A stretch of DNA of 64,000 nt from Actinomyces procaprae (lineage in GTDB: Bacteria; Actinomycetota; Actinomycetes; Actinomycetales; Actinomycetaceae): contig NZ_CP039292.1 in NCBI RefSeq assembly GCF_004798665.1, forward strand, positions 2,542,001 to 2,606,000. The letters run 5' to 3'. The notes under the pieces are model-generated. The model made no database searches. It had not been told where the DNA came from and saw only the letters and a list, made by a program, of their open reading frames with translations. The translations under genes and the position numbers were made by a program. Within the stretch, counting starts at the first letter, position 1. Each line of letters begins with the position of its first letter. Shown in pieces: positions 1 to 64,000 of this stretch.

Positions 1-941
1 TCGTCCAAGTCGTGCTCCGCCACCCAGCCGAGCACCTCGCGGATCCGGGTGGCATCACCGATCAGCTGCGGCGGGTCGCCGGCGCGACGGTCCAGCTCCT
101 CCGGCTGCACCTCGTTGCCGGTAGCGGCGGCCACGGCGTCGATCACCTTGGACACGACCTCACGCACCGAGGAGCCCTTGCCGGTGCCGACGTTGAAGAC
201 GTGCTCGCGCATCTCCTCCTGCCCGTCCAGGTGATCCAGTGCCGCAATGTGCGCGCCGGCGAGGTCACGCACGTGAATGTAGTCGCGGATGCAGGTGCCG
301 TCCGGAGTCGGGTAGTCGGTTCCGAAGATCTTCGGGGACTCGCCGCGGGCCAGGCGGTCCAGCACCATGGGGATCAGATTGAGCGTGGCCATGTCACCCA
401 GGTCGTCCCAGCCGGCGCCGGCGACGTTGAAGTAGCGCAGGCCCGCCCAGCGCAGGCCCCACGCGCGCTCACAATCCGCCATCATCCACTCGCCGATGAG
501 CTTGGTCTCCCCGTAGGGGTTGATGGGGCGGCAGTCGATGTCCTCGGGCACGACCTCCACCGGCGGCATGCCGTAGACCGCCGCTGAGGAGGAGAAGATC
601 ATCTGCTCCACGCGCGCCTGCTCCATGGCCAGCAGCATGTTGGCCAGCCCGCCCACGTTCTGCTGGTAGTACCAGGCCGGCCGGGCCACGGACTCGCCCA
701 CCTGCTTACGGGCGGCGAAGTGGATGACCGCCTTGACGTTCCTACGATCCATCAGGTCCGCCAGGACCTCGGTGGCGTTGCCGGCGGCGACGTCGAGCTC
801 AACCAGCTCCGCGTCCCCGACCCGCCCCGGTGTTCCGTAGGACAGGTCATCCACGACGACGACCTCATCCCCACGCTCTTGCAAAAGACGCACAACATGG
901 GCGCCGATGTATCCGGCGCCACCTGCAACCAGGATGCTCAT
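1..941 (-). CDS. galE: UDP-glucose 4-epimerase, 3' end cut by window edge
   Basis: Interconverts UDP-glucose and UDP-galactose in the cytoplasm (Leloir pathway and cell-envelope sugar supply). The visible 313 codons begin [17 protein letters not shown], the extended-SDR Rossmann fold with GGAGYIG at residues 7-13 for NAD. Further in are the SSSAAVYG segment and the catalytic YGETK (YxxxK). The C-terminal substrate domain runs to the edge without a stop; family members are about 330 residues, so only a short tail is missing. It is the third gene of a purK-purE-galE run on the same strand, and its first 77 bases lie inside the 3' end of the purE reading frame. No clear Shine-Dalgarno precedes the ATG, so translation may depend on purE. 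The family call is secure. Confidence 0.93.
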
Positions 942-1614
942 GGGGGGCGATCGTACCGGCGAGACCGCCACCCCGTATACGCCAAAAGTCCAAGCAGTGC
1001 ACGCAGGCCCGGACGGCGCAGGCACGCCGGACGGGCCCCGCCTCACGCGTGCGGCCCGACGCGCACGGACCGGCCGGCCTCAGCCGCGGGGCGGCGACCT
1101 CCCGGCGCAGGGCCTCACCCTTGGCGTGAGCGGTATCGGCGAGCTCCGCCTGGAACCCGCGCATGGCTCCGCGCAGCCGCTCGGCCTCGGGCCCCTCCCC
1201 CGCCCCCAGGATGCGTGCGGCCAGCAGGCCCGCATTGCGGGCGCCCCCGATGGAGACGGTGGCCACCGGCACGCCGGCGGGCATCTGCACGATCGACAGC
1301 AGCGAGTCCATGCCATCCAAGTACTTCAGCGGCACCGGCACACCGATCACGGGCAGCTCGGTGACGGCGGCGAGCATGCCCGGCAGGTGGGCGGCGCCGC
1401 CGGCCCCGGCAATGATGACCCGCAGCCCGCGGTCGGCGGCCTCGCGTCCGTAGGCGAGCATCTCGTCGGGCATGCGGTGCGCGGAGACGACGTCGGCCTC
1501 ATAGGGCACGCCAAGAGCGTCAAGGGCGTCGGCGGCCGCGCGCATGGTCGGCCAGTCGGAGTCCGATCCCATCACGATGCCGACGACTGGTTGCTGGTCC
1601 TGCTGCTTGCTCAT
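865..1614 (-). CDS. purE: N5-carboxyaminoimidazole ribonucleotide mutase with unusual C-terminal extension
   Basis: Class I PurE converts N5-CAIR to CAIR in de novo purine synthesis. Residues 1 to about 172 look like a full Pur[14 protein letters not shown] (phosphate and nucleotide loop), SAHRMP with the catalytic His, [12 protein letters not shown], and [16 protein letters not shown]. The family normally ends near here (about 160-170 residues). This frame has no stop for another 75 or so codons, and its last 77 bases overlap the galE start out of frame. The tail is rich in Arg, Ala and Cys and looks like read-through. Either the stop was lost or there is a frameshift near 1090. The purK gene lies 108 bases upstream on the same strand and supplies the substrate. 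Confidence 0.9.
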
Positions 1615-1722
1615 GAGGCTGCTCCTACGCTGAAAACGCCACTTGGTCCGCTGCCCGGGCCGCCCTCGGGGCGCGACTCGGACGCGTCAAGCCTATGCCG
1701 TCCGGGCCGGGCGGGAGCCGAC

Positions 1723-2976
1723 TCAGGCCTCTCCCCGCAGAACCGCGACGACGGCGCGAGCGCGCTCGCGGACGGCGGCGACGCCCGCCGCGTCCGTTGA
1801 CGTGGTGGTCAGGTTGACGTGCCCCAGCTTGCGGCCGGGACGCCACTGCTTGCCGTACAGGTGGATGCTCGCCTCCGGGTCGAGCGCCATGGCGCGCGCG
1901 AGGGCGTCGGCGGGCGCCGCCTGCTCCCCGCCCAGGTAGTTGACCATGACGGTGGTGGGTGCGGTCGGCGCAGTCGCCCCCAGAGGCAGATCGAGGACGG
2001 CACGCACGTGCTGGGCGAACTGGCTGGTGACCGCCCCGTCCTGGGTCCAGTGCCCGGAGTTGTGGGGGCGCATGGCCAACTCGTTGACGTACAGGCGGGT
2101 GCCACCCGGACCTTCGACGGCGAACAGCTCCACCGCCAGCACCCCGGTGACGTCGGCGCGCTCGGCGATGGTGCGTCCGATCTGCTCGGCCTGGCGGGCG
2201 GCCGCAGCATCCAGCCCCGGCGCCGGGGCGACGGCCTCAACGCAGATGCCCCCCGCCTGCACCGACTCGATCACGGGCCACACCGCCACCTGGCCGGAGG
2301 GCCGGCGCGCCAGTAGCACGGCGAGCTCACGGGTGAAGGGAACCGCCTCCTCCACCAGCAGGCTCGTAACCGCGCCGCCGCCCAGGCTGCCGCCGCCACC
2401 CGCGCCGACGCCGGCACGCCCGGCGCGGGCCTGCGCCGTCGAGTCCAGCCAGGCCGCCGCCGCACCGCCGTCCAGGTCGGCAGCCGTGTCCAGCATGAGT
2501 ACCCCGTGACCGTCGTAGCCCCCGCGGGGCGTCTTGAGCACCACGGGCCAACCGTGCGCCTGGGCGAAGGCAACCACCTGCGCGCGCATCTGCTGCGCAT
2601 CGCCCGCGACCTCCATCCAGGCCGGCTGGGGCAGCCCGGCGTCGTCGACGGCCCGACGCATGGCGAGCTTGTCGCGGGCCAGCAGCAACGCCCCGGGGGC
2701 GGGGCGCACCGCGACGCCCTCGGCCTGCAACTGGGACAGCAGCGCCGAGTCCTGGTGCTCGTGCTCAAAGGTGAGCGCATCCGCCCCCGCCGCCAGGGCG
2801 CGCACGGCGTCGGCGTCGTCGGCCCGCCCCACCGGCGCGTCGACCGTCACCTGCCCGGCCGAGCCGTCGGCCGCCTCTACCAGGGTGCGCAGGTGAATCC
2901 CCAGGGCGGAGGCCTCCTCCTGCATCATGCGGGCCAATTGCCCGCCTCCGATGACGGCAAGAACTGGTGTGCTCAC
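1723..2976 (-). CDS. purK: N5-carboxyaminoimidazole ribonucleotide synthase
   Basis: ATP-dependent carboxylation of AIR to N5-CAIR, the step before PurE. The 417 residues start with the PurK signature VIGGGQLARMM, continue through the preATP-grasp domain (GADALTFEHEH) and an ATP-grasp domain beginning near LLLARDKLAMRRAVDDAGLPQP, with VLKTPRGGYDGHG as the nucleotide-binding glycine loop. ELAMRPHNSGHWTQDG is the typical active-site segment. An Ala/Gly-rich insertion near residues 175-200 lengthens it slightly relative to common PurK proteins (about 370-400). It lies divergently from the GT-C gene at 3100 and directly upstream of purE, the usual actinobacterial arrangement. Confidence 0.95.
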   Translation of the reverse strand: MSTPVLAVIGGGQLARMMQEEASALGIHLRTLVEAADGSAGQVTVDAPVGRADDADAVRALAAGADALTFEHEHQDSALLSQLQAEGVAVRPAPGALLLARDKLAMRRAVDDAGLPQPAWMEVAGDAQQMRAQVVAFAQAHGWPVVLKTPRGGYDGHGVLMLDTAADLDGGAAAAWLDSTAQARAGRAGVGAGGGGSLGGGAVTSLLVEEAVPFTRELAVLLARRPSGQVAVWPVIESVQAGGICVEAVAPAPGLDAAAARQAEQIGRTIAERADVTGVLAVELFAVEGPGGTRLYVNELAMRPHNSGHWTQDGAVTSQFAQHVRAVLDLPLGATAPTAPTTVMVNYLGGEQAAPADALARAMALDPEASIHLYGKQWRPGRKLGHVNLTTTSTDAAGVAAVRERARAVVAVLRGEA

Positions 2977-3099
2977 GGCGCCAGCGTAGCGGTCACCCCA
3001 GCGGCGGCCACGGGAGGTCCGGCTGCCGGGCCGCGCACCTCAGGCATCCGCCCCGGGGAGGTCCGGGTACCGGGGGCGGCGCGGCCGTACGCTGGCGCC

Positions 3100-4311
3100 G
3101 TGTCCGCAGCCTTCTCCCCCGCCGCCTCGTCCGTGCCCGCAGCCTCCCGCGCAGCCGCCGGCGGGCGCCGACGGCAACTCGGCGCAGTGCTGGCGGTCTG
3201 GGCCGCCGCAACGGCCCTCTCCCTGCTACTGCTGCGCCTGAGCGCCCAGGACACCGGGGCCACGGTGTGGGCGCCGGCGGCGCCGTCGTGGATGCAGCAC
3301 GCCTCCTTCTGGGACTCGGGCTGGTATGAGCGCATCGCCCGGGCGGGCTACCCGACGGAGCTGCCGACCGGAGCGGACGGCACGGTGCTGCAGAACCCGT
3401 GGGCCTTCATGCCGCTGCTGCCGCTGCTGGCGAGCGCGCTGGCCTGGACGGGCTGGTCGTTCTACGCGTGCGCCACGGTCGTGTCACTGGCGGCGTCGGC
3501 GGCGGCGGCGCTGGTCATGGACTGCTGGCTCGAGCCCCGTGTGGGACGGCGGGCCTCCCTGTGGGCGGTGGCGCTGGTGTGGTGCTCGCCGTGCGCCGTG
3601 GTGCTGCAGCTCCCCTACGCCGAGTCGCTCGGGCTGCTGGCCGTTGGCGCAGCCCTGCTGCTGGCGCAGCGCGGCCGTTTCCTGGCGGCGACCCCGGCGG
3701 TGCTCGCGGCCGCGCTCGCCCGTCCGCTGGGGGTGCCGCTGACGGCGTCCCTGGGGCTGTGGTGGCTGTGGGAGACGGTGCGCGCTCACCGCTCCGCGGC
3801 CGCGCAGGCGAGCGGTTTTCGGCTGCGCCTGCTGGGACTGACCGGGGTGGCGGCGGCGGGCACGCTCGCGTGGCCGCTGCTCGCCTGGGTCGTCACCGGC
3901 CGCCCGGACGCCTACACCGCCACGGAGACCTCCTGGCGGGGCGGCACGCTGGCGCCCCTGTTGCAATGGTTAACGCGTAGCCAGTGGTGGGTGGGAGACC
4001 ATCTGGGCTGGGCACTGCTCGCCGGGGTCGTTGCGGTGGGGGGCCTGGTCCTGTCCGCACCCGCGCTGCGGCGCCTGGGCGCGCCTGCGTGGCTCTGGTG
4101 CGTGGGCTACTGCCTGTACCTGCTGGTCTTCTTCGACCCGACGACGTCGCTGCTGCGCCTGCTGCTGCCGCTCGCCCCGGCGGGCTGGGCGCTGGCCGCA
4201 CGGGCGACACCCCGGATGCGCCTGCTGCTGCTGGCCCTCGGCATCATCGGGCAGGTGTTCTGGATCAGCTGGGTGTGGAATGGCTACAGCAACATCACGT
4301 GGGTGCCGTAA
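3100..4311 (+). CDS. PIG-V/GT-C-type membrane glycosyltransferase
   Basis: Integral membrane protein of 403 residues with about 9-10 hydrophobic segments. The first extracytoplasmic loop carries FWDSGWYERIARAGYP (Asp72), the acidic signature of GT-C enzymes of the PIG-V/Gpi18-like mannosyltransferase family, which use polyprenyl-phosphate sugars on the outer membrane face. PYAESLGLLAVG and FDPTTSLLRLLLPLAPAGW are also typical of that family. I chose the GTG at 3100 because the frame upstream is antisense to purK and lacks protein character. The stop is followed after 10 bases by a GtrA gene, which fits a shared role in handling lipid-linked sugars. The acceptor and the sugar cannot be read from sequence. 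Confidence 0.8.
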   Translation: MSAAFSPAASSVPAASRAAAGGRRRQLGAVLAVWAAATALSLLLLRLSAQDTGATVWAPAAPSWMQHASFWDSGWYERIARAGYPTELPTGADGTVLQNPWAFMPLLPLLASALAWTGWSFYACATVVSLAASAAAALVMDCWLEPRVGRRASLWAVALVWCSPCAVVLQLPYAESLGLLAVGAALLLAQRGRFLAATPAVLAAALARPLGVPLTASLGLWWLWETVRAHRSAAAQASGFRLRLLGLTGVAAAGTLAWPLLAWVVTGRPDAYTATETSWRGGTLAPLLQWLTRSQWWVGDHLGWALLAGVVAVGGLVLSAPALRRLGAPAWLWCVGYCLYLLVFFDPTTSLLRLLLPLAPAGWALAARATPRMRLLLLALGIIGQVFWISWVWNGYSNITWVP

Positions 4312-4321
4312 GATCAGCTCC

Positions 4322-4930
4322 GTGACGAAAGCGAGACCTGGACTGCTGGCGGTGGAGTCGACGGCATCGGCGCACGCTCCCCGCCATCCCACCGCAGCCG
4401 TGACGCAGCCGGACACTTCGGCGCCCAGTGCGGCGGGACATCCCGCCGCCACGACGGCCGACGGCGCCGACGCCCCACGCCCCCTGGGGGCACGCCTACT
4501 GGACTGGTTGCGGGAGCTGACCCAGTTCGGGATGGTCGGCGCCCTGGCATACGTAATCGACTCCGGGCTGTTCAACCTGCTCCAGCACGGACCTACGGGC
4601 GTGCTGGCGGGCCACCCGAACACCGCCAACATCATCTCCGCGTGCGTGGCCACCTGCTTCTCCTGGGTGGCCAACCGGACCTGGACCTACCGCGGCCGCA
4701 CGCGCGAGAGCACGGCCCGGGAGGCGCTCCTGTTCGCCTTCGCCAATGTCGGCGGCATTCTGATCACCCAGTTCTGCCTGCTGTTCACCCACCACGTCCT
4801 GGGGCTGACGGGGCCGCTGGCGGACAACCTGTCCGCATACGTGGTCGGCTTCGCCCTGGGCACCGCCTTCCGCTTCTTCTTCTACCACTACGTCGTCTTC
4901 ACCGGCGACGCCGCCGCCGAGTCCAGCTGA
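4322..4930 (+). CDS. GtrA family membrane protein
   Basis: Small polytopic protein of about 202 residues. A disordered Ala/Pro/Thr-rich cytoplasmic N-terminus (residues 1-60) is followed by the GtrA core: LTQFGMVGALAYVIDSGLFNLL, NIISACVATCFSWVANRTWTYRG and LSAYVVGFALGTAFRFFFYHYVVF, with four membrane spans. GtrA proteins are thought to help move polyprenyl-phosphate sugars across the membrane or support GT-C enzymes. The GTG start at 4322 lies 10 bases after the GT-C stop; upstream codons in this frame overlap that gene and look unrelated. The pair probably forms an operon. The exact substrate is unknown. Confidence 0.85.
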   Translation: MTKARPGLLAVESTASAHAPRHPTAAVTQPDTSAPSAAGHPAATTADGADAPRPLGARLLDWLRELTQFGMVGALAYVIDSGLFNLLQHGPTGVLAGHPNTANIISACVATCFSWVANRTWTYRGRTRESTAREALLFAFANVGGILITQFCLLFTHHVLGLTGPLADNLSAYVVGFALGTAFRFFFYHYVVFTGDAAAESS

Positions 4931-5074
4931 GCGCCGGGCCCGCGCGGGCCCGGTGAGCATCCGCCAGCCGCGGCGAGCCTCCGGGCTCACACGCGCGTGC
5001 CCGATTCCACAGCCGGGATGCGGCGCTCGTCTCGGCGCACGCCCAGGGTTTGTTCCTACGCTGAGGGGGTGATT

Positions 5075-5776
5075 GTGCTGCCTACTATGCCCGCCCCTGC
5101 TCTCGGTCCTGAATGGCTCGACGCCGCCAACCTCATCACCAAGATCGTCGAATGGTTCGGCCCCTGGGCCATCGTCGGCGTCATGCTGGTCATCTTCGCC
5201 GAGACCGGCCTGCTGGTCGGCTTCTTCCTGCCCGGGGACTCCCTGCTGTTCACGCTGGGTATGTTCGTGGCCACCGGCGCCGTCGGCGTGCCCATCTGGG
5301 TGGCGGCGCCGCTGGTCTGGGTCGCCGCGATAGTCGGCAACCAGACCGGCTACGCCATCGGCCGCAAGGCCGGGCCGGCGATCTTCAACCGGGAGGACTC
5401 GCGCCTGTTCAAGCAGGAGTACGTCGAGCGCACCTCCGCCTTCTTCGCCAAGCACGGCGGCAAGGCGATCACGCTCGCCCAGTTCGTGCCGATCGTGCGC
5501 ACCTTCACTCCGGTGATGGCGGGCGTGGGCCGGATGCGCTACACCCACTTCTTCGGGTTCAACGTGCTCGGGGCCACCTTCTGGGCATTCGCCATCACCT
5601 GGCTCGGTTACTTCCTCGGCTCCATCAAGTGGATCCAGGACAACATCGACGTGATGATCCTGTGCATCGTCTTCGTGTCGGTGCTGCCGATGCTGATTAC
5701 CGCACTGCGCAACAAGCTGGGCTCTTCCAAGCGCGAGGCCGCCGCCGAGCCCGTCGTGGTGGAGGCGGCCGAGTAA
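5075..5776 (+). CDS. DedA family membrane protein
   Basis: DedA/SNARE-associated family protein. Members have been linked to lipid carrier (undecaprenyl phosphate) flipping and membrane homeostasis. The visible core contains VIFAETGLLVGFFLPGDSLL (the conserved E and FLPGD), GYAIGRKAGP, FFAKHGGKAITLAQFVPIVR (the conserved F-x-R segment) and PVMAGVGRMRYTHFFGFNVLGA, then two C-terminal membrane spans and a charged tail. Length is about 233 residues, normal for the family. The GTG at 5075 has GAGGGGG six bases upstream; the in-frame GTG at 5069 overlaps that site and ATG at 5087 is further away. The gene converges on the histidine kinase gene. Confidence 0.88.
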   Translation: MLPTMPAPALGPEWLDAANLITKIVEWFGPWAIVGVMLVIFAETGLLVGFFLPGDSLLFTLGMFVATGAVGVPIWVAAPLVWVAAIVGNQTGYAIGRKAGPAIFNREDSRLFKQEYVERTSAFFAKHGGKAITLAQFVPIVRTFTPVMAGVGRMRYTHFFGFNVLGATFWAFAITWLGYFLGSIKWIQDNIDVMILCIVFVSVLPMLITALRNKLGSSKREAAAEPVVVEAAE

Positions 5777-5812
5777 GGTCGCCGATACGCCCGGCGGTTC
5801 CACCGGCCCGAT

Positions 5813-6892
5813 TCAGAGTCGGCGGCGCCGCCCCACGCTGACCAACGCACCGCGGGGCAGCACGTTGTTGGGATCCAGCGACTTGGGGACCGCGTTGAGC
5901 AGGATTGAGAACACCGCTGGCTTGCGCTGGGACAGCTCGATGCGCCCGCCGTCGGCCTCCACCAGATCCTTGGCCAGGGCCAGGCCAACACCCGTGGAGC
6001 CGTGCCCGGACACGCTGCGCTCGAAGACGTTCGGGGCGATGTCCTCGGCCACGCCCTCACCCTCGTCGGCGACGTCGATGAAGACCCCGTGCCCACCGTT
6101 GGCGCTGCGCACGGACACGCTCGTGGTTCCGCCCCCGTAGCGCAGCGAGTTCTCGATGACAGTGGCCAGCACCTGGGCGAGTGAGCCCGGCGTTGCCAGT
6201 ACCGGCATCTCAATCTCGTCGGTGAAGGTGATCTCGCGCCCGGCCTCGTGGAAGGCGGGCTCCCACTCCTCGCGCTGCTGCTCGAACAGGTCTGCCAAGT
6301 TGAGCGCCTCGGTGGTGCCGCCCCCGCTGCGCCTGGAGATTCGCAGCAGGTCCTCGACTACCCCGGTGAGCCGGTCTACCTGCTCAATACAGGCACGGGC
6401 CTCCTCACGCACATCGTCCTGGTCGGACAGCAGCTCGATCTCCTCCAGCCGCAGGCTCAACGAGGTCAGCGGAGTGCGCAACTGGTGCGAGGCGTCGGAG
6501 GCGAACTGGCGCTCGGCGGCGATACGGCCGGCGACCCGCTCGGCGCTGCGCACCAGCTCGGCCTGTACCAGGTCGATCTCCTCGATGCCGCTGGAACGCA
6601 GCCGGGGACGCACCTGCCCGGAGCCGAGCTGCTCGGCCTCGGCCGCCAGGTAGATCAGGGGCGCGCTGATGCGGCGCGATCCCCTGGCCGCCACGATGTA
6701 GGCGGCCACAAGGGCAACCGCGGCCAGCGCCACGGTGGTCAGCACGACGATGAAGATGACCCGCAGGTGGTCCTCCCTGTCGGAGGAGGCGCTGGAGGCG
6801 ACGGCGATCCACGCCCCGCCCAGGGGCACCCCCAGAAGGATGACGGCAACGGAGACAGCCGCCATCGTCATCTGCATCGCTCGGCGTCGCAT
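5813..6892 (-). CDS. Sensor histidine kinase of a two-component system
   Basis: Membrane histidine kinase of 359 residues. Two membrane spans (about residues 10-32 and 45-67) enclose only a very short external loop, so it may sense within the membrane or through a partner. A HAMP-like linker follows, then the dimerization box FASDASHQLRTPLTSLS with the phosphoacceptor His136. The ATPase domain has the N box VIENSLRYGGG, G1 DVADEGEGVAEDI and G2 GSTGVGLALAKDLVEADGG. The C-terminus is Arg-rich. It is cotranscribed with the response regulator gene that ends 36 bases upstream. The stimulus and targets cannot be told from sequence. Confidence 0.92.
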   Translation of the reverse strand: MRRRAMQMTMAAVSVAVILLGVPLGGAWIAVASSASSDREDHLRVIFIVVLTTVALAAVALVAAYIVAARGSRRISAPLIYLAAEAEQLGSGQVRPRLRSSGIEEIDLVQAELVRSAERVAGRIAAERQFASDASHQLRTPLTSLSLRLEEIELLSDQDDVREEARACIEQVDRLTGVVEDLLRISRRSGGGTTEALNLADLFEQQREEWEPAFHEAGREITFTDEIEMPVLATPGSLAQVLATVIENSLRYGGGTTSVSVRSANGGHGVFIDVADEGEGVAEDIAPNVFERSVSGHGSTGVGLALAKDLVEADGGRIELSQRKPAVFSILLNAVPKSLDPNNVLPRGALVSVGRRRRL

Positions 6893-6928
6893 CGCTCCTG
6901 CCTTCTTCGACGACCGGATTCAGGCGGG

Positions 6929-7597
6929 CTAGACCGTCAGCCGGTAGCCCCCGGACTCGGCAGTCAGGCGCGTGGAGGCGTCGGCGTCGTCACCGAGCTT
7001 CCGACGCAGCCAGGTGATGTGCATGGTCAGGGTGTGCTCGGTGCCGGTCGGGTCCTCGCCCCACACCTCCTTGAGGATGTCCTCGGTGGACAGCACCTGG
7101 CCGGCGCCGCGCACCAGCACGCGCAGCAATTCGAACTCGCGCGTGGTCAGCGTCAGCTCCTCCCGGCCGTTGAAGGCGCGGTGGGCGGCGACGTCGACCC
7201 GGATGTTCCCGGCGACCAGCTCATCCTCCGTGGCCTCCCCGGAGGCGCGCCGCACCTGGGCGCGCACACGCGCCAACAGTTCCGCCAGGCGGAACGGCTT
7301 GGTGACGTAGTCGTCCGCGCCGGCGTCGAGGCCGACCACCAGGTCGGTGTCCTCGGAGCGGGCGGTGAGCATGAGGATGGGGATGGTCAGTCCCTGGGCG
7401 CGCACCTGCCTGGCCACATCAAGGCCGTCGATGTCCGGCAGGCCGAGGTCGAGGACGATGATGTCGGCACCGTCCAGGTCCGCGAGCGCACCCTTCCCGG
7501 TGCCGTGGGCGTGGACTTCATAGCCCTCACGGCCGAAGGCGCGGGCGAGAGGCTCGGAGATCGCGGGGTCGTCCTCAACGAGAAGCACAGTCGTCAT
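6929..7597 (-). CDS. OmpR/PhoB-type response regulator
   Basis: Cytoplasmic transcription regulator of 222 residues. The receiver domain (1-115) has the acidic pocket VEDDP (Asp9/Asp10), the phosphorylatable Asp50 in IIVLDLGLPD, and the conserved Lys in DDYVTKPF. A winged-helix Trans_reg_C domain (about 130-222) includes LTTREFELLRVLVRGAGQVLS, VWGEDPTGTEHTLTMHITWLRRKLGD and the ESGGYRLTV wing. It is the first gene of the pair with the kinase downstream, so it is probably phosphorylated by that protein. No specific orthology is claimed. Confidence 0.93.
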   Translation of the reverse strand: MTTVLLVEDDPAISEPLARAFGREGYEVHAHGTGKGALADLDGADIIVLDLGLPDIDGLDVARQVRAQGLTIPILMLTARSEDTDLVVGLDAGADDYVTKPFRLAELLARVRAQVRRASGEATEDELVAGNIRVDVAAHRAFNGREELTLTTREFELLRVLVRGAGQVLSTEDILKEVWGEDPTGTEHTLTMHITWLRRKLGDDADASTRLTAESGGYRLTV

Positions 7598-7660
7598 GCC
7601 CTGGATCGTATGCGACCAGGGCGGGAGGCGTCATCCTCCGGGGGCAGGAGGTGTCCAATC

Positions 7661-8797
7661 TCAGGCCAGGGCGAGCGACCAGGGCGTGACGTTGCCCAGG
7701 CCCTTGGCGACCACCTCGTGGCAGGGGTGGACCGTGTACCGGTAGGCGTCTGGCCCGTTGAGGATCTCCATGGCGGTGGCCTCGTCCATGCGGATGCCTC
7801 CGGGTTCTGCGGTGTCCACCAGCCGGGAGGCCAGGTTCACGGGGGGACCGAAGACGTCGCCGGAGCGGGACACGACCCGCCCCTGCACCAGGCTGGCGCG
7901 CACCCGCATCATCTCCGGCCCGGACTGGAGCTCCTCGACGAGCGCGGTGACGACGTCGGCCGCGGTGGCAAGGTCATCGGCGATGTACATGACGGCGTCG
8001 CCGATGGTCTTGACCACACGGGCGCCGCGGGAGGTGACCACGTCGCGGGCGGTCGACTCGAAGTCGTCGAGCATCTCCGACAGCTCCAGGCGGCCCATGG
8101 TCTGGGCGCGCTGGGTGAAGGAGACGATGTCCACGAACCCCAGGGAGCGGATCAGCGGGTAGTAGTCGGGGCCGGCGTCCTCGCGGCCGCGGCGGGAGAC
8201 CTCCGAGTCGGTGCGGTCCAGCAGCGAGGCCAGGTGCCGGCGCCACACGTAGGTCAGCTGGCCGGACAGGGAGTCGATCATCTCGTCGATGTGGTCCAGG
8301 GCCACCAGCCGGGCGGCCGTGTCATCCAGGTGGAGGCGCTGGGAGATGTCGGCCACGAGCGTCTCCAGCTGCCAGAGCACCAGGCGATCCATGGTGAAGG
8401 ACTGGGCGCGCAGCAGTTCCAGGACGCTGCTGGCGGCCAGCCCGCCCCCGGGGGCATCGGCGGAGGGCAGGCCGTCGTCGTTGTCGTCAATGAGGTCGGC
8501 GACGTTGCGCAGGGCCACCGCGTCCTGCTCGGTGAAGCGGATCTCGTCGGGGTCGACGTCGGCGAAGCCCATGGCCCGCCAGAAGCGGCGGGCCAGGTCC
8601 AGGCCCGTGCCCGCGTGCGCGGCGACCTCTCGCAGGCTGAGTCTGGGGACCCCTTGCAGCAGCCGCTGCTCGTGACCGCTCACAGTGCCCCAGGACTTGC
8701 CCGTCGGCGCCCCCGTGGAGGTGGCGCCGGTGGGGTCCCCGGCAGGGGTGCGCGGGTCGGGCGTCTGTTGGGCAGTCACCGCGCAAGAGTAGCGCAC
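7661..8797 (-). CDS. Class III adenylate cyclase with N-terminal regulatory domain
   Basis: Makes cAMP from ATP. In the 378-residue frame the C-terminal catalytic domain (about 212-378) carries the full active-site set: metal-binding Asp223 (FVDIVSFT) and Asp267 (KTIGDAVMYIA), purine-selecting Lys263 and Asp314 (GDVFGPPVN), and transition-state Asn321 and Arg325 (NLASR). With every residue present on one chain it should act as a homodimer. The N-terminal part (about 40-200) is predicted helical and resembles the regulatory region of actinobacterial soluble cyclases. There are no membrane spans. The start is uncertain: ATG 8797, or GTG 8779 which gives VTAQQTPDP; neither has a strong ribosome site. 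birA lies 15 bases upstream on the same strand. Confidence 0.87.
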   Translation of the reverse strand: MRYSCAVTAQQTPDPRTPAGDPTGATSTGAPTGKSWGTVSGHEQRLLQGVPRLSLREVAAHAGTGLDLARRFWRAMGFADVDPDEIRFTEQDAVALRNVADLIDDNDDGLPSADAPGGGLAASSVLELLRAQSFTMDRLVLWQLETLVADISQRLHLDDTAARLVALDHIDEMIDSLSGQLTYVWRRHLASLLDRTDSEVSRRGREDAGPDYYPLIRSLGFVDIVSFTQRAQTMGRLELSEMLDDFESTARDVVTSRGARVVKTIGDAVMYIADDLATAADVVTALVEELQSGPEMMRVRASLVQGRVVSRSGDVFGPPVNLASRLVDTAEPGGIRMDEATAMEILNGPDAYRYTVHPCHEVVAKGLGNVTPWSLALA

Positions 8798-8812
8798 ATC
8801 ACAGGCAAGTGA

Positions 8813-9772
8813 TCAATCGCCGAAACAGTCTCCCCGGGCCTTCTCCCCGACGCCGCCCGCTCCCGCCCCGCGCACGTTGCTGACATCTCCTGCGGCGACG
8901 ACGACGCGCCGTGAGCCGCCGCCCGCGTCCACCCGCAGCACCAGACCCGGCTCGAGGTCGACGGCGGTGCCGGCGATGACGCCGTCGGGGCCGGTTACGC
9001 GCACGGCCTGCCCGAGCGTGGCGCAGGTGCCGCGCAACTCGGCCCCCAGAACTCCGTCGCCGCCGTCGGGGTCGCCGCCGGCCGCCTCCCAGGCGGAGAC
9101 CAGGTCGTCCAGGTGGCGCCCGCAGTCCTCCAGCAGCGGCGCAGCAGCAGCGGCCTCCGCCGAAGCTCCGAGCCCAGTCAGGGATGCGGCCCAGGGCACC
9201 GGAAGCCGACCGGGCGGCTGGGTGAGGTTGATGCCGATCCCGACTACCACGGCCGCGGCCCCGCCCCGGTCATCCGGAATGGCGCGGGCCTGCGCTCCGG
9301 AGTGGGCGCGCGGGGCGATCAGCTCGGTGAGAATGCCGGCCAGCTTGCGGCTGGCCCCCCAACCCGGCACCGCCGCGGGGCCCGGCGCGGAAGGCACCGG
9401 GTGGGCGATGACGTCATTGGGCCATTTGGTGGCGGCCCGCCACCCGGTGCCACACAGGCGCGGAGCGAGGGCGCGGGTCACGGCCAGGCCGGCCAGCAGT
9501 GGCAGCCAGGCCAGGCGGTCGGCCGGCACGAGGGGACGCAGCACGATGGAGGCGGTCAGCGCCCCGGAGGGCGGCGTGGTCCAGGTGTGTTCGGCGCGGC
9601 CGCGGCCTGCGGTCTGCGTCAGCGCGCGCAGGGCCGACATGTGGGGCCACGCGCCACAGGCTCCCGGATCGAGGAGACCGTCAGGTGCGCTCAGGGCACG
9701 CCGCAGGTCCGTGTTGGTGGAGCCGGTGCGCGCAACCACGACGAGTCGGCTGAACGGTGATCTGGCGCTCAT
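8813..9772 (-). CDS. birA: Biotin--[acetyl-CoA-carboxylase] ligase
   Basis: Attaches biotin to the carrier domain of biotin-dependent carboxylases through biotinyl-AMP. Visible: VARTGSTNTDLR near the N-terminus, the catalytic loop TAGRGRAEHTWTTP (GRGRxxxxW), TKWPNDVI, KLAGILTEL and VVVGIGINLTQPP. A small C-terminal SH3-like domain follows (TGPDGVIAGTAVDLEPGLVLRV). There is no N-terminal DNA-binding helix-turn-helix, so this is a monofunctional ligase and not a repressor. A Gly/Pro-rich insert around residues 125-150 and a 20-residue tail extend it to 319 residues. It is the first gene of a probable two-gene unit with the adenylate cyclase. Confidence 0.92.
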   Translation of the reverse strand: MSARSPFSRLVVVARTGSTNTDLRRALSAPDGLLDPGACGAWPHMSALRALTQTAGRGRAEHTWTTPPSGALTASIVLRPLVPADRLAWLPLLAGLAVTRALAPRLCGTGWRAATKWPNDVIAHPVPSAPGPAAVPGWGASRKLAGILTELIAPRAHSGAQARAIPDDRGGAAAVVVGIGINLTQPPGRLPVPWAASLTGLGASAEAAAAAPLLEDCGRHLDDLVSAWEAAGGDPDGGDGVLGAELRGTCATLGQAVRVTGPDGVIAGTAVDLEPGLVLRVDAGGGSRRVVVAAGDVSNVRGAGAGGVGEKARGDCFGD

Positions 9773-9888
9773 GCGGCCAGCCTATGCGACCGCCGAGAGC
9801 GGCCGCGGCCGCCTGCCGATGTCCGCCGCCCCGATCAGTGGGGTCCCGCCGGCCGTCGGCGTCGCCGCGGGGCATTAGGCTTGGGCAC

Positions 9889-10566
9889 GTGCTTGTTCTG
9901 GCGTCTCAGTCCACTGGTCGGCTGGCTACTTTGCGGGCCGCCGGCGTCGAGCCTCAGGTGCGGGTGTCCGAGGTCGATGAGCCCCGGGTACTGGCAGAAC
10001 TGGCCGCCTCCTGCCGCGCCGACGGCGCCCCGGCCCCGACACCGGCGCAGCAGGTGCAGGCACTGGCAAGGGCCAAGGCGCTTGACGTGGCCGCCGGCCT
10101 GGGCCCGACGGCGTGGCAGGAGGACCCGGACCTGGTCGTCGTGGGCTGCGACTCCATGCTGGAGATCGATGGCGCCGTGGTCGGCAAGCCGGGGACGGCG
10201 CAGCGGGCGCGGGAGCGCTGGCTGGCGATGCGCGGGCGCACCGGCACCCTGCACACCGGCCATTGCCTGGTGCACGTGGGTGATACCGCCACCGCCGAGG
10301 GCGTGTCATCCACCATTGTTCACTTCGGGTGCCCCAGCGACGCCGAGATCGACGCCTATGTGGCATCCGGTGAGCCCCTGTGGTGTGCGGGAGCCTTCAC
10401 CATCGACGGCCTCGGTGGGGCCTTCGTAGAGGGCGTCGACGGCGATCCCCACGGCGTGGTGGGGATCTCCCTGCCCCTGCTGCGCCGCCTACTGGCTCGC
10501 CTGGGAGTGACCTGGACGGATCTGTGGCACTCCCCCGGGACCGAGGCCGACTGCACGGCGCAGTAG
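9889..10566 (+). CDS. maf: Maf-like nucleoside triphosphate pyrophosphatase
   Basis: House-cleaning nucleotide pyrophosphatase that hydrolyses non-canonical or modified NTPs. The 225-residue product starts VLVLASQSTGRLATLRAAGV, the Maf signature (SxSxxR..LL..G), with VSEVDEP, VVGCDSMLEIDG (catalytic acidic residue), KPGTAQRARERWLAMRGRTGTLHTG and AGAFTIDGLGGAFVEGVDGDPHGVVGISLPLL. GTG 9889 places the signature at the N-terminus as usual; upstream codons in the frame are antisense to the birA promoter region. The 3' end runs 78 bases into the convergent MaoC gene. Confidence 0.92.
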   Translation: MLVLASQSTGRLATLRAAGVEPQVRVSEVDEPRVLAELAASCRADGAPAPTPAQQVQALARAKALDVAAGLGPTAWQEDPDLVVVGCDSMLEIDGAVVGKPGTAQRARERWLAMRGRTGTLHTGHCLVHVGDTATAEGVSSTIVHFGCPSDAEIDAYVASGEPLWCAGAFTIDGLGGAFVEGVDGDPHGVVGISLPLLRRLLARLGVTWTDLWHSPGTEADCTAQ

Positions 10567-11379
10567 CACGACGCGCCCGTCGGCGGTCAGGGTGCCGTCC
10601 GCGTGGATGGTCACCGTCGCCGCCCGGCCCGGCCGTAGCGGCACAGCCCCGCTGAAGCGCAGGTCCACGGCTCCGGCCGCCGGCACGCACGCGAGGCTGA
10701 GAGCCCCGAGCAGCAGCCCGTGGGCGACGACGTCGTCCTCCCCCACCGGCATTCCGTGCCGACGTGCCCGGCCGGGGCTGAGGTGGATGGGATTGTGGTC
10801 CCCGGTCGCCTCGGCCCAGGCACGCAGGTCGGCGGCGGTCAGGGCGAGCCGCTGCGCCGGAGTCGACGCCGTCTCCCGGATGCCTGCGCCGGGGACGCGC
10901 ACCGACGCCGTCGCGCGGCGGGCCAGGTCATGGATGACCCGGGCGCCGTCCGGCCAGGCGGGGCCGGCGTCGGTGACGGTGGTGGCGCTGCGGATGAGCT
11001 CCCAGCCGCCGCGGGAGCTGCGGCGCAGGGCCTCACCGGCGCCGTGCCGGCCGCCCGCGGCGGCGACTCCCGCCGGGAGGACTAGACAGCGGCGGTGTAT
11101 GAGCCCCTCCAGGCCGACGGCTCCGGACCCTGCGGCGAGCTCCTGGGCGAGCCGGTCCGCCAATCCGCGCAGCGCCGAAACGGCGGGGAGGAGCGCCTGC
11201 GCGGCCCCGGGGGCATCCATATGCCATGCGCCCGGGGCGCGGGTGAGCACGACGGCGAGCACCGCGGCCATGTCCTCGGCCACGGCCGCGGTCGCCGCAC
11301 TGCCCGCAGGCGCCGGAATACAGCGAGGCCCCGGCGATCGGTGATCGTCGGGGCCCTTGTGCGTGCCGCGCACCGCCAT
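10489..11379 (-). CDS. MaoC-like hot-dog hydratase/dehydratase
   Basis: Protein of 296 residues with a C-terminal MaoC hot-dog domain: LTAADLRAWAEATGDHNPIHLSP (hydratase motif Asp and His) and DDVVAHGLLLGALSLA. The N-terminal half looks like a degenerate second hot-dog domain. Family members hydrate enoyl thioesters or dehydrate hydroxyacyl-ACP. It follows rpmG by two bases (TGA-CA-ATG), which decides the start at 11379. In mycobacteria the same tRNA-Thr, tRNA-Met, rpmG block is followed by the hadABC dehydratases, so the gene may be a relative of that locus, here reduced to one fused gene. A role in fatty-acid metabolism is inferred. The last 78 bases overlap maf in convergent orientation. 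Confidence 0.75.
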   Translation of the reverse strand: MAVRGTHKGPDDHRSPGPRCIPAPAGSAATAAVAEDMAAVLAVVLTRAPGAWHMDAPGAAQALLPAVSALRGLADRLAQELAAGSGAVGLEGLIHRRCLVLPAGVAAAGGRHGAGEALRRSSRGGWELIRSATTVTDAGPAWPDGARVIHDLARRATASVRVPGAGIRETASTPAQRLALTAADLRAWAEATGDHNPIHLSPGRARRHGMPVGEDDVVAHGLLLGALSLACVPAAGAVDLRFSGAVPLRPGRAATVTIHADGTLTADGRVVLLRRAVGLGPGGVPQIRPGHSQASQ

Positions 11380-11381
11380 TG

Positions 11382-11549
11382 TCAGCGGGTCTCGCGGTGC
11401 TCCGTGTGCTTGCGGCAACGGCGGCAGTACTTCGACAGAGCCAGCCGGTCCGGCGTGTTCCGGCGGTTCTTCTTGGTGATGTAGTTGCGCTCCTTGCACT
11501 CCGAGCATGCCAGAGTGATCTTGGGGCGAACGTCGCTGGACTTGGCCAC
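11382..11549 (-). CDS. rpmG: 50S ribosomal protein L33, zinc-binding form
   Basis: Fifty-five residue ribosomal large-subunit protein beginning [30 protein letters not shown]. Two CxxC pairs (Cys15/Cys18 and Cys42/Cys45) make it the zinc-containing C+ paralogue. The GTG start at 11549 is preceded by a strong GAGAGGAGAG ribosome site. It was too short to stand out as an open frame but matches L33 throughout. It lies downstream of three tRNA genes and two bases upstream of the MaoC gene. Confidence 0.95.
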
Positions 11550-11607
11550 GCCACTCTCCTCTCACTGATCCTCGAGCAGCCCGTTGGGTGCCATGCTCGA
11601 ACTTGCG

Positions 11608-11681
11608 TAGCGGGGGAGGGACTCGAACCCTCGACCTCACGATTATGAGTCGTGCGCTCTAACCAGCTGAGCTACCTCGCC
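11608..11681 (-). tRNA. tRNA-Met (CAU anticodon)
   Basis: Cloverleaf of 74 nt: D arm GCTCAGCTGGTTAGAGC, anticodon stem ACGAC with loop TCATAAT and anticodon CAT, T arm GAGGG-TTCGAGT-CCCTC, discriminator A. No CCA is encoded. The body matches actinobacterial elongator tRNA-Met. The acceptor stem has a G1-U72 wobble and an A5-C68 mismatch. A tRNA-Ile2 read through lysidine cannot be wholly excluded from the anticodon alone. Confidence 0.93.
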
Positions 11682-11721
11682 AGATGACACGGCAGGGGCC
11701 CGTAGGCCCCCGCAGCATCAG

Positions 11722-11794
11722 AGCCCCGAAAGGGAATCGAACCCTTGACCTTCTCCTTACCATGGAGACGCTCTGCCGACTGAGCTATCGGGGC
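11722..11794 (-). tRNA. tRNA-Thr (GGU anticodon)
   Basis: Cloverleaf of 73 nt with acceptor GCCCCGA/TCGGGGC, D arm GCTCAGTCGGCAGAGC, anticodon stem TCTCC/GGAGA around loop ATGGTAA (anticodon GGT) and T arm AAGGG-TTCGATT-CCCTT. CCA is not encoded. It is transcribed just upstream of tRNA-Met. Confidence 0.95.
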
Positions 11795-11915
11795 AACGAG
11801 CGGAACCTTAGGCAGATCGGATTCGCCGATGCAAATCCGCTCACCGTGGCCTCGCTCACCGCGGCCCCGCCCCTGCGGGCGGGCTCTGGATGCGGGCACG
11901 AGTGCGCCGCAACCA

Positions 11916-12000
11916 TGGTGGCGGGTGAGGGATTCGAACCCCCGTAGCATACTGCGGCTGATTTACAGTCAGCTCCCATTGGCCGCTCGGGCAACCCGCC
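11916..12000 (-). tRNA. tRNA-Tyr (GUA anticodon)
   Basis: Class II tRNA with a long variable arm: acceptor GGCGGGT/ACCCGCC, anticodon stem CTGA/TCAG around the GTA anticodon, T arm GGGGG-TTCGAAT-CCCTC. Discriminator A and an encoded CCA occupy 11919-11916. It heads a Tyr-Thr-Met-rpmG series on the minus strand. Confidence 0.94.
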
Positions 12001-12143
12001 GTGCTCCTAGCTCATCGTAGGCCGCTGCCGCGCCCCACGTATTCGCTCGGTGCCGTGGAAGGATAGCAAGCCGACGGCGGCGCGCGCCAATCGCCGCCGT
12101 AGGACCCTGCTCACAGCGACGAGGGCGTCGCCTGCAGCGCCGC

Positions 12144-13007
12144 TCAGTAGCCGGCCATCTGCTCCAGGCGGGCGATGCGCTGCGCCATCGGCGGGTGCGT
12201 GGAGAACAGGTTCTTCACCCCGCCGAAGGGGTTGGCGATCATCATGGCGCTGACCGGCTCCAGGCGCGGATCCTGCGGCATGGGCGCGGCGGCCACGCCC
12301 GTCTCCAGCTTGCTCAGCGCGGAGGCCAGGGCCAGCGGATCGTTGGTCAGCACCGCGCCGTCATGATCGGCGTCGTACTCGCGGGTGCGGGAGACGGCGA
12401 ACTGGGTCAGGCCGGCCGCCAGCGGAGCCAGCAGCGCCAGCAGCAGGAGGACGAGCGCGTTGCCGTCACGGCGGTCGCGGCCCCCGCCGAACCACATGAT
12501 GCCGGTGGCGATCGAGGAGATGACCCCGGCGATGCCTGCCGCGATGGAGCCTGTGAGGATGTCCCGGTTGTACACGTGGGACAGCTCGTGGCCGAGTACG
12601 CCGCGCAGCTCCCGTTGATTGAGCAGCTGCAGGATCCCCTGAGTGCAGCACACGGCGGCGTGCTGGGGGTTGCGGCCGGTGGCGAAGGCGTTCGGGCTCA
12701 TGGTGGGCGCCACGTACAGGCGGGGCATGGGCTGCCCCGCGGCCGTGGACAGCTCGCGCACGACGGCGTACATGACCGGCTGCTGCGCCTCGCTGACCTC
12801 TATGGCCCCCATGGAGCGCACCGCAAGCTTGTCGGAGTTCCAGTAGGAGTATGCCGTCTGCACCACCCCGATCGCGGGCATGAGCAGCAGCCACAGCCCC
12901 GAGCCGGTTCCGCGCGCCAGCAGCCAGCCGAGCAGGAGCAGCAGCCCCCACAGTCCTCCCATGAGGACCGCCGTCTTGAGGCCGTTGTGGTGGTTCTTGC
13001 CTGTCAT
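12144..13007 (-). CDS. htpX: Membrane zinc metalloprotease HtpX
   Basis: Membrane-bound M48 protease for quality control of membrane proteins. The 287 residues contain two N-terminal spans (about 12-30 and 36-54), the zinc-binding HELSH at residues 140-144 (GVLGHELSHVYNRD), two further spans (150-170 and 185-205) and the downstream glutamate in SRTREYDADHDGA, the third zinc ligand. The end, LFSTHPPMAQRIARLEQM, is the standard HtpX C-terminus. It stands alone between ald and the tRNA genes, all on the minus strand. The assignment is firm. Confidence 0.94.
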   Translation of the reverse strand: MTGKNHHNGLKTAVLMGGLWGLLLLLGWLLARGTGSGLWLLLMPAIGVVQTAYSYWNSDKLAVRSMGAIEVSEAQQPVMYAVVRELSTAAGQPMPRLYVAPTMSPNAFATGRNPQHAAVCCTQGILQLLNQRELRGVLGHELSHVYNRDILTGSIAAGIAGVISSIATGIMWFGGGRDRRDGNALVLLLLALLAPLAAGLTQFAVSRTREYDADHDGAVLTNDPLALASALSKLETGVAAAPMPQDPRLEPVSAMMIANPFGGVKNLFSTHPPMAQRIARLEQMAGY

Positions 13008-13062
13008 GGGAGCGAGTGTATGAACACTCGCTGTGACGGGGCTGAGAGCGCGGCGCAGGGAC

Positions 13063-14178
13063 TCAGGCGAGCAGCTCGGCTACGTCGGCGACGTCAAGGT
13101 CCAGCGCCTGGCCGACCCCGGCCGTGTACAGGGCCCCGCCGTGGGTGGCCAGGCCGCGGGCGAGTTCCGTCCGTCGTCGGCAGGCCTCACGCCAGCCGTG
13201 GTCCGCCAGCGCGACGGCGTAGGGCAGGGTCGCGTTCGTCAGCGCATAGGTGGAGGTGTAGGACACCGCCCCCGGCATATTGCCCACGGCGTAGAAGACC
13301 TTGCCGTCCACCTCATAGGTGGGCTCGGAATGGGTGGTGACGTGGGAGTCCTCGAAGCAGCCCCCCTGGTCGATGGCGATGTCCACCAGCACGGATCCGG
13401 GACGCATGGCCCTGACCATCTCGCGGGTCACCAGCCTCGGGGTGCGGGCACCGGGAACAAGCACGGCGCCGATCACGAGGTCGGCGCCGGCGACGGCGTC
13501 CGCCACGTCCAGCGGGGTGGAGAAGCGGGTGCGGACCGCTCCGCCCGTGAGCTCGTCGATCTGGCGCATGCGGACCGGGTTGATGTCCATGACGGTCACG
13601 TCCGCACCCATGCCCGCGGCCACGCGCGCCGCGGCCAGGCCCGCCGTGCCCCCACCGAGGACGACGACGCTGCCGCGGCGCACGCCGGCGGCACCACCCA
13701 GCAGCACGCCGGAGCCGCCGTTCGGTGCGAGCAGCGCGTCGGCACCCACCTGCGCCCCGAGGCGCCCGGCGATCTCGGACATGGGGGCGAGCAGCGGCAG
13801 GCCGCCGTCGTCGGTGGCGACCGTCTCATAGGCGACCGCCGTGACGCGCCGCTCCAGCAGGGCCTCCGTCAGCGCCCGGTCTGCCGCCAGGTGCAGGTAG
13901 GTGAACAGCAGCAGGTCCTCGCGCAGGTAGTCGAACTCGGCGGGGATCGGCTCCTTGACCTTGAGGATCATCTCCGCGTCGCCCCACACGGAGGCGGCTT
14001 CAACCGCGATGGTCGCGCCGGCATCGAGGTACTGCTCGTCGGTTATGCCGGCACCCAGGCCGGCCCCGGCCTGCACGGTCACCTCGTGTCCGCGGCCCAC
14101 GAGTGTGTCCACACCGGCCGGCGTGAGCGCGACCCGGTACTCGTTGTCCTTTACCTCGGTGGGGACGCCAATGCGCAT
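13063..14178 (-). CDS. ald: Alanine dehydrogenase
   Basis: NAD-dependent reversible oxidative deamination of L-alanine to pyruvate and ammonia. MRIGVPTEVKDNEYRVALTP is the family start. The substrate and catalytic residues known from the Mycobacterium enzyme are conserved at the same numbers: Arg15, Lys75 (KVKEPIP) and His96 (TYLHLA), with the Asp in DIAIDQGGCFE. The NAD fold has VVVLGGGTAGLAAARVAAGMGADVTVMD. The length of 371 is normal. It lies 58 bases downstream of fprA on the same strand. Confidence 0.96.
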   Translation of the reverse strand: MRIGVPTEVKDNEYRVALTPAGVDTLVGRGHEVTVQAGAGLGAGITDEQYLDAGATIAVEAASVWGDAEMILKVKEPIPAEFDYLREDLLLFTYLHLAADRALTEALLERRVTAVAYETVATDDGGLPLLAPMSEIAGRLGAQVGADALLAPNGGSGVLLGGAAGVRRGSVVVLGGGTAGLAAARVAAGMGADVTVMDINPVRMRQIDELTGGAVRTRFSTPLDVADAVAGADLVIGAVLVPGARTPRLVTREMVRAMRPGSVLVDIAIDQGGCFEDSHVTTHSEPTYEVDGKVFYAVGNMPGAVSYTSTYALTNATLPYAVALADHGWREACRRRTELARGLATHGGALYTAGVGQALDLDVADVAELLA

Positions 14179-14236
14179 GGGGCTGCCTTTCGACGGTTGA
14201 GCTGTGGGCGCCCCAGCCTACCGCCCCACCCGGCGA

Positions 14237-15724
14237 TCAGTCCTGCAACCGGTGCGCGACCCGCTCGGGCACCCGCTCGGGATCCGGCTCGCCGACCAGG
14301 TCAGCGGGCGCCTCCGTGCGGCGGGAGATGGCGGTCATGGCGTCGCGGGCGACCACCTTGACGCGTTCGCGGGGCTTGGACTTCCCCCCGGTGACGGTCA
14401 CCTCACCGAACTCGTCCCCCAGGCGGCGCTCATATGCGTCCAGCAGCTCCCAGCCCTCCCAGGTGGTGTAGGGCACCTCGCGGGATTCGAGCAGGGCGAG
14501 CAGGGCGTCGTGGCCGATCTGTGCATCGTCGTCGGTGTTGGCGTGCAGCAGCCCGGCCTGGGCGTCGGCGACCAGGTTGGTGATCGTCTCCTGGGCGTCG
14601 GACTTGGTGGATCCGATCAGGCCGACGGGACCCCGCCGGATCCAGCCCGTGGCGTAGATGCCGGTCAGCGGCTCGCCGTCGTCCCCGAGCACCCTGCCGC
14701 CGGCGTTGGGGATCACGTGCCGGTCGGCGTCGAAGGGGAGTCCCTCGATCGGGCTGCCCGCGTAGCCGACCGCCCGGTAGACGGCCTGGACCGGCCACTC
14801 CTTGAACTCCCCCGTGCCGGATACGGTGCCGTCGCCGTTCAGCCGGGTACGCTCGGTGCGCAGGGCGCGCACGTGCCCGGCGTCGTCGGTCAGGATCGCG
14901 GACGGCGCCTGGAACAGGTGAATGTGGATGGTGCGCGAGGCAGTCAGGTCCTCGGGCTCCTGCATCGCGTAGCCCTCCAGGGCCTTGACCACCTGCCGCT
15001 GCTGGTTGGATGCGGCCAGGGCCTGGCGAGAGCCCTCGTCGTACTCGAAGTCCTCCTCGTCGACGGTGACGTCGACGTCGGGCTGCTTGCCCAGTTCCCG
15101 CAGCTCCAGCGGGGTGAACTTCACCTGGGCGGGGCCGCGGCGCCCGAAGACGTGTACGTCAGTGACCGGGGACTGCGCCAGGATCTGGGCCACATTAGCC
15201 GGGATCTCCGTGGTCATCAGGTCCTCCACGTGCTTGGCCAGGACGCGGGAGATGTCCAGGGCGACGTTGCCGACGCCGATCACGGCGACCTCCTTGGCCT
15301 CCAGCGGCCAGGTGCGCGGATGGTCGGGGTGACCGTCGTACCAGGAGACGAAGTCGGCGCCGCCGTATGACTCGGGCGCGTCAATCCCGGGGATGTCCAG
15401 GGGGGCGTCGGTGTCGGCGCCGGTGGAGAAGATCAGCGCGTCATAGTGCTCGTGCAGCTCGGCGACGCTGATGTCGCGGCCGACCTCCACGTTGCCGATC
15501 AGGCGGATGTCACCGCGCTGGAGGATCTTGTAAAGGGCCACGATGATCTGCTTGATGCGCGGGTGGTCCGGGGCGACGCCGTAGCGCACCAGCCCGTATG
15601 GGGCGGGAAGGCGCTCGAACAGGTCGATGCTCACGTCCAGGCCCGACTTCGACAGGATGTCCGAGGCGTAGATGCCGGCGGGACCTGCTCCGATGACGGC
15701 GACATTGAGGGGGCGTGCGTTCAC
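14237..15724 (-). CDS. fprA: FprA-type ferredoxin/adrenodoxin-NADP reductase
   Basis: FAD flavoenzyme that passes electrons between NADPH and ferredoxins. From the chosen GTG it begins VNARPLNVAVIGAGPAGIYASDIL (FAD GxGPAG), then the family hallmark LFERLPAPYGLVRYGVAPDHPRIK, the NADP site VAVIGVGNVALDISRVL, VFGRRGPAQVKFTPLELREL and YATGWIRRGPVGLIGSTKSDAQET. GTG 15724 follows a GAAGAG site and puts the FAD motif near the N-terminus; a frame-internal start 15 codons earlier is less likely. The product has 495 residues, slightly longer than mycobacterial FprA (about 456) owing to insertions near 225-255. The partner ferredoxin is not in this window. Confidence 0.92.
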   Translation of the reverse strand: MNARPLNVAVIGAGPAGIYASDILSKSGLDVSIDLFERLPAPYGLVRYGVAPDHPRIKQIIVALYKILQRGDIRLIGNVEVGRDISVAELHEHYDALIFSTGADTDAPLDIPGIDAPESYGGADFVSWYDGHPDHPRTWPLEAKEVAVIGVGNVALDISRVLAKHVEDLMTTEIPANVAQILAQSPVTDVHVFGRRGPAQVKFTPLELRELGKQPDVDVTVDEEDFEYDEGSRQALAASNQQRQVVKALEGYAMQEPEDLTASRTIHIHLFQAPSAILTDDAGHVRALRTERTRLNGDGTVSGTGEFKEWPVQAVYRAVGYAGSPIEGLPFDADRHVIPNAGGRVLGDDGEPLTGIYATGWIRRGPVGLIGSTKSDAQETITNLVADAQAGLLHANTDDDAQIGHDALLALLESREVPYTTWEGWELLDAYERRLGDEFGEVTVTGGKSKPRERVKVVARDAMTAISRRTEAPADLVGEPDPERVPERVAHRLQD

Positions 15725-16002
15725 TGCTCTTCGTTCCTGGTGACTACAAGTGGGATTTCTGGCGACCACGCGTGGGTGGCCCCGGCGCGCACCGGGCGGT
15801 GCGCCGCTTAGGTCGGCCCAAGTGTATGCGGGTGTTCGCCGACCGCGGTGTGGCGTGCATCCCGCTCACCCAACCATCCTCTCCCCGCTCCGCTCCCCTC
15901 GCCGAGGGCGGCACGGGTAACGCGACGAGATCGGCGGGCGCGTCGCGCCGCAGTCGGCGCCGGGCGATTCCACGGCGGGTCCACAACAACACCACGCGAT
16001 AT

Positions 16003-16019
16003 AGAATTGATATAATTCT
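16003..16019 (+). promoter_or_regulatory. AT-rich palindrome over a -10 element upstream of the lipoprotein gene
   Basis: AGAATT-GATAT-AATTCT is a perfect 6-bp inverted repeat with a 5-bp centre. A consensus TATAAT (16011-16016) lies across its right arm, followed by a GAGGAG ribosome site (16032-16037) and the ATG at 16042. No convincing -35 is seen. The 317-bp divergent gap between fprA and this gene is otherwise GC-rich and featureless. A repressor site blocking the -10 is a reasonable inference. Confidence 0.5.
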
Positions 16020-16041
16020 TGCGTTTGGAATGAGGAGCTTC

Positions 16042-17397
16042 ATGAATCGCCGTCATCTTCTCCGCGGCATGCTGGCAGCCGCCGCGCTCCCCCTGGCTAG
16101 TGCCTGCCGCCCGCGGACGCCGTCGAGCGACCCCACCGCTCGGACATCCCCAGCCGGAGCAAGCGCAGCGCCCTCCGCAACGTCCGCCCCGCGTACGCCG
16201 AGCGCCTTCGCCGACGCCGGAAGTCTGCCGGGGTCAGACTTCCGGCCCGAGTCATTCACCTGGCTCCGTGGCCGCTACCTCGTGGGCAGCAGCGGCAACA
16301 CCTGGTGGTACGGGGATCCATCCGCCATGAACTACTGGTACTTCACAGCCGACGGCACCGACGCCGACTCCATGAAACTGGTAGCCATGGGCTCCGCCGA
16401 AGAGCTTCAGAACCTCGCCCCGCAGGTCGGACCGGCCCAGATCCTCACCGACGAGATCATGGTTGTTGACGCCGCGGCCCGCTTCGGCTATGCCGTCGTC
16501 ACGGCGGTCCGCACCGGGACGGCTCAGGACTCCGCCTGGCAGGCGCATCTGCTCAAGGTGGATCTGGAGGCTGCGGCTGTCGTGGCAGTGCTGCCGCTCG
16601 ACGTCGACGCCGCGGTCGACACCACCATCGGCAACTGGGCTATGGCACTGGACGCCGACGGCACCAGGCTGGGCATCGGTACCGGGAGAATCCGTGGCGA
16701 CACCCGCGTGTGGGCCATCAACACCGAGACGCTGGAGGTTGCCCGCAAGGATCCGCATCAAGTCGGTTATGACGCCTTCCACCAAGTCAGCGGTGACGCG
16801 CTGCTGACAGGCACGGCAAGCTCCCCCTACTCCGAGGGCGCATACCCGCCCTACATCGTCTACTCGCTCGAGTCCGGCAACCTGATCACCCAGGAGAACA
16901 ACCTGGACACCTACTTGTTGGGCTCCTGGCTGTACTGGTTGGAGACCGCCTACGACGCATGGCGTGTTATGGACCTGACGACCGGCGAAGAGGTGTCCAT
17001 AATCGACCCGCTTCCCGTCGGCTCACCGGACACTCGACCAGTCCTCTGGGAGACGGGCGGGTACTCGGTGATGCGCACCGAGTCCGCGCTGGATGTGCGC
17101 CCGCTCGGCTCTCCGACCAGCAGCCTGTCCCTGTCCACCGACGCCGGGGATACCATCCCCGCGGCGCTCGCCGTCCACCGCGATGTGGCTTATGCGGCCC
17201 ATCCCTCCGCCGCGCATGAGCTGCACCTGATCGATCTCGCCACTGGCGAGGAGCTGGCCACTGCCAGGCTTGGAACCGAGGAGGACGGAATCGATCGTGA
17301 GCCGCAGGCGCTGACGGTGTCGGAAGTCGGCGCCGGCTACTTCTACAGCCGGGGCGGGGCCTGCACCTTCTATGCGGCCACCGACTGGCTCAGCTGA
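16042..17397 (+). CDS. Putative lipoprotein, beta-propeller-like
   Basis: I do not recognise a named family. The 451 residues start MNRRHLLRGMLAAAALPLASAC, a lipoprotein signal with Cys22 as the predicted lipidated residue, or a short Arg-rich signal. A Ser/Thr/Pro/Ala-rich linker (23-60) follows. The rest has repeated blade-like segments (YLVGSSGNTWWYGD, LDADGTRLGIGTGRIRGDTRVWAINTETL, HELHLIDLATGEELATARLG), suggesting an extracytoplasmic PQQ/WD40-like propeller. GAGGAG sits five bases before the ATG. The promoter is AT-rich and unlike its neighbours, and repeat-dense DNA follows the gene, so it may belong to accessory DNA. A substrate-binding or structural surface role is a guess. Confidence 0.7.
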   Translation: MNRRHLLRGMLAAAALPLASACRPRTPSSDPTARTSPAGASAAPSATSAPRTPSAFADAGSLPGSDFRPESFTWLRGRYLVGSSGNTWWYGDPSAMNYWYFTADGTDADSMKLVAMGSAEELQNLAPQVGPAQILTDEIMVVDAAARFGYAVVTAVRTGTAQDSAWQAHLLKVDLEAAAVVAVLPLDVDAAVDTTIGNWAMALDADGTRLGIGTGRIRGDTRVWAINTETLEVARKDPHQVGYDAFHQVSGDALLTGTASSPYSEGAYPPYIVYSLESGNLITQENNLDTYLLGSWLYWLETAYDAWRVMDLTTGEEVSIIDPLPVGSPDTRPVLWETGGYSVMRTESALDVRPLGSPTSSLSLSTDAGDTIPAALAVHRDVAYAAHPSAAHELHLIDLATGEELATARLGTEEDGIDREPQALTVSEVGAGYFYSRGGACTFYAATDWLS

Positions 17398-17413
17398 CCG
17401 GTATTGGCGCCTC

Positions 17414-17500
17414 GCCCGCCCCTACCGGCGGGTGGGCGGGTGGACGGAACAGCCATAAGCTGAGACACGAAGCGCCCACCCCTACCGGCGGGTGGGCGGG
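17414..17500. terminator. Twin GC hairpins after the lipoprotein gene
   Basis: Two nearly identical hairpin sequences start 60 bases apart (17414-17440 and 17474-17500). They share the 20-base core CCTACCGGCGGGTGGGCGGG preceded by CCGCC or CCACC, so each folds into a GC-rich stem. The first begins 16 bases after the lipoprotein stop. No T-run follows. They probably terminate or insulate the two convergent transcription units. Confidence 0.45.
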
Positions 17501-17849
17501 CAGCGGAGTCGGCAGGCCGCTCATCGCCTTGCCCGCCTGCTCCGTCCTTGCCGCCACGTCGACGTCCCCACCGGCGTCGGCTACACCCCCACCCTGGCGC
17601 CGTCCCTTCCGCATTCAGCGGCCAGTCACTCTGGCCCGGCGATTCCCGCGTGACCACCACCGTCACCGCGGTGCGTAAGCGGTCAAGTCCTGTGTGGCGT
17701 AAATCTGGTCATGCGGTGATGGCCATGATGGAGTGGGTGGGCACGGCCTGAGCGCGCCGCACGCTCATTTGCGACACCGTTCTAGAGGCTCTTCGGGTTT
17801 GTGGGTGTCGTGGCTGCGGAGGGGTGGGTGTCTGCTGCGCCGGTTGGAC

Positions 17850-17922
17850 GTTAACAACGCTACTTAACGGTCTGCTGTATACCCCTGGGGCCTTCAGCAG
17901 ACGGTTAACTGGCGTTGTTAAC
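17850..17922. repeat. 73-bp near-perfect palindrome
   Basis: Left arm 17850-17877 and right arm 17895-17922 are 28-base reverse complements with three mismatches. Each begins or ends with GTTAAC, and the centre carries GTCTGCTG/CAGCAGAC. The 17-base loop contains a small CCCCTGGGG hairpin. GTTAAC itself is palindromic and recurs inside each arm. There is no T-run, so a simple terminator is unlikely. It could be a protein-binding or recombination site, or a cruciform. Confidence 0.65.
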
Positions 17923-18103
17923 CCCGAAGGGGCGTTGCAGACGGTCCAGCTCCCAGGCGAGCCTGCCAAAGTGCTTGTAGGCGCGGCCGGGTGACGTGGG
18001 AGGCGAAGCGAAGGCAGCCGGTCCACCGGGGTGGTGCCCCAGACGAACGGCTGACCGCACATTCGGACAGGCGGATCCCGCAGGCGCAGCAGGGGAACAC
18101 CTA

Positions 18104-18236
18104 CTTGGACCGCTCACCCCCGGTTGGACCGCTCACCCCCGGTTGGACCGCCTGAGACAGCGTCTAGAGCGGTCCAAGTAGAGGCTGAGCGGTCCAAGTA
18201 GAGGCTGAGCGGTCCAAGCAGAGGCAGGCGGTCCAC
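18104..18236. repeat. Mirrored tandem array of a 19-20 bp TTGGACC unit (family B, copy 1)
   Basis: The word (C/G)TTGGACC occurs forward at 18104, 18123 and 18142 (period 19). Its reverse complement GGTCCAA(G) occurs at 18171, 18191 and 18211, with a degenerate copy at 18230 (period 19-20). Forward units continue CGCTCACCCCCG; reverse units are separated by TAGAGGCTGAGC. The centre near 18150-18170 contains TCTAGA. The array can fold back on itself. An independent array of the same design is at 41496-41628. Confidence 0.75.
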
Positions 18237-18427
18237 ACGACCCCGCCGACCCGAACACGACCCCGCACGCCCGAGAACGACCTGCACCGGTCGAACACGT
18301 CCTCATAAGCCCGAAACCCTCCCGAACGTGGAGGGTTTGGGGATGACGAGGACGTTCTCGACAAACCAGCACCCACCGAGCACGACCCCGCCGACCCGAG
18401 CACGACCCCGCACGCCCGACAACGACC
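18236..18427 (+). repeat. 47-bp direct repeat, two copies
   Basis: 18236-18282 and 18381-18427 are the same 47-base sequence with two mismatches, starting CACGACCCCGCCGACCCGA and ending AACGACC. Each copy is itself made of two related halves (CACGACCCCGC...). The + strand here is C-rich with few G. No gene spans it. A partial third half-copy follows at 18423-18440. Confidence 0.6.
18314..18338. terminator. Stem-loop with 9-bp perfect stem
   Basis: AAACCCTCC (18314-18322), loop CGAACGT, GGAGGGTTT (18330-18338). On the + strand it ends in TTTGG, weakly like an intrinsic terminator. It lies inside the repeat-dense gap between the two 47-bp repeats. Confidence 0.4.
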
Positions 18428-18561
18428 CCGCCGACCCGAACACGCCCCCGCGCACACCGCGCATCCCGAGCCGAAACCACCACACCCGCAAACCGGAAGA
18501 GCCGTTCTAGAGACTTGGCGGAATCATGCGGAAACCACATCAGGCGATGAACGGAGCAGTT

Positions 18562-18602
18562 GGCTCCCATGTGCGCCGACCCCCGGGGCGCACGTGGGAG
18601 CC
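18562..18602. terminator. Very stable 16-bp hairpin
   Basis: GGCTCCCATGTGCGCC (18562-18577) pairs with GGCGCACGTGGGAGCC (18587-18602) over 16 positions: fifteen Watson-Crick pairs and one T/G wobble, around a 9-base C-rich loop. No U-tract follows on either strand. It could stop or insulate convergent transcription, or be part of a structured RNA. Confidence 0.5.
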
Positions 18603-18807
18603 GACCAGCCTCCTTCGATTGAAAACCACGAACGTTGAGATACCGGGCAAAACTCGCTGTCCGGTCAGAGCGGCAAAGTGACTGAGCGTGCGTCGTCCCC
18701 GGGAGCGCTCACCCGACCGGGCCCTAACCACCCGACGAGCTCAACCACCGGAGCTCCCGACCGGGACAAGAGCCGATTCGAGCACAGGCACCCGTACACA
18801 TCTCGCA

Positions 18808-18886
18808 CCGACCTCGGCACGTAACAACTACCGACCTCGGCACGTAACAACTACCGACCTCGGCATGTAACAACTACCGATCTCGG
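18808..18886. repeat. 23-bp dyad array A1 (four CCGA-N2-TCGG units)
   Basis: Dyads at 18808, 18831, 18854 and 18877, exactly 23 bases apart: three CCGACCTCGG and one CCGATCTCGG. Spacers are CACGTAACAACTA twice and CATGTAACAACTA. The array ends 16 bases before the stop codon of the polyprenyl synthase gene, which reads towards it. The same unit occurs at three other intergenic sites in the window. Confidence 0.85.
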
Positions 18887-18902
18887 TGGAGGGAGGGGTC
18901 AG

Positions 18903-20009
18903 TCAGGCGGCGCGGTCCACCAGCAGGTGGGCGAACTGCACCATGCCGTCGCGCACCAGCGCCACCCGTCTCCGGGCGTCGGCGAGGGCCGCCACTCTGC
19001 CCTCACCCGTCACGCCCGCAGCGTCGAGCCGCTCCCCCGTGCCAACCAGGACGGCCTCCTCCAGGCCGTCCAAGGCCGCGACGGCCTCTTCCGCCCAGGC
19101 CATCGCCATCTGCCGGGTGCGTGCCAGCACCGGGTGGACGCGCAGCTGGGCGACGACATCGGCCAGAACCGCGTCATCGGACAGGTCCCCGCCCGAAAGG
19201 GCCGCCAGAATCGCCTGCCCGCCCGCGTCCAGCTCACCCGCCGCCAGCGCCTGGCGCAGCAGCAGTACGGGCATCGTGTCCACGCCCTCGCGCAGGTCGG
19301 TGCCTGGAGTCTTGCCGGTGGTGGCGGCATCACTGGTCAGGTCGATGCAGTCATCGGCCAGCTGGAAGGCCACCCCGATCTTCTCCCCGAACTCCTCCAC
19401 GATCGCCTCGGTCGCCGCACCCGCGTGGGAGAGCATGGCGCCGTACCGAGCCGACACGGCGATCAGGGAACCGGTCTTGTCCGCCAGCACCTGTAAGTAG
19501 TGCGCCACCGGGTCGGTACCGGCTGGCCGCGGCAGCGTCTCGTGCAACTGCCCCATGCACAGCCGCTCGAAGGTCTTGGAGTGAGCCAGCACCGCCTGCG
19601 GGCCGAGCGCGGCCACGAGTTGAGAGGCGCGCGCCACCAGGACGTCCCCGGTGAGGATCGCCGCGGAGTTGCCCCACACGGTCTGCGCGCTCGGGGCCCC
19701 GCGTCGCAGCGGCGCCTCATCCATGACATCGTCGTGGTAGAGGGTGGCGATGTGAGTGAGCTCGACGGCGACTCCTGCATCCAGCACTGATTCGCCGGCC
19801 GCAAGCTCCGGGTCGCCGAGCTGAGCGGTAAGCAGCGTGAGCACGGGGCGCAGCCGCTTGCCCCCCGCCGCGGCCAGGTGGGAGGTGGGCGGGTTGATGG
19901 TCTCGTCGGCGTTGCTGACGACCTCGAGCAGACGAGTCTCGACGGCGTCGAGCCCCGGGGCGATCCGGTCCTCCAGCTGCGGCAGGCTGAGGGGCAGCGT
20001 TCCAATCAC
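18903..20009 (-). CDS. Long-chain polyprenyl diphosphate synthase
   Basis: Trans-prenyltransferase that builds the isoprenoid tail, most likely for menaquinone. The 368 residues contain GGKRLRPVLTLLTAQL, the first Asp-rich motif LYHDDVMDEAPLRRGAPS, GDVLVARAS, KTGSLIAVSARYGA and the second Asp-rich motif FQLADDCIDLTSDA. The GTG start overlaps the nuoN stop as GTGA, so it is the last gene of the nuo operon and translationally coupled to it. Residues before the first Asp-rich motif (AVELTHIATL) lack a bulky aromatic pair, which fits a long-chain product. Chain length cannot be fixed by reading. Confidence 0.9.
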   Translation of the reverse strand: MIGTLPLSLPQLEDRIAPGLDAVETRLLEVVSNADETINPPTSHLAAAGGKRLRPVLTLLTAQLGDPELAAGESVLDAGVAVELTHIATLYHDDVMDEAPLRRGAPSAQTVWGNSAAILTGDVLVARASQLVAALGPQAVLAHSKTFERLCMGQLHETLPRPAGTDPVAHYLQVLADKTGSLIAVSARYGAMLSHAGAATEAIVEEFGEKIGVAFQLADDCIDLTSDAATTGKTPGTDLREGVDTMPVLLLRQALAAGELDAGGQAILAALSGGDLSDDAVLADVVAQLRVHPVLARTRQMAMAWAEEAVAALDGLEEAVLVGTGERLDAAGVTGEGRVAALADARRRVALVRDGMVQFAHLLVDRAA

Positions 20010-21568
20010 GGCAGGAGCATAGCGGCGTTAGTCAACGCGCCTGCCACAGTCTGCGGCAGTACGCCGATGAGGATGGTGGCGGCGGCCGCCAGGCCGATCG
20101 TCAGCGCGGTCGGTCCCATGGAGCCGACCACTACCACTGCCTCGCCCTCCGGCTCCCGGAAGAACATGAGCACAATCAGTCGCATGTAGAAGAACGCCGT
20201 GGCCACGGAGCTGACAATGGCGACAATGACCAGCCAGGTGGATCCACTGGCGATTCCGGCGAGGAACACCTCGAACTTGGCCATGAAGCCGGCAGTCAGC
20301 GGGATACCCGCGAAGGACAGCAGGAACACGGTCATCGCCCCGGCCAGCCAGGGACTGCGACGGCCCAGCCCGACGAAGGCGTCCAGACCGGTCGCCTCGG
20401 CACCGGGGGCGCCGTCATGGCTCTCCCGCACCAGGGTGATCACCCCGAATGCACCGACGGTGGCAACACCGTAGGTGAGGGCGTACAGCAGCAGCGCGCT
20501 CACGCCCACCCGGTTCCAGGAGACGATGCCGATGAGCATGTACCCGGCATGGGCGATGGCCGAGTAGGCCAGCATGCGCTTGACGTCGTTCTGCACCACG
20601 CCGACGACGGTGCCCACGAGCATGGTCAGGATTGCGACCGCCCACAGGAACGGCATCAGGTCCCAGCCGAGCAGCCCGCCTACCACGTAGTAGAAGCGCA
20701 CCAGGGCGAGGAAGGCAGTGGCCTTGACACCCGCGGCCATGAAGCCGGTCACCGGGGTGGGGGCGCCCTGGTAGACGTCCGGGCTCCAGGCGTGGAAGGG
20801 CGCCGCCGCCGTCTTGAACAGCAGGCCGATCGTCACCAGGACGACGCCCGCCAGAGCCAGCCAGTCCATGCCGAGCACGCTCCCGCCGATGATGGCGCCG
20901 GCGATGCCCGTGTAAGACAGTGAGTCGGATACGCCATAGAGGAAGGCCGCGCCCATCAGTAGGAACGCGGAGGCGAAGACGCCCAGCACGAAGTACTTCA
21001 GGGCCGCCTCCTGGCTGAGCAGCCGACGGTGGCGCGCCATCGCCGCCATGATGTACAGGGGCAGCGACACCACCTCCAGGCTGACCAGCAGCGTGATCAT
21101 GTCATCCGCCAGCGGGAACAGCATCATGCCACCCAGCGAGAACAGGGTCAGCGGGAACATCTCGGTGGAGACCCAGCCGGCGTGGAGGGACTCGGCCTCC
21201 TCGGCGCTGCCGGGCCGGTCGGCGGCCTGGGCGGCGAAGGCGCCGTCGTCGGCCGTGGTGCGGTCGGACATCACGAGGATGGCCAGCAGGCCGATCGTCA
21301 GCAGGATGGCCTGGGCGGCGACGCCGAAGGGGTCCTCGACGATGCCGGTGGCCGACTCCCGGCCGGTGCCGGCGGAGACGACGGTCCAACGGCCCGCCAG
21401 CGCGACGGCGGAGCCGAGGACGGCAAGCAGGCTCAGCAGCGTCTGGACGGCCGGGCGGATGGTGCGGGAGACGAAGGCCTCCACGAGGACGCCGAGTACG
21501 CCGGCGCCCAGGATGATCAGTACCGGGGTGAGGGCGGCCCATTCGATGACCGGAGCGGTGAAACTCAC
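20006..21568 (-). CDS. nuoN: NADH-quinone oxidoreductase subunit N
   Basis: Antiporter-like proton-pumping membrane subunit of complex I, 520 residues with about 14 spans. Signature segments: FVLGVFASAFLLMGAAFLYG, GLLFKTAAAPFHAWSPDVYQGAPTPVTGFMAAGVKATAFL (the key lysines of the half-channels) and KRMLAYSAIAHAGYMLIG. GTG start overlaps the nuoM stop (GTGA) and its stop overlaps the prenyl synthase start. A 35-residue Ala/Glu/Asp-rich loop (about 105-140) is an insertion between early spans. Confidence 0.96.
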   Translation of the reverse strand: MSFTAPVIEWAALTPVLIILGAGVLGVLVEAFVSRTIRPAVQTLLSLLAVLGSAVALAGRWTVVSAGTGRESATGIVEDPFGVAAQAILLTIGLLAILVMSDRTTADDGAFAAQAADRPGSAEEAESLHAGWVSTEMFPLTLFSLGGMMLFPLADDMITLLVSLEVVSLPLYIMAAMARHRRLLSQEAALKYFVLGVFASAFLLMGAAFLYGVSDSLSYTGIAGAIIGGSVLGMDWLALAGVVLVTIGLLFKTAAAPFHAWSPDVYQGAPTPVTGFMAAGVKATAFLALVRFYYVVGGLLGWDLMPFLWAVAILTMLVGTVVGVVQNDVKRMLAYSAIAHAGYMLIGIVSWNRVGVSALLLYALTYGVATVGAFGVITLVRESHDGAPGAEATGLDAFVGLGRRSPWLAGAMTVFLLSFAGIPLTAGFMAKFEVFLAGIASGSTWLVIVAIVSSVATAFFYMRLIVLMFFREPEGEAVVVVGSMGPTALTIGLAAAATILIGVLPQTVAGALTNAAMLLP

Positions 21569-23148
21569 TTCGTGTTCCCTTCTGCGATCACGACGGCGAC
21601 GGCGGAGTCGGCCGGGGCGGGGACGGGCACCGTGGCCTGGGCGGTCGCCCGCCCGCCGGCATCCAGTGCGGTGACGACCTGCCCGGCGACGTCCTCGAAG
21701 GCGTCAGTCAGGAATGCCGGCGCCAGCCCGAGGGCCAGCATGGCGGCGATCACCGGTACCAGGACGAGCTTCTCCCGCCCGTCGAGGTCGGCGCTGCCCA
21801 CCCGCTCCCGGGCGGGGGCGCCGGTGAAGACGCGCTGGTAGGGCAGCAGCACGTACACGGCGGCGATGACAACACCGAGTACGGCAACGATTCCGAGGGG
21901 CACCGACTCGGAGAAGGTGCCCATGAGCACCATCCACTCCGGGACGAATCCGCTCAGTCCCGGCAGGGCGATGGAGGCCAGGCCGGAGATGAGGAAGGTA
22001 CCGGCGATCAGCGGCATCACCCGCTGGATGCCGCCGAGCTCGCTGATGGCCACCGTGCCGGTGCGGCGGGCCAGGAAACCGGTGACCAGGTACAGGCCGG
22101 CGATCGATAGCCCGTGCGCGACCATGTACACCATGGCACCGGTGGCGGCCACCTGGCTGCCGACGAACAGTCCCAGGACCATGAATCCGAAGTGGCTGAT
22201 CGAGGTGTAGGAGATGAGCCGGTACAGGTTGTCCTGGGCGATGGCGGCCAGGCCGCCGTAGATGATGCCGATCACCGCGAGCACCAGGATCACCGGGGCC
22301 GCCCAGGCGGACTCGCGCGGGAACAGCGGCAGCACCAGGGCGGCCATACCGTAGGTGCCGATCTTGTCCAGCACGCCGATCAGCAGCACGGAGGTGCCCG
22401 GGGTGGCCTGCTCGGCCGTGTCCGGCAGCCAGGTGTGCAGCGGCACCATGGGCGCCTTGATGGCGAAGGCCACGAAGAAGGAGGCGAAGATCCAGCGGCC
22501 GGTCGTGGCCGAGGCGCTGATCTGACCGGCGATGTTCTCGATCAGGTAGGCGTACTCACCGCGGGGCCCGTACACGTACAGGGCGACTACGCCCACCAGC
22601 ATGACCAGTCCGCCGGCCAGCGAGTACAGCAGGAACTTCAGGGCGGCGCGGCGTCGGCGCTCACCACCGAAGTGGCCGATCAGGAAGTACACCGGCACGA
22701 GCATGGCCTCGAAGCAGATGTAGAACAGGAAGACGTCGCGGGCGGCGAAGATGACCACCACGAAGGCCTCCAGCACCAGCACCAGGCCGCTGAACAGGGC
22801 CTGGTGGTCCGCGGGCACCTCCCCCCAGCTGGCCAGTAGCACCAGCGGCACCAGGAAGGCGGTCAGCAGCAGCATGGCCAGGCCGAGCCCGTTGACTCCC
22901 AGCGCCCAGGACACGCCCAGCATCGGGATCCAGGAGTGGATCTCGACCAGTTGCGTGGTGCCGGCCTGGGAGAAGTCGAAGCGGGCCAGCGCCCAGATGC
23001 CGACGCCGAGCGTGGCCAGGGAGAAGAGCAGGCCGATTACCCGCCCCTGGCGCCGCAGCGGCGGCAGGAGCCACAGCAGCAGTGCCCCGAACAGCGGGAC
23101 GATCGCCATGACGGTCAGGATCGGGAAGGTTTCATTCATGGGCTGCAT
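21565..23148 (-). CDS. nuoM: NADH-quinone oxidoreductase subunit M
   Basis: Second antiporter-like pump subunit, 527 residues and about 14 spans. LLTAFLVPLVLLASWGEV precedes FFAARDVFLFYICFEAMLVPVYFLIGHFGG-type helix 5 with the essential Glu (FEAMLVP); AFAIKAPMVPLHTWLPDTAEQATPGTSVLLIG carries the conserved Lys and the discontinuous helix. ISYTSISHFGFMVLG is also typical. The start is ATG 23148, or MNETFP three codons later. It lies 14 bases downstream of nuoL. The C-terminus has an Ala/Pro-rich tail of about 30 residues. Confidence 0.96.
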   Translation of the reverse strand: MQPMNETFPILTVMAIVPLFGALLLWLLPPLRRQGRVIGLLFSLATLGVGIWALARFDFSQAGTTQLVEIHSWIPMLGVSWALGVNGLGLAMLLLTAFLVPLVLLASWGEVPADHQALFSGLVLVLEAFVVVIFAARDVFLFYICFEAMLVPVYFLIGHFGGERRRRAALKFLLYSLAGGLVMLVGVVALYVYGPRGEYAYLIENIAGQISASATTGRWIFASFFVAFAIKAPMVPLHTWLPDTAEQATPGTSVLLIGVLDKIGTYGMAALVLPLFPRESAWAAPVILVLAVIGIIYGGLAAIAQDNLYRLISYTSISHFGFMVLGLFVGSQVAATGAMVYMVAHGLSIAGLYLVTGFLARRTGTVAISELGGIQRVMPLIAGTFLISGLASIALPGLSGFVPEWMVLMGTFSESVPLGIVAVLGVVIAAVYVLLPYQRVFTGAPARERVGSADLDGREKLVLVPVIAAMLALGLAPAFLTDAFEDVAGQVVTALDAGGRATAQATVPVPAPADSAVAVVIAEGNTK

Positions 23149-23162
23149 GTGCTCGTGTCCTC

Positions 23163-25184
23163 TCAGAACCTGCCGGCCAGCACGGCGATGAGTGCGAGAA
23201 CCGCCCCGCCGAACATGTACCCGGCGTAGGAGCGGACGTAGCCGGACTCGGTGCGTGCGGTGAGTCGGCCCAGCGCGGCGGTCCCCTTGGCTAGTCCCTC
23301 TACGGCGCCGTCGACGACGTAGCGGTCGGACGCACCTGCGGCGAGGACGAGTCCCTGCCCGGGGCGCATGGCCACGGCCTCGTTGATGGTGTCCTGGTAC
23401 ATGTCGTGGCGGGCGGCCTCCACCAGGACGTTCGCACGCTGCACCACTGTGGGCACGTCGCGGCGCACGTACATCGTCCAGGCGGTGATGATCCCGACGA
23501 TCACCAGCGCAAGGGTGGCGAGCATGATGGCGGTGGCCGGGAGCACCGGCTCACCGTGGGTGGCGTGCCCGGTGACCGGCTCCAACCAGGTGACGAAGGC
23601 GTTGCCGACCGTCAGTGCCCCACCCAGGCCCAGTGAGAAGACCGACAGCACGATCAGCGGAAGGGTCATCAGCCAGCCGGACTCGTGGGGGTGAACCTCG
23701 CCCTCAATGTCCTTGGCGGTGGTCCACCGGGGGCGGCCGTGGAAGATCATGAAGAACAGCCGCGACATGTAGAAGGCGGTGAGGCCGGCCCCCAGCAGGG
23801 CGATGGTGCCCAGGATCCAGGGGCGGGCGCCGTCACCGACGAAGGCCGCCTCGATGATCCGGTCCTTGGACCAGAACCCGGAGAAGGGCGGGATGCCGAG
23901 GATGGCCAGCCAGCCGATGCCCATGGTGATCCAGGTGATCTTCATGGCGCGGCGCAGGCCACCGAAGCGGCGCATATTGACCTGGTCGCTCATGGCGTGC
24001 ATGACGCTGCCGGCGCCGAGGAACAGCTGAGCCTTGAAGAAGCCGTGTGTGAGCAGGTGGAAGATGGCGAAGGCGTAGCCGATCGGGCCGAGTCCGGCGC
24101 CGAGCATCATGTAGCCGATCTGGCTCATGGTGGAGGCGGCCAGCACCTTCTTCATGTCGTCCTTCGCGCAGCCGATGACGGCGCCCAGCACCAGCGTGAT
24201 GGCGCCGACGACGACGACGGCCAGCTGCGCGTCGGGAGCGCCCTCGAAGACGGCGCCGGAGCGGACGATCAGGTAGACGCCGGCGGTGACCATGGTGGCG
24301 GCGTGAATCAGCGCGGACACCGGGGTGGGGCCGGCCATGGCGTCACCCAGCCAGGCCTGCAGCGGGAACTGGGCGGACTTCCCGCAGGCGGCGAGCAGCA
24401 GGCTGAAGCCGATGGCGGTCAGCCACCCGGCGGAGATGCCCCCTTCCTGGGCGGCGGGCAGCACCGTGTCGAAGGCGACCGAGCCGACCTGTGCGATGCA
24501 GGCCATCATGGCCAGCAGCAGGCCGACGTCGCCGATGCGGTTCATGATGAACGCCTTCTTGGCGGCGGCGGCATTCTCCCGGCTGGTGAAGCGCTCTGCC
24601 TGCGGGGCGTCGGCGTCGGCGGTGTTCCAGAAGCCGATGAGCAGGTAGGAGGCCAGGCCCACGCCCTCCCAGCCGATGAACAGGGCGATGTAGGAGTCGC
24701 CGAGCACCAGGGTGAGCATGGCGGCGATGAAGAAGTTCAGGTAGGCGAAGAAGCGGCGGCGGTCGCGGTCGTGGGCCATGTATGCCACCGAGTACAGGTG
24801 GATCAGGAAGCCCACGCAGGTGACCAGCACCACGAAGGTCAGCGACAGCGGGTCCAGGCGCAGGCCCAGGCGCACGTCCAGGTCGCCGGCGCCGAACCAG
24901 CGCCACAGGGGCACGCCCAGGACCCGGTCCGCGGCGGGCAGCCCGAGCAGCTGGGTGAGGATGACCAGGCCGAGCCCGGCGCTGAAGGCGGAGGCGAGCA
25001 CGCCGAGCCAGTGCCCCCAGGGGTCGGCGGCCCGGCCGGCCAGCAGCAGGACAGCGGCGGAGGCGGCGGGTACGGCGATGAGCAGCCACGCCAGCGCGGC
25101 GGCGCCGGTGGCCGGGGCGGCGGAGCCGACCACGGACTGGGCGGCGAGCAGCCCGGAGGAGAGCGCGAGAGAGGATGCGGTCAT
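23163..25184 (-). CDS. nuoL: NADH-quinone oxidoreductase subunit L
   Basis: Distal pump subunit with the lateral helix, 673 residues. Seen: FFAYLNFFIAAMLTLVLGDSYIALFIGWEGVGLASYLLIGFW (helix 5 with Glu in GWEGVGL), GKSAQFPLQAWLGDAMAGPTPVSALIHAATMVTAGVYLI, ASTMSQIGYMMLGAGLG and FHLLTHGFFKAQLFLGAGSVMH. The C-terminal 100 residues form the long amphipathic helix and last anchor (SYAGYMFGGAVLALIAVLAGRF). An AGAAGGAG site precedes ATG 25184. It lies 14 bases after nuoK. Confidence 0.97.
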   Translation of the reverse strand: MTASSLALSSGLLAAQSVVGSAAPATGAAALAWLLIAVPAASAAVLLLAGRAADPWGHWLGVLASAFSAGLGLVILTQLLGLPAADRVLGVPLWRWFGAGDLDVRLGLRLDPLSLTFVVLVTCVGFLIHLYSVAYMAHDRDRRRFFAYLNFFIAAMLTLVLGDSYIALFIGWEGVGLASYLLIGFWNTADADAPQAERFTSRENAAAAKKAFIMNRIGDVGLLLAMMACIAQVGSVAFDTVLPAAQEGGISAGWLTAIGFSLLLAACGKSAQFPLQAWLGDAMAGPTPVSALIHAATMVTAGVYLIVRSGAVFEGAPDAQLAVVVVGAITLVLGAVIGCAKDDMKKVLAASTMSQIGYMMLGAGLGPIGYAFAIFHLLTHGFFKAQLFLGAGSVMHAMSDQVNMRRFGGLRRAMKITWITMGIGWLAILGIPPFSGFWSKDRIIEAAFVGDGARPWILGTIALLGAGLTAFYMSRLFFMIFHGRPRWTTAKDIEGEVHPHESGWLMTLPLIVLSVFSLGLGGALTVGNAFVTWLEPVTGHATHGEPVLPATAIMLATLALVIVGIITAWTMYVRRDVPTVVQRANVLVEAARHDMYQDTINEAVAMRPGQGLVLAAGASDRYVVDGAVEGLAKGTAALGRLTARTESGYVRSYAGYMFGGAVLALIAVLAGRF

Positions 25185-25198
25185 GATCTCGGCTCCTT

Positions 25199-25504
25199 CT
25201 AGTTCTTGAGCAGGTTCAGGTCGTCAACGGACGTGGACCTGCGGGTGCGGAAGACGGATACGACGATGCTCAGCCCAACCACGGTCTCGGCCGCGGCCAC
25301 GACGATCGCGAAGAAGGCGAACACCTGCCCCGTCAGGTCCCCGTACATGCGGGAGAAGGTGACCAGGACGAGGTTGACGGCGTTGAGCATGAGCTCCACG
25401 CCCATCAGTTCGATGATCGCGTTGCGCCGCAGCAGCACGGTCAGGGCGCCGAGGGTGAACAGCACCCCGGCGAGCACGACGTAGGCGGTTACGGGGACGC
25501 TCAC
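25199..25504 (-). CDS. nuoK: NADH-quinone oxidoreductase subunit K
   Basis: Small three-helix membrane subunit of 101 residues: [48 protein letters not shown] (with the two conserved membrane glutamates in LMGVELMLN) and [26 protein letters not shown]. The GTG start at 25504 overlaps the nuoJ stop as GTGA. The longer open frame upstream is antisense-like and is rejected. Length matches the family. Confidence 0.96.
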
Positions 25505-26466
25505 TTGTGCTCCTCCTCGGTTTCCTCGGCTGATGCCTCGGCGGGAACGCCCTGCGCCGGGGTGGCCGGCGGGGCGACGGGCTGGGCGACAACGGGGGCG
25601 GGGGCGCCGGGCATCGCCGGCATGCCGGAGCGGCCGACGGTGGCGTCCTCGCGCTGCGCGATCCGGCCGGCGCGCTGAGCCGCGCCCATCTCCGGGGAGA
25701 CGTCGGACAGCTCCAGGGCCTGCCCGCGAACACGCAGCACCCGGGAGACCGACTCCTCCAGGGCCTCGCCGGAGGCGGACAGTGCGGGTGCGGCGGCCGT
25801 GTTGGTGGCGGCGTATACACCGGACATGGGCTTCTGACCGGGGTGGGTGCCCGCGGCCGCGTAGGCGCGCATCCTGGCGTCGACGCGGTCTCGCTGCGAC
25901 AGGCGGGGGCGGACCCGCTGGCGGTGGGTGAGGGTCAGTGCCCCGACCGCGGCGGTGATGAGCAGGATGCCGGTCAGCTCCATGGTGACGACGTGGTCGC
26001 CGAACAGGACCGCGGCCAGTGACTGCGGGGTGGCGTCGTCGCCGCCCGCCAGGCCGGTGGCGGGCGGGAACACGGTGCGCCAAACGACGGCGGCGATCAC
26101 TGCGATCAGGCCGATCCCGAACAGGGCCAGCAGCCACTTGGTGGCGGCGGAGTGGGCTGCGACGGGCTCGTCTCCGCCGACGCCCACCAGCATCACGACG
26201 AACAGTACGAGCGTCATCACCGCTCCGGTGTAGACCACCACCTGGATGATTCCCAGGAAGGGCGCCTCATTGGCTACATACAGCACCGCCAGGCAGATCA
26301 TGATCAGGATCATGCTCACGGCGGCGTTCACGGCGCGCTTGGCGGTGAGCAGGATGAGGCCGCAGGCGACCATGATGACGGCGACGACGGCGAACAGGAT
26401 CGTCTCGCCTCCGGACAGGGTGCCGGCCGCCGTCAGGCTCGTCGGCAGGGTGGTCGTGGGCATCAT
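25501..26466 (-). CDS. nuoJ: NADH-quinone oxidoreductase subunit J with long C-terminal tail
   Basis: Membrane subunit with five spans in residues 1-181. [48 protein letters not shown] sequence contains the conserved pi-bulge helix ([11 protein letters not shown]). Residues from about 182 to 321 form an extra 140-residue cytoplasmic tail with no membrane spans, rich in Ala, Pro and Glu and ending [13 protein letters not shown]. coli NuoJ has only 184 residues. ATG 26466 overlaps the nuoI stop. The tail has no recognised domain. Confidence 0.93.
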
Positions 26467-27173
26467 GAGTGCACCGCCTCCTTCTGTGCCGTCGCCGGCG
26501 CCGGGACTGGCCGCGCGGACTTCAGCGTGGGGTCCTCGGGGCGGTTCTCACGCACCCAGTCGACCTGCGCCTGAGTGGGTCCGGTGACGGCTCCGCGGTA
26601 GTAGTCGCCGTCCTCGGTGCCCTCGACCATGGGGTGGGGGGCCGCCAGGGCGCCGTCGGGGACCGGTGCCAGCAGGTCCTGCTTCTCGTAGATGAGGCCG
26701 GAGCGGGTGGGGCCGACCAGCTCGTCGATCTCATGGGTCATGGTCAGTGCGCGCGTTGGGCAGGCCTCAATGCAGAGCCCGCAGAAGATGCAGCGCAGGT
26801 AGTTGATCTGGTACACGCGCCCATAGCGCTCACCGGGCGAGTACTGCGCCCCGGGTGCGTTGGGCGCGGCCTCCACGTAGATGGCGTCGGCGGGGCAGGC
26901 CCAGGCGCACAGCTCGCAGCCGATGCACTTCTCCAGGCCGTCGTCGTAGCGGTTGAGCTGGTGGCGCCCGTGGTACCGGGGCATGAGCACCGGCTCCTCG
27001 AAGGGGTACAGCTCGGTGACCGTGGGCCGGAAGATGGAGGACAGCGTGACACCGTATCCGGCGACGGGGGCGAATACGCGTCCCAGGGCGCTGGGCTCGT
27101 CCCGCAGCCACTGGTCGTGGTCGGTGTCCTCCCGGCCCTCCGGGCGGGGTGCCTGGGGCGTTGGGTCAGTCAT
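26463..27173 (-). CDS. nuoI: NADH-quinone oxidoreductase subunit I, 2x[4Fe-4S] ferredoxin-like
   Basis: Peripheral-arm subunit carrying clusters N6a and N6b. The 236 residues have two Cys motifs, [16 protein letters not shown] and [16 protein letters not shown], each CxxCxxCxxxCP. I take ATG 27173 ([16 protein letters not shown]), with GGAGGGAACCG just upstream; the longer frame is antisense-like. The first 35 residues are a polar extension, and about 60 residues follow the second cluster. The start lies 8 bases inside the 3' end of nuoH. Confidence 0.95.
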
Positions 27174-28635
27174 CGGTTCCCTCCTGAGCGGTGACGTCGG
27201 AGTCGGTGGCCGTCTGGATCGAGGCCGCGGACAGCGAAACATCGCTGGCGGCGTCGAGCACCGGTGCGGCGGCGCGGTCTGCGCGGCGGGCGCGCGGGGA
27301 CGGCGGCAGCTTCTGCCCGGGCAGCGGCGGCACCGGGAATCCGTCCGCGAAGGCATCGAACTCCTCACCCGGCACGGTGATCGACTCGGCGTCGTCCTCC
27401 AGCGTGCCGGAGTCCTCGAGCTCGTCCTCCTCTCCGCCCTCGGGCAGGATCAGCAGGATCACCATGGCCACTAGGAAGATGGCGGCGAGCACGAGCAGCA
27501 GCCCCTGGGTGGAGCCGCCGGAGAAGGAGCGGTAGCCCTGCACGATGGCGACCAGCACGAACCACACCAGGGAGACGGGGATGAGGAACTTCCAGCCGAG
27601 CTTCATGAAGTGGTCGTAGCGGATACGCACCAGCGTGCCGCGGGTCCAGATCATGAAGAGCATGACGCACCAGACCTTCATGACGAACCACAGCATCGGC
27701 CACCAGCCGGAGTTGGCGCCGTCCCAGAAGCTGGCCAGGATGAAGGAGCGCCAGCCGCCCAGGAACAGGGTGGTGCACACCGCGGAGACGTTGAACATGT
27801 TGATGTACTCGCCCAGGTAGTACCAGGCGAACTTCATGGAGGAGTACTCCACCATGTGGCCGGCGACGAGCTCGCCCTCCGCCTCGGGCAGGTCGAAGGG
27901 CAGGCGGTTGACCTCACCGACCATGGAGACCACGTAGATGAGGAAGCTGGGAATCATGGCCACGCACCACCACAGGCGCTCCTGCGCGCCGACGATGCCG
28001 GAGGTGGACATGGTGCCGGAGGCGAGGAAGACCGTCAGGATCGACAGGCTCATGCTCAGCTCGTAGGAGATGACCTGCGCCGCCGAGCGGACGGAGCCGA
28101 ACAGCGGGTAGGTGGAGTGAGTGGACCAGCCGCCGAGGATGATGCCGTACACACCGAATCCGGTGATGGCCAGCACGTACAGCACGGAGACGGGGAAGTC
28201 CGTCAGCTGCAGCGGCGTGGAATGGCCGAACATGCTCACCTGCGGCCCGAAGGGTATGACCGCGTAGATCATGAAGGCGCTGAAGGCGGCGATGATCGGG
28301 CCCAGGAGGTAGATGAGGCTCTCGGCGCCCTTGAGCCAGAAGTCCTCCTTCATGATGAGCTTGGCGGCGTCCGCGATCAGCTGCGGCAGGCCCAGTGGCC
28401 CGTTGACGTTGGGTCCGGGCCGGGTCTGCATGCGCCCCAGGACGCGCCGCTCCGCCCAGATGGCGAGGATCACGCTGAGGATCAGGAAGACCATGATGAA
28501 CACGGCCTTGATCAGGGTCAGCCACCAGGTCTCCGCCGAGTAGTCGGCAATGACCCCGCCGCCCTGCGCGGCCAGGGCGGTCGGCGGCAGGGCCGTCACG
28601 CTGCTCGGGACACTGGCAATTCCGATCGGATTCAC
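27166..28635 (-). CDS. nuoH: NADH-quinone oxidoreductase subunit H with acidic C-terminal tail
   Basis: Membrane subunit that forms the quinone chamber with NuoB and NuoD. Eight spans, with [20 protein letters not shown] (loop 1), [79 protein letters not shown] and [17 protein letters not shown]. The GTG at 28635 overlaps the nuoG stop (GTGA). The product has 489 residues against about 325 in E. coli. The last 91 or so ([17 protein letters not shown] onward) are an acidic, then Ala-rich, disordered tail without known function. Confidence 0.95.
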
Positions 28636-31349
28636 TGGGCCACCTCCGGGCTGTCCGCAGTGGTGAGCGAGAGGGAGACGCGGGCGCCGTGGCCGGCGCC
28701 GAGGCTCTGGCGGACCGTGGACCCGGGCGAGCACTCCGGCAGCCAGACGACGCCGTCGGGGACGCCGCCGACGACGGCCGGAAGCGTGACCGTGCCGGTC
28801 TGCGTGGTCACGTCGACGCTCTCGCCTCCGGCCAGGTGCAGGCGGGCGGCGAGGTCGGCGCCGACGCGCGCAACGGGGCGCAGGGCGGTCGCGGCCAGGA
28901 AGGGCTCCCCGTCCTGGAGGCGGCCGGCGTCGAGCATCGGCTTGTGGGTGGCCAGGACGGCGTCGAGGCCGCTGACGGTGGAACGGCCGGAGGCGGGTGC
29001 CTGTGCCGGGGCGTCCGACTCCGGGGCGGGGGTGAAGGTGACGCGGGGGCGGGCACCCGCCCAGAGCCCGAGCGCACTGATCTGCGCGTGCACGTCCTCA
29101 AGGGTTTCGACGTCCAGGTCGGCGCCCATCTCGGCGGCCAGGGCGGCCAGCACCTGCCGGTCGGTGCGGGCGCGGGAGACGTGGGCCTGCCCGAAGGGAC
29201 GCACGCGTCCCTCCCAGTTGACGAAGGTGCCGTTCTTCTCCACCGGCGGCGCCACCGGCAGGACGACGTCGGCGTGCTCACTGACCTCGGTGCGGCGCAC
29301 CTCCAGCTGCACGGTGAAACCGGAGGCTGAAAGGGCGGTGCGGGCGAGTCCCGGGTCGGGGAAGTCGCGCAGGTCGACGCCGCCGATCACGAGTCCGCCG
29401 AGCTCGCCGTCGGCGAGGGCGTCCAGGATCGCGGTGGTGTCGCGGCCGGGCTGTGCCGGCAGCGGCGCGGGGGCGGTGAGCCCGCCCGGAGCCGCCCACT
29501 GCTGCTGCACCTGGGCGCGGGCGACGGCGTCCGCCACCGGGCGGCCACCGGGCAGCAGGTGCGGCAGCAGGCCCGCCTCGATGCCGCCGCGCTCACCCGC
29601 ACGGCGCGGCACCCAGGCCAGGCGGGCGCCGGTGGCGGTGGCGAGCGTGTCGACGACGGACAGCAGGCCGGGGACCGCGGCGGCCCGCTCCCCCACCAGG
29701 ATGGTGGCGCCCTCCTGGCCCAGGGCCCGGGTCAGCTCGGGATGGGTCTGGGACAGCAGGGCGACGGCGCGGGCCTCGGTGCCGGGGACGGCCAGGACGA
29801 CCTCGGCGCCGAGCTTGCGCGAGCCCGCGGAGCGGAGGTTCGCGACGGTCGCGACCTTGACGCCGCCGGCCCGCACGCCCTTGCGCAGCCGCAGGAACAG
29901 GGAACCGCACTCGTCCTCGGGCTCCAGGCCGATCAGCAGCACCTGGCCGGCGGTCTCCAGGGACCGGTAGGTGACCGCGCCCAGGCCGGTGCCGGCCACC
30001 CGCGCGGCCAGGAAGGTGTCCTCCTCGGTGGAGTGCGCGCGCACGCGCTGGTCGATGTCATTGGTGCCCAGCACCGTGCGGGCGAAGCGTGACCAGGCCC
30101 AGCCGTCCTCGAGTGTCAGGCGGGCGCCGGGCAGCAGTCCCACGCCGCCGTCCTCGCGGGCGCGGGACAGGCCGCGCGCGGCCACGTCCAGGGCGTCGGA
30201 CCAGGAGGTCGCAACCAGCTCGCCGGTGTTCTCATCGCGCACGAGCGGCATGTCCAGGCGGTCCTCCAGTGTGGACCAGGGGAAGGCGAAGCGGTCCTTG
30301 TCGGTGATCCACTCCTCGTTGACCTCGGGGTCGTTGCCGGCCAGGCGGCGCAGGACGACGCCGCGGCGCATGTCCACGCGCAGCGCGGAGCCGGAGGCGT
30401 CGTGCTCGGTGACGGTGTCCGTCGACACCAGGTCCATGGGGCGGGCACGGAACCGGTAGCGGGCGCTGGTCAGGGCGCCCACCGGGCAGATCTGGATGAT
30501 GTTGCCGGAGAAGTAGGAGGCGAAGGGGCGGCCGGAGACGTCCAGCTCCTCGGCGCCGCCGAGCGTGCCGGGACCGTAGGCGGGTCCGTCCACGACGCCG
30601 GGCTGCCCGCCGGGGCCGGCCAGGTCGTCCTCGGGCACCAGGTGCGCTCCGCCGCGCACGGTCTGCGTGGGCCGGGTGGCGAGGGCCTCGGGGTCGTGGA
30701 AGTCCAGCACGCCGGAGTCGAAGCGGCCGATCTGCTCGGAGTACAGCCCGCCGGTGATCTCCCCGCCGGCGTGGCCGGCGCCGCGCCCCTGCAGGGTGAT
30801 GAAGCGGTCGCCGGCGATCTGGTCGGCGAAGCGCACGCAGCGCTGGCACAGGATGCAGCGGTCGCGGTCGAGCAGGATGTTGCTGGTCAGGCGCAGCGGC
30901 TTGGGGAAGGTCCGCTTGACGTCGGTGAAGCGGGTGGCCGCCTGGGCGCCGGAGGACATCAGCTCCAGGGCCTGGTTCTGCAGGGGGCACTCACCGCCCT
31001 TGTCGCACACGGGGCAGTCCAGGGGGTGGTTGATCAGGAGGAACTCCATGGTGCCGGCCTGTGCCTTGGCGGCCACCTGGCTGGTGGCTTGGGTGGAGAC
31101 CTCCATGCCCTCGGAGGCGGTCATGGCGCAGGCGGGCTGTGGCTTGGGCATGGGGCGGACGACGCCGTCCCGGCCCGGCATGGCCACCTCGACCAGGCAC
31201 TGGCGGCAGTTGGCCGACGGCGCCAGCAGGGGGTGGTCGCAGAAGCGCGGGATCCGCACACCCACCCGCTCCGCGGCGCGGATCAGCAGCGTGCCCTTGT
31301 CCACCTCGACGTTCATGCCGTCGATCGTGATGTTGACCGTGTCAGTCAT
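28632..31349 (-). CDS. nuoG: NADH-quinone oxidoreductase subunit G
   Basis: Largest peripheral-arm subunit, 905 residues. The N-terminal 2Fe-2S ferredoxin domain has CDHPLLAPSANCRQCLVEV, then HPLDCPVCDKGGECPLQNQ (His-Cys3 cluster) and the 4Fe-4S pair CILCQRCVRF with CPVGALT. A molybdopterin-oxidoreductase-like domain follows without the cofactor role. ATG 31349 (MTDTVNITIDG) is four bases after the nuoF stop; the longer frame is discarded. An insertion near residues 225-280 (Gly-rich, DDLAGPGGQPGVVDG) separates cluster motifs and is longer than usual. Confidence 0.95.
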   Translation of the reverse strand: MTDTVNITIDGMNVEVDKGTLLIRAAERVGVRIPRFCDHPLLAPSANCRQCLVEVAMPGRDGVVRPMPKPQPACAMTASEGMEVSTQATSQVAAKAQAGTMEFLLINHPLDCPVCDKGGECPLQNQALELMSSGAQAATRFTDVKRTFPKPLRLTSNILLDRDRCILCQRCVRFADQIAGDRFITLQGRGAGHAGGEITGGLYSEQIGRFDSGVLDFHDPEALATRPTQTVRGGAHLVPEDDLAGPGGQPGVVDGPAYGPGTLGGAEELDVSGRPFASYFSGNIIQICPVGALTSARYRFRARPMDLVSTDTVTEHDASGSALRVDMRRGVVLRRLAGNDPEVNEEWITDKDRFAFPWSTLEDRLDMPLVRDENTGELVATSWSDALDVAARGLSRAREDGGVGLLPGARLTLEDGWAWSRFARTVLGTNDIDQRVRAHSTEEDTFLAARVAGTGLGAVTYRSLETAGQVLLIGLEPEDECGSLFLRLRKGVRAGGVKVATVANLRSAGSRKLGAEVVLAVPGTEARAVALLSQTHPELTRALGQEGATILVGERAAAVPGLLSVVDTLATATGARLAWVPRRAGERGGIEAGLLPHLLPGGRPVADAVARAQVQQQWAAPGGLTAPAPLPAQPGRDTTAILDALADGELGGLVIGGVDLRDFPDPGLARTALSASGFTVQLEVRRTEVSEHADVVLPVAPPVEKNGTFVNWEGRVRPFGQAHVSRARTDRQVLAALAAEMGADLDVETLEDVHAQISALGLWAGARPRVTFTPAPESDAPAQAPASGRSTVSGLDAVLATHKPMLDAGRLQDGEPFLAATALRPVARVGADLAARLHLAGGESVDVTTQTGTVTLPAVVGGVPDGVVWLPECSPGSTVRQSLGAGHGARVSLSLTTADSPEVAQ

Positions 31350-31353
31350 GTGG

Positions 31354-32711
<1,358 letters not shown>

Positions 32712-32715
<4 letters not shown>

Positions 32716-33440
32716 TTGTCCTCCTCCTGGGTGGGTGCCTTCCAGTCGTGCACGCGTGCGAGCCGCAGGCCGCGCAGGCTGGACTCGCCGGCGGCGATGC
32801 CCTCATCGGCGCGTCCGTCCTCGAAGCCGGCCAGCAGCCGCTCGTTCTCCCGGAAGGTGGGCACGGTCTCCGGGCCGCGGGTGGGGGTCACGTCCTCGCC
32901 GCGCTCCAGGCGCTCTACCAGGTCGACGGCGGAGGCGGGGGTCTGGTTGTCGAAGAACTCCCAGTTGACCATCACCACCGGGGCGTAGTCGCAGGCGGCG
33001 TTGCACTCCACGCGCTCAAGGCTGATACGCCCGTCAGCGCTGGTCTCGTCACTGCCCAGCCCGGTGTGCTCGCTGACCGCCTGCCAGACCTCGTCCCCAC
33101 CCATCACGGCGCACAGGGCGTTGGTGCACACCCCCACGTGGTACTCGCCGGCGGGGTGCCGGCGGAACTGGCTGTAGAAGGTCGCGACGGCGGAGACCTC
33201 TGAGCGGGTCAGCTCCAGCTTCTGCGCCACCAGGGCGATGCCGGCCGGGGAGACGTAGCCGTCCACGCTCTGCAGCAGGTGCAGCATGGGGATGATGGCG
33301 CTGCGCTGGTGCCCCTCCGGGTAGCGGCCCATGATCTCGGCGATGTCGGCGTCGAGCTGCGCGGCCACCTCGGGGCTGTAGCCGAGTGCGACGCCGGCGG
33401 ACTCGGCCGTCGGGGCGGGGGTGTTCTCAATGGTGCTCAT
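32712..33440 (-). CDS. nuoE: NADH-quinone oxidoreductase subunit E
   Basis: Thioredoxin-like 2Fe-2S subunit (N1a), 242 residues. The four ligands are in VCTNALCAVMGG and ECNAACDYAPVVMVN. The N-terminal helical part has SAIIPMLHLLQSVDGYVSPAGIALVAQKLELTRSEVSAVATFYSQF. The C-terminal 65 residues are a polar actinobacterial extension. ATG 33440 shares one base with the nuoD stop. Confidence 0.96.
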
Positions 33441-34819
33441 CAGCGGTCCACGCCTCCCAGGACGGGGTCGATCGAGGCCAGGGAGGGGACGACGTCGGCG
33501 ATCATGCCGCCCTCGCTCATCATGGCCAGCGACTGCAGGTTGGAGTAGGAGGGGTCACGGAAGTGGACCCGGTAGGGGCGGGTGCCGCCGTCGGAGACGG
33601 CCTGGATGCCGAGGACGCCCTTGGCGTGCTCAACCGTCTGGTACACCTGCCCGGCCGGCACCCGGAATCCCTGGGTGACCAGCTTGAAGTGGTGGATCAG
33701 GGACTCCATCGACGAGCCCATGATCTCCTTGACGTGCTCCAGGGACTGCCCCTGCCCGTCGGTGGCGATGGCCATGCGCGCGGGCCAGGCGATCGTCGGG
33801 TCGGCCACCATGGTGGTGTTGGACGGGTCGTCGCCGCGGGCGGCGATCTCATCGAGCCGATCCAGCGCCTGGGAGACGATCTTGAGTGACTGGTAGCACT
33901 CGTCGAAGCGGACCCGCAGCCGGTTGTAGCAGTCGGAGCGGTCGTACACGGGGACCTCGAAGTCGTAGGTCTCATACCCGCAGTAGGGGCGCAGCTTGCG
34001 CATGTCCAGCGGGTAGCCGGCGGCCCTGATGCACGGACCGGTCAGCCCCATCGCCATGGCCGCGGCCAGGGTCATCTCCCCGACGCCCACGAACCTGGAC
34101 TTCAGGATCGGGTTGGCCATGAGCAGGGACTCCAGCTCACCCAGGTCGTTCTTGATGTTCGGCATGACCGAGCGGACGAAGTCGGTGAAGCCCTCCGGCA
34201 GGTCCTGGGCCAGGCCGCCGGGACGCACGTAGGCGTGGTTCATGCGCAGCCCGGAGGCCATTTCGAAGGCGCGCAGGATGTTCTCACGGCAGCGGAAGGA
34301 GATGGTCATGAGCGTGGTGCCGCCCATCTCGTTGCCGGCCGATCCGACGGCCACCACGTGGCTGGCGATGCGGTTGAGCTCCATGAGCAGCACCCGGGCG
34401 ACGGTGGCCTTCTCGGGGACGTCGTCGGTGATGCCCAGCAGCTTCTCCACCGCCAGGGCGTAGCCGACCTCCTGGAAGAACGGGGCCACGTAATCCATGC
34501 GGGTCACAAAGGTCTCCCCCTGCACCCAGGTGCGGTACTCCATGTTCTTCTCGATGCCGGTGTGCAGGAAGCCGGTGCCGGCCCGCAGCTCGGTGACGGT
34601 CTCCCCGTCCGTCTCCAGCACCAGGCGCAGCACACCGTGGGTGGAGGGGTGGACCGGGCCCATGTTGACCACCACGCGGTCGCGCTGGAGGCGGTCCTCC
34701 TCGTCGCGCGCGGCGATCTGGGCGGCGATCTCATCCCAGTCCCCGCCGTTGGCGGTGTACTGGGGGGCGCCGGCGGCGATGTCGTCGGTGGCGGGTCCGG
34801 TGGCGTGCATTGTGCTCAT
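33440..34819 (-). CDS. nuoD: NADH-quinone oxidoreductase subunit D
   Basis: 49-kDa-type subunit that forms the quinone site with NuoB, 459 residues. Motifs: [22 protein letters not shown] (with the quinone-site His), [77 protein letters not shown] and [38 protein letters not shown] at the end. Stop and start overlap by one base with nuoE downstream and nuoC upstream. Confidence 0.97.
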
Positions 34820-35601
34820 CAGCGGTACGACCTCCGGGTGTCGGCGGTGGCGGTTGAGGCGCCCTTGTACTCGACGGGGATGCCGCCGAGCGGGTAGTCC
34901 TTGCGCTGCGGGTGACCGACCCAGTCGTCGGGCATGGCCGAGCGCGTCAGGTTGGGGTGGCCGTCGAAGACGATGCCCATCAGGTCCCAGGCCTCGCGCT
35001 CATGCCAGTCGTTGCCGGGGTATACCGCCACCAGCGAGGGCACGTGCGGGTCGGATTCCGGGCAGGTGACCTCCAGGCGCAGGGCGCGGGCGCCGTGGGT
35101 CAGTGAGATCAGCTCGTAGCAGGCGTGCAGCTCGCGTCCGGCGTCGGCCGGGTAGTGCACGCCCGTGACGCCCAGGCACAGCTCGAAGCGCAGGTCCTGG
35201 TCATCACGCAGCGGGCGCGCCACGTCCAGCAGGTGCTCGCGGGTGATGAAAAGGGTGAGCTCGCCGCGGTCCACCACTACCTTCTCAATGGCGGCGGCAG
35301 GGTCCACGTCCGCCTCGGTGAGGTCCTCGATCAGGGCGTCGACGACGTCGTCGAACCACTCCCCGTAGGGGCGGGTGGCCGCCGGGGCGAGGGTGACCAC
35401 GCCGGTGGTGCCGCCGTAACCGCTGGTGTCGCCGGCGTCCGGGGCGCCGAACTGGCCGGAGTGGACGCCGATGACCTCCAGGCGCAGCGCCTCGGGCACC
35501 GGGTGGCCGGCCACCTCCGGGACCGCCGCGGCTGCGGGCGCGGCGACGGCGTCCGCCTCGGGTGCGGTGTTCTTCTCGGCGTTGTCGGCACTGGCGGTCA
35601 T
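34819..35601 (-). CDS. nuoC: NADH-quinone oxidoreductase subunit C
   Basis: 30-kDa-type subunit, separate from NuoD. Of 260 residues, the first 45 are an Ala/Glu-rich linker; the core has [34 protein letters not shown] and the 30-kDa signature [43 protein letters not shown]. Overlaps nuoB upstream by ATGA and nuoD downstream by one base. Confidence 0.96.
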
Positions 35602-36218
35602 GCGAGCAGCCCCTTCATCTCGGCGGTGGGGACGGCCTTGAGGGCGGCGGCCTCAACGGCGCGGGCGATCTCCTCGCGGTGGGCGAAGATCGGCTTGCGC
35701 TCGATCTGGCGGGTCAGCTCGAGCATGGCGTTCAGCAGCATCTCCGGTCGCGGCGGGCAGCCGGGCAGGTAGATGTCCACCGGGACGATGTGGTCGGCGC
35801 CCTGAACCACGGCGTAGTTGTTGAACACGCCGCCGGAGGAGGCGCACGCCCCCATGGAGATGACCCACTTGGGCTCGGGCATGGAGTCGTAGACGTTGCG
35901 CACCACCGGGGCCATCTTGTGGGAGACGCGGCCGGAGACGATCATGACGTCGGCGTGGCGCGGCGAGGCGCGGAAGACCTCCCAGCCGAAGCGGGCCATG
36001 TCGAAGCGGGGCGTTCCGGTGGCCATCATCTCGATGGCGCAGCAGGCCAGGCCCATGGTCACCGGCCACAGCGACCGCGCCTGGGCCAGGTCGGCCAGCT
36101 TCTCCACGGTGGTGAGCATGAAGCCGGGGCCCTCGACGCTCTCCAGCGCCTGCGCCTGCAGGTCATCCCGCTTGGAGGGGATGTGGAGCATCTTCTCGTT
36201 GTACTCGCGCATGTTCAT
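35598..36218 (-). CDS. nuoB: NADH-quinone oxidoreductase subunit B
   Basis: PSST subunit carrying the terminal cluster N2, 206 residues. Ligand motifs: [22 protein letters not shown] (adjacent cysteines), [18 protein letters not shown] and [19 protein letters not shown]. All four cysteines are present. ATG 36218 is 13 bases after the nuoA stop. Standard length. Confidence 0.97.
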
Positions 36219-36231
36219 GGGGCTTGCTCCC

Positions 36232-36591
36232 TCACTCCCAGTCCAGGCCGCCGCGGCGCCACTCCAGGAGGTAGGGCACCGTGATCAGGGCGATGAAGAC
36301 GAGGGCGGCGCTCAGACCGAAGAAGCCCAGCTGCGCGAAGGCGGTGGCCCACGGGTAGAGGAAGACGACCTCGACGTCGAAGATGATGAAGGTCATGCCG
36401 ACCAGGTAGAAGGACACGGGGAACCGGCCCTGGTCGACATTGGTGGGGGTGGGATCGATGCCGCACTCGTAGTTGGCGACCTTGACCCGGTTGCGCCGGT
36501 TCGGGCTCACGATCGCGGACAGCACCAGGCCGCCGACGGCGACGACCATGGCGACTGCCGCCATGATGAGCAGGGAGACGTACGGATTCAT
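36232..36591 (-). CDS. nuoA: NADH-quinone oxidoreductase subunit A
   Basis: Small three-span membrane subunit of 119 residues: [28 protein letters not shown], loop [42 protein letters not shown] (the conserved Cys-containing loop and acidic membrane residues), then [33 protein letters not shown] 36591 overlaps the stop of the reductase gene upstream, so the nuo genes are coupled to it. The longer frame upstream is antisense-like. Confidence 0.96.
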
Positions 36592-37886
36592 GCTGCCGGC
36601 ACCATCCTTGTCAGAAGTTGGATGAAGTGGTCGATTCCGTCGCCGCCACGACGCTCCCAGCCATCGGAAAGGAGCTTGGCGACGAGTCGCATGAGGTGCT
36701 TGCGCGGCAGCCCGTAGCGGGTGCACACGCGCATCACCTCGGGATGCTCGATCAGGGCGACGAAGATGCGCCCGAGCGTGTAGTAGCCGCCCATCTGCGC
36801 CTCCAGGGCGGCGGGGTACTGGGACAGGGCGAGCTCCCGCCCGGCGGCCGTGGTGCGGGCCGCCGCCTGCGCGGCCGCCTCGGCGGCCAGGCGCCCCGCC
36901 ATGAGCGCCTGGGCGATGCCCTCCCCGTTGAAGGGGGACACCATGCCGCCGGCGTCACCCAGCAGCATGAGCCCGTCGGCGTAGTGCGGCTTGCGGTTGA
37001 AGGCCATGGGCAGGGCCGCGGAGGCGATGCGGCCCACCCGGTTCTCCGGGGTGAAGCCCCAGGCGGCGGGCACGTGCTCCAGCCAGCGGTTGAAAACGGA
37101 GCGGTAGTCGATGCCGCGGGCGGAGGCAGCCGCCGGCGTGGAGGCCACTGAGCCCAGGCCGACATTGACCAGGCCGTCGCCCACGCTCCAGATCCAGCCG
37201 TACCCGGGCAGCAGGTCGGAGCGTCCGGCCGGGCCGTCCCAGAGCTCCAGGCGGGACTCCATCCAGGCGTCGTCGGCGCGCGGGGAGCGGAAGTAGGCGC
37301 GCACGGCCACGCCCAGCGGCTTGCGCTCGTTCTTCTTGCGGCCGACGGCGGTGGCCAGGCGGGCGGAGACGCCGCCGGCGTCCATTACCAGGGGCGCACG
37401 GACGGTGGCCGGGGCCTCAATGCCCGGCTCGGGGCTGCGGGGGGTGGGGGCGATCTTCACGCCGGTGACGCGGCCGGCGGTGTTGGTAACCGGAGCCGTG
37501 GCGGTCACGCCGGTGAGCAGCCGGGCACCGGCGCCGACGGCGTGGGCGGCCAGGTCCCGGTCCAGCTCGGCGCGGCGCCGGGCCAGGCCGTAGGAGGGCA
37601 GGCTGGCCTGCTCGGGCCACGGGATGTGCAGCTGGTGCCCGCCGCCGATTACGCGCAGCCCCTGGTTGCGCTGCCAAGTGGAGGTGTCCACCCCCATGCG
37701 CACCAGTTCGCGCACGGCGGCGGGGGTGAGCCCATCGCCGCAGACCTTGTCCCGCCCGAGCTCCTGCCGCTCGAGCAGCAGTACGTCCAGGCCCAGCCGG
37801 GCCAGGTGGTAGGCGGCGGACGAGCCCGCGGGGCCGGCTCCCACGACCACGACGTCGGCGCTCAGGCTGCCAGCGGCTGCTGCCAT
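36588..37886 (-). CDS. Geranylgeranyl-reductase family flavoprotein, probable menaquinone side-chain reductase
   Basis: FAD enzyme of 432 residues: DVVVVGAGPAGSSAAYHLARLG (Rossmann), GRDKVCGDGLTPAAVREL (the geranylgeranyl-reductase motif), GYGWIWSVGDGLVNVGLG and LLGDAGGMVSPFNGEGIAQALMAG (FAD phosphate loop). The family reduces isoprenoid double bonds; the mycobacterial relative MenJ reduces one double bond of menaquinone. ATG 37886 has a strong GAAGGAGG site nine bases upstream; an earlier ATG and the longer frame are less likely. Its stop overlaps nuoA (ATGA), making it the first gene of the complex I operon. The menaquinone role is inferred from family and context. Confidence 0.82.
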   Translation of the reverse strand: MAAAAGSLSADVVVVGAGPAGSSAAYHLARLGLDVLLLERQELGRDKVCGDGLTPAAVRELVRMGVDTSTWQRNQGLRVIGGGHQLHIPWPEQASLPSYGLARRRAELDRDLAAHAVGAGARLLTGVTATAPVTNTAGRVTGVKIAPTPRSPEPGIEAPATVRAPLVMDAGGVSARLATAVGRKKNERKPLGVAVRAYFRSPRADDAWMESRLELWDGPAGRSDLLPGYGWIWSVGDGLVNVGLGSVASTPAAASARGIDYRSVFNRWLEHVPAAWGFTPENRVGRIASAALPMAFNRKPHYADGLMLLGDAGGMVSPFNGEGIAQALMAGRLAAEAAAQAAARTTAAGRELALSQYPAALEAQMGGYYTLGRIFVALIEHPEVMRVCTRYGLPRKHLMRLVAKLLSDGWERRGGDGIDHFIQLLTRMVPAA

Positions 37887-38249
37887 TGCTGCGTGCCTCC
37901 TTCGCATTGGACTCGTGCGGGACGGGATGTCGGAGCTGTCTGCCGGCCACCGGGGAGGGCGGTCGGGACCCGGACGCCCTGTAGACAGACCGGGACCGGC
38001 CGAGACATTACCGGCTGACCTGCGCACCTCGTCGACCGCCCGGGCCCGCGCCTCCGGGACCCCCGATTATTCCCCGCGATTTCCAGGGTAACGCGCGGCC
38101 ATACGCCACGCACCGGCGAGCGGGCGGACCGCATTCGACACGTATTTAGAGATACCTACCCTTGCGAATTAGCGGTCTCCTGGGCGACGCCCCCGACCCG
38201 ACCGCCGCAGGCGTACGGACCCGGTCCGGGATCTGCAAGGATCACCCCC
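37887..38249. promoter_or_regulatory. Divergent promoter region between the nuo operon and menG
   Basis: This 363-bp gap must hold the promoters for the reductase-nuo operon (minus) and for menG-menF (plus). It is GC-rich apart from an AT-richer patch at 38134-38175. For the plus strand, TTCGAC (38134-38139), a 17-base spacer and TACCCT (38157-38162) form a weak candidate. I see no strong dyad or riboswitch. The Shine-Dalgarno GAAGGAGG for the reductase lies next to 37886. Confidence 0.35.
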
Positions 38250-38996
38250 ATGAGCCGAGCCTCCCTAGCCAAGGACCCCCGCGAGGTAGCGGGCATGTTC
38301 GACGCCGTCGCGCGCCGCTATGACCTGACTAATGACGTCATGAGCCTGTGGCAGGTGCGCATGTGGCGCGCGGTCACGCGCGCGGCCGTCGCGGCGCGCC
38401 CCGGCATGCGGGTGCTGGACCTGGCCGCCGGCACCGGCACCTCCAGCGTCGACTACGCGGCCGACGGCGCGGATGTGGCGGCCTGCGACCTGTCCGCCGG
38501 CATGGTGGCCGAGGGACGCCGCCGCCACCCCGAGATCGAGTTCGTGGTCGGCGACGCCACCGCCCTGCCCTTCCCCGACGCCGACTTCGACGTGGTCACC
38601 GTCTCCTACGGGCTGCGCAATGTGCAGGACACGGCGGCGGCGCTGGCGGAGATGGCGCGGGTGACTCGGCCCGGTGGGCGGCTGGTGATCGCCGAGTTCT
38701 CCACCCCCGTGCAGACGGCGTTCCGGCGCCTGTACCGCTTCTACCTGGGCACTGCCCTGCCGGCGGCCGGGCGCCTGGTGTCCTCCAACGCGGACGCCTA
38801 CGGCTACCTGGGCGAGTCGATCCTGGCCTGGCCCGACCAGGAGGCCCTGGCCGCACTGATCCAGGACGCCGGCTGGCGGGGCGTGGGCTACAAGAACCTG
38901 TCCGGCGGGATCGTGGCCATCCACCGCGCCACCAGGCCGGGGATCCCCGCGGACCGCAGCGCCGCCGACGCCGCGCCGACGGCCCCGGAGGCCTGA
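38250..38996 (+). CDS. menG: Demethylmenaquinone methyltransferase
   Basis: SAM-dependent C-methylation that completes menaquinone, 248 residues. Motifs: [28 protein letters not shown] (UbiE/MenG start), [31 protein letters not shown] (SAM motif I), [29 protein letters not shown] and [12 protein letters not shown]. The last 25 residues are an Ala/Pro-rich tail. It is transcribed away from the nuo operon and followed, one base after its stop, by menF. UbiE would be the proteobacterial name; the surrounding genes point to menaquinone. Confidence 0.93.
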
Positions 38997-38997
38997 G

Positions 38998-40395
38998 GTG
39001 GCCGGGTCGCCTCCCGAACGGGCCACCGTCGACGCGCGAGTGCTCTCCGCGACGCAGGCCACCGCCTCACCGCCGCGACTGTCCTTCCGCACCACCGCCC
39101 TGCCCGCCGGCGTCATCACCCCGGAGGGTGGCGACGGCGGCACGGGGCTGCTCGACCTCCTGGCGGGGCGGGAGGACGTCGTCAGCTGGGTGCGGCACGG
39201 GCGTGGCCTAGTCGGCTGGGGGCAGGCGCTGCGGCTGGAGGCGCAGGGGCCGGACCGGATTGAGGCGCTGCGGAGCGCCTGGCGGGCCACCGTGTACGCC
39301 TCCTGGTGGCGCGACGCCCTGGTGCGGCCCGGCACCGGCCCGGTGGCCCTGGGCACCATCGCCTTCTCCCCGACCTCAGCCGCCGTCTCCGTGCTGGTGG
39401 TGCCGCGCGTGCTCGTGGGCCTGGATGACTCCGGGGCGTGGCTGACCACCGCCGTCGCCGATGGCGAGGCACACCCGGAGGTGGCGGAGGTGCTGGCCCG
39501 GGTGCGCCCGTCGGCGTCCGCCCAGACGGGTGCCCCCTCCCCCGACGCCCCCGCGGTCTCGGTCGGCGCACTGCCCGAGGCCGACTACCTGGCCGCCGTC
39601 GCGCAGGTGCGTCGGCGCATAGCCGCCGGCGAGGCGCGCAAGGTGGTGCTGGCGCGGGATCTGCTGGTGAGGCCGGCCGCACCCCTGGTGACCGGCGAGC
39701 TGCTGCGCCGCCTGGGCGCGGAGTATCCGTCGTGCTGGACCTTCGCCGTCGATTCCATGGTGGGAGCCACCCCGGAGCTGCTGGTGCGCCTGGAGGGCAG
39801 GCGCCTGGCCAGCCGAGTCCTGGCGGGGACGGCGCGACGCCATGCGGGTGATGCGTTCGGCCGCGAGCGCGAGGCGGCCCGGCTGGCGCAGTGGCTGGCG
39901 GCGTCGGCGAAGAACCGGGCCGAGCACGAACTGGCGCGGGACTCGGCGATTACCGCCCTGGAGCCCCTGTGCTCCGCGGTGGAGGCGGAGCCCCCGCGGG
40001 TGCTGACGCTGCCGAACGTGCTGCACCTGGCCACCGACATCACCGGCGTGGTCGCCGGGGACACGGGGGCGCTGTCCCTGGTGGGCGCGCTGCACCCCAC
40101 CGCCGCCGTATGCGGCACCCCCACCGCCGCAGCCGCCCGCATCATCGCCGAGGTCGAGGGCATGGACCGGGGCCGGTACGCCGGCCCGGTCGGCTGGGTG
40201 GACTGGCACGGCGAGGGCGAGTGGTGCATCGCGCTGCGCAGTGCCGCGCTGCCGCCCGGCGGGGCGGGACCAACAGCGCCGGCACGGGTGTTCGGCGGCG
40301 GCGGGATCATGCCCGAATCGGAGCCCGCCGACGAACTGGCTGAAACCAAGGCGAAGATGCGCCCCATGCTCACCGCCCTGGGCGCCGTCGGCTAG
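38998..40395 (+). CDS. menF: Isochorismate synthase
   Basis: Converts chorismate to isochorismate, the entry to menaquinone (or siderophore) synthesis. The chorismate-binding domain lies in residues 195-465: RRIAAGEARKVVLARDLLV, VGATPELLVRLEGRRLASRVLAGTARRH, AKNRAEHELARDSAI, LHPTAAVCGTPTAAAARIIAEVEGMDRGRYAGPVGWVDWHGEGEWCIALRSA and GIMPESEPADELAETKAKM. The GTG start at 38998 directly follows the menG TGA (one base between). Adjacency to menG favours menaquinone over a siderophore role. Confidence 0.9.
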   Translation: MAGSPPERATVDARVLSATQATASPPRLSFRTTALPAGVITPEGGDGGTGLLDLLAGREDVVSWVRHGRGLVGWGQALRLEAQGPDRIEALRSAWRATVYASWWRDALVRPGTGPVALGTIAFSPTSAAVSVLVVPRVLVGLDDSGAWLTTAVADGEAHPEVAEVLARVRPSASAQTGAPSPDAPAVSVGALPEADYLAAVAQVRRRIAAGEARKVVLARDLLVRPAAPLVTGELLRRLGAEYPSCWTFAVDSMVGATPELLVRLEGRRLASRVLAGTARRHAGDAFGREREAARLAQWLAASAKNRAEHELARDSAITALEPLCSAVEAEPPRVLTLPNVLHLATDITGVVAGDTGALSLVGALHPTAAVCGTPTAAAARIIAEVEGMDRGRYAGPVGWVDWHGEGEWCIALRSAALPPGGAGPTAPARVFGGGGIMPESEPADELAETKAKMRPMLTALGAVG

Positions 40396-40536
40396 CCGCC
40401 GAGCTCCTCCCCCGCTGGTTCAACTCGCCCGCCGGGGTGCGGACTGCAGGCGCGCGCATGCTCCCGCCCCGTTCACTCCGCTCGTGGTTCCTGACACCTC
40501 TTGCCCTCCGGCACCCGGCAGGGAGACGCTCACGAC

Positions 40537-41010
40537 ATGACAGTCGCTCTTGTCCTGCAGGTCCTGGCCGTCCTCACCACCGCCATGGTCGCCGGCTTCC
40601 TGACCATGTACTGCCTGACGATCGGCGGCTACTTCAGTCACATGGTGCGCACCGAGCAGGTCAATGAACTGCAACGCTCCTACGCCCCATTTCGCCGTCG
40701 CACCCACCTGAAAACCACCTACGCCGCCGCCATGCTGTTGCAGTTCTTCGCGGCAGTGGCTGCGCTGGCCGCAGCCTGGCAGCCACCCCTGACCGGCCGC
40801 ATCCTCGCCGTCGCCAGCCTGCCCCTGCTACTCGCCGTCCACCGGGTCACGGGATTCACCGCCCCGGAGGAGAGACTGGTCTCCGGCCAGGCGGTCTCCG
40901 ACGCCGCCGCCACCCGGTATCTGCGCCTGAACCGCCCGCTGCACGCCCTGTACGCCTGTGTCTACGCGCTTGCCGCCGCCTGGATGCTGATCGAACTCGT
41001 AAGCGGCTGA
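40537..41010 (+). CDS. Small integral membrane protein, unknown function
   Basis: Unrecognised protein of 157 residues with four hydrophobic segments (about 4-28, 55-77, 82-98 and 130-152). Between segments 1 and 2 is a charged loop, HMVRTEQVNELQRSYAPFRRRTHLKTTYAA. The layout is like small DUF1772-type membrane proteins, but I cannot confirm a match. ATG 40537 has GGGAGA about ten bases upstream; an earlier ATG in the frame (40501) lacks one. It follows menF by 141 bases on the same strand and is followed by a repeat-rich gap. Confidence 0.65.
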   Translation: MTVALVLQVLAVLTTAMVAGFLTMYCLTIGGYFSHMVRTEQVNELQRSYAPFRRRTHLKTTYAAAMLLQFFAAVAALAAAWQPPLTGRILAVASLPLLLAVHRVTGFTAPEERLVSGQAVSDAAATRYLRLNRPLHALYACVYALAAAWMLIELVSG

Positions 41011-41495
41011 GGGTTGCGTCCGCACGCGGACCCGCTACCTGCTGCGGTTGGAGCCGGTCGCCTCGCTGTCGGCCGACGACGTCGTGGCGCAGCTGGCACC
41101 CGCGCTGCGCTCGGCGTTGACGCCGCACGGCCCGGGGGCTACCAGGGCCAGTCGGAGGTGAGGCAGGCCTCGATGGCGCGATGGCGGAAGCTGTAGGGCC
41201 GGGTGCGGCGGATGGCGGATAATGCGTCGGGTGAGGTCCAGGCGCTGCGCCGCGGGTTCCATGAGCACCCGGTCGACCCCCCGGCGCCAGCAGCAGGCGG
41301 CCAGCCTTCCATGACAGAGGGCTGGAGGGCGGCCATGCGGCCGGTGTCATCGATGGCATCCAGCGTGATGGTGCGGAAGCGGCGTGCGAAGGTCGCGCCT
41401 GTGAGCGCACGGACAGTGACATGCCGGATACAGCCACGGTCCCGACCCGCCGCAGTAGCCCGGCTATACGCTGCGCGCGGCCGTCGAGCCTGCCA

Positions 41496-41628
41496 GTTGG
41501 ACCGCTTGTTCCCCCGTTGGACCTCTGTTCCCCCGTTGGACCGCTGTGCCCCCGTTGGACCGCCGTAGCCGCCGTTTACAGCGGTCCAACGGGAAGTGAG
41601 CGGTCCAACGGGGCGTGAGCGGTCCAAC
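41496..41628. repeat. Mirrored tandem array of a 19-20 bp TTGGACC unit (family B, copy 2)
   Basis: GTTGGACC occurs forward at 41496, 41516, 41535 and 41554 (periods 20, 19, 19), and its reverse complement GGTCCAAC at 41583, 41602 and 41621 (period 19). Forward units are joined by short pyrimidine-rich linkers such as TGTTCCCCC; reverse units by GGGAAGTGAGC or GGGGCGTGAGC. The turn lies near 41562-41582. Arms of about 60 bases could form a long imperfect hairpin. Same plan as 18104-18236, but the linkers differ. Confidence 0.75.
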
Positions 41629-41879
41629 CAGGGCGGCGCAAGACCCGCCCTCCCCCTTCGGCTGCCGGCAACCAGGCCCACAACACCGCGGAAACGCCGT
41701 GGGCCCTGGCTGCGCACAACGATCCTCACCGAGAACACAGGCCCGCCCACCCGGAGGCACCCACATCACCAGCACCGACCCACCGCCACAAACGACTCAC
41801 ACAACACGACCTAGGCGCATCCCCGGACCGACGGCGCTAGTTTCCGCCGCCGCGCTGACCGGGCCCACCGTCATATCGA

Positions 41880-41935
41880 CCGACCTCGGTACGTAACAAC
41901 TACCGATTTCGGTACGTAAGATCTACCGACCTCGG
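41880..41935. repeat. 23-bp dyad array A2 (three CCGA-N2-TCGG units)
   Basis: Dyads at 41880 (CCGACCTCGG), 41903 (CCGATTTCGG) and 41926 (CCGACCTCGG), 23 bases apart, with spacers TACGTAACAACTA and TACGTAAGATCTA. The array ends 28 bases before the stop of the MFS gene, which reads towards it. Confidence 0.83.
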
Positions 41936-41963
41936 TACGTAACGGCGGCGAGGGGGTTGTGCG

Positions 41964-43241
41964 TCAGGCGCGTTTGATGCCGTTGAGCCGCTCGGTCATG
42001 GCCAGCCCCAGCGCGGCCAGGGCGAGCAGGTAGAAGGGCAGTAGCCAGAGTCCGACCCGGCTGGAGATGACCCCGAACAGCGGCGGCATGACGGTAGTAC
42101 CCGTATAGGCGGCAGCCATCTGGATGCCGATGATCGCCTGGGAGTTGCGGCGCCCGAAGTTGGCGGGCGTGGAGTGGATGATCGCCGGATACACCGGTGC
42201 CGCCCCGACCCCGGCCAGGGCGAAGCCGGCGAAGGACACCGGCCCCAGCGGCAGCGCGATGATCAGGGAACCGACGGCCCCCAGCAGGAAGCCGCCGCGT
42301 ATAAGCGCCCGGTCACCGACGCGATCGGCGAAGAAGCCGCACAGGAACCGGCCCGCAGTCAGGCCCAGCACGAACAAGGCGCCGAAGGATGCGGCCGAGG
42401 AGGCGCCGAAGCCGCGGTCGGACACGAAGAACGTGGCGCCCCACAGCATTGCCGTCTGCTCGAAGGCGCAGTATGCGAAGAACGCCAGCAGCACGGAGGT
42501 GACCCCCGGGATGCGCAGCGCTTCCAGCAGCGACACGTGCGCGTGCGCACCGGCATCGGCCGACTCCACCGCCCGATCCTCAGCCGCCGCGGCGGGGTCC
42601 GCACTCACCGCCTCCTGGGCAGCCTCTCCGGGCCGGATCGCCGCGACGCGTCGCCACAGCGGCCCACTGGCCACCAGCACGACGGTCAGCCCGATTTGCA
42701 GTAGGCCGATCGCGCGGTAGGCGGCCGGCCAGTTGCCGTCCGCGGACAGGGCCAGGCTCATGACGAAGGGGCTGATGGACGCACCCACCCCCCAGAAGCT
42801 GTGCAGCCAGTTCATGTGCCGCGCCGTGTAGTGGAGAGCTACGTAGTTGTTCAGCGCCGCATCGACGGCGCCCGCTCCCAGGCCGTAGGGGATGGCCCAC
42901 AGGCACAGCATCCAGTACTGCGTGGCGGTGGAGAATCCCAGCAGCGCCACCGCCGTCGCCGCGACGCTCACGGCCGTGACCACACCGGCGCCCAGGCGCC
43001 GAGTGAGGCGCTCGGAGGCCAGCGAGGAGACGATTGTGCCGACGGCGATGATGAAGGTGATTCCACCTGCGTAGGAGACCGGCACCCCCAGGTCCTCGTG
43101 CATGACCGGCCAGCCGGCGCCCACGAGTGAGTCCGGAAGGCCGAGGCTGATGAAGGCCAGATAGATGATGGCGAGCAGCAGCAGGTACACGGGAGAGGCC
43201 TCTCTGCGTGGGGACAGGCGGCACGGACGAGTAGGCGGCAT
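41964..43241 (-). CDS. MFS transporter
   Basis: Twelve-span major facilitator of 425 residues in two six-helix halves split by a charged Ala/Asp/Glu-rich loop (about 205-240). First-half segments: LAFISLGLPDSLVGAGWPVMHEDL, RLTRRLGAGVVTAVSV (motif A-like) and YGLGAGAVDAALNNYVALHYTARHMNWLHSFWGVGASISPFVM, similar to the fucose-permease-like (FHS) branch. Second half: LGLTAGRFLCGFFADRVGDRALIRGG. The substrate is unknown; a sugar is possible by family only. ATG 43241 lies 27 bases after a TATAAT box. It is transcribed divergently from the DinB-like gene. Confidence 0.87.
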   Translation of the reverse strand: MPPTRPCRLSPRREASPVYLLLLAIIYLAFISLGLPDSLVGAGWPVMHEDLGVPVSYAGGITFIIAVGTIVSSLASERLTRRLGAGVVTAVSVAATAVALLGFSTATQYWMLCLWAIPYGLGAGAVDAALNNYVALHYTARHMNWLHSFWGVGASISPFVMSLALSADGNWPAAYRAIGLLQIGLTVVLVASGPLWRRVAAIRPGEAAQEAVSADPAAAAEDRAVESADAGAHAHVSLLEALRIPGVTSVLLAFFAYCAFEQTAMLWGATFFVSDRGFGASSAASFGALFVLGLTAGRFLCGFFADRVGDRALIRGGFLLGAVGSLIIALPLGPVSFAGFALAGVGAAPVYPAIIHSTPANFGRRNSQAIIGIQMAAAYTGTTVMPPLFGVISSRVGLWLLPFYLLALAALGLAMTERLNGIKRA

Positions 43242-43267
43242 CCGCCACAGAATTAACCGTACATAAT

Positions 43268-43273
43268 ATTATA
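43268..43273 (-). promoter_or_regulatory. Candidate -10 element of the MFS gene
   Basis: On the minus strand CTATAATATTATGTACGG reads from 43274 downwards, with a consensus TATAAT at 43273-43268. It is an isolated AT-rich spot in a GC-rich intergenic region and lies 27 bases before the ATG. The -35 is not convincing. TATAATATTATG is partly symmetric, so it may also be bound by a regulator. Confidence 0.45.
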
Positions 43274-43358
43274 GCGGAGCCCCCGCCCAGTGCCAGTCGC
43301 CCTCCAGTATTCCGCCTCCTCCCTAGTCACAGCCTCGCCCCGCGCCTACCGTGGGGGC

Positions 43359-43913
43359 ATGAACGAGCACACCGACTCCCCCGCCGCCAACGCCTACCTC
43401 GACCTTCTGAAGGCATCGCTGGACCGCTCCCGGGAGCGCTTCGACCGCGCCCTGGACGGCGTGACCTCTAAGCAGGCGAACACCCAGCCCACCCCGCAAC
43501 TCGCCCCGCGCATCGACTCCCTCACCTGGCTGGCCTGGCACACCGCCCGCGAGATCGACATGCAGGTCTCCGCCCTGGCTGGCAGCGAGATGCTGTGGAC
43601 CGCCGCCGGCTTCAAGGACCGCTTCAACCTGCCCCTGCCGGACGACACCGAGGACTGGCGCCACACCCCCGAGCAGGCGGCGCTCGTACGCGTGGACGAC
43701 CTCACGGTCCTGACCGACTACCTGGACGCCGCCTACACCCTCGCCCGCGAGTACCTGGCCTCGCTGTCGGCGCAGGCGCTGAACGACGTCGTCGACCGCG
43801 CCTGGACGCCGCCGGTCACCCGCGGGGTGCGGCTCGCCTCGATTATCGACGACGCCGCCCAGCACTCCGGGCAGGCGGTCTACACCCGCAGGCTCCTGGG
43901 CCTGCCCGGCTGA
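43359..43913 (+). CDS. DinB-like four-helix-bundle protein
   Basis: Protein of 184 residues with the DinB/DUF664 layout: NAYLDLLKASLDRSRERFDRAL (helix 1), RIDSLTWLAWHTAREIDMQVSALAG (first His, WLAWHTAREID), central loop, VLTDYLDAAYTLAREYLASL, and IIDDAAQHSGQAVYTRRLLGL (third His). The three histidines would bind a metal. Actinobacterial members include mycothiol-dependent transferases, a possible role here. ATG 43359 (MNEHTDSPAANAY) has GTGGGGG just upstream. The frame continues upstream without protein character. Confidence 0.82.
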   Translation: MNEHTDSPAANAYLDLLKASLDRSRERFDRALDGVTSKQANTQPTPQLAPRIDSLTWLAWHTAREIDMQVSALAGSEMLWTAAGFKDRFNLPLPDDTEDWRHTPEQAALVRVDDLTVLTDYLDAAYTLAREYLASLSAQALNDVVDRAWTPPVTRGVRLASIIDDAAQHSGQAVYTRRLLGLPG

Positions 43914-44045
43914 GCGCGCCCGCACGCCTGCCGGCCGGCAACGGCTCATCCTTTCCAGTGCCGTTCAGGCGCACGGAGTATCCTCTTCGGATCGGCGGCC
44001 CCACAGGGACGCCGGTCTCCCTGAGACTCACGAGAAGGGCACCCG

Positions 44046-44831
44046 ATGGAGCTCCTCCAACTGCGTAACGCCACCGTCAAGCTGACCTACGGCGGCACCA
44101 CCTTCCTCATCGACCCGATGCTCTCCCAGCGGGGCGCGCTCGAGCCCTTCCCCTCCCTGCGCGGCGACGAGCGCAACCCGCTTCATGACCTGCCGCTCCC
44201 GATCACCGAGATCCTCGACGGCGTCGACGTCGTACTGGTGACTCACTCCCATGTCGACCACTGGGATCCCGAGGCCGCCCGGACCATCCCCAAGCACACC
44301 CCGATCCTGGTTCAGGACCGGTTCGACGCCGATATCGTCGCCGCCCAGGGATTCACGGACGTACGGATCCTGGAGAATACGACCGCCTTCGGGCAGGTGA
44401 CGCTGACCCGGGTGGAGGGGCAGCACTACGACGCCCCGGAGCTGGTACCGCTCATCGTGGATGTAACCGGCACCGCCGCCACCATGGGAGTCGTACTGCG
44501 CGCGGAGGGGGAGCCGACCGTCTACTTCACCAGTGACACGGTCTGGTTCACCGGCGTGGAGGAGGCTCTGCGGGACTTCTCCCCGGAGGTGGTCGTGGCC
44601 AACGCCGGCGGCAACCGCATCCCGTTGGGACGCCTGGTGCTGGACGACGCGGAGGTGGCGCTGATCAGCCGGGCGGCGCCCGCGGCGGCGATCGTCGCGG
44701 TCCACATGGAGGCCGTCAACCACTGGGGCACGTCGAAGGCGCAGTTGCGGCAGACCGCCGCCGCCTCAGGCTTCACCGACCGGCTCTTCGTTCCCGCCGA
44801 CGGCGAGTCACTCACCTTCCCGCACCCCTGA
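44046..44831 (+). CDS. Metallo-beta-lactamase-fold hydrolase
   Basis: UlaG-like MBL-fold protein of 261 residues. It begins MELLQLRNATVKLTYGGTTFLIDPML, the usual start of this branch, with the metal motif VTHSHVDHWD (HxHxDH), the later ligand Asp in VYFTSDTVWF, and the final His in AVHMEAVNHWG. The AGAAGGG ribosome site is seven bases upstream. It stands alone, converging on nagA. The substrate is unknown; relatives include lactonases and N-acyl hydrolases, and context gives no decision. Confidence 0.87.
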   Translation: MELLQLRNATVKLTYGGTTFLIDPMLSQRGALEPFPSLRGDERNPLHDLPLPITEILDGVDVVLVTHSHVDHWDPEAARTIPKHTPILVQDRFDADIVAAQGFTDVRILENTTAFGQVTLTRVEGQHYDAPELVPLIVDVTGTAATMGVVLRAEGEPTVYFTSDTVWFTGVEEALRDFSPEVVVANAGGNRIPLGRLVLDDAEVALISRAAPAAAIVAVHMEAVNHWGTSKAQLRQTAAASGFTDRLFVPADGESLTFPHP

Positions 44832-44862
44832 CTCGCCGGTTCGACGCCCTGGGCGCGCCAGA

Positions 44863-46215
44863 TCAGGCGGCGCCTTCCACCACCTCACCGCGGCAGAAGA
44901 CCGTGACCGGGTTCAGGTCGGCGTCGGTGACCACGACGTCGGCCCACAGCCCGGGCTCCAGCGCGCCGATGGAGTCGTCGCCGAGGATCTCGGCGCCCTG
45001 GCAGGAGGCGGCGAAGACGGCGTCGACCAGGTCCACCCCGCCGCGCCAGGTGGTGCGCACCACGTCGAGCAGGTGCGCGGTGCTGCCGGCCAGCGCCCCG
45101 CCCTCGGTCAGGCGGGCCACGCCGCCGCGGACCGTGACGGCCTGGGAGCCGAGCACGTAGTCGCCGTCGGGCACGCCGGCGGCGGCGAGCGCGTCGGTGA
45201 CCAGCACGACGTTCTCCCGCCCCAGCGTCTCGAACATGTCGCGCACGATGGCGGGGTCCAGGTGGACGCCGTCGCCTATCAGCTCCACGACGCACTCCCC
45301 GCCGGCGGCCGCGGCCAGGAACTCCGGGACGGGTCCGGGCTCACGGTGGTGCATGGGCCGCATCCCGTTGAACAGGTGGGTGGCGGTGGCACGGGCGGAG
45401 CGGACCGGCTCCCCGGCCTCAAGGCGGGCGGCTATACGCGCCGAGGCGTCGGCCAGGCCGGCGCGCACGGGGCCGGCTTCGGAGTCGGTGTGCCCGAAGG
45501 AGGGCAGCGCGCCGCCGTCGATCAGCGCGGCGACCACGCCGTCGTCGCCGGTGATGTGCGGCATCTCGGGGGCGATGGTCATAGTGGCCACATGCCCGCG
45601 GCCCAGCTCGAGCAGCTCCCGGGTCAGGGCGGCGTCGGGGTCGATGATGTAGGTGGGGTCCTGGGCGCCGCAGCGCTCGACGGAGACGAAGGGCCCCTCG
45701 AAGTGGATCCCAGCCAGCTCACCGGCGTCGCACAGGTCGGCGAGCACCCGCGTGCGCGCCTTGAGCACCTCCGAGGCGGCGGTGACGCAGGAGGCGACCA
45801 GGCTGGTGGTGCCGTGCCGACGGTGCTCGCGGACGGCGGTCATCGCCTGCTCGGGCGTGGTGGCATTGGGGAAGGACTCCCCACCGCCACCGTGGCAGTG
45901 GACGTCCACCAGGCCGGGCAGCAGATAGCCGCCCTCCGGGGCACTGCGAGCAGTGGCGAGCAGATCCGCCCAGCCGGCCCGCGCCGCCTCGGCCGCCGGC
46001 CCCACCCAGACCAGGTGGCGCGCAGCAATGACGACGACGCCGTCGTCGATGATCTGCAGCGGAGTGACCACGCGCCCGCGCAGAGCCAAGGGGGCACCCG
46101 GACCCGCCTCACGCGGCACGGACTCAGCGGACTCAGCGGCACCAGCGGGGGCCGGTACCGGGCCCGGCACCGAGGAGGCCGACGAGGAACCTGCGGGCAT
46201 GGCGGCATTGCTCAT
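44863..46215 (-). CDS. nagA: N-acetylglucosamine-6-phosphate deacetylase
   Basis: Removes acetate from GlcNAc-6-P, feeding glucosamine-6-P to glycolysis or wall synthesis. The 450 residues form an amidohydrolase barrel: LLPGLVDVHCHGGGGESFPNAT (HxH-like), IHFEGPFVSVERCGAQDP (metal Glu), PSFGHTDSEA, ATHLFNGMRPMHHREPG, ELIGDGVHLDPAIVRDMFE and VLVTDALAAAGVPDGDYVLG (catalytic Asp). The first 40 residues are an Ala/Ser/Pro-rich extension, so the true start may be further in. No nagB or PTS gene is adjacent. A 10-bp palindrome lies 34 bases upstream. Confidence 0.93.
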   Translation of the reverse strand: MSNAAMPAGSSSASSVPGPVPAPAGAAESAESVPREAGPGAPLALRGRVVTPLQIIDDGVVVIAARHLVWVGPAAEAARAGWADLLATARSAPEGGYLLPGLVDVHCHGGGGESFPNATTPEQAMTAVREHRRHGTTSLVASCVTAASEVLKARTRVLADLCDAGELAGIHFEGPFVSVERCGAQDPTYIIDPDAALTRELLELGRGHVATMTIAPEMPHITGDDGVVAALIDGGALPSFGHTDSEAGPVRAGLADASARIAARLEAGEPVRSARATATHLFNGMRPMHHREPGPVPEFLAAAAGGECVVELIGDGVHLDPAIVRDMFETLGRENVVLVTDALAAAGVPDGDYVLGSQAVTVRGGVARLTEGGALAGSTAHLLDVVRTTWRGGVDLVDAVFAASCQGAEILGDDSIGALEPGLWADVVVTDADLNPVTVFCRGEVVEGAA

Positions 46216-46248
46216 GCCGCGAGTCTATCGCATTAACCACGCAGACAT

Positions 46249-46258
46249 CAGACGTCTG
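46249..46258. promoter_or_regulatory. Palindrome upstream of nagA
   Basis: CAGACGTCTG is a perfect 10-bp dyad, and a further CAGAC half-site sits at 46242. It lies 34 bases before the nagA ATG. A weak -10 (TAGACT) is found between them. It could be an operator for a GntR-type sugar regulator, but it does not match the DasR consensus I know. Confidence 0.3.
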
Positions 46259-46304
46259 CTGTCCCGTGGAGCTGGTGGGGATGAGACCGCCGCATCCGCG
46301 GCAC

Positions 46305-47534
46305 TCAGCGGCTGAGCCGGCGCTCGATGCGCCGCACCGCCCGCTCCACGGACTGCTCCAGCCGGGCCGAGCGGCGGGCCCCGTCGGCCCACAGCAGTCC
46401 CTCCCCCACGGGCCGCACGGCCACCACCCGTCCGCGATCCACCAGCAGCGGGCGGAACATGCCGTTGCTCGCCGGGCAGATCAGCCGCTCCCCGGCCGCG
46501 TCGGTCAGGCACAGGCGGTCCTTGTAGCCCACATGCAGCTCGTCGAAGGAGGGCAGGAACAGGGTGCGGGCGACGGCGCGCCGACTGCCCTCCAGCAGCT
46601 CGGGCAGGTCGGCGCGCAGGTAGAGGACGTCGCGCCCGGGCCCCGCATCGGCGCCGAGCAGTCGCACGCTCCCCTGCAGCCCGCCCGCGGCGCGTGCGCG
46701 CACCAGCGGCACCCGGGCCGCATTCGGGTCCGTCGGGTAGTCGGCGGCGTTCGTGATCTCGACGGCGTCCTCCAGCGCCCGGGTGGCCTCGGCCTGCGGG
46801 AGTGTGGTCCAGCGGGCGAGGTCGGCGGCGCTGACCGGCCCGTGGCTGGTGGCGTAGCGGCGGGCGATCTCCGCGAGCGCCGCGCGGTGCCCGGCGGTTC
46901 CGTGCGCGGCTCCCCCGCTGCCGCCGGGGCCGGCATCAGCGCCGGGCAGGTCGCGGGCGTCCATGATCAGGTGCTCGTTACCGCGCCGGGGCCCCTGCAC
47001 CAGCAGGCCCTCACGCTGCAGACGCACCAGCAGGTGCCGCCGCCGCCAGGAGCCGCCGTCGGCGGGGTCGGAATCGAGCAGGCCGGCCTCCTGCCAGGCC
47101 CTGATCAGCCGGGCACGGGCCACCGGTCCCTCCCTGCCGATGAGCCCCAACGCGGCATCGGCGGCGCGCCCCAGGACGGCGCCGTCAAGCCCCAGGCGCG
47201 CCTCGGTCTGTCGTGTCCAGGCGTCCGAGCGGTGCATGAGTGCCTCGCGCAGCCAGTGGTGGTCGGCGGCGGTGGTGATGTGGATGGTGCCGCGCATCGG
47301 CCAGGAGCGCACCAGGCGCCCGGAGGCGAAGGCGGCGTCGACGGCCGAGCCCGTGGCGCCGTCGGCCCGCAGAATCAGCGCGTGCGGGACGGCGGAGGGC
47401 TGCTGCCCCTGCACAGCGAGTTGGCGGCGCACCGCCTCGACGACGTCGGGGGCGGTGGTGGCGGGGACGAGCCCCTGGGCGAGGATGCGCAGATAGGACA
47501 TCTCGCGCGGGGCTGCGGTGCGGGTGGCGGGCAT
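46305..47534 (-). CDS. Winged-helix DNA-binding protein, HTH_42 (AlkZ/YcaQ-like) family
   Basis: Protein of 409 residues. The family hallmark near the N-terminus is seen in VQGQQPSAVPHALILR, then ASGRLVRSWPMRGTIHITTAADHHWLREAL, and the C-terminal LFLPSFDELHVGYKDR and NGMFRPLLVDRGRVVAVR, all typical of the HTH_42/DUF1006 group. Relatives include AlkZ/YcaQ DNA glycosylases that unhook interstrand crosslinks; the catalytic QxQ of those enzymes corresponds to the VQGQQ segment. A DNA-repair role is plausible, and nucS lies 121 bases upstream on the same strand, but function is not proven. Confidence 0.82.
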   Translation of the reverse strand: MPATRTAAPREMSYLRILAQGLVPATTAPDVVEAVRRQLAVQGQQPSAVPHALILRADGATGSAVDAAFASGRLVRSWPMRGTIHITTAADHHWLREALMHRSDAWTRQTEARLGLDGAVLGRAADAALGLIGREGPVARARLIRAWQEAGLLDSDPADGGSWRRRHLLVRLQREGLLVQGPRRGNEHLIMDARDLPGADAGPGGSGGAAHGTAGHRAALAEIARRYATSHGPVSAADLARWTTLPQAEATRALEDAVEITNAADYPTDPNAARVPLVRARAAGGLQGSVRLLGADAGPGRDVLYLRADLPELLEGSRRAVARTLFLPSFDELHVGYKDRLCLTDAAGERLICPASNGMFRPLLVDRGRVVAVRPVGEGLLWADGARRSARLEQSVERAVRRIERRLSR

Positions 47535-47655
47535 GAGCAGATGCTATTCGGTGTGCCGGACGGCTTATGCGGGCGCGCCCCGGGCCGGCGCGGCGCCACG
47601 AAAGCGGCACTGCCCAGCCCGCCGCGGCTCAGTGGCTCCGAGGCGGCGGCGCGCC

Positions 47656-48351
47656 TCAGAACAGGCGGGAGGAGGGGTCGTCCAGGCCGCGCATGGCGTC
47701 GTAGTCCAGCACCACGCAGCGAATACCGCGGTCCTCGGCCAGCACGCGCGCCTGCGGCTTGATCTGCTGGGCGGCGAAGACCCCGCGCACCGGGGTGAGC
47801 AGCGGGTCGCGGTCAAGCATGTCCAGGTAGCGGGTCAGCTGCTCGACGCCGTCGATGCCGCCCACGCGCTTGACCTCCACCGCCACCGCGGCACCGGCCG
47901 CGTCGCGCACGAGCAGGTCGACCGGGCCGATGGGGGTGGGGTACTCGCGGCGCACCAGGCGGAAGCCGGGGCCGAGCACCTCCACCTGCTCGGCGAGCAG
48001 CTCCTGGAGGTGGGCCTCGACCCCGTCCTTGGTCAGCCCGGGGTCGACGCCAAGCTCCACGCTGGTGTCCGAGACGATCTCGAATAGGCGGATGACCAGG
48101 CGGTCGTCGCTCTTGGCGGCGGTCACCTCCCAGCGGACGGTGACGCCGGCCTCGGCGTCCTCCTCATCCGGGGCGACCTCCGCCAGGCGGGCGGGCGGGC
48201 TCATCCAGTTCAGTGGCTTGTAGGAGCCGCCGTCGGAGTGGACCAGTACCGAGCCGTCGGCCTTGACCATGATCAGGCGGGTGGCCCGGGGCAGGTGGGC
48301 GTCCAGGCGGCCGGAGTAGTCCACGGAGCAGGAAGCGATGACGACGCGCAC
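47656..48351 (-). CDS. nucS: Mismatch-specific endonuclease NucS/EndoMS
   Basis: Cleaves both strands at G-T, G-G and T-T mismatches; in actinobacteria it replaces MutS/MutL. The 231 residues start [50 protein letters not shown], the conserved DNA-binding N-terminal domain. The C-terminal RecB-like nuclease has [33 protein letters not shown], with the catalytic D, ExK triad. In related genomes nucS often lies near atpC; here about 6 kb with an accessory operon separates them. A family A array lies 46 bases upstream of the start. Confidence 0.95.
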
Positions 48352-48396
48352 CCCGGCAGCCTACCCGCAACCCGCGCCCGCACCCGCACCCCTCCA

Positions 48397-48498
48397 CCGA
48401 GGTCGGTAGATCTTACGTACCGAGATCGGTAGAAGTTACGTACCGAGATCGGTAGAAGTTACGTACCGAGATCGGTAGAAGTTACGTACCGAGGTCGG
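48397..48498. repeat. 23-bp dyad array A3 (five CCGA-N2-TCGG units, reversed)
   Basis: Dyads at 48397, 48420, 48443, 48466 and 48489, exactly 23 apart: CCGAGGTCGG, three CCGAGATCGG, CCGAGGTCGG. Spacers are TAGATCTTACGTA once and TAGAAGTTACGTA three times. The array lies between the SDR stop and the nucS start. Its units run opposite to arrays A1, A2 and A4, so A3 and A4 form inverted borders of the accessory operon. Confidence 0.88.
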
Positions 48499-48526
48499 TA
48501 GATATGACGCGGCGCATCCGGCTCAG

Positions 48527-49372
48527 TCAGTTCGCCCCGCCCGCGGACAGCGGCCCGTAGTACCAGGAGGCCGTGACACCGCCGTCGGCCAGCACGTCCG
48601 TGCCGTTGATGTACCCGGCCTCCGGCCCCATGAGGAATCCGGCCAGCGCGGCGATCTCATCGGGCGTGCCGGCGCGCCCGGCCGGGGAGAGCTCGAGCTG
48701 CTTGCGGTAGCCGGCGCCGCGCGGCCCCTCGAGCTCGTCGCGCGCCAGCGGCGTGATGACGATGCCGGGACTGATCGCATTGATACGCGCGCCGCGCTCG
48801 CCCCAGGTGACGGCGTTCGCCCGCACCCGCAGGCCGTTGGCCCGCTTGGACATCTGGTATGCGTGCAGCGTGGAGGTGATGGCGCCGTCGGCGAGCAGCG
48901 GCAGGTCGAGCAGCTCACCCGCGGGGGTGGTCGCCAGCAGGGCGTCCTGCTCACGGGTGAGCGCGGGCATGCGGTAGCCGGACTGGCTGGAGATGACGAC
49001 GCCGGAGCCGCCCGGGGCGATCACCTTGCCGAACTCCTCCAGGGCGACGGCAAAGCCGTACAGGTCCACCCGCAGGATGGTGGGAATGTCGGCCTGCGAC
49101 GGCGAGACTCCTCCGGCGAGGATCACCCGGCTGACCGGCCCGAGCGAGGCGGCATGCTCCGCCAAGGCCCGGATGGAGGCGGGGTCGGCCAGGTCCGTCG
49201 TCGTCGCCTCGGCGCTGTAGCCGGCGTCGAGCAGCTGCTCGCAGACCTTCTGCGCATTCTCGAGCCGCAGGTCGGCGACGACGACGTGACCGCCGTTGGT
49301 GACGCGCCGGGCGATGGCGGTGCCGATGGCTCCGGCGCCGAGCAGGACAGTGACGGGAGGTTTTGTGCTCAT
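48527..49372 (-). CDS. Short-chain dehydrogenase/reductase
   Basis: Classical SDR of 281 residues: VTVLLGAGAIGTAIARRVTNGGHVVVADL (NAD(P) glycine loop; the Asp after the second strand favours NAD), the NNAG-equivalent LAGGVSP, catalytic Ser in VISSQSGYRM, catalytic AYQMSKRANG (YxxxK) and ARINAISPGIVITPLA. A 40-residue insertion (about 130-170) lies between Ser and Tyr. It is the last gene of the accessory operon, 79 bases after tetR. The substrate is unknown. Confidence 0.88.
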   Translation of the reverse strand: MSTKPPVTVLLGAGAIGTAIARRVTNGGHVVVADLRLENAQKVCEQLLDAGYSAEATTTDLADPASIRALAEHAASLGPVSRVILAGGVSPSQADIPTILRVDLYGFAVALEEFGKVIAPGGSGVVISSQSGYRMPALTREQDALLATTPAGELLDLPLLADGAITSTLHAYQMSKRANGLRVRANAVTWGERGARINAISPGIVITPLARDELEGPRGAGYRKQLELSPAGRAGTPDEIAALAGFLMGPEAGYINGTDVLADGGVTASWYYGPLSAGGAN

Positions 49373-49451
49373 GAAAGCGATTGTCCGCCTCGGCGCGCCC
49401 TCGGGGCAGGGCCGAGGCAGGCCGCGCCACAGGGGGTCTGAGGGACCCTCC

Positions 49452-50201
49452 CTATCCTCGTGCGCGCCCCTTCCGCTCGGGCGCCGCTGCGCCGTACGTC
49501 ATCTCTTCCAGATTGGCTACGGCCCGATCGACCACTTCGAGTACCTCGGGCAGCAGTCGTTCACACTGGGATTTGGTTGGGGCGGTGTCGGGCTCCAGCA
49601 GCAGACGGATTGTGCGGGCCAACGCGGCGGCCGGGTCGATCGCCGTAGCGTCAGCGCGCTCCGTCACCTTGCCGACGACGAAGCCGGTCATCACCGCATT
49701 GAACACGTAGGCCTGTTCGTGCGCATCCATCTCGGCGTCGTCGCGCATGAGCCCCTCTCGGCGCAGCAGGGGTAGCACACGCAGGCACAACTCCATCGGC
49801 ATGGAACGTTCCAGGAGCTCTCGAGAATCCCGGTGCGCCGCAAGAACTCGCCGCATGAACACGTCTGAGGCAATGAGCTCGACCAGTTCGTGCCGCCACG
49901 AGTCCAGCAGCAGCACCGCCAGGCGCGACAGGCGCAACCGCTCGGGATCACGCACCACCTCCGCGCGCACGGAGCCGATCCACGCCGCGGTCTCGTGGGC
50001 GAGCAGGGCCAGCAGCAGCTCCTCCTTGCTGGGCCAGTACAGGTATGCCGTCCCCTTGCCGACGCCGGCCGCCCGGGCGATCTCGGCAACGGTGGTCTTC
50101 TGGGGACCGTGTATGGCGACCAGTTCCGCGGCGGCGGTAAGGATCCGCTCCGGGAGGGCGGAGGCGGCTACCGCCCTGGGGGCGTGCCCAGGCTTGCGCA
50201 T
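49452..50201 (-). CDS. TetR family transcriptional regulator
   Basis: Protein of 249 residues. The N-terminal HTH (about 18-65) reads ILTAAAELVAIHGPQKTTVAEIARAAGVGKGTAYLYWPSKEELLLALL, a clear TetR DNA-binding domain. The C-terminal ligand domain is all-helical and unassigned. It follows the glycosyltransferase by 18 bases, so it is in the same operon as the genes it probably controls. The 14-bp inverted repeat at the operon promoter (54060-54101) is the best operator candidate. TetR proteins usually repress until a small ligand binds. Confidence 0.92.
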   Translation of the reverse strand: MRKPGHAPRAVAASALPERILTAAAELVAIHGPQKTTVAEIARAAGVGKGTAYLYWPSKEELLLALLAHETAAWIGSVRAEVVRDPERLRLSRLAVLLLDSWRHELVELIASDVFMRRVLAAHRDSRELLERSMPMELCLRVLPLLRREGLMRDDAEMDAHEQAYVFNAVMTGFVVGKVTERADATAIDPAAALARTIRLLLEPDTAPTKSQCERLLPEVLEVVDRAVANLEEMTYGAAAPERKGRARG

Positions 50202-50219
50202 GGGAGCATCATATTGCGG

Positions 50220-51521
50220 TCAATGACTCCAGCCGTCCGAGATCAGCTCGGTGATCGCAGCCGCGGCGGCGGCCGGCCCATCAATCGACCGCAGCTCGAG
50301 CGCCATCCGTTCGGCCCGCGCGCGCAGGCGCCGGCCATTGAGCGCGTCGACCACGAGCGCAGGCCAATCGACGTCGGCCGCCTCCCGGCGTCGAGCCATG
50401 ACCGCCGAGCCGTAATCGACGCAGCGCTGGATGTTGAAGCGCTGCTCGAACTGAAGCGGGATGCCAATGAAGGGCCACCCCTGCACACTGCTGGTCTGCA
50501 CGGTCCCCTCCCCGCCGTGGGTGATGGCCAGGTCGACGGCGCCGCCGAGGCGGTCCGCGGGCAGGCGCCCGGTCACGTGGACATTCGCAGGCAGTCCCGC
50601 CAGGTCGCGCGGATTCAAGTGCTCCCGGACGGGGGCGAGAATCTGGCAGGGCGCATGTGCCAGGCGAGGCAGCACGTCGAGTACCAGTTCCCGTCCGCCA
50701 GACGATCCCACCGCGAAGTAGACAACCGGTTCACCACGGGATGCCAACTCGTTCACCAGCGGGGGAACTGGCCCGGGCAGACTGGCATAGACCGGCCCGA
50801 CCACCCGATGACCGGGCGGCATGTCAACCCAGGACGGAAGCAGATGCGCCGCGGTGGTGATCAGGTTGAGGTCCGCGGTAAAGAAGCGGACCAGATCCTT
50901 ATCAAGATGGACCCCATTGGCCTTGGCGATCCGCCGGAACGAACCCGGCGGGCGAACATGTCGGTTCAGCCTCGTCAAGGCGCGCGCGACAAGATCGTCA
51001 ACGGTCTGCCGCGCGGGGGTGGTGCGCGCGAGGACGCCCGTGGCGGATGAGTCGCGCACCGCCTGCAGGTGGGCCAGGGAGTAGGCGAAGGGACGGACGA
51101 ATACCAGCGGGACTCCTTCGGCCCGAGCGGAGATGAACTGGCTGAGCGTGGCACCTATGACGACCGCAGACGGACGGAGATCGCGTATGAGCGACCGCTC
51201 GGAGGCGACCCTGCCGGCGAGCAGCTCGTCGGTGAAGGGGTTGCGCAGTGCGCGTCCCTGATCCAGGGCGAGAAGCGCCCGCGCATCAGCGTCATCGAGG
51301 CGGGGGCTCAGGAGACGGTACTCGAACCCGGCCTCCTCAATGATCTCCCGATTGCGGTCGGAGTACCCGGCGAACACACATTCAACGTCGGGCGGCAGGC
51401 GCCGGGCGATTGCGACTCCCCGAGTCACCTCGGCGACGTTGAAGTTCTCCGGGGCGAACAGGACCCGAGCCCGCCGCCCCAGTACTGTCCACTCGCCGTC
51501 AGCCGAGATCGCCATTGGCAT
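50220..51521 (-). CDS. GT-B fold UDP-glycosyltransferase (MGT/YjiC-like)
   Basis: Family-1-type glycosyltransferase of 433 residues. RVLFAPENFNVAEVTRGVAIARRL starts the N-terminal acceptor domain; the C-terminal donor domain has GEPVVYFAVGSSGGRELV, NVHVTGRLPADRL and the nucleotide-sugar motif THGGEGTVQTSSVQGWPFIGIPLQFEQRFNIQRCVDYG (about 334-371). Relatives glycosylate macrolides, rifamycins, sterols and other hydrophobic compounds. Its start lies 23 bases inside the 3' end of the phosphotransferase gene, so the two are translationally coupled. ATG at 51521 or 51515. The acceptor is unknown; a xenobiotic or antibiotic is inferred. Confidence 0.85.
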   Translation of the reverse strand: MPMAISADGEWTVLGRRARVLFAPENFNVAEVTRGVAIARRLPPDVECVFAGYSDRNREIIEEAGFEYRLLSPRLDDADARALLALDQGRALRNPFTDELLAGRVASERSLIRDLRPSAVVIGATLSQFISARAEGVPLVFVRPFAYSLAHLQAVRDSSATGVLARTTPARQTVDDLVARALTRLNRHVRPPGSFRRIAKANGVHLDKDLVRFFTADLNLITTAAHLLPSWVDMPPGHRVVGPVYASLPGPVPPLVNELASRGEPVVYFAVGSSGGRELVLDVLPRLAHAPCQILAPVREHLNPRDLAGLPANVHVTGRLPADRLGGAVDLAITHGGEGTVQTSSVQGWPFIGIPLQFEQRFNIQRCVDYGSAVMARRREAADVDWPALVVDALNGRRLRARAERMALELRSIDGPAAAAAAITELISDGWSH

Positions 51522-54012
51522 CTCCCATCGATTCGTCAGCCATCACAGACGGGCCACTCATTTCCGGCATCAGCAGCGTGACGACGCCGGCCGAACCGTC
51601 CACCTCGATCGGTTCGCCGTCGCGAATCCGCGCGGTGGCGCCGTCGGCTCCGAGCACTGCGGGTATGCCGTACTCCCGGGCGATGATCGCGGCGTGCGAC
51701 AGCGGCCCGCCCGCATCGGCGACGACGCCGGCGGCCAGGGAGAACAGCGGCGTCCACGACGGGTCGGTGAACGGGCACACCAGCACCTCCCCGGCACTCA
51801 GGCGCCCGAAGTCCCGCGGCCCTAGGATCACCCGTGCCCGTCCGCGGGCCCGGCCGACGGCGGACGGAAGTCCGCGCAGCACCAGTCCTTCTGCGGGTCG
51901 GGAGTCGACCGACCCAGCCGCCTCTGTTGCGCCGCAACTGCGCCTCCAGGCCTCCCGGGCCCGCGCGCGGGCGTTCTTGCGTCGGTCGACCAGGCTCGTC
52001 AGTTCCACCTCCGCGGTAAGGGTCAGCGCCCGACGCACCTCGGCGTCGTAGAGCAAAACCACATCCTCCGCCTGCTCCAGCACGCCGCCGGCCACCAGCC
52101 TGCCGGCGATCTCAGCCATGACCCGGCGGGCCTGGAAGAAGAACTCCTCAATCAGGTACAGGGTGCCCTCCCGTCCGACGTGCAGGGCGCGCTGTCGCGC
52201 CACGGACCGGTACCAGCGGCGGCGCAGCGGCGCAGGCAACCGGGCCGCCACGTCCTGCAGCACGGCGGGCCTGTTCCGGGGCTCAATCTCCGTCCGCTCG
52301 CGGGCCGAGGCGCTCATACCACGCAGTTGTGCCGCAATGAGTCCGATCAGGTCCTCGGGACGCTCGCGCCATGACCTGGCGGAGAACGCCAGGTAGGGCG
52401 ATCCGGCGCGAGCACCGTAGTCATCGAGGAACTGGTGCAGCTCGGCGTGAAACCGGTGTCCCGCAGGCGCGGCGTCAAGCTCGTCCAGGAAAGGCTCCGG
52501 CCCGTCCCGAAGCAGCCTGCGCTCCAGCCCGAGTGCGTGCACCCGCTCGGCCAGGCGCGCGATCCCGGCGTTAGCCGCCGCGGTCACGTAAGACAGATCC
52601 CGGTAGAGGTCCTCCTCCTGCACGCCGTCTCCCAGGCCTGCCATCGCCGTCAGCCGCATGGTGACCGCCCGGTTCACGGTGAGAGGCACGAGGTAGTTGC
52701 GGTAGCGGTCGTGCAGGACGTGGGCGGCGGCGTCGACCGTTTCATCCAGAAGTCGGAGGAGCGTTGCCGAATCCGCTTCGGTGCATCGATCGATGCACCG
52801 GGTGAGACGAGTAAGGCTTCTGCGGATGGCGGCCTCCTCCTGGGGCCAACGCCCGGGATCATGGCGCAGGCTGCGCCCGACGACGGCGGGCAGGCGCGTG
52901 AGCCTCCACAGCCTCTGCGGCGGCAGGGACGCGTGCAGGCGTATGACGCCGTCGGCGTCGCCTTGAAGCAGTGCCTCCGGGGCGGGAGGATTGAACCCGG
53001 CGCGGGACAGCAGCGCCGCTACGGCCTCGACGAGCCGGTGCGCGGCGCGCAGGTCTAGGGGGTAGGGGCAGGGCAGGTGCTCAGCCACGTCCGCCCGGAT
53101 CAGTTCCTCCGCGCGGGCGCGCATGGATCGCGGTGCGGCGGAGCCGACCCGGCCGGCGAAGGCGGTCACCGGCCTGGCCTGGAGGAGCACGACCTCGCCG
53201 TCGCACAGCGCCCACTCGATGTCCTGCGCGCATCCGTAGTACTCCTCCAGGCGCCTACCGACCTCCAGCAGACGGAGCAGCTGATCGTCGTCGAGGCACA
53301 GTCGGTTGCGGTCGGCCACAGGGACCCGAGTGGTGACGACGCCCTGCGGGCCCTGGTCCATCCGAGTCTCCTTGGACCCCAGGGTTCGGCTGACGATTCG
53401 CGGCGGGCTGGCACTCAGCCTGAAGACATCGGGCACCACGAGCCCGGAGACCACGCTCTCCCCGAGCCCGTACGAGGCACTCACCACCGCCGTATCCGCC
53501 GCCCCGGCGACCGGGTCGCGGGTGAATAGCACGCCGGAAACGGTGGGCTCTACCATCCGCTGGACGACGACGGCGATCGGTGCCGCTTCCGCGACCCCCC
53601 GGCGACGGCGGTACTCGGCGGCCCGCTCGTTGAAGGCGGATGCCCAGCAGGTACGCACGGCGTCGAGCAGTGCAGCCGCGCCCGACACGCCCAGGACAGT
53701 GTCGTGCTGCCCGGCCAGGCTGGTTTCGCGGCCGTCCTCATCGGTGCCCGAGGAGCGCACCGCGACTGCGGGCCGTCCCAGCCGGTCATAGGCGTCGAGC
53801 AGGGCGGACTCACACCCGGGAGGAAGTGGGAGCATGCTATTCGTCTGCCCATCAACTGCGTCCGACCGAGTGGCGGCTAGGAATGCCTCGGTGGTGACAC
53901 AGAAGCCGTCGGGGACGGGCAGACCGAGCCGCCGACACCGCGCCAAGGAGGCACCCTTGCCGCCCGTCAGCGAGCCGTTGGAGGCTTCGGCGTCGTCGAG
54001 CCAGAGAATCAT
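51499..54012 (-). CDS. Rifampin-phosphotransferase-like PEP-synthase family enzyme
   Basis: Protein of 837 residues with the PEP synthase/RPH architecture. The N-terminal ATP-grasp domain has GGKGASLARCRRLGLPVPDGFCVTT, AVRSSGTDEDGRETSLAGQHDT, VVVQRMVEPTVSGVLFTRDP and DIEWALCDGEVVLLQARPVT. A variable helical central domain (about 320-690) would bind the acceptor. The swivelling His domain has VCPFTDPSWTPLFSLAAGVVADAGGPLSHAAIIAREYGIPAVLG with catalytic His773. There is no PEP-binding barrel, so it is not a PEP synthase. FTDPSWTPLF, the length and the domain order resemble rifampin phosphotransferases. I start at ATG 54012 (MILWLDDAEA, with TGGAAG upstream); the frame opens at TTG 54075. The true substrate is unproven. 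Confidence 0.82.
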   Translation of the reverse strand: MILWLDDAEASNGSLTGGKGASLARCRRLGLPVPDGFCVTTEAFLAATRSDAVDGQTNSMLPLPPGCESALLDAYDRLGRPAVAVRSSGTDEDGRETSLAGQHDTVLGVSGAAALLDAVRTCWASAFNERAAEYRRRRGVAEAAPIAVVVQRMVEPTVSGVLFTRDPVAGAADTAVVSASYGLGESVVSGLVVPDVFRLSASPPRIVSRTLGSKETRMDQGPQGVVTTRVPVADRNRLCLDDDQLLRLLEVGRRLEEYYGCAQDIEWALCDGEVVLLQARPVTAFAGRVGSAAPRSMRARAEELIRADVAEHLPCPYPLDLRAAHRLVEAVAALLSRAGFNPPAPEALLQGDADGVIRLHASLPPQRLWRLTRLPAVVGRSLRHDPGRWPQEEAAIRRSLTRLTRCIDRCTEADSATLLRLLDETVDAAAHVLHDRYRNYLVPLTVNRAVTMRLTAMAGLGDGVQEEDLYRDLSYVTAAANAGIARLAERVHALGLERRLLRDGPEPFLDELDAAPAGHRFHAELHQFLDDYGARAGSPYLAFSARSWRERPEDLIGLIAAQLRGMSASARERTEIEPRNRPAVLQDVAARLPAPLRRRWYRSVARQRALHVGREGTLYLIEEFFFQARRVMAEIAGRLVAGGVLEQAEDVVLLYDAEVRRALTLTAEVELTSLVDRRKNARARAREAWRRSCGATEAAGSVDSRPAEGLVLRGLPSAVGRARGRARVILGPRDFGRLSAGEVLVCPFTDPSWTPLFSLAAGVVADAGGPLSHAAIIAREYGIPAVLGADGATARIRDGEPIEVDGSAGVVTLLMPEMSGPSVMADESMGDANGDLG

Positions 54013-54056
54013 GGCGCTTCCATTCAGCGGTCGGGGCGCGGGGTACGCCGCAACCA

Positions 54057-54101
54057 ATTCTGACTGCCTGACCAAAACATGTCAATCGGTCAGTCAGTCA
54101 G
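54057..54101 (-). promoter_or_regulatory. Promoter with 14-bp inverted-repeat operator for the phosphotransferase operon
   Basis: On the minus strand TTGACA (54085-54080), 17 bases, CAGAAT (54062-54057) form a good sigma-70-type promoter. The arms CTGACTGACTGACC (54101-54088) and GGTCAGGCAGTCAG (54073-54060) are inverted repeats with one mismatch in 14, separated by 14 bases that include the -35. A dimeric repressor pair here would block the polymerase. The predicted transcript starts near 54050, about 38 bases before the ATG. The TetR protein three genes down is the natural candidate. Confidence 0.6.
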
Positions 54102-54158
54102 ACGGGCGCCGCCACACCCGCTCACGAACCATGCTGGTATCCCCACCAACCACATCAA

Positions 54159-54302
54159 CCGACCTCGGTGGTTATAACTACCGACCTCGGCACGTAACGT
54201 CTACCGATCTCGGTGGTTATAACTACCGACCTCGGTGGTTGTATCTACCGACCTCGGTGGTTATAACTACCGACCTCGGCACGTAACGTCTACCGATCTC
54301 GG
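54159..54302. repeat. 22-23 bp dyad array A4 (seven CCGA-N2-TCGG units)
   Basis: Dyads at 54159, 54181, 54204, 54226, 54248, 54270 and 54293. Two spacer types are mixed: 13-base CACGTAACGTCTA and 12-base TGGTTATAACTA (once TGGTTGTATCTA). The array begins 58 bases upstream of the phosphotransferase promoter dyad and ends 14 bases before the DUF2550 stop. It is the longest of the four arrays. Confidence 0.88.
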
Positions 54303-54316
54303 CGAGGGACTTGGGG

Positions 54317-54712
54317 CTAGAAGAGGGTGGGCTGGGAGGGGGCGGCGGACTCGATCCAGGCGACCAGCGCGGAGTGCGAGTCCTCCACCATCGCCAGCTC
54401 GAAGCGCTCGCCGCGGTAGCGGCACGGAACATCCACCACGTGCCCGCCCTGGCCGCGGCGGTGCACCGGGCCCAGCTCAAGGTCGTCACGCCGAAAGCGG
54501 CGGCGACGACGCAGCCCGAAGGACACCAGCCGGTGCCACTCCAGGTCGTCGTCGCCGAAGACCGCGATGCCACTGATCCAGCGTGCGCTGCCGGCCGGAC
54601 GCAGGGCACACTCGAAGGAGCCCACCCGTCCGGCCAGAAAACGCAGCCGCAACAGGAATCCTCCGGTGAGGGCAATGACCACGATCGCTACGGCGACGAC
54701 CAGTTCCCACAC
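54317..54712 (-). CDS. DUF2550 family membrane-anchored protein
   Basis: Actinobacterial protein of 131 residues, normally found directly downstream of atpC. One N-terminal membrane anchor (VWELVVAVAIVVIALTGGFLLRLRFLA), then a soluble domain with GSFECALRP, WISGIAVFGDDDLEWHRLVSFGLRRRRRFRRDDLELG and ELAMVEDSHSALVAWIESA. The GTG start at 54712 has GGAGGAG eight bases upstream and lies 14 bases after atpC. Function is unknown; the conserved position suggests a link to ATP synthase expression or to the neighbouring envelope genes. Confidence 0.88.
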   Translation of the reverse strand: MWELVVAVAIVVIALTGGFLLRLRFLAGRVGSFECALRPAGSARWISGIAVFGDDDLEWHRLVSFGLRRRRRFRRDDLELGPVHRRGQGGHVVDVPCRYRGERFELAMVEDSHSALVAWIESAAPSQPTLF

Positions 54713-54726
54713 CGGAATCTCCTCCC

Positions 54727-55074
54727 TCAGTCCCGTATACCCACGCCGGGAATGACGATGGTCTCCGCAATAACGTCGCTCACGGCGACGGTGGAGTCAG
54801 TTACCTCCGTGCCGACGGCGTCGGCCGCCACGGTCACCACGTCGCCGTCGACAGAGCAGAAACCGCCCGCCACCGGCATGCTCACCTCGTCGCCGTCAAT
54901 CGGGGCGATGCGTACACTGCCGCGCCCGAGCACCGCCAGGATCGGCTGCCGCCCGGGCAGCACGCCGAGCTCGCCGTCGGGCAGCGGAACCGAGACCCGG
55001 GTGGCTGCGCCGGCCCAGGCCTCGCCCCCGTAACGGGAGACCACCTCCACCTGGAGGGTGCGGTCGCCGGGCAT
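54727..55074 (-). CDS. atpC: ATP synthase epsilon subunit
   Basis: Rotor and regulatory subunit of F1, 115 residues: MPGDRTLQVEVVSRYGGEAWAGAATRVSVPLPDGELGVLPGRQPILAVLGRGSVRI matches the epsilon beta-sandwich (usually G-x-GxLPGHxP). The C-terminal helical hairpin is short or absent, as in several actinobacteria; the end is instead DSTVAVSDVIAETIVIPGVGIRD. ATG 55074 sits one base past the atpD stop (overlapping junction); the longer frame is not supported. Confidence 0.9.
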   Translation of the reverse strand: MPGDRTLQVEVVSRYGGEAWAGAATRVSVPLPDGELGVLPGRQPILAVLGRGSVRIAPIDGDEVSMPVAGGFCSVDGDVVTVAADAVGTEVTDSTVAVSDVIAETIVIPGVGIRD

Positions 55075-55075
55075 G

Positions 55076-57545
<2,470 letters not shown>

Positions 57546-57550
57546 GTCGG

Positions 57551-59182
57551 TCAGCCCCTCTTGACCACGATCTGCTCGGCGGTGTGCTCCGCCGGCACCT
57601 CTTCCTCAAGCGCCTCGACCTCGCCGGAGAGCATGCGCCCACCGGCCAGGTAGGTGGTGCGGAAGGACTCCACGGCCTGGCGCAGCGCCTCCTCGGTGTC
57701 CTCCTCCAGGCGCCCGGTGTCCCGGATGGTGGCCAGGATGGAAGTGTTGCGCCGCAGGTGGTCCAGGAGGCTGCGCTCGAAGGGCAGCACGTCGGCGACA
57801 TCGAGGTCGTCGAGGTACCCGTTGGTGCCCGCCCACACGCTGGCGACCTGCTCCTCGACCGGGTAGGGGGTGAACTGCGGCTGCTTGAGCAGCTCCATCA
57901 GCCGCTCGCCGCGGGTCAGCTGCTGGCGGGTGGCGGCGTCCAGGTCGGAGGCGAACATGGCGAAGGCCTGCATGGACCGGTACTGGGCCAGCGTGATCTT
58001 GAGCGTGCCGGCGACCTTCTTCATGGCCTTGATCTGGGCGTCTCCGCCGACGCGGGAGACCGAGATGCCCACGTCGACGGCGGGGCGCTGGTCGGCGTTG
58101 AACAGGTCGGACTGCAGGAAGATCTGCCCGTCGGTGATGGAGATGACGTTGGTGGGGATGTAGGCGGAGACGTCGTTGGCCTTCGTCTCAATGATCGGCA
58201 ACCCGGTCATGGACCCGGCCCCCAGCTCGTCGGACAGCTTGGCGCACCGCTCCAGCAGCCGGGAGTGGAGGTAGAAGACGTCACCGGGGTAGGCCTCGCG
58301 GCCCGGCGGACGGCGCAGCAGCAGGGACACGGCACGGTAGGCCTCCGCCTGCTTGGACAGGTCGTCGAAGACGATGAGCACGTGCTTGCCGCCGTACATC
58401 CAGTGCTGGCCGATGGCGGATCCGGTGTACGGGGACAGGTACTTGAACCCGGCCGGGTCGGAGGCCGGGGAGGCGACGATCGTGGTGTACTCCAGGGCGC
58501 CGCGCTCCTCCAGGGTTGCGCGCACCGAGGCAATGGTGGAGCCCTTCTGGCCGGTGGCCACGTAGATGCAGCGGACCTGCCGGCTCGGGTCGCCGGTCTC
58601 CCAGGCGGCCTTCTGGTTCAGGATCGTGTCCAGGGCGATGGCGGTCTTGCCGGTCTTGCGGTCGCCGATGATCAGCTGGCGCTGGCCGCGGCCGATCGGG
58701 ATCATGGAGTCGATCGCCTTCAGCCCCGTCTGCAGCGGCTCGTGCACGGACTTGCGGGCCATGACGCCGGGCGCCTGCAGCTCCAGGGCGCGGCGGCCCT
58801 CGGAGGCGATCTCGCCGAGCCCGTCGATGGGCCGCCCCAGCGGGTCGACGACGCGGCCGAGGAAGCCGTCTCCGACCGGAACCGACAGGACCTCGCCGGT
58901 GCGGTGCACGACCTGTCCCTCGTCGATCCCGGAGTAGTCGCCCAGGATGACCACGCCGATCTGCCGCTCGTCCAGGTTCATAGCGAGCCCGGCGGTGCCG
59001 TCCTCGAAGGTGAGCAGCTCGTTGGCCATGGCCCCGGGCAGGCCCTCCACGTGGGCGATGCCGTCGGCGGCGAAGACCACGTGCCCGATCTCGTCGGCGG
59101 CCACCTGTGCCGGCCGGTAGGAGTCGACGAACTCCTCCAGGGCGGAGCGCACGTCCTCCGCCGCGATGGTCATGTCAGCCAT
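57551..59182 (-). CDS. atpA: ATP synthase alpha subunit
   Basis: Non-catalytic nucleotide-binding F1 subunit, 543 residues: [29 protein letters not shown] barrel, [18 protein letters not shown] (P-loop), [49 protein letters not shown] and [33 protein letters not shown] 59182 ([12 protein letters not shown]) has GGAGACGAC upstream; the longer frame start is rejected. The last 30 residues are an acidic tail ([25 protein letters not shown]) typical of the group. Confidence 0.97.
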
Positions 59183-59259
59183 CTGTCGTCTCCATTCGCT
59201 GTGGCTTGCTGCGATTCTCGCAGCGGTTCTTCTGGCTTGTGTGTGGCGCGCGGGCCGCA

Positions 59260-61763
<2,504 letters not shown>

Positions 61764-61767
<4 letters not shown>

Positions 61768-61880
61768 CGGACCTCCTCGCGAACTCGTACGGGCTTGGGG
61801 GCGCTGCCGGGCCGCCACGCGGTGACCGCGATGCCCGTTGGCATCCGCCACCGCATCCGGGGCCAGCACCTGGCAGTCAT
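61764..61880 (-). CDS. Possible 38-residue leader peptide upstream of atpB
   Basis: A short frame, MTARCWPRMRWRMPTGIAVTAWRPG onward, ending PVRVREEVR. It has an excellent AGGAGGAG ribosome site six bases before ATG 61880, and its TGA overlaps the atpB GTG as GTGA. The product is basic and Trp/Arg-rich, with no recognised family. A translated leader that couples ribosomes into atpB is a reasonable inference. The rest of the 283-bp gap up to atpI contains an AT-richer patch (61905-61921) that may be the atp promoter. Confidence 0.4.
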
Positions 61881-62050
61881 GCTACTCCTCCTGACGTTGT
61901 TATGACCTTACCTTTATTGGTCCTCGAGCGCACCCCCGCCGGGGCAGGCGGGCACGACCTGCCACTGGCTCGCGGTCGTGCGCGACCATCCCGGGCCGAG
62001 GTTCAGGCCGCCGGCGTCCGCGCCCCGGCGCCGCCATCCGGTCGACGCGC

Positions 62051-62527
62051 CTATGCCTCACCGCCCGCGCCGCCGTCCGACTCGGAACCGCCGGAGGGCG
62101 CGTGGGAGCCGGAGCCGAGCGAGGCGACCTCGACGCCCGTCACGCCCAGCAGCACTGCGGCGAATGCACCGAAGAACCAGCCCGGGGCCAGCGCGTCACG
62201 GTGCGCACCGAGCAGCAGCACCACCCCGATCATCACTAGCACCTTCCCCGCGAAGGAGGCCACGACGCCGGCCGACGCCAGCATGGGGAAGCGGTCCCAG
62301 GGGATGAGCAGCGCGATCACGGTGACTGCGGCCAGCAGGAGCCCGGTCAGGGCGCCCCAGGCCGCGCCCGTCCAGGAGGCGCCGCCTGCGAGCGCACCGG
62401 CGGCGGCTGCGGCGGCCGCAGTCACGCCGCCCGCACAGGCGACGCGCTTGGCGGTGCGGCGGAACAGCGCCTGCTGGGACATCCGCTGCGAGGCGGGCCG
62501 CGTGCCGCCCCGCATCCGTATGCGCAT
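62051..62527 (-). CDS. AtpI-like membrane protein preceding the ATP synthase operon
   Basis: Protein of 158 residues with about four membrane spans (residues 30-48, 54-75, 80-101 and 112-132 approximately) and a Ser/Gly/Glu-rich tail. Position between wecA and atpB and the four-helix plan fit ATP synthase subunit I, which assists c-ring assembly; the sequence itself is divergent. ATG 62527 shares one base with the wecA stop, so upstream codons of the frame are excluded. Confidence 0.7.
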   Translation of the reverse strand: MRIRMRGGTRPASQRMSQQALFRRTAKRVACAGGVTAAAAAAAGALAGGASWTGAAWGALTGLLLAAVTVIALLIPWDRFPMLASAGVVASFAGKVLVMIGVVLLLGAHRDALAPGWFFGAFAAVLLGVTGVEVASLGSGSHAPSGGSESDGGAGGEA

Positions 62528-63675
62528 CACTGCCGGCCTCCTCTGCCGTGCCGGGGGCGGGCATGCCGGGCGTTGAGTCGGCGTGCCCATGCCTGCCGGA
62601 CTCCGGGCATCAGGTCAACCGTCACCACCAGGGCGAGGACCACACCGACGACGGCGCCCACCAGCACCCAGCTGAGGGGGAAGAAGGCCATGGCGGCCAC
62701 GGAGTAGGCGGCCACGCCCGCCCACACGTACATCACCAGTACGGCACGGCGGTGGGAGTGGCCGGCGGCGAGCAGCCGGTGGTGCATGTGCATGCGGTCG
62801 GGATGGAAGGGGCTGTGACCGGCCCGGGTACGGCGCACGATCGCCATGATCATGTCCATCAGCGGCAGCAGCAGCACCGCCAGGGGGATGAGCACGGGCA
62901 GGAACACGGGCACCGCCGTCGCCCCCTCCAGGGTGCCGGGGTCGATCTGCCCGGTGACGATGATCGTGCCGGCAGCACTGATCAACCCCAGCTGCATGGA
63001 GCCGGAGTCGCCCATGAAGATGGTGGCCGGATGGAAGTTGTGGGGCAGGAATCCCAGGCAGATGCCGATCAGGGCCGCCATCACAGTGGCCGCCAGGGAG
63101 GTGTAGGACTCCGGTGAGGTGTGGCGGGTGAGCACGTAGACGTACAGGAAGAATGCGGAGGCGCCGATGCCGATGATGCCGGCGGCGAGCCCGTCCAGAC
63201 CGTCGACGAAGTTGACGGCGTTGATGACCGCCAGGACCACGATGATGGTCGAGACCAGGGACAGCCGCGAGGAGCCGATCGTCAGCCCGCCAACGGGGAA
63301 GGTGATCAGCTGCACACCCTGCCACGCCATGACGCCGGCGGCCAGCACCTGCCCCACGAGCTTGGTCATCCAGTCCAGCTCCCACAGGTCGTCGATAACC
63401 CCGAGGAGGCACACCAGCCCGGCGCCGAGCACCACGGCCCAGGCCGAGGAGTCGATGACCCGCGACAGGTACGGCACCTGGGATGCGACAACCATGGCGG
63501 TGGCGAAGCCGGCGAACATGGCCACCCCGCCCAGCCGCGGGATGGGGGTGGCGTGCACGTCCCGCGCCCGTACCGGGGTGAGTGCACCACTGACCAGGGC
63601 TAGGTGACGCACGATCGGCACGGCCACGTACGTGACGGCCGCGGCGACCAGCAGTACCAGCAGGTAGACCTTCAC
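62527..63675 (-). CDS. wecA: Undecaprenyl-phosphate GlcNAc-1-phosphate transferase (WecA/TagO type)
   Basis: Polytopic MraY-family transferase of 382 residues that starts wall-polymer or polysaccharide synthesis by loading sugar-1-phosphate on the lipid carrier. Motifs: GVIDDLWELDWMTKLVGQ (Asp-Asp), INAVNFVDGLDGLAAGI, FLPHNFHPATIFMGDSGSMQLG and the cytoplasmic HxH loop DRMHMHHRLLAAGHSHRRAVL. The GTG start overlaps the sua5 stop (GTGA). The order sua5-wecA-atpI-atpB is usual in actinobacteria. Confidence 0.93.
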   Translation of the reverse strand: MKVYLLVLLVAAAVTYVAVPIVRHLALVSGALTPVRARDVHATPIPRLGGVAMFAGFATAMVVASQVPYLSRVIDSSAWAVVLGAGLVCLLGVIDDLWELDWMTKLVGQVLAAGVMAWQGVQLITFPVGGLTIGSSRLSLVSTIIVVLAVINAVNFVDGLDGLAAGIIGIGASAFFLYVYVLTRHTSPESYTSLAATVMAALIGICLGFLPHNFHPATIFMGDSGSMQLGLISAAGTIIVTGQIDPGTLEGATAVPVFLPVLIPLAVLLLPLMDMIMAIVRRTRAGHSPFHPDRMHMHHRLLAAGHSHRRAVLVMYVWAGVAAYSVAAMAFFPLSWVLVGAVVGVVLALVVTVDLMPGVRQAWARRLNARHARPRHGRGGRQ

Positions 63676-64000
63676 GCGCCCGCACCCTCCAACTGAGCCC
63701 GGGAGATGACGCCCTCGCGCAGAACCTCCGGCGCGCCGACGCCGGTCCCGGCCAGTGAGACGATGGTGGAGGGCACGGCCCCGGGAGTGGGACCGCCGTC
63801 GAGCAGGAGTATGTCCGCGGCTGTGGGCCCCTCCGCTCCGGCGTCCCCGGCGTCGACGACGCGCCCCGGGAAGGCGGCGCGCACTCCGGCGGCGTCGGTG
63901 GCCGGGGGCCGTCCCGTGGCATTGGCGCTGGTGACGGCCATGGGGCCGGTGGCGTGCAGCACGGCCAGCGCGAGCGGGTGGTCAGGCATGCGCACGGCGA
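63672..64000 (-). CDS. sua5: Threonylcarbamoyl-AMP synthase, 5' end cut by window edge
   Basis: Makes threonylcarbamoyl-AMP for the t6A37 modification of ANN-decoding tRNAs. Only the C-terminal 108 or so residues are in view: AVRMPDHPLALAVLHATGPMAVTSANATGRPPATD and ADILLLDGGPTPGAVPSTIVSLAG, both Sua5/YrdC/YwlC signatures. The frame is open to the right edge and the start lies outside. The short form (YrdC domain only) seems likely because nothing follows the domain. Confidence 0.9.
   Translation of the reverse strand, partial: AVRMPDHPLALAVLHATGPMAVTSANATGRPPATDAAGVRAAFPGRVVDAGDAGAEGPTAADILLLDGGPTPGAVPSTIVSLAGTGVGAPEVLREGVISRAQLEGAGA

Follow-up and report, generated by a model that had tools for sequence, protein, structure and literature searches.

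The operon and its control region

The window analysed here is a stretch of 64,000 nucleotides of Actinomyces procaprae, taken from a genome (G000) that forms a single contig of 3.6 Mb. Just four ORFs, all on the minus strand, occupy the interval between nucS (47656-48351; NF002876, 380 bits) on one side and a DUF2550 gene (54317-54712), with atpC next beyond it (54727-55119), on the other. In the direction of transcription they encode an RPH-type dikinase (51499-54012; 837 aa counted from an ATG, listed as 858 aa if begun at an upstream TTG), a GT-B glycosyltransferase (GT; 50220-51521, 433 aa), a TetR-family regulator (49452-50201, 249 aa; PF00440, 1.2e-16) and an SDR oxidoreductase (48527-49372, 281 aa; NF005395, 383 bits against a cut-off of 280). 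Pfam and NCBIfam are concordant on the family types of the four proteins. The original prediction had described these four genes between nucS and DUF2550-atpC, with the GT and dikinase genes overlapping; the ORF list and the profiles agree with it, and the coordinates confirm that the two genes have 23 bp in common (51499-51521). The neighbouring genes that we examined encode AlkZ-like, NucS, DUF2550 and ATP synthase proteins. No structured RNA reached the Rfam gathering score in 47000-56000, and a role in anti-phage defence was rejected, none of the four proteins having a PADLOC match at E <= 0.001.

A sigma-70-type promoter-like site, TTGACA-17-CAGAAT, lies ahead of the dikinase gene on the minus strand (54057-54085) and is the only one in 48300-54400, where shuffled sequences give a mean of 0.5. 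Overlapping it is an inverted repeat, CTGACC-N14-GGTCAG (54068-54093, no strand), which is a probable TetR operator. By a rough base-composition estimate about 0.4 such sites are expected per genome, so that its occurrence as a single site in the 3.6-Mb genome is weak evidence alone; it is its position and its conservation that are striking. The repeat is kept at all four TetR-bearing loci that we found (G000, G058, G014 and G052), and on reading these loci a similar promoter-like site stands at the same place in each, with CAGAAT, CAGAAT, CAGGAT and CATGAT as second hexamers. The promoter and the conserved repeat that overlaps it suggest that the TetR protein controls the operon, presumably by binding the repeat, and the ligand-responsive control that had been proposed is in keeping with a TetR-type switch of this kind, with its predicted operator at the promoter.

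Occurrence and exchange among Actinomyces genomes

The gene nucS was present in all 49 Actinomyces genomes searched (our own included), and in 43 of them the fetched stretch also included DUF2550, the exceptions being G008, G009, G019, G021, G039 and G045. The two genes are often near each other, as had been supposed, with less than 600 bp between them in 19 of the 43. A close dikinase (at least 77% identity over the whole length) was found in four of the 49 genomes (G000, G014, G058 and G052), and TetR orthologues (E <= 1e-12) in the same four; in all of them both genes are confined to the nucS-DUF2550 locus. The match in G058 has a stop inside it near the end, with about a dozen C-terminal residues absent, and weaker partial dikinase matches occur elsewhere in G044, G054, G062 and G018. 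All four genes stand together in G000 only. G014 and G058 have SDR, TetR and dikinase at the locus; on our reading the start and the end of the GT gene survive in their TetR-dikinase gap, so in these two genomes the GT has been lost by deletion. In G052 it is the SDR that is missing from a TetR-GT-dikinase set. In G055, G005 and G051 the SDR is the only one of the four present at the locus; G061 has an SDR remnant there, and G020 a GT with an acyltransferase-like gene (Pfam-checked). Judged by eye, an acyltransferase-like gene also stands in several other intervals, the Pfam check being that of G020. The occurrence of the SDR by itself and the separate losses of GT and SDR mean that a single pathway through the three enzymes is not required, and this variable presence across the 49 genomes bears out the accessory status proposed for the operon at this site.

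Among the relatives of the dikinase listed, the nearest, at 97% identity, carries the name Actinomyces ruminicola, and A. succiniciruminis is the name on others; both names hint at a rumen link for the strain. Seventeen plasmid records hold relatives, all below 60% identity, and a single one of them spans 80% or more of the query; with no close kin among them, plasmid carriage was rejected.

The trees of the locus and its surroundings disagree. For rpoB, and likewise for the right flank (from DUF2550 through the atp genes), G014 and G058 group with G012, which has almost nothing in its interval (195 bp), whereas for the left flank (alkZ-nucS) they group with G000; in AU tests the other grouping was rejected in each case (p = 4e-22 for rpoB, 3e-6 for the left and 5e-74 for the right flank). 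For SDR, TetR and dikinase, too, G014 and G058 are nearest to G000, with nucleotide identities of 96% for the SDR and 89-90% for the dikinase, where G000 and G052 share 82% over the dikinase; for rpoB the order is the reverse, 95.9 for G000-G052 against 94.5-94.6 for G000-G014/G058. These conflicting groupings and identities would most simply be accounted for by exchange of an alkZ-nucS-operon block through homologous recombination. In 50-bp blocks, the right crossover in G058 maps about 100-150 bp inside the coding end of DUF2550, past the array described below, and the left one is not pinned because the signal on that side is mosaic and fades 2-4 kb past nucS.

Family of the dikinase and possible role of the operon

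The dikinase consists of an ATP-grasp domain (residues 1-285), a substrate-binding middle domain (about 296-700) and a C-terminal phosphohistidine swivel domain (about 709-817) that contains His773. By Pfam and by fold this is the domain order of RPH; the fold of the middle domain matches as well, and Lys22, Arg117, Thr136, Arg666-Glu667 and His825 of RPH-Lm correspond to K19, R86, T105, R614-E615 and H773. The fold match, middle domain included, and the residues of the His relay place the protein among the wider RPH-type small-molecule dikinases. PEP synthase and PPDK were considered and rejected, as the His domain is not in the middle of the chain (His773 of 837) and there is no C-terminal pyruvate-binding domain, the Pfam matches being PF01326 and PF00391 only; the PEP synthase equivalogs TIGR01418 and NF005057 give 305 and 317 bits against cut-offs of 740 and 598.

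The predicted RPH-like phosphotransferase therefore stands as to domain order, catalytic residues and fold, and falls short on three other counts. First, it scores 387.2 bits with the RPH profile NF041857, whose curated cut-off is 999. Seven of ten proteins from other genomes pass this profile (1397-1662 bits), and it is by profile, not by assay, that they serve here as comparison RPHs; for the remaining three no family was found at E <= 1e-200. Second, in a quick tree of 63 rows (36 of 120 listed relatives, 1145 having passed the threshold, 23 of 80 distant loci and four Actinomyces proteins), the seven RPH rows form a single clade with support 100, and the window dikinase sits in a group of 44 rows across a 96-supported split from them. 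Third, the stretch HQQMMTD, which in RPH holds the rifampin contacts Gln336/Gln337, retains its HQQMM in all seven RPH rows and in none of the 44. On these sequence comparisons, the dikinase belongs to an uncharacterised RPH-type clade. A gene resembling the window TetR lies next to the dikinase in only three of the best 80 distant loci, which speaks against the conjugation reading given below, though the count would miss dissimilar regulators; the scan behind it used two generic patterns that reached the wider family, and covers these 80 loci without the neighbourhoods of relatives at 40-49% identity.

The GT has a GT-B fold, and natural-product GT1 enzymes, many of them biosynthetic, are among its nearest structures, with 14-20% identity to OleI, YojK, CalG1 and GtfD. 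A macrolide as its substrate is favoured by the fold alone, the profile scores lying far under the curated cut-offs (MGT 57.2 against 260, OleI 22.5 against 700, Mgt 21.5 against 700). On reading the alignment, the family has Asn28 at what we take to be the position of the usual GT1 catalytic His, which makes the chemistry of the GT uncertain and sets it apart from OleI, YojK, CalG1 and GtfD. At the level of architecture, then, the idea of two enzymes able to cap hydroxyls is upheld by the domains and fold of the dikinase and by the GT-B fold.

From these parts, we consider it somewhat better than an even chance that this is a self-contained, ligand-induced operon for the conjugation of a hydroxylated hydrophobic compound, which it probably disarms by attaching phosphate and sugar. 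TetR, bound to the inverted repeat over the dikinase promoter, would hold the operon off until an incoming hydrophobic, hydroxylated compound frees it from the repeat. The dikinase would then load the beta-phosphate of ATP on His773 and pass it on to one of the compound's hydroxyls, the GT would attach a sugar there or at a different hydroxyl, the SDR would reduce or oxidise a carbonyl or hydroxyl, and the product would be inactive or more polar, in line with detoxification as the presumed purpose of the operon. Enzymes of the same plan modify rifampin and, according to excerpts of the sources, zearalenone and (as two chains) plant phenolics, and these known substrates make a hydroxylated aromatic or a polyketide the likely kind of substrate, by analogy. 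Given the relatives named after the rumen, an antibiotic and a phenolic from the feed are equally plausible.

In a more specific form of the conjugation reading, the operon would be dedicated to three inducible reactions (phosphorylation, glycosylation and ketone reduction) on a phenolic macrolactone taken up with feed, zearalenone for example, or on a comparable compound of plant or fungal origin; so narrow a proposal is a long shot. As far as excerpts of the reports go, each reaction has a precedent: a Bacillus phosphotransferase phosphorylates zearalenone (PMC11768653), a barley glucosyltransferase acts on it (PMC5331437), and it is converted to alpha-zearalenol in rumen fluid (PMC7911295), a step that an enzyme such as the SDR might catalyse. 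A limited literature search returned no report of the three as one regulated operon.

The operon could instead serve the tailoring or ligation of a specialised metabolite, the dikinase activating a substrate by phosphorylation, the GT and SDR decorating it and TetR sensing an intermediate. Prodigiosin ligases PigC and RedH are thought to activate their substrate by phosphorylation, and the dikinase scores 393 bits with the RedH profile and 354 with that of PigC, close to the 387 of the RPH profile and like it far below the cut-off, so that biosynthetic ligation is possible; the many biosynthetic enzymes among the nearest structures of the GT point the same way. Against this stand the mere four ORFs of the interval, the character of its neighbours (AlkZ-like, NucS, DUF2550, ATP synthase) and the loss of genes one by one among close relatives, which suits accessory detoxification more than an ordered pathway, and we regard biosynthesis as unlikely. 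Catabolic entry is less probable again: here the dikinase would phosphorylate a plant-feed phenolic as HpeHI, CreHI and PpsAB do, with the GT and SDR as side activities, but the four ORFs include no carboxylase, hydrolase or ring-cleavage gene, and an enzyme that adds a sugar fits such a route poorly.

Flanking arrays and comparison with known systems

Two family A arrays flank the conjugation operon that we propose. A3 (48396-48510, plus strand) has a 23-bp unit in 4.7 copies (score 186, with the repeat itself called at 48396-48502) and lies about 26 bp past the SDR stop; A4 (54158-54302, minus strand) has a 45-bp period, also 22 (score 227), and lies about 13 bp past the DUF2550 stop and at the same time upstream of the operon promoter. 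Repeat finding and a complementarity of 91% over 44 bp confirm that they bracket the operon in opposite orientations. By itself this bracketing is unremarkable, and the inverted orientation is a one-in-two event. The core pattern is far commoner than chance would give, with 159 exact forward and 188 exact reverse matches across the 3.6-Mb genome (the reversed control pattern 0 and 0), some sites being counted on both strands since the core is nearly palindromic. Of 45 successive core clusters in the part of the genome that was listed, 9 are within 6 kb of each other. Over both strands G000 has 347 matches, followed within its clade by G005 (211), G058 (93), G014 (61), G052 (50), G055 (44) and G012 (34); outside that clade G047 has 47 and the other 41 genomes at most 25.

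Where the arrays sit was surveyed in 25 of them, four in the window and the others in 20 fetched regions, one of which has two arrays. Outside the locus, 21 forward-listed clusters have at least two cores, and 20 of these supplied the regions; the sample did not extend to single cores or to the last 1 Mb. Genes were called with a simple codon model trained on ten window genes, and only distances to gene ends were used, orientation being unreliable in near-palindromic units (for the array at 41879 the orientation call disagrees with our reading). In 21 of the 25 arrays a gene 3' end is 35 bp or less away on one side or on both, and the sides within 35 bp comprise 28 three-prime and one five-prime ends (sign test p = 1e-7, with sides taken as independent). 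Arrays are also retained where the operon is not: G012, with its near-empty interval, still has an array of two units beside DUF2550. Most of the seven closest genomes show array units at either end of the interval, and by eye their relative orientation is the same. The bracketing therefore looks like punctuation of transcription units, and the simplest reading, from position, is that the arrays act at 3' ends through factor-dependent termination or protection of mRNA ends, A4 marking the end of atp-DUF2550 and A3 that of this operon. Four of the 25 do not abut a 3' end, which counts against it. A3 and A4 form long hairpins (z -4.0 to -8.5), as expected of any tandem palindrome, but neither has an intrinsic-terminator-like site, so that punctuation would need another way of working. 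We regard both arrays as associated with the operon and not as part of its mechanism.

The original prediction had suggested a mobile cassette, and the presence or absence of the genes at one site and their exchange between lineages agree with mobility; what is not supported is the part given to the arrays as ends. Movement of the cassette through recombination at its inverted arrays is, in our estimate, most improbable and largely refuted. The array units that most of the closest genomes have on either side, and the remnants sought and found at the empty site of G012, might seem to favour it, but arrays that are present whatever stands between them weaken the reading of them as cassette ends. 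The sampled arrays adjoin gene 3' ends, the one exchange that we mapped crosses over inside DUF2550 on the right, beyond the array, the four ORFs include no recombinase, and close dikinase and TetR genes keep to this locus in all four genomes. G014, moreover, has the genes with family B-type units and no exact family A core on the DUF2550 side, a looser pattern giving one match 138 bp off. Where such arrays habitually lie at the 3' ends of genes in a genome, finding them around a variable region is no evidence of a cassette.

In their short palindromic units, their hundreds of copies, their place at gene 3' ends and their strong hairpins, the arrays resemble REP/BIME-type palindromes, as described in excerpts of PMC2817692 and PMC3733652, the latter also for GTAG-tagged palindromes. 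Unlike these they are tandem, with 22-23-bp units, and a Y1 transposase (PF01797), whose absence also speaks against a cassette, was found in none of 12 Actinomyces genomes, the control search having matches in 5 of 14 reference genomes. Actinomyces is not mentioned in the array literature among the matches listed.

Among dikinases, HpeHI, CreHI and PpsAB share an ATP-grasp and a swivel/substrate domain with the window protein, and HpeI matches its ATP-grasp part; a His relay leads to a phenolic hydroxyl in these enzymes, which differ in having two separate chains and a catabolic role, according to the excerpt of PMC12167813. The zearalenone phosphotransferases ZPH and ZPH1101 of Bacillus, which conjugate a foreign phenolic macrolactone, are alike by description, not by sequence comparison, in their three domains (ATP/metal, His and substrate); the excerpt of PMC11768653 mentions no operon with GT, SDR and TetR, in which they would be unlike ours. 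With RPH itself (RPH-Lm, PDB 5FBS/5FBT/5FBU and 5HV1-3; NF041857) the dikinase shares domain order, catalytic residues and middle-domain fold, but inactivation of rifamycin by a bona fide RPH and a rifamycin-type GT, and with it the rifamycin-like substrate once suggested, is scarcely credible in view of the profile score, the separate clade and the absence of HQQMMTD on the dikinase's side of the tree. A further difference from RPH is that the window dikinase has a TetR of its own in the same operon. The parts of the operon are of known kinds, and neither their combination nor the dikinase clade was met in the literature that we found. The adjacent TetR and its predicted operator provide a regulatory handle on this clade: the ligand is discoverable by a reporter screen, and would in turn point to the substrate of the dikinase.

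Family A arrays and gene 3' ends

In a genome-wide sample of A. procaprae, gene 3' ends are the usual seat of the tandem palindromic arrays of family A. Among 25 arrays, taken from 20 sampled regions together with the window's four (18807-18886, 41879-41943, 48396-48510 (A3) and 54158-54302 (A4)), 21 have a gene 3' end within 35 bp, and the array sides with a gene end at this distance comprise 28 three-prime ends versus a single five-prime end. Several arrays lie between convergent genes, adjoining both 3' ends. Matches to the family A core, counted on both strands and with some sites counted twice, are most abundant in the seven-genome clade that includes A. procaprae (34-347 per genome); G047, outside this clade, has 47, and the remaining 41 Actinomyces genomes have at most 25 each.

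A second repeat family, with a unit of 19-20 bp containing TTGGACCGCT / AGCGGTCCAA, occurs near family A arrays at 18105-18451 and 41487-41628. Upstream of the dikinase in G014, a member of the same clade, units resembling this family by eye replace the family A array adjoining DUF2550.

Interval cargo and dikinase relatives in Actinomyces

By eye, a divergent membrane acyltransferase-like gene is a common cargo of the nucS-DUF2550 interval in other Actinomyces (G004, G015, G016, G020, G024, G040, G047, G049, G062 and G018); the G020 gene, the one searched against Pfam, matches HGSNAT_cat/DUF418. Away from this interval, four Actinomyces genomes carry partial or split dikinase relatives, possibly decaying copies (G018:C1:2479673-2480343, G062:C1:2517435-2518019, G044:C18:12503-13066 and G054:C1:1279300-1281433).

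TetR-like genes beside distant dikinases

Among the best 80 loci listed, a TetR-like gene lies directly upstream of a distant RPH-type dikinase in L204, L218 and L220, whose hosts are Sphaerisporangium, Haladaptatus (on a plasmid) and Nonomuraea. Given this adjacency in these three hosts, TetR control of RPH-type dikinases may therefore have had more than one origin.
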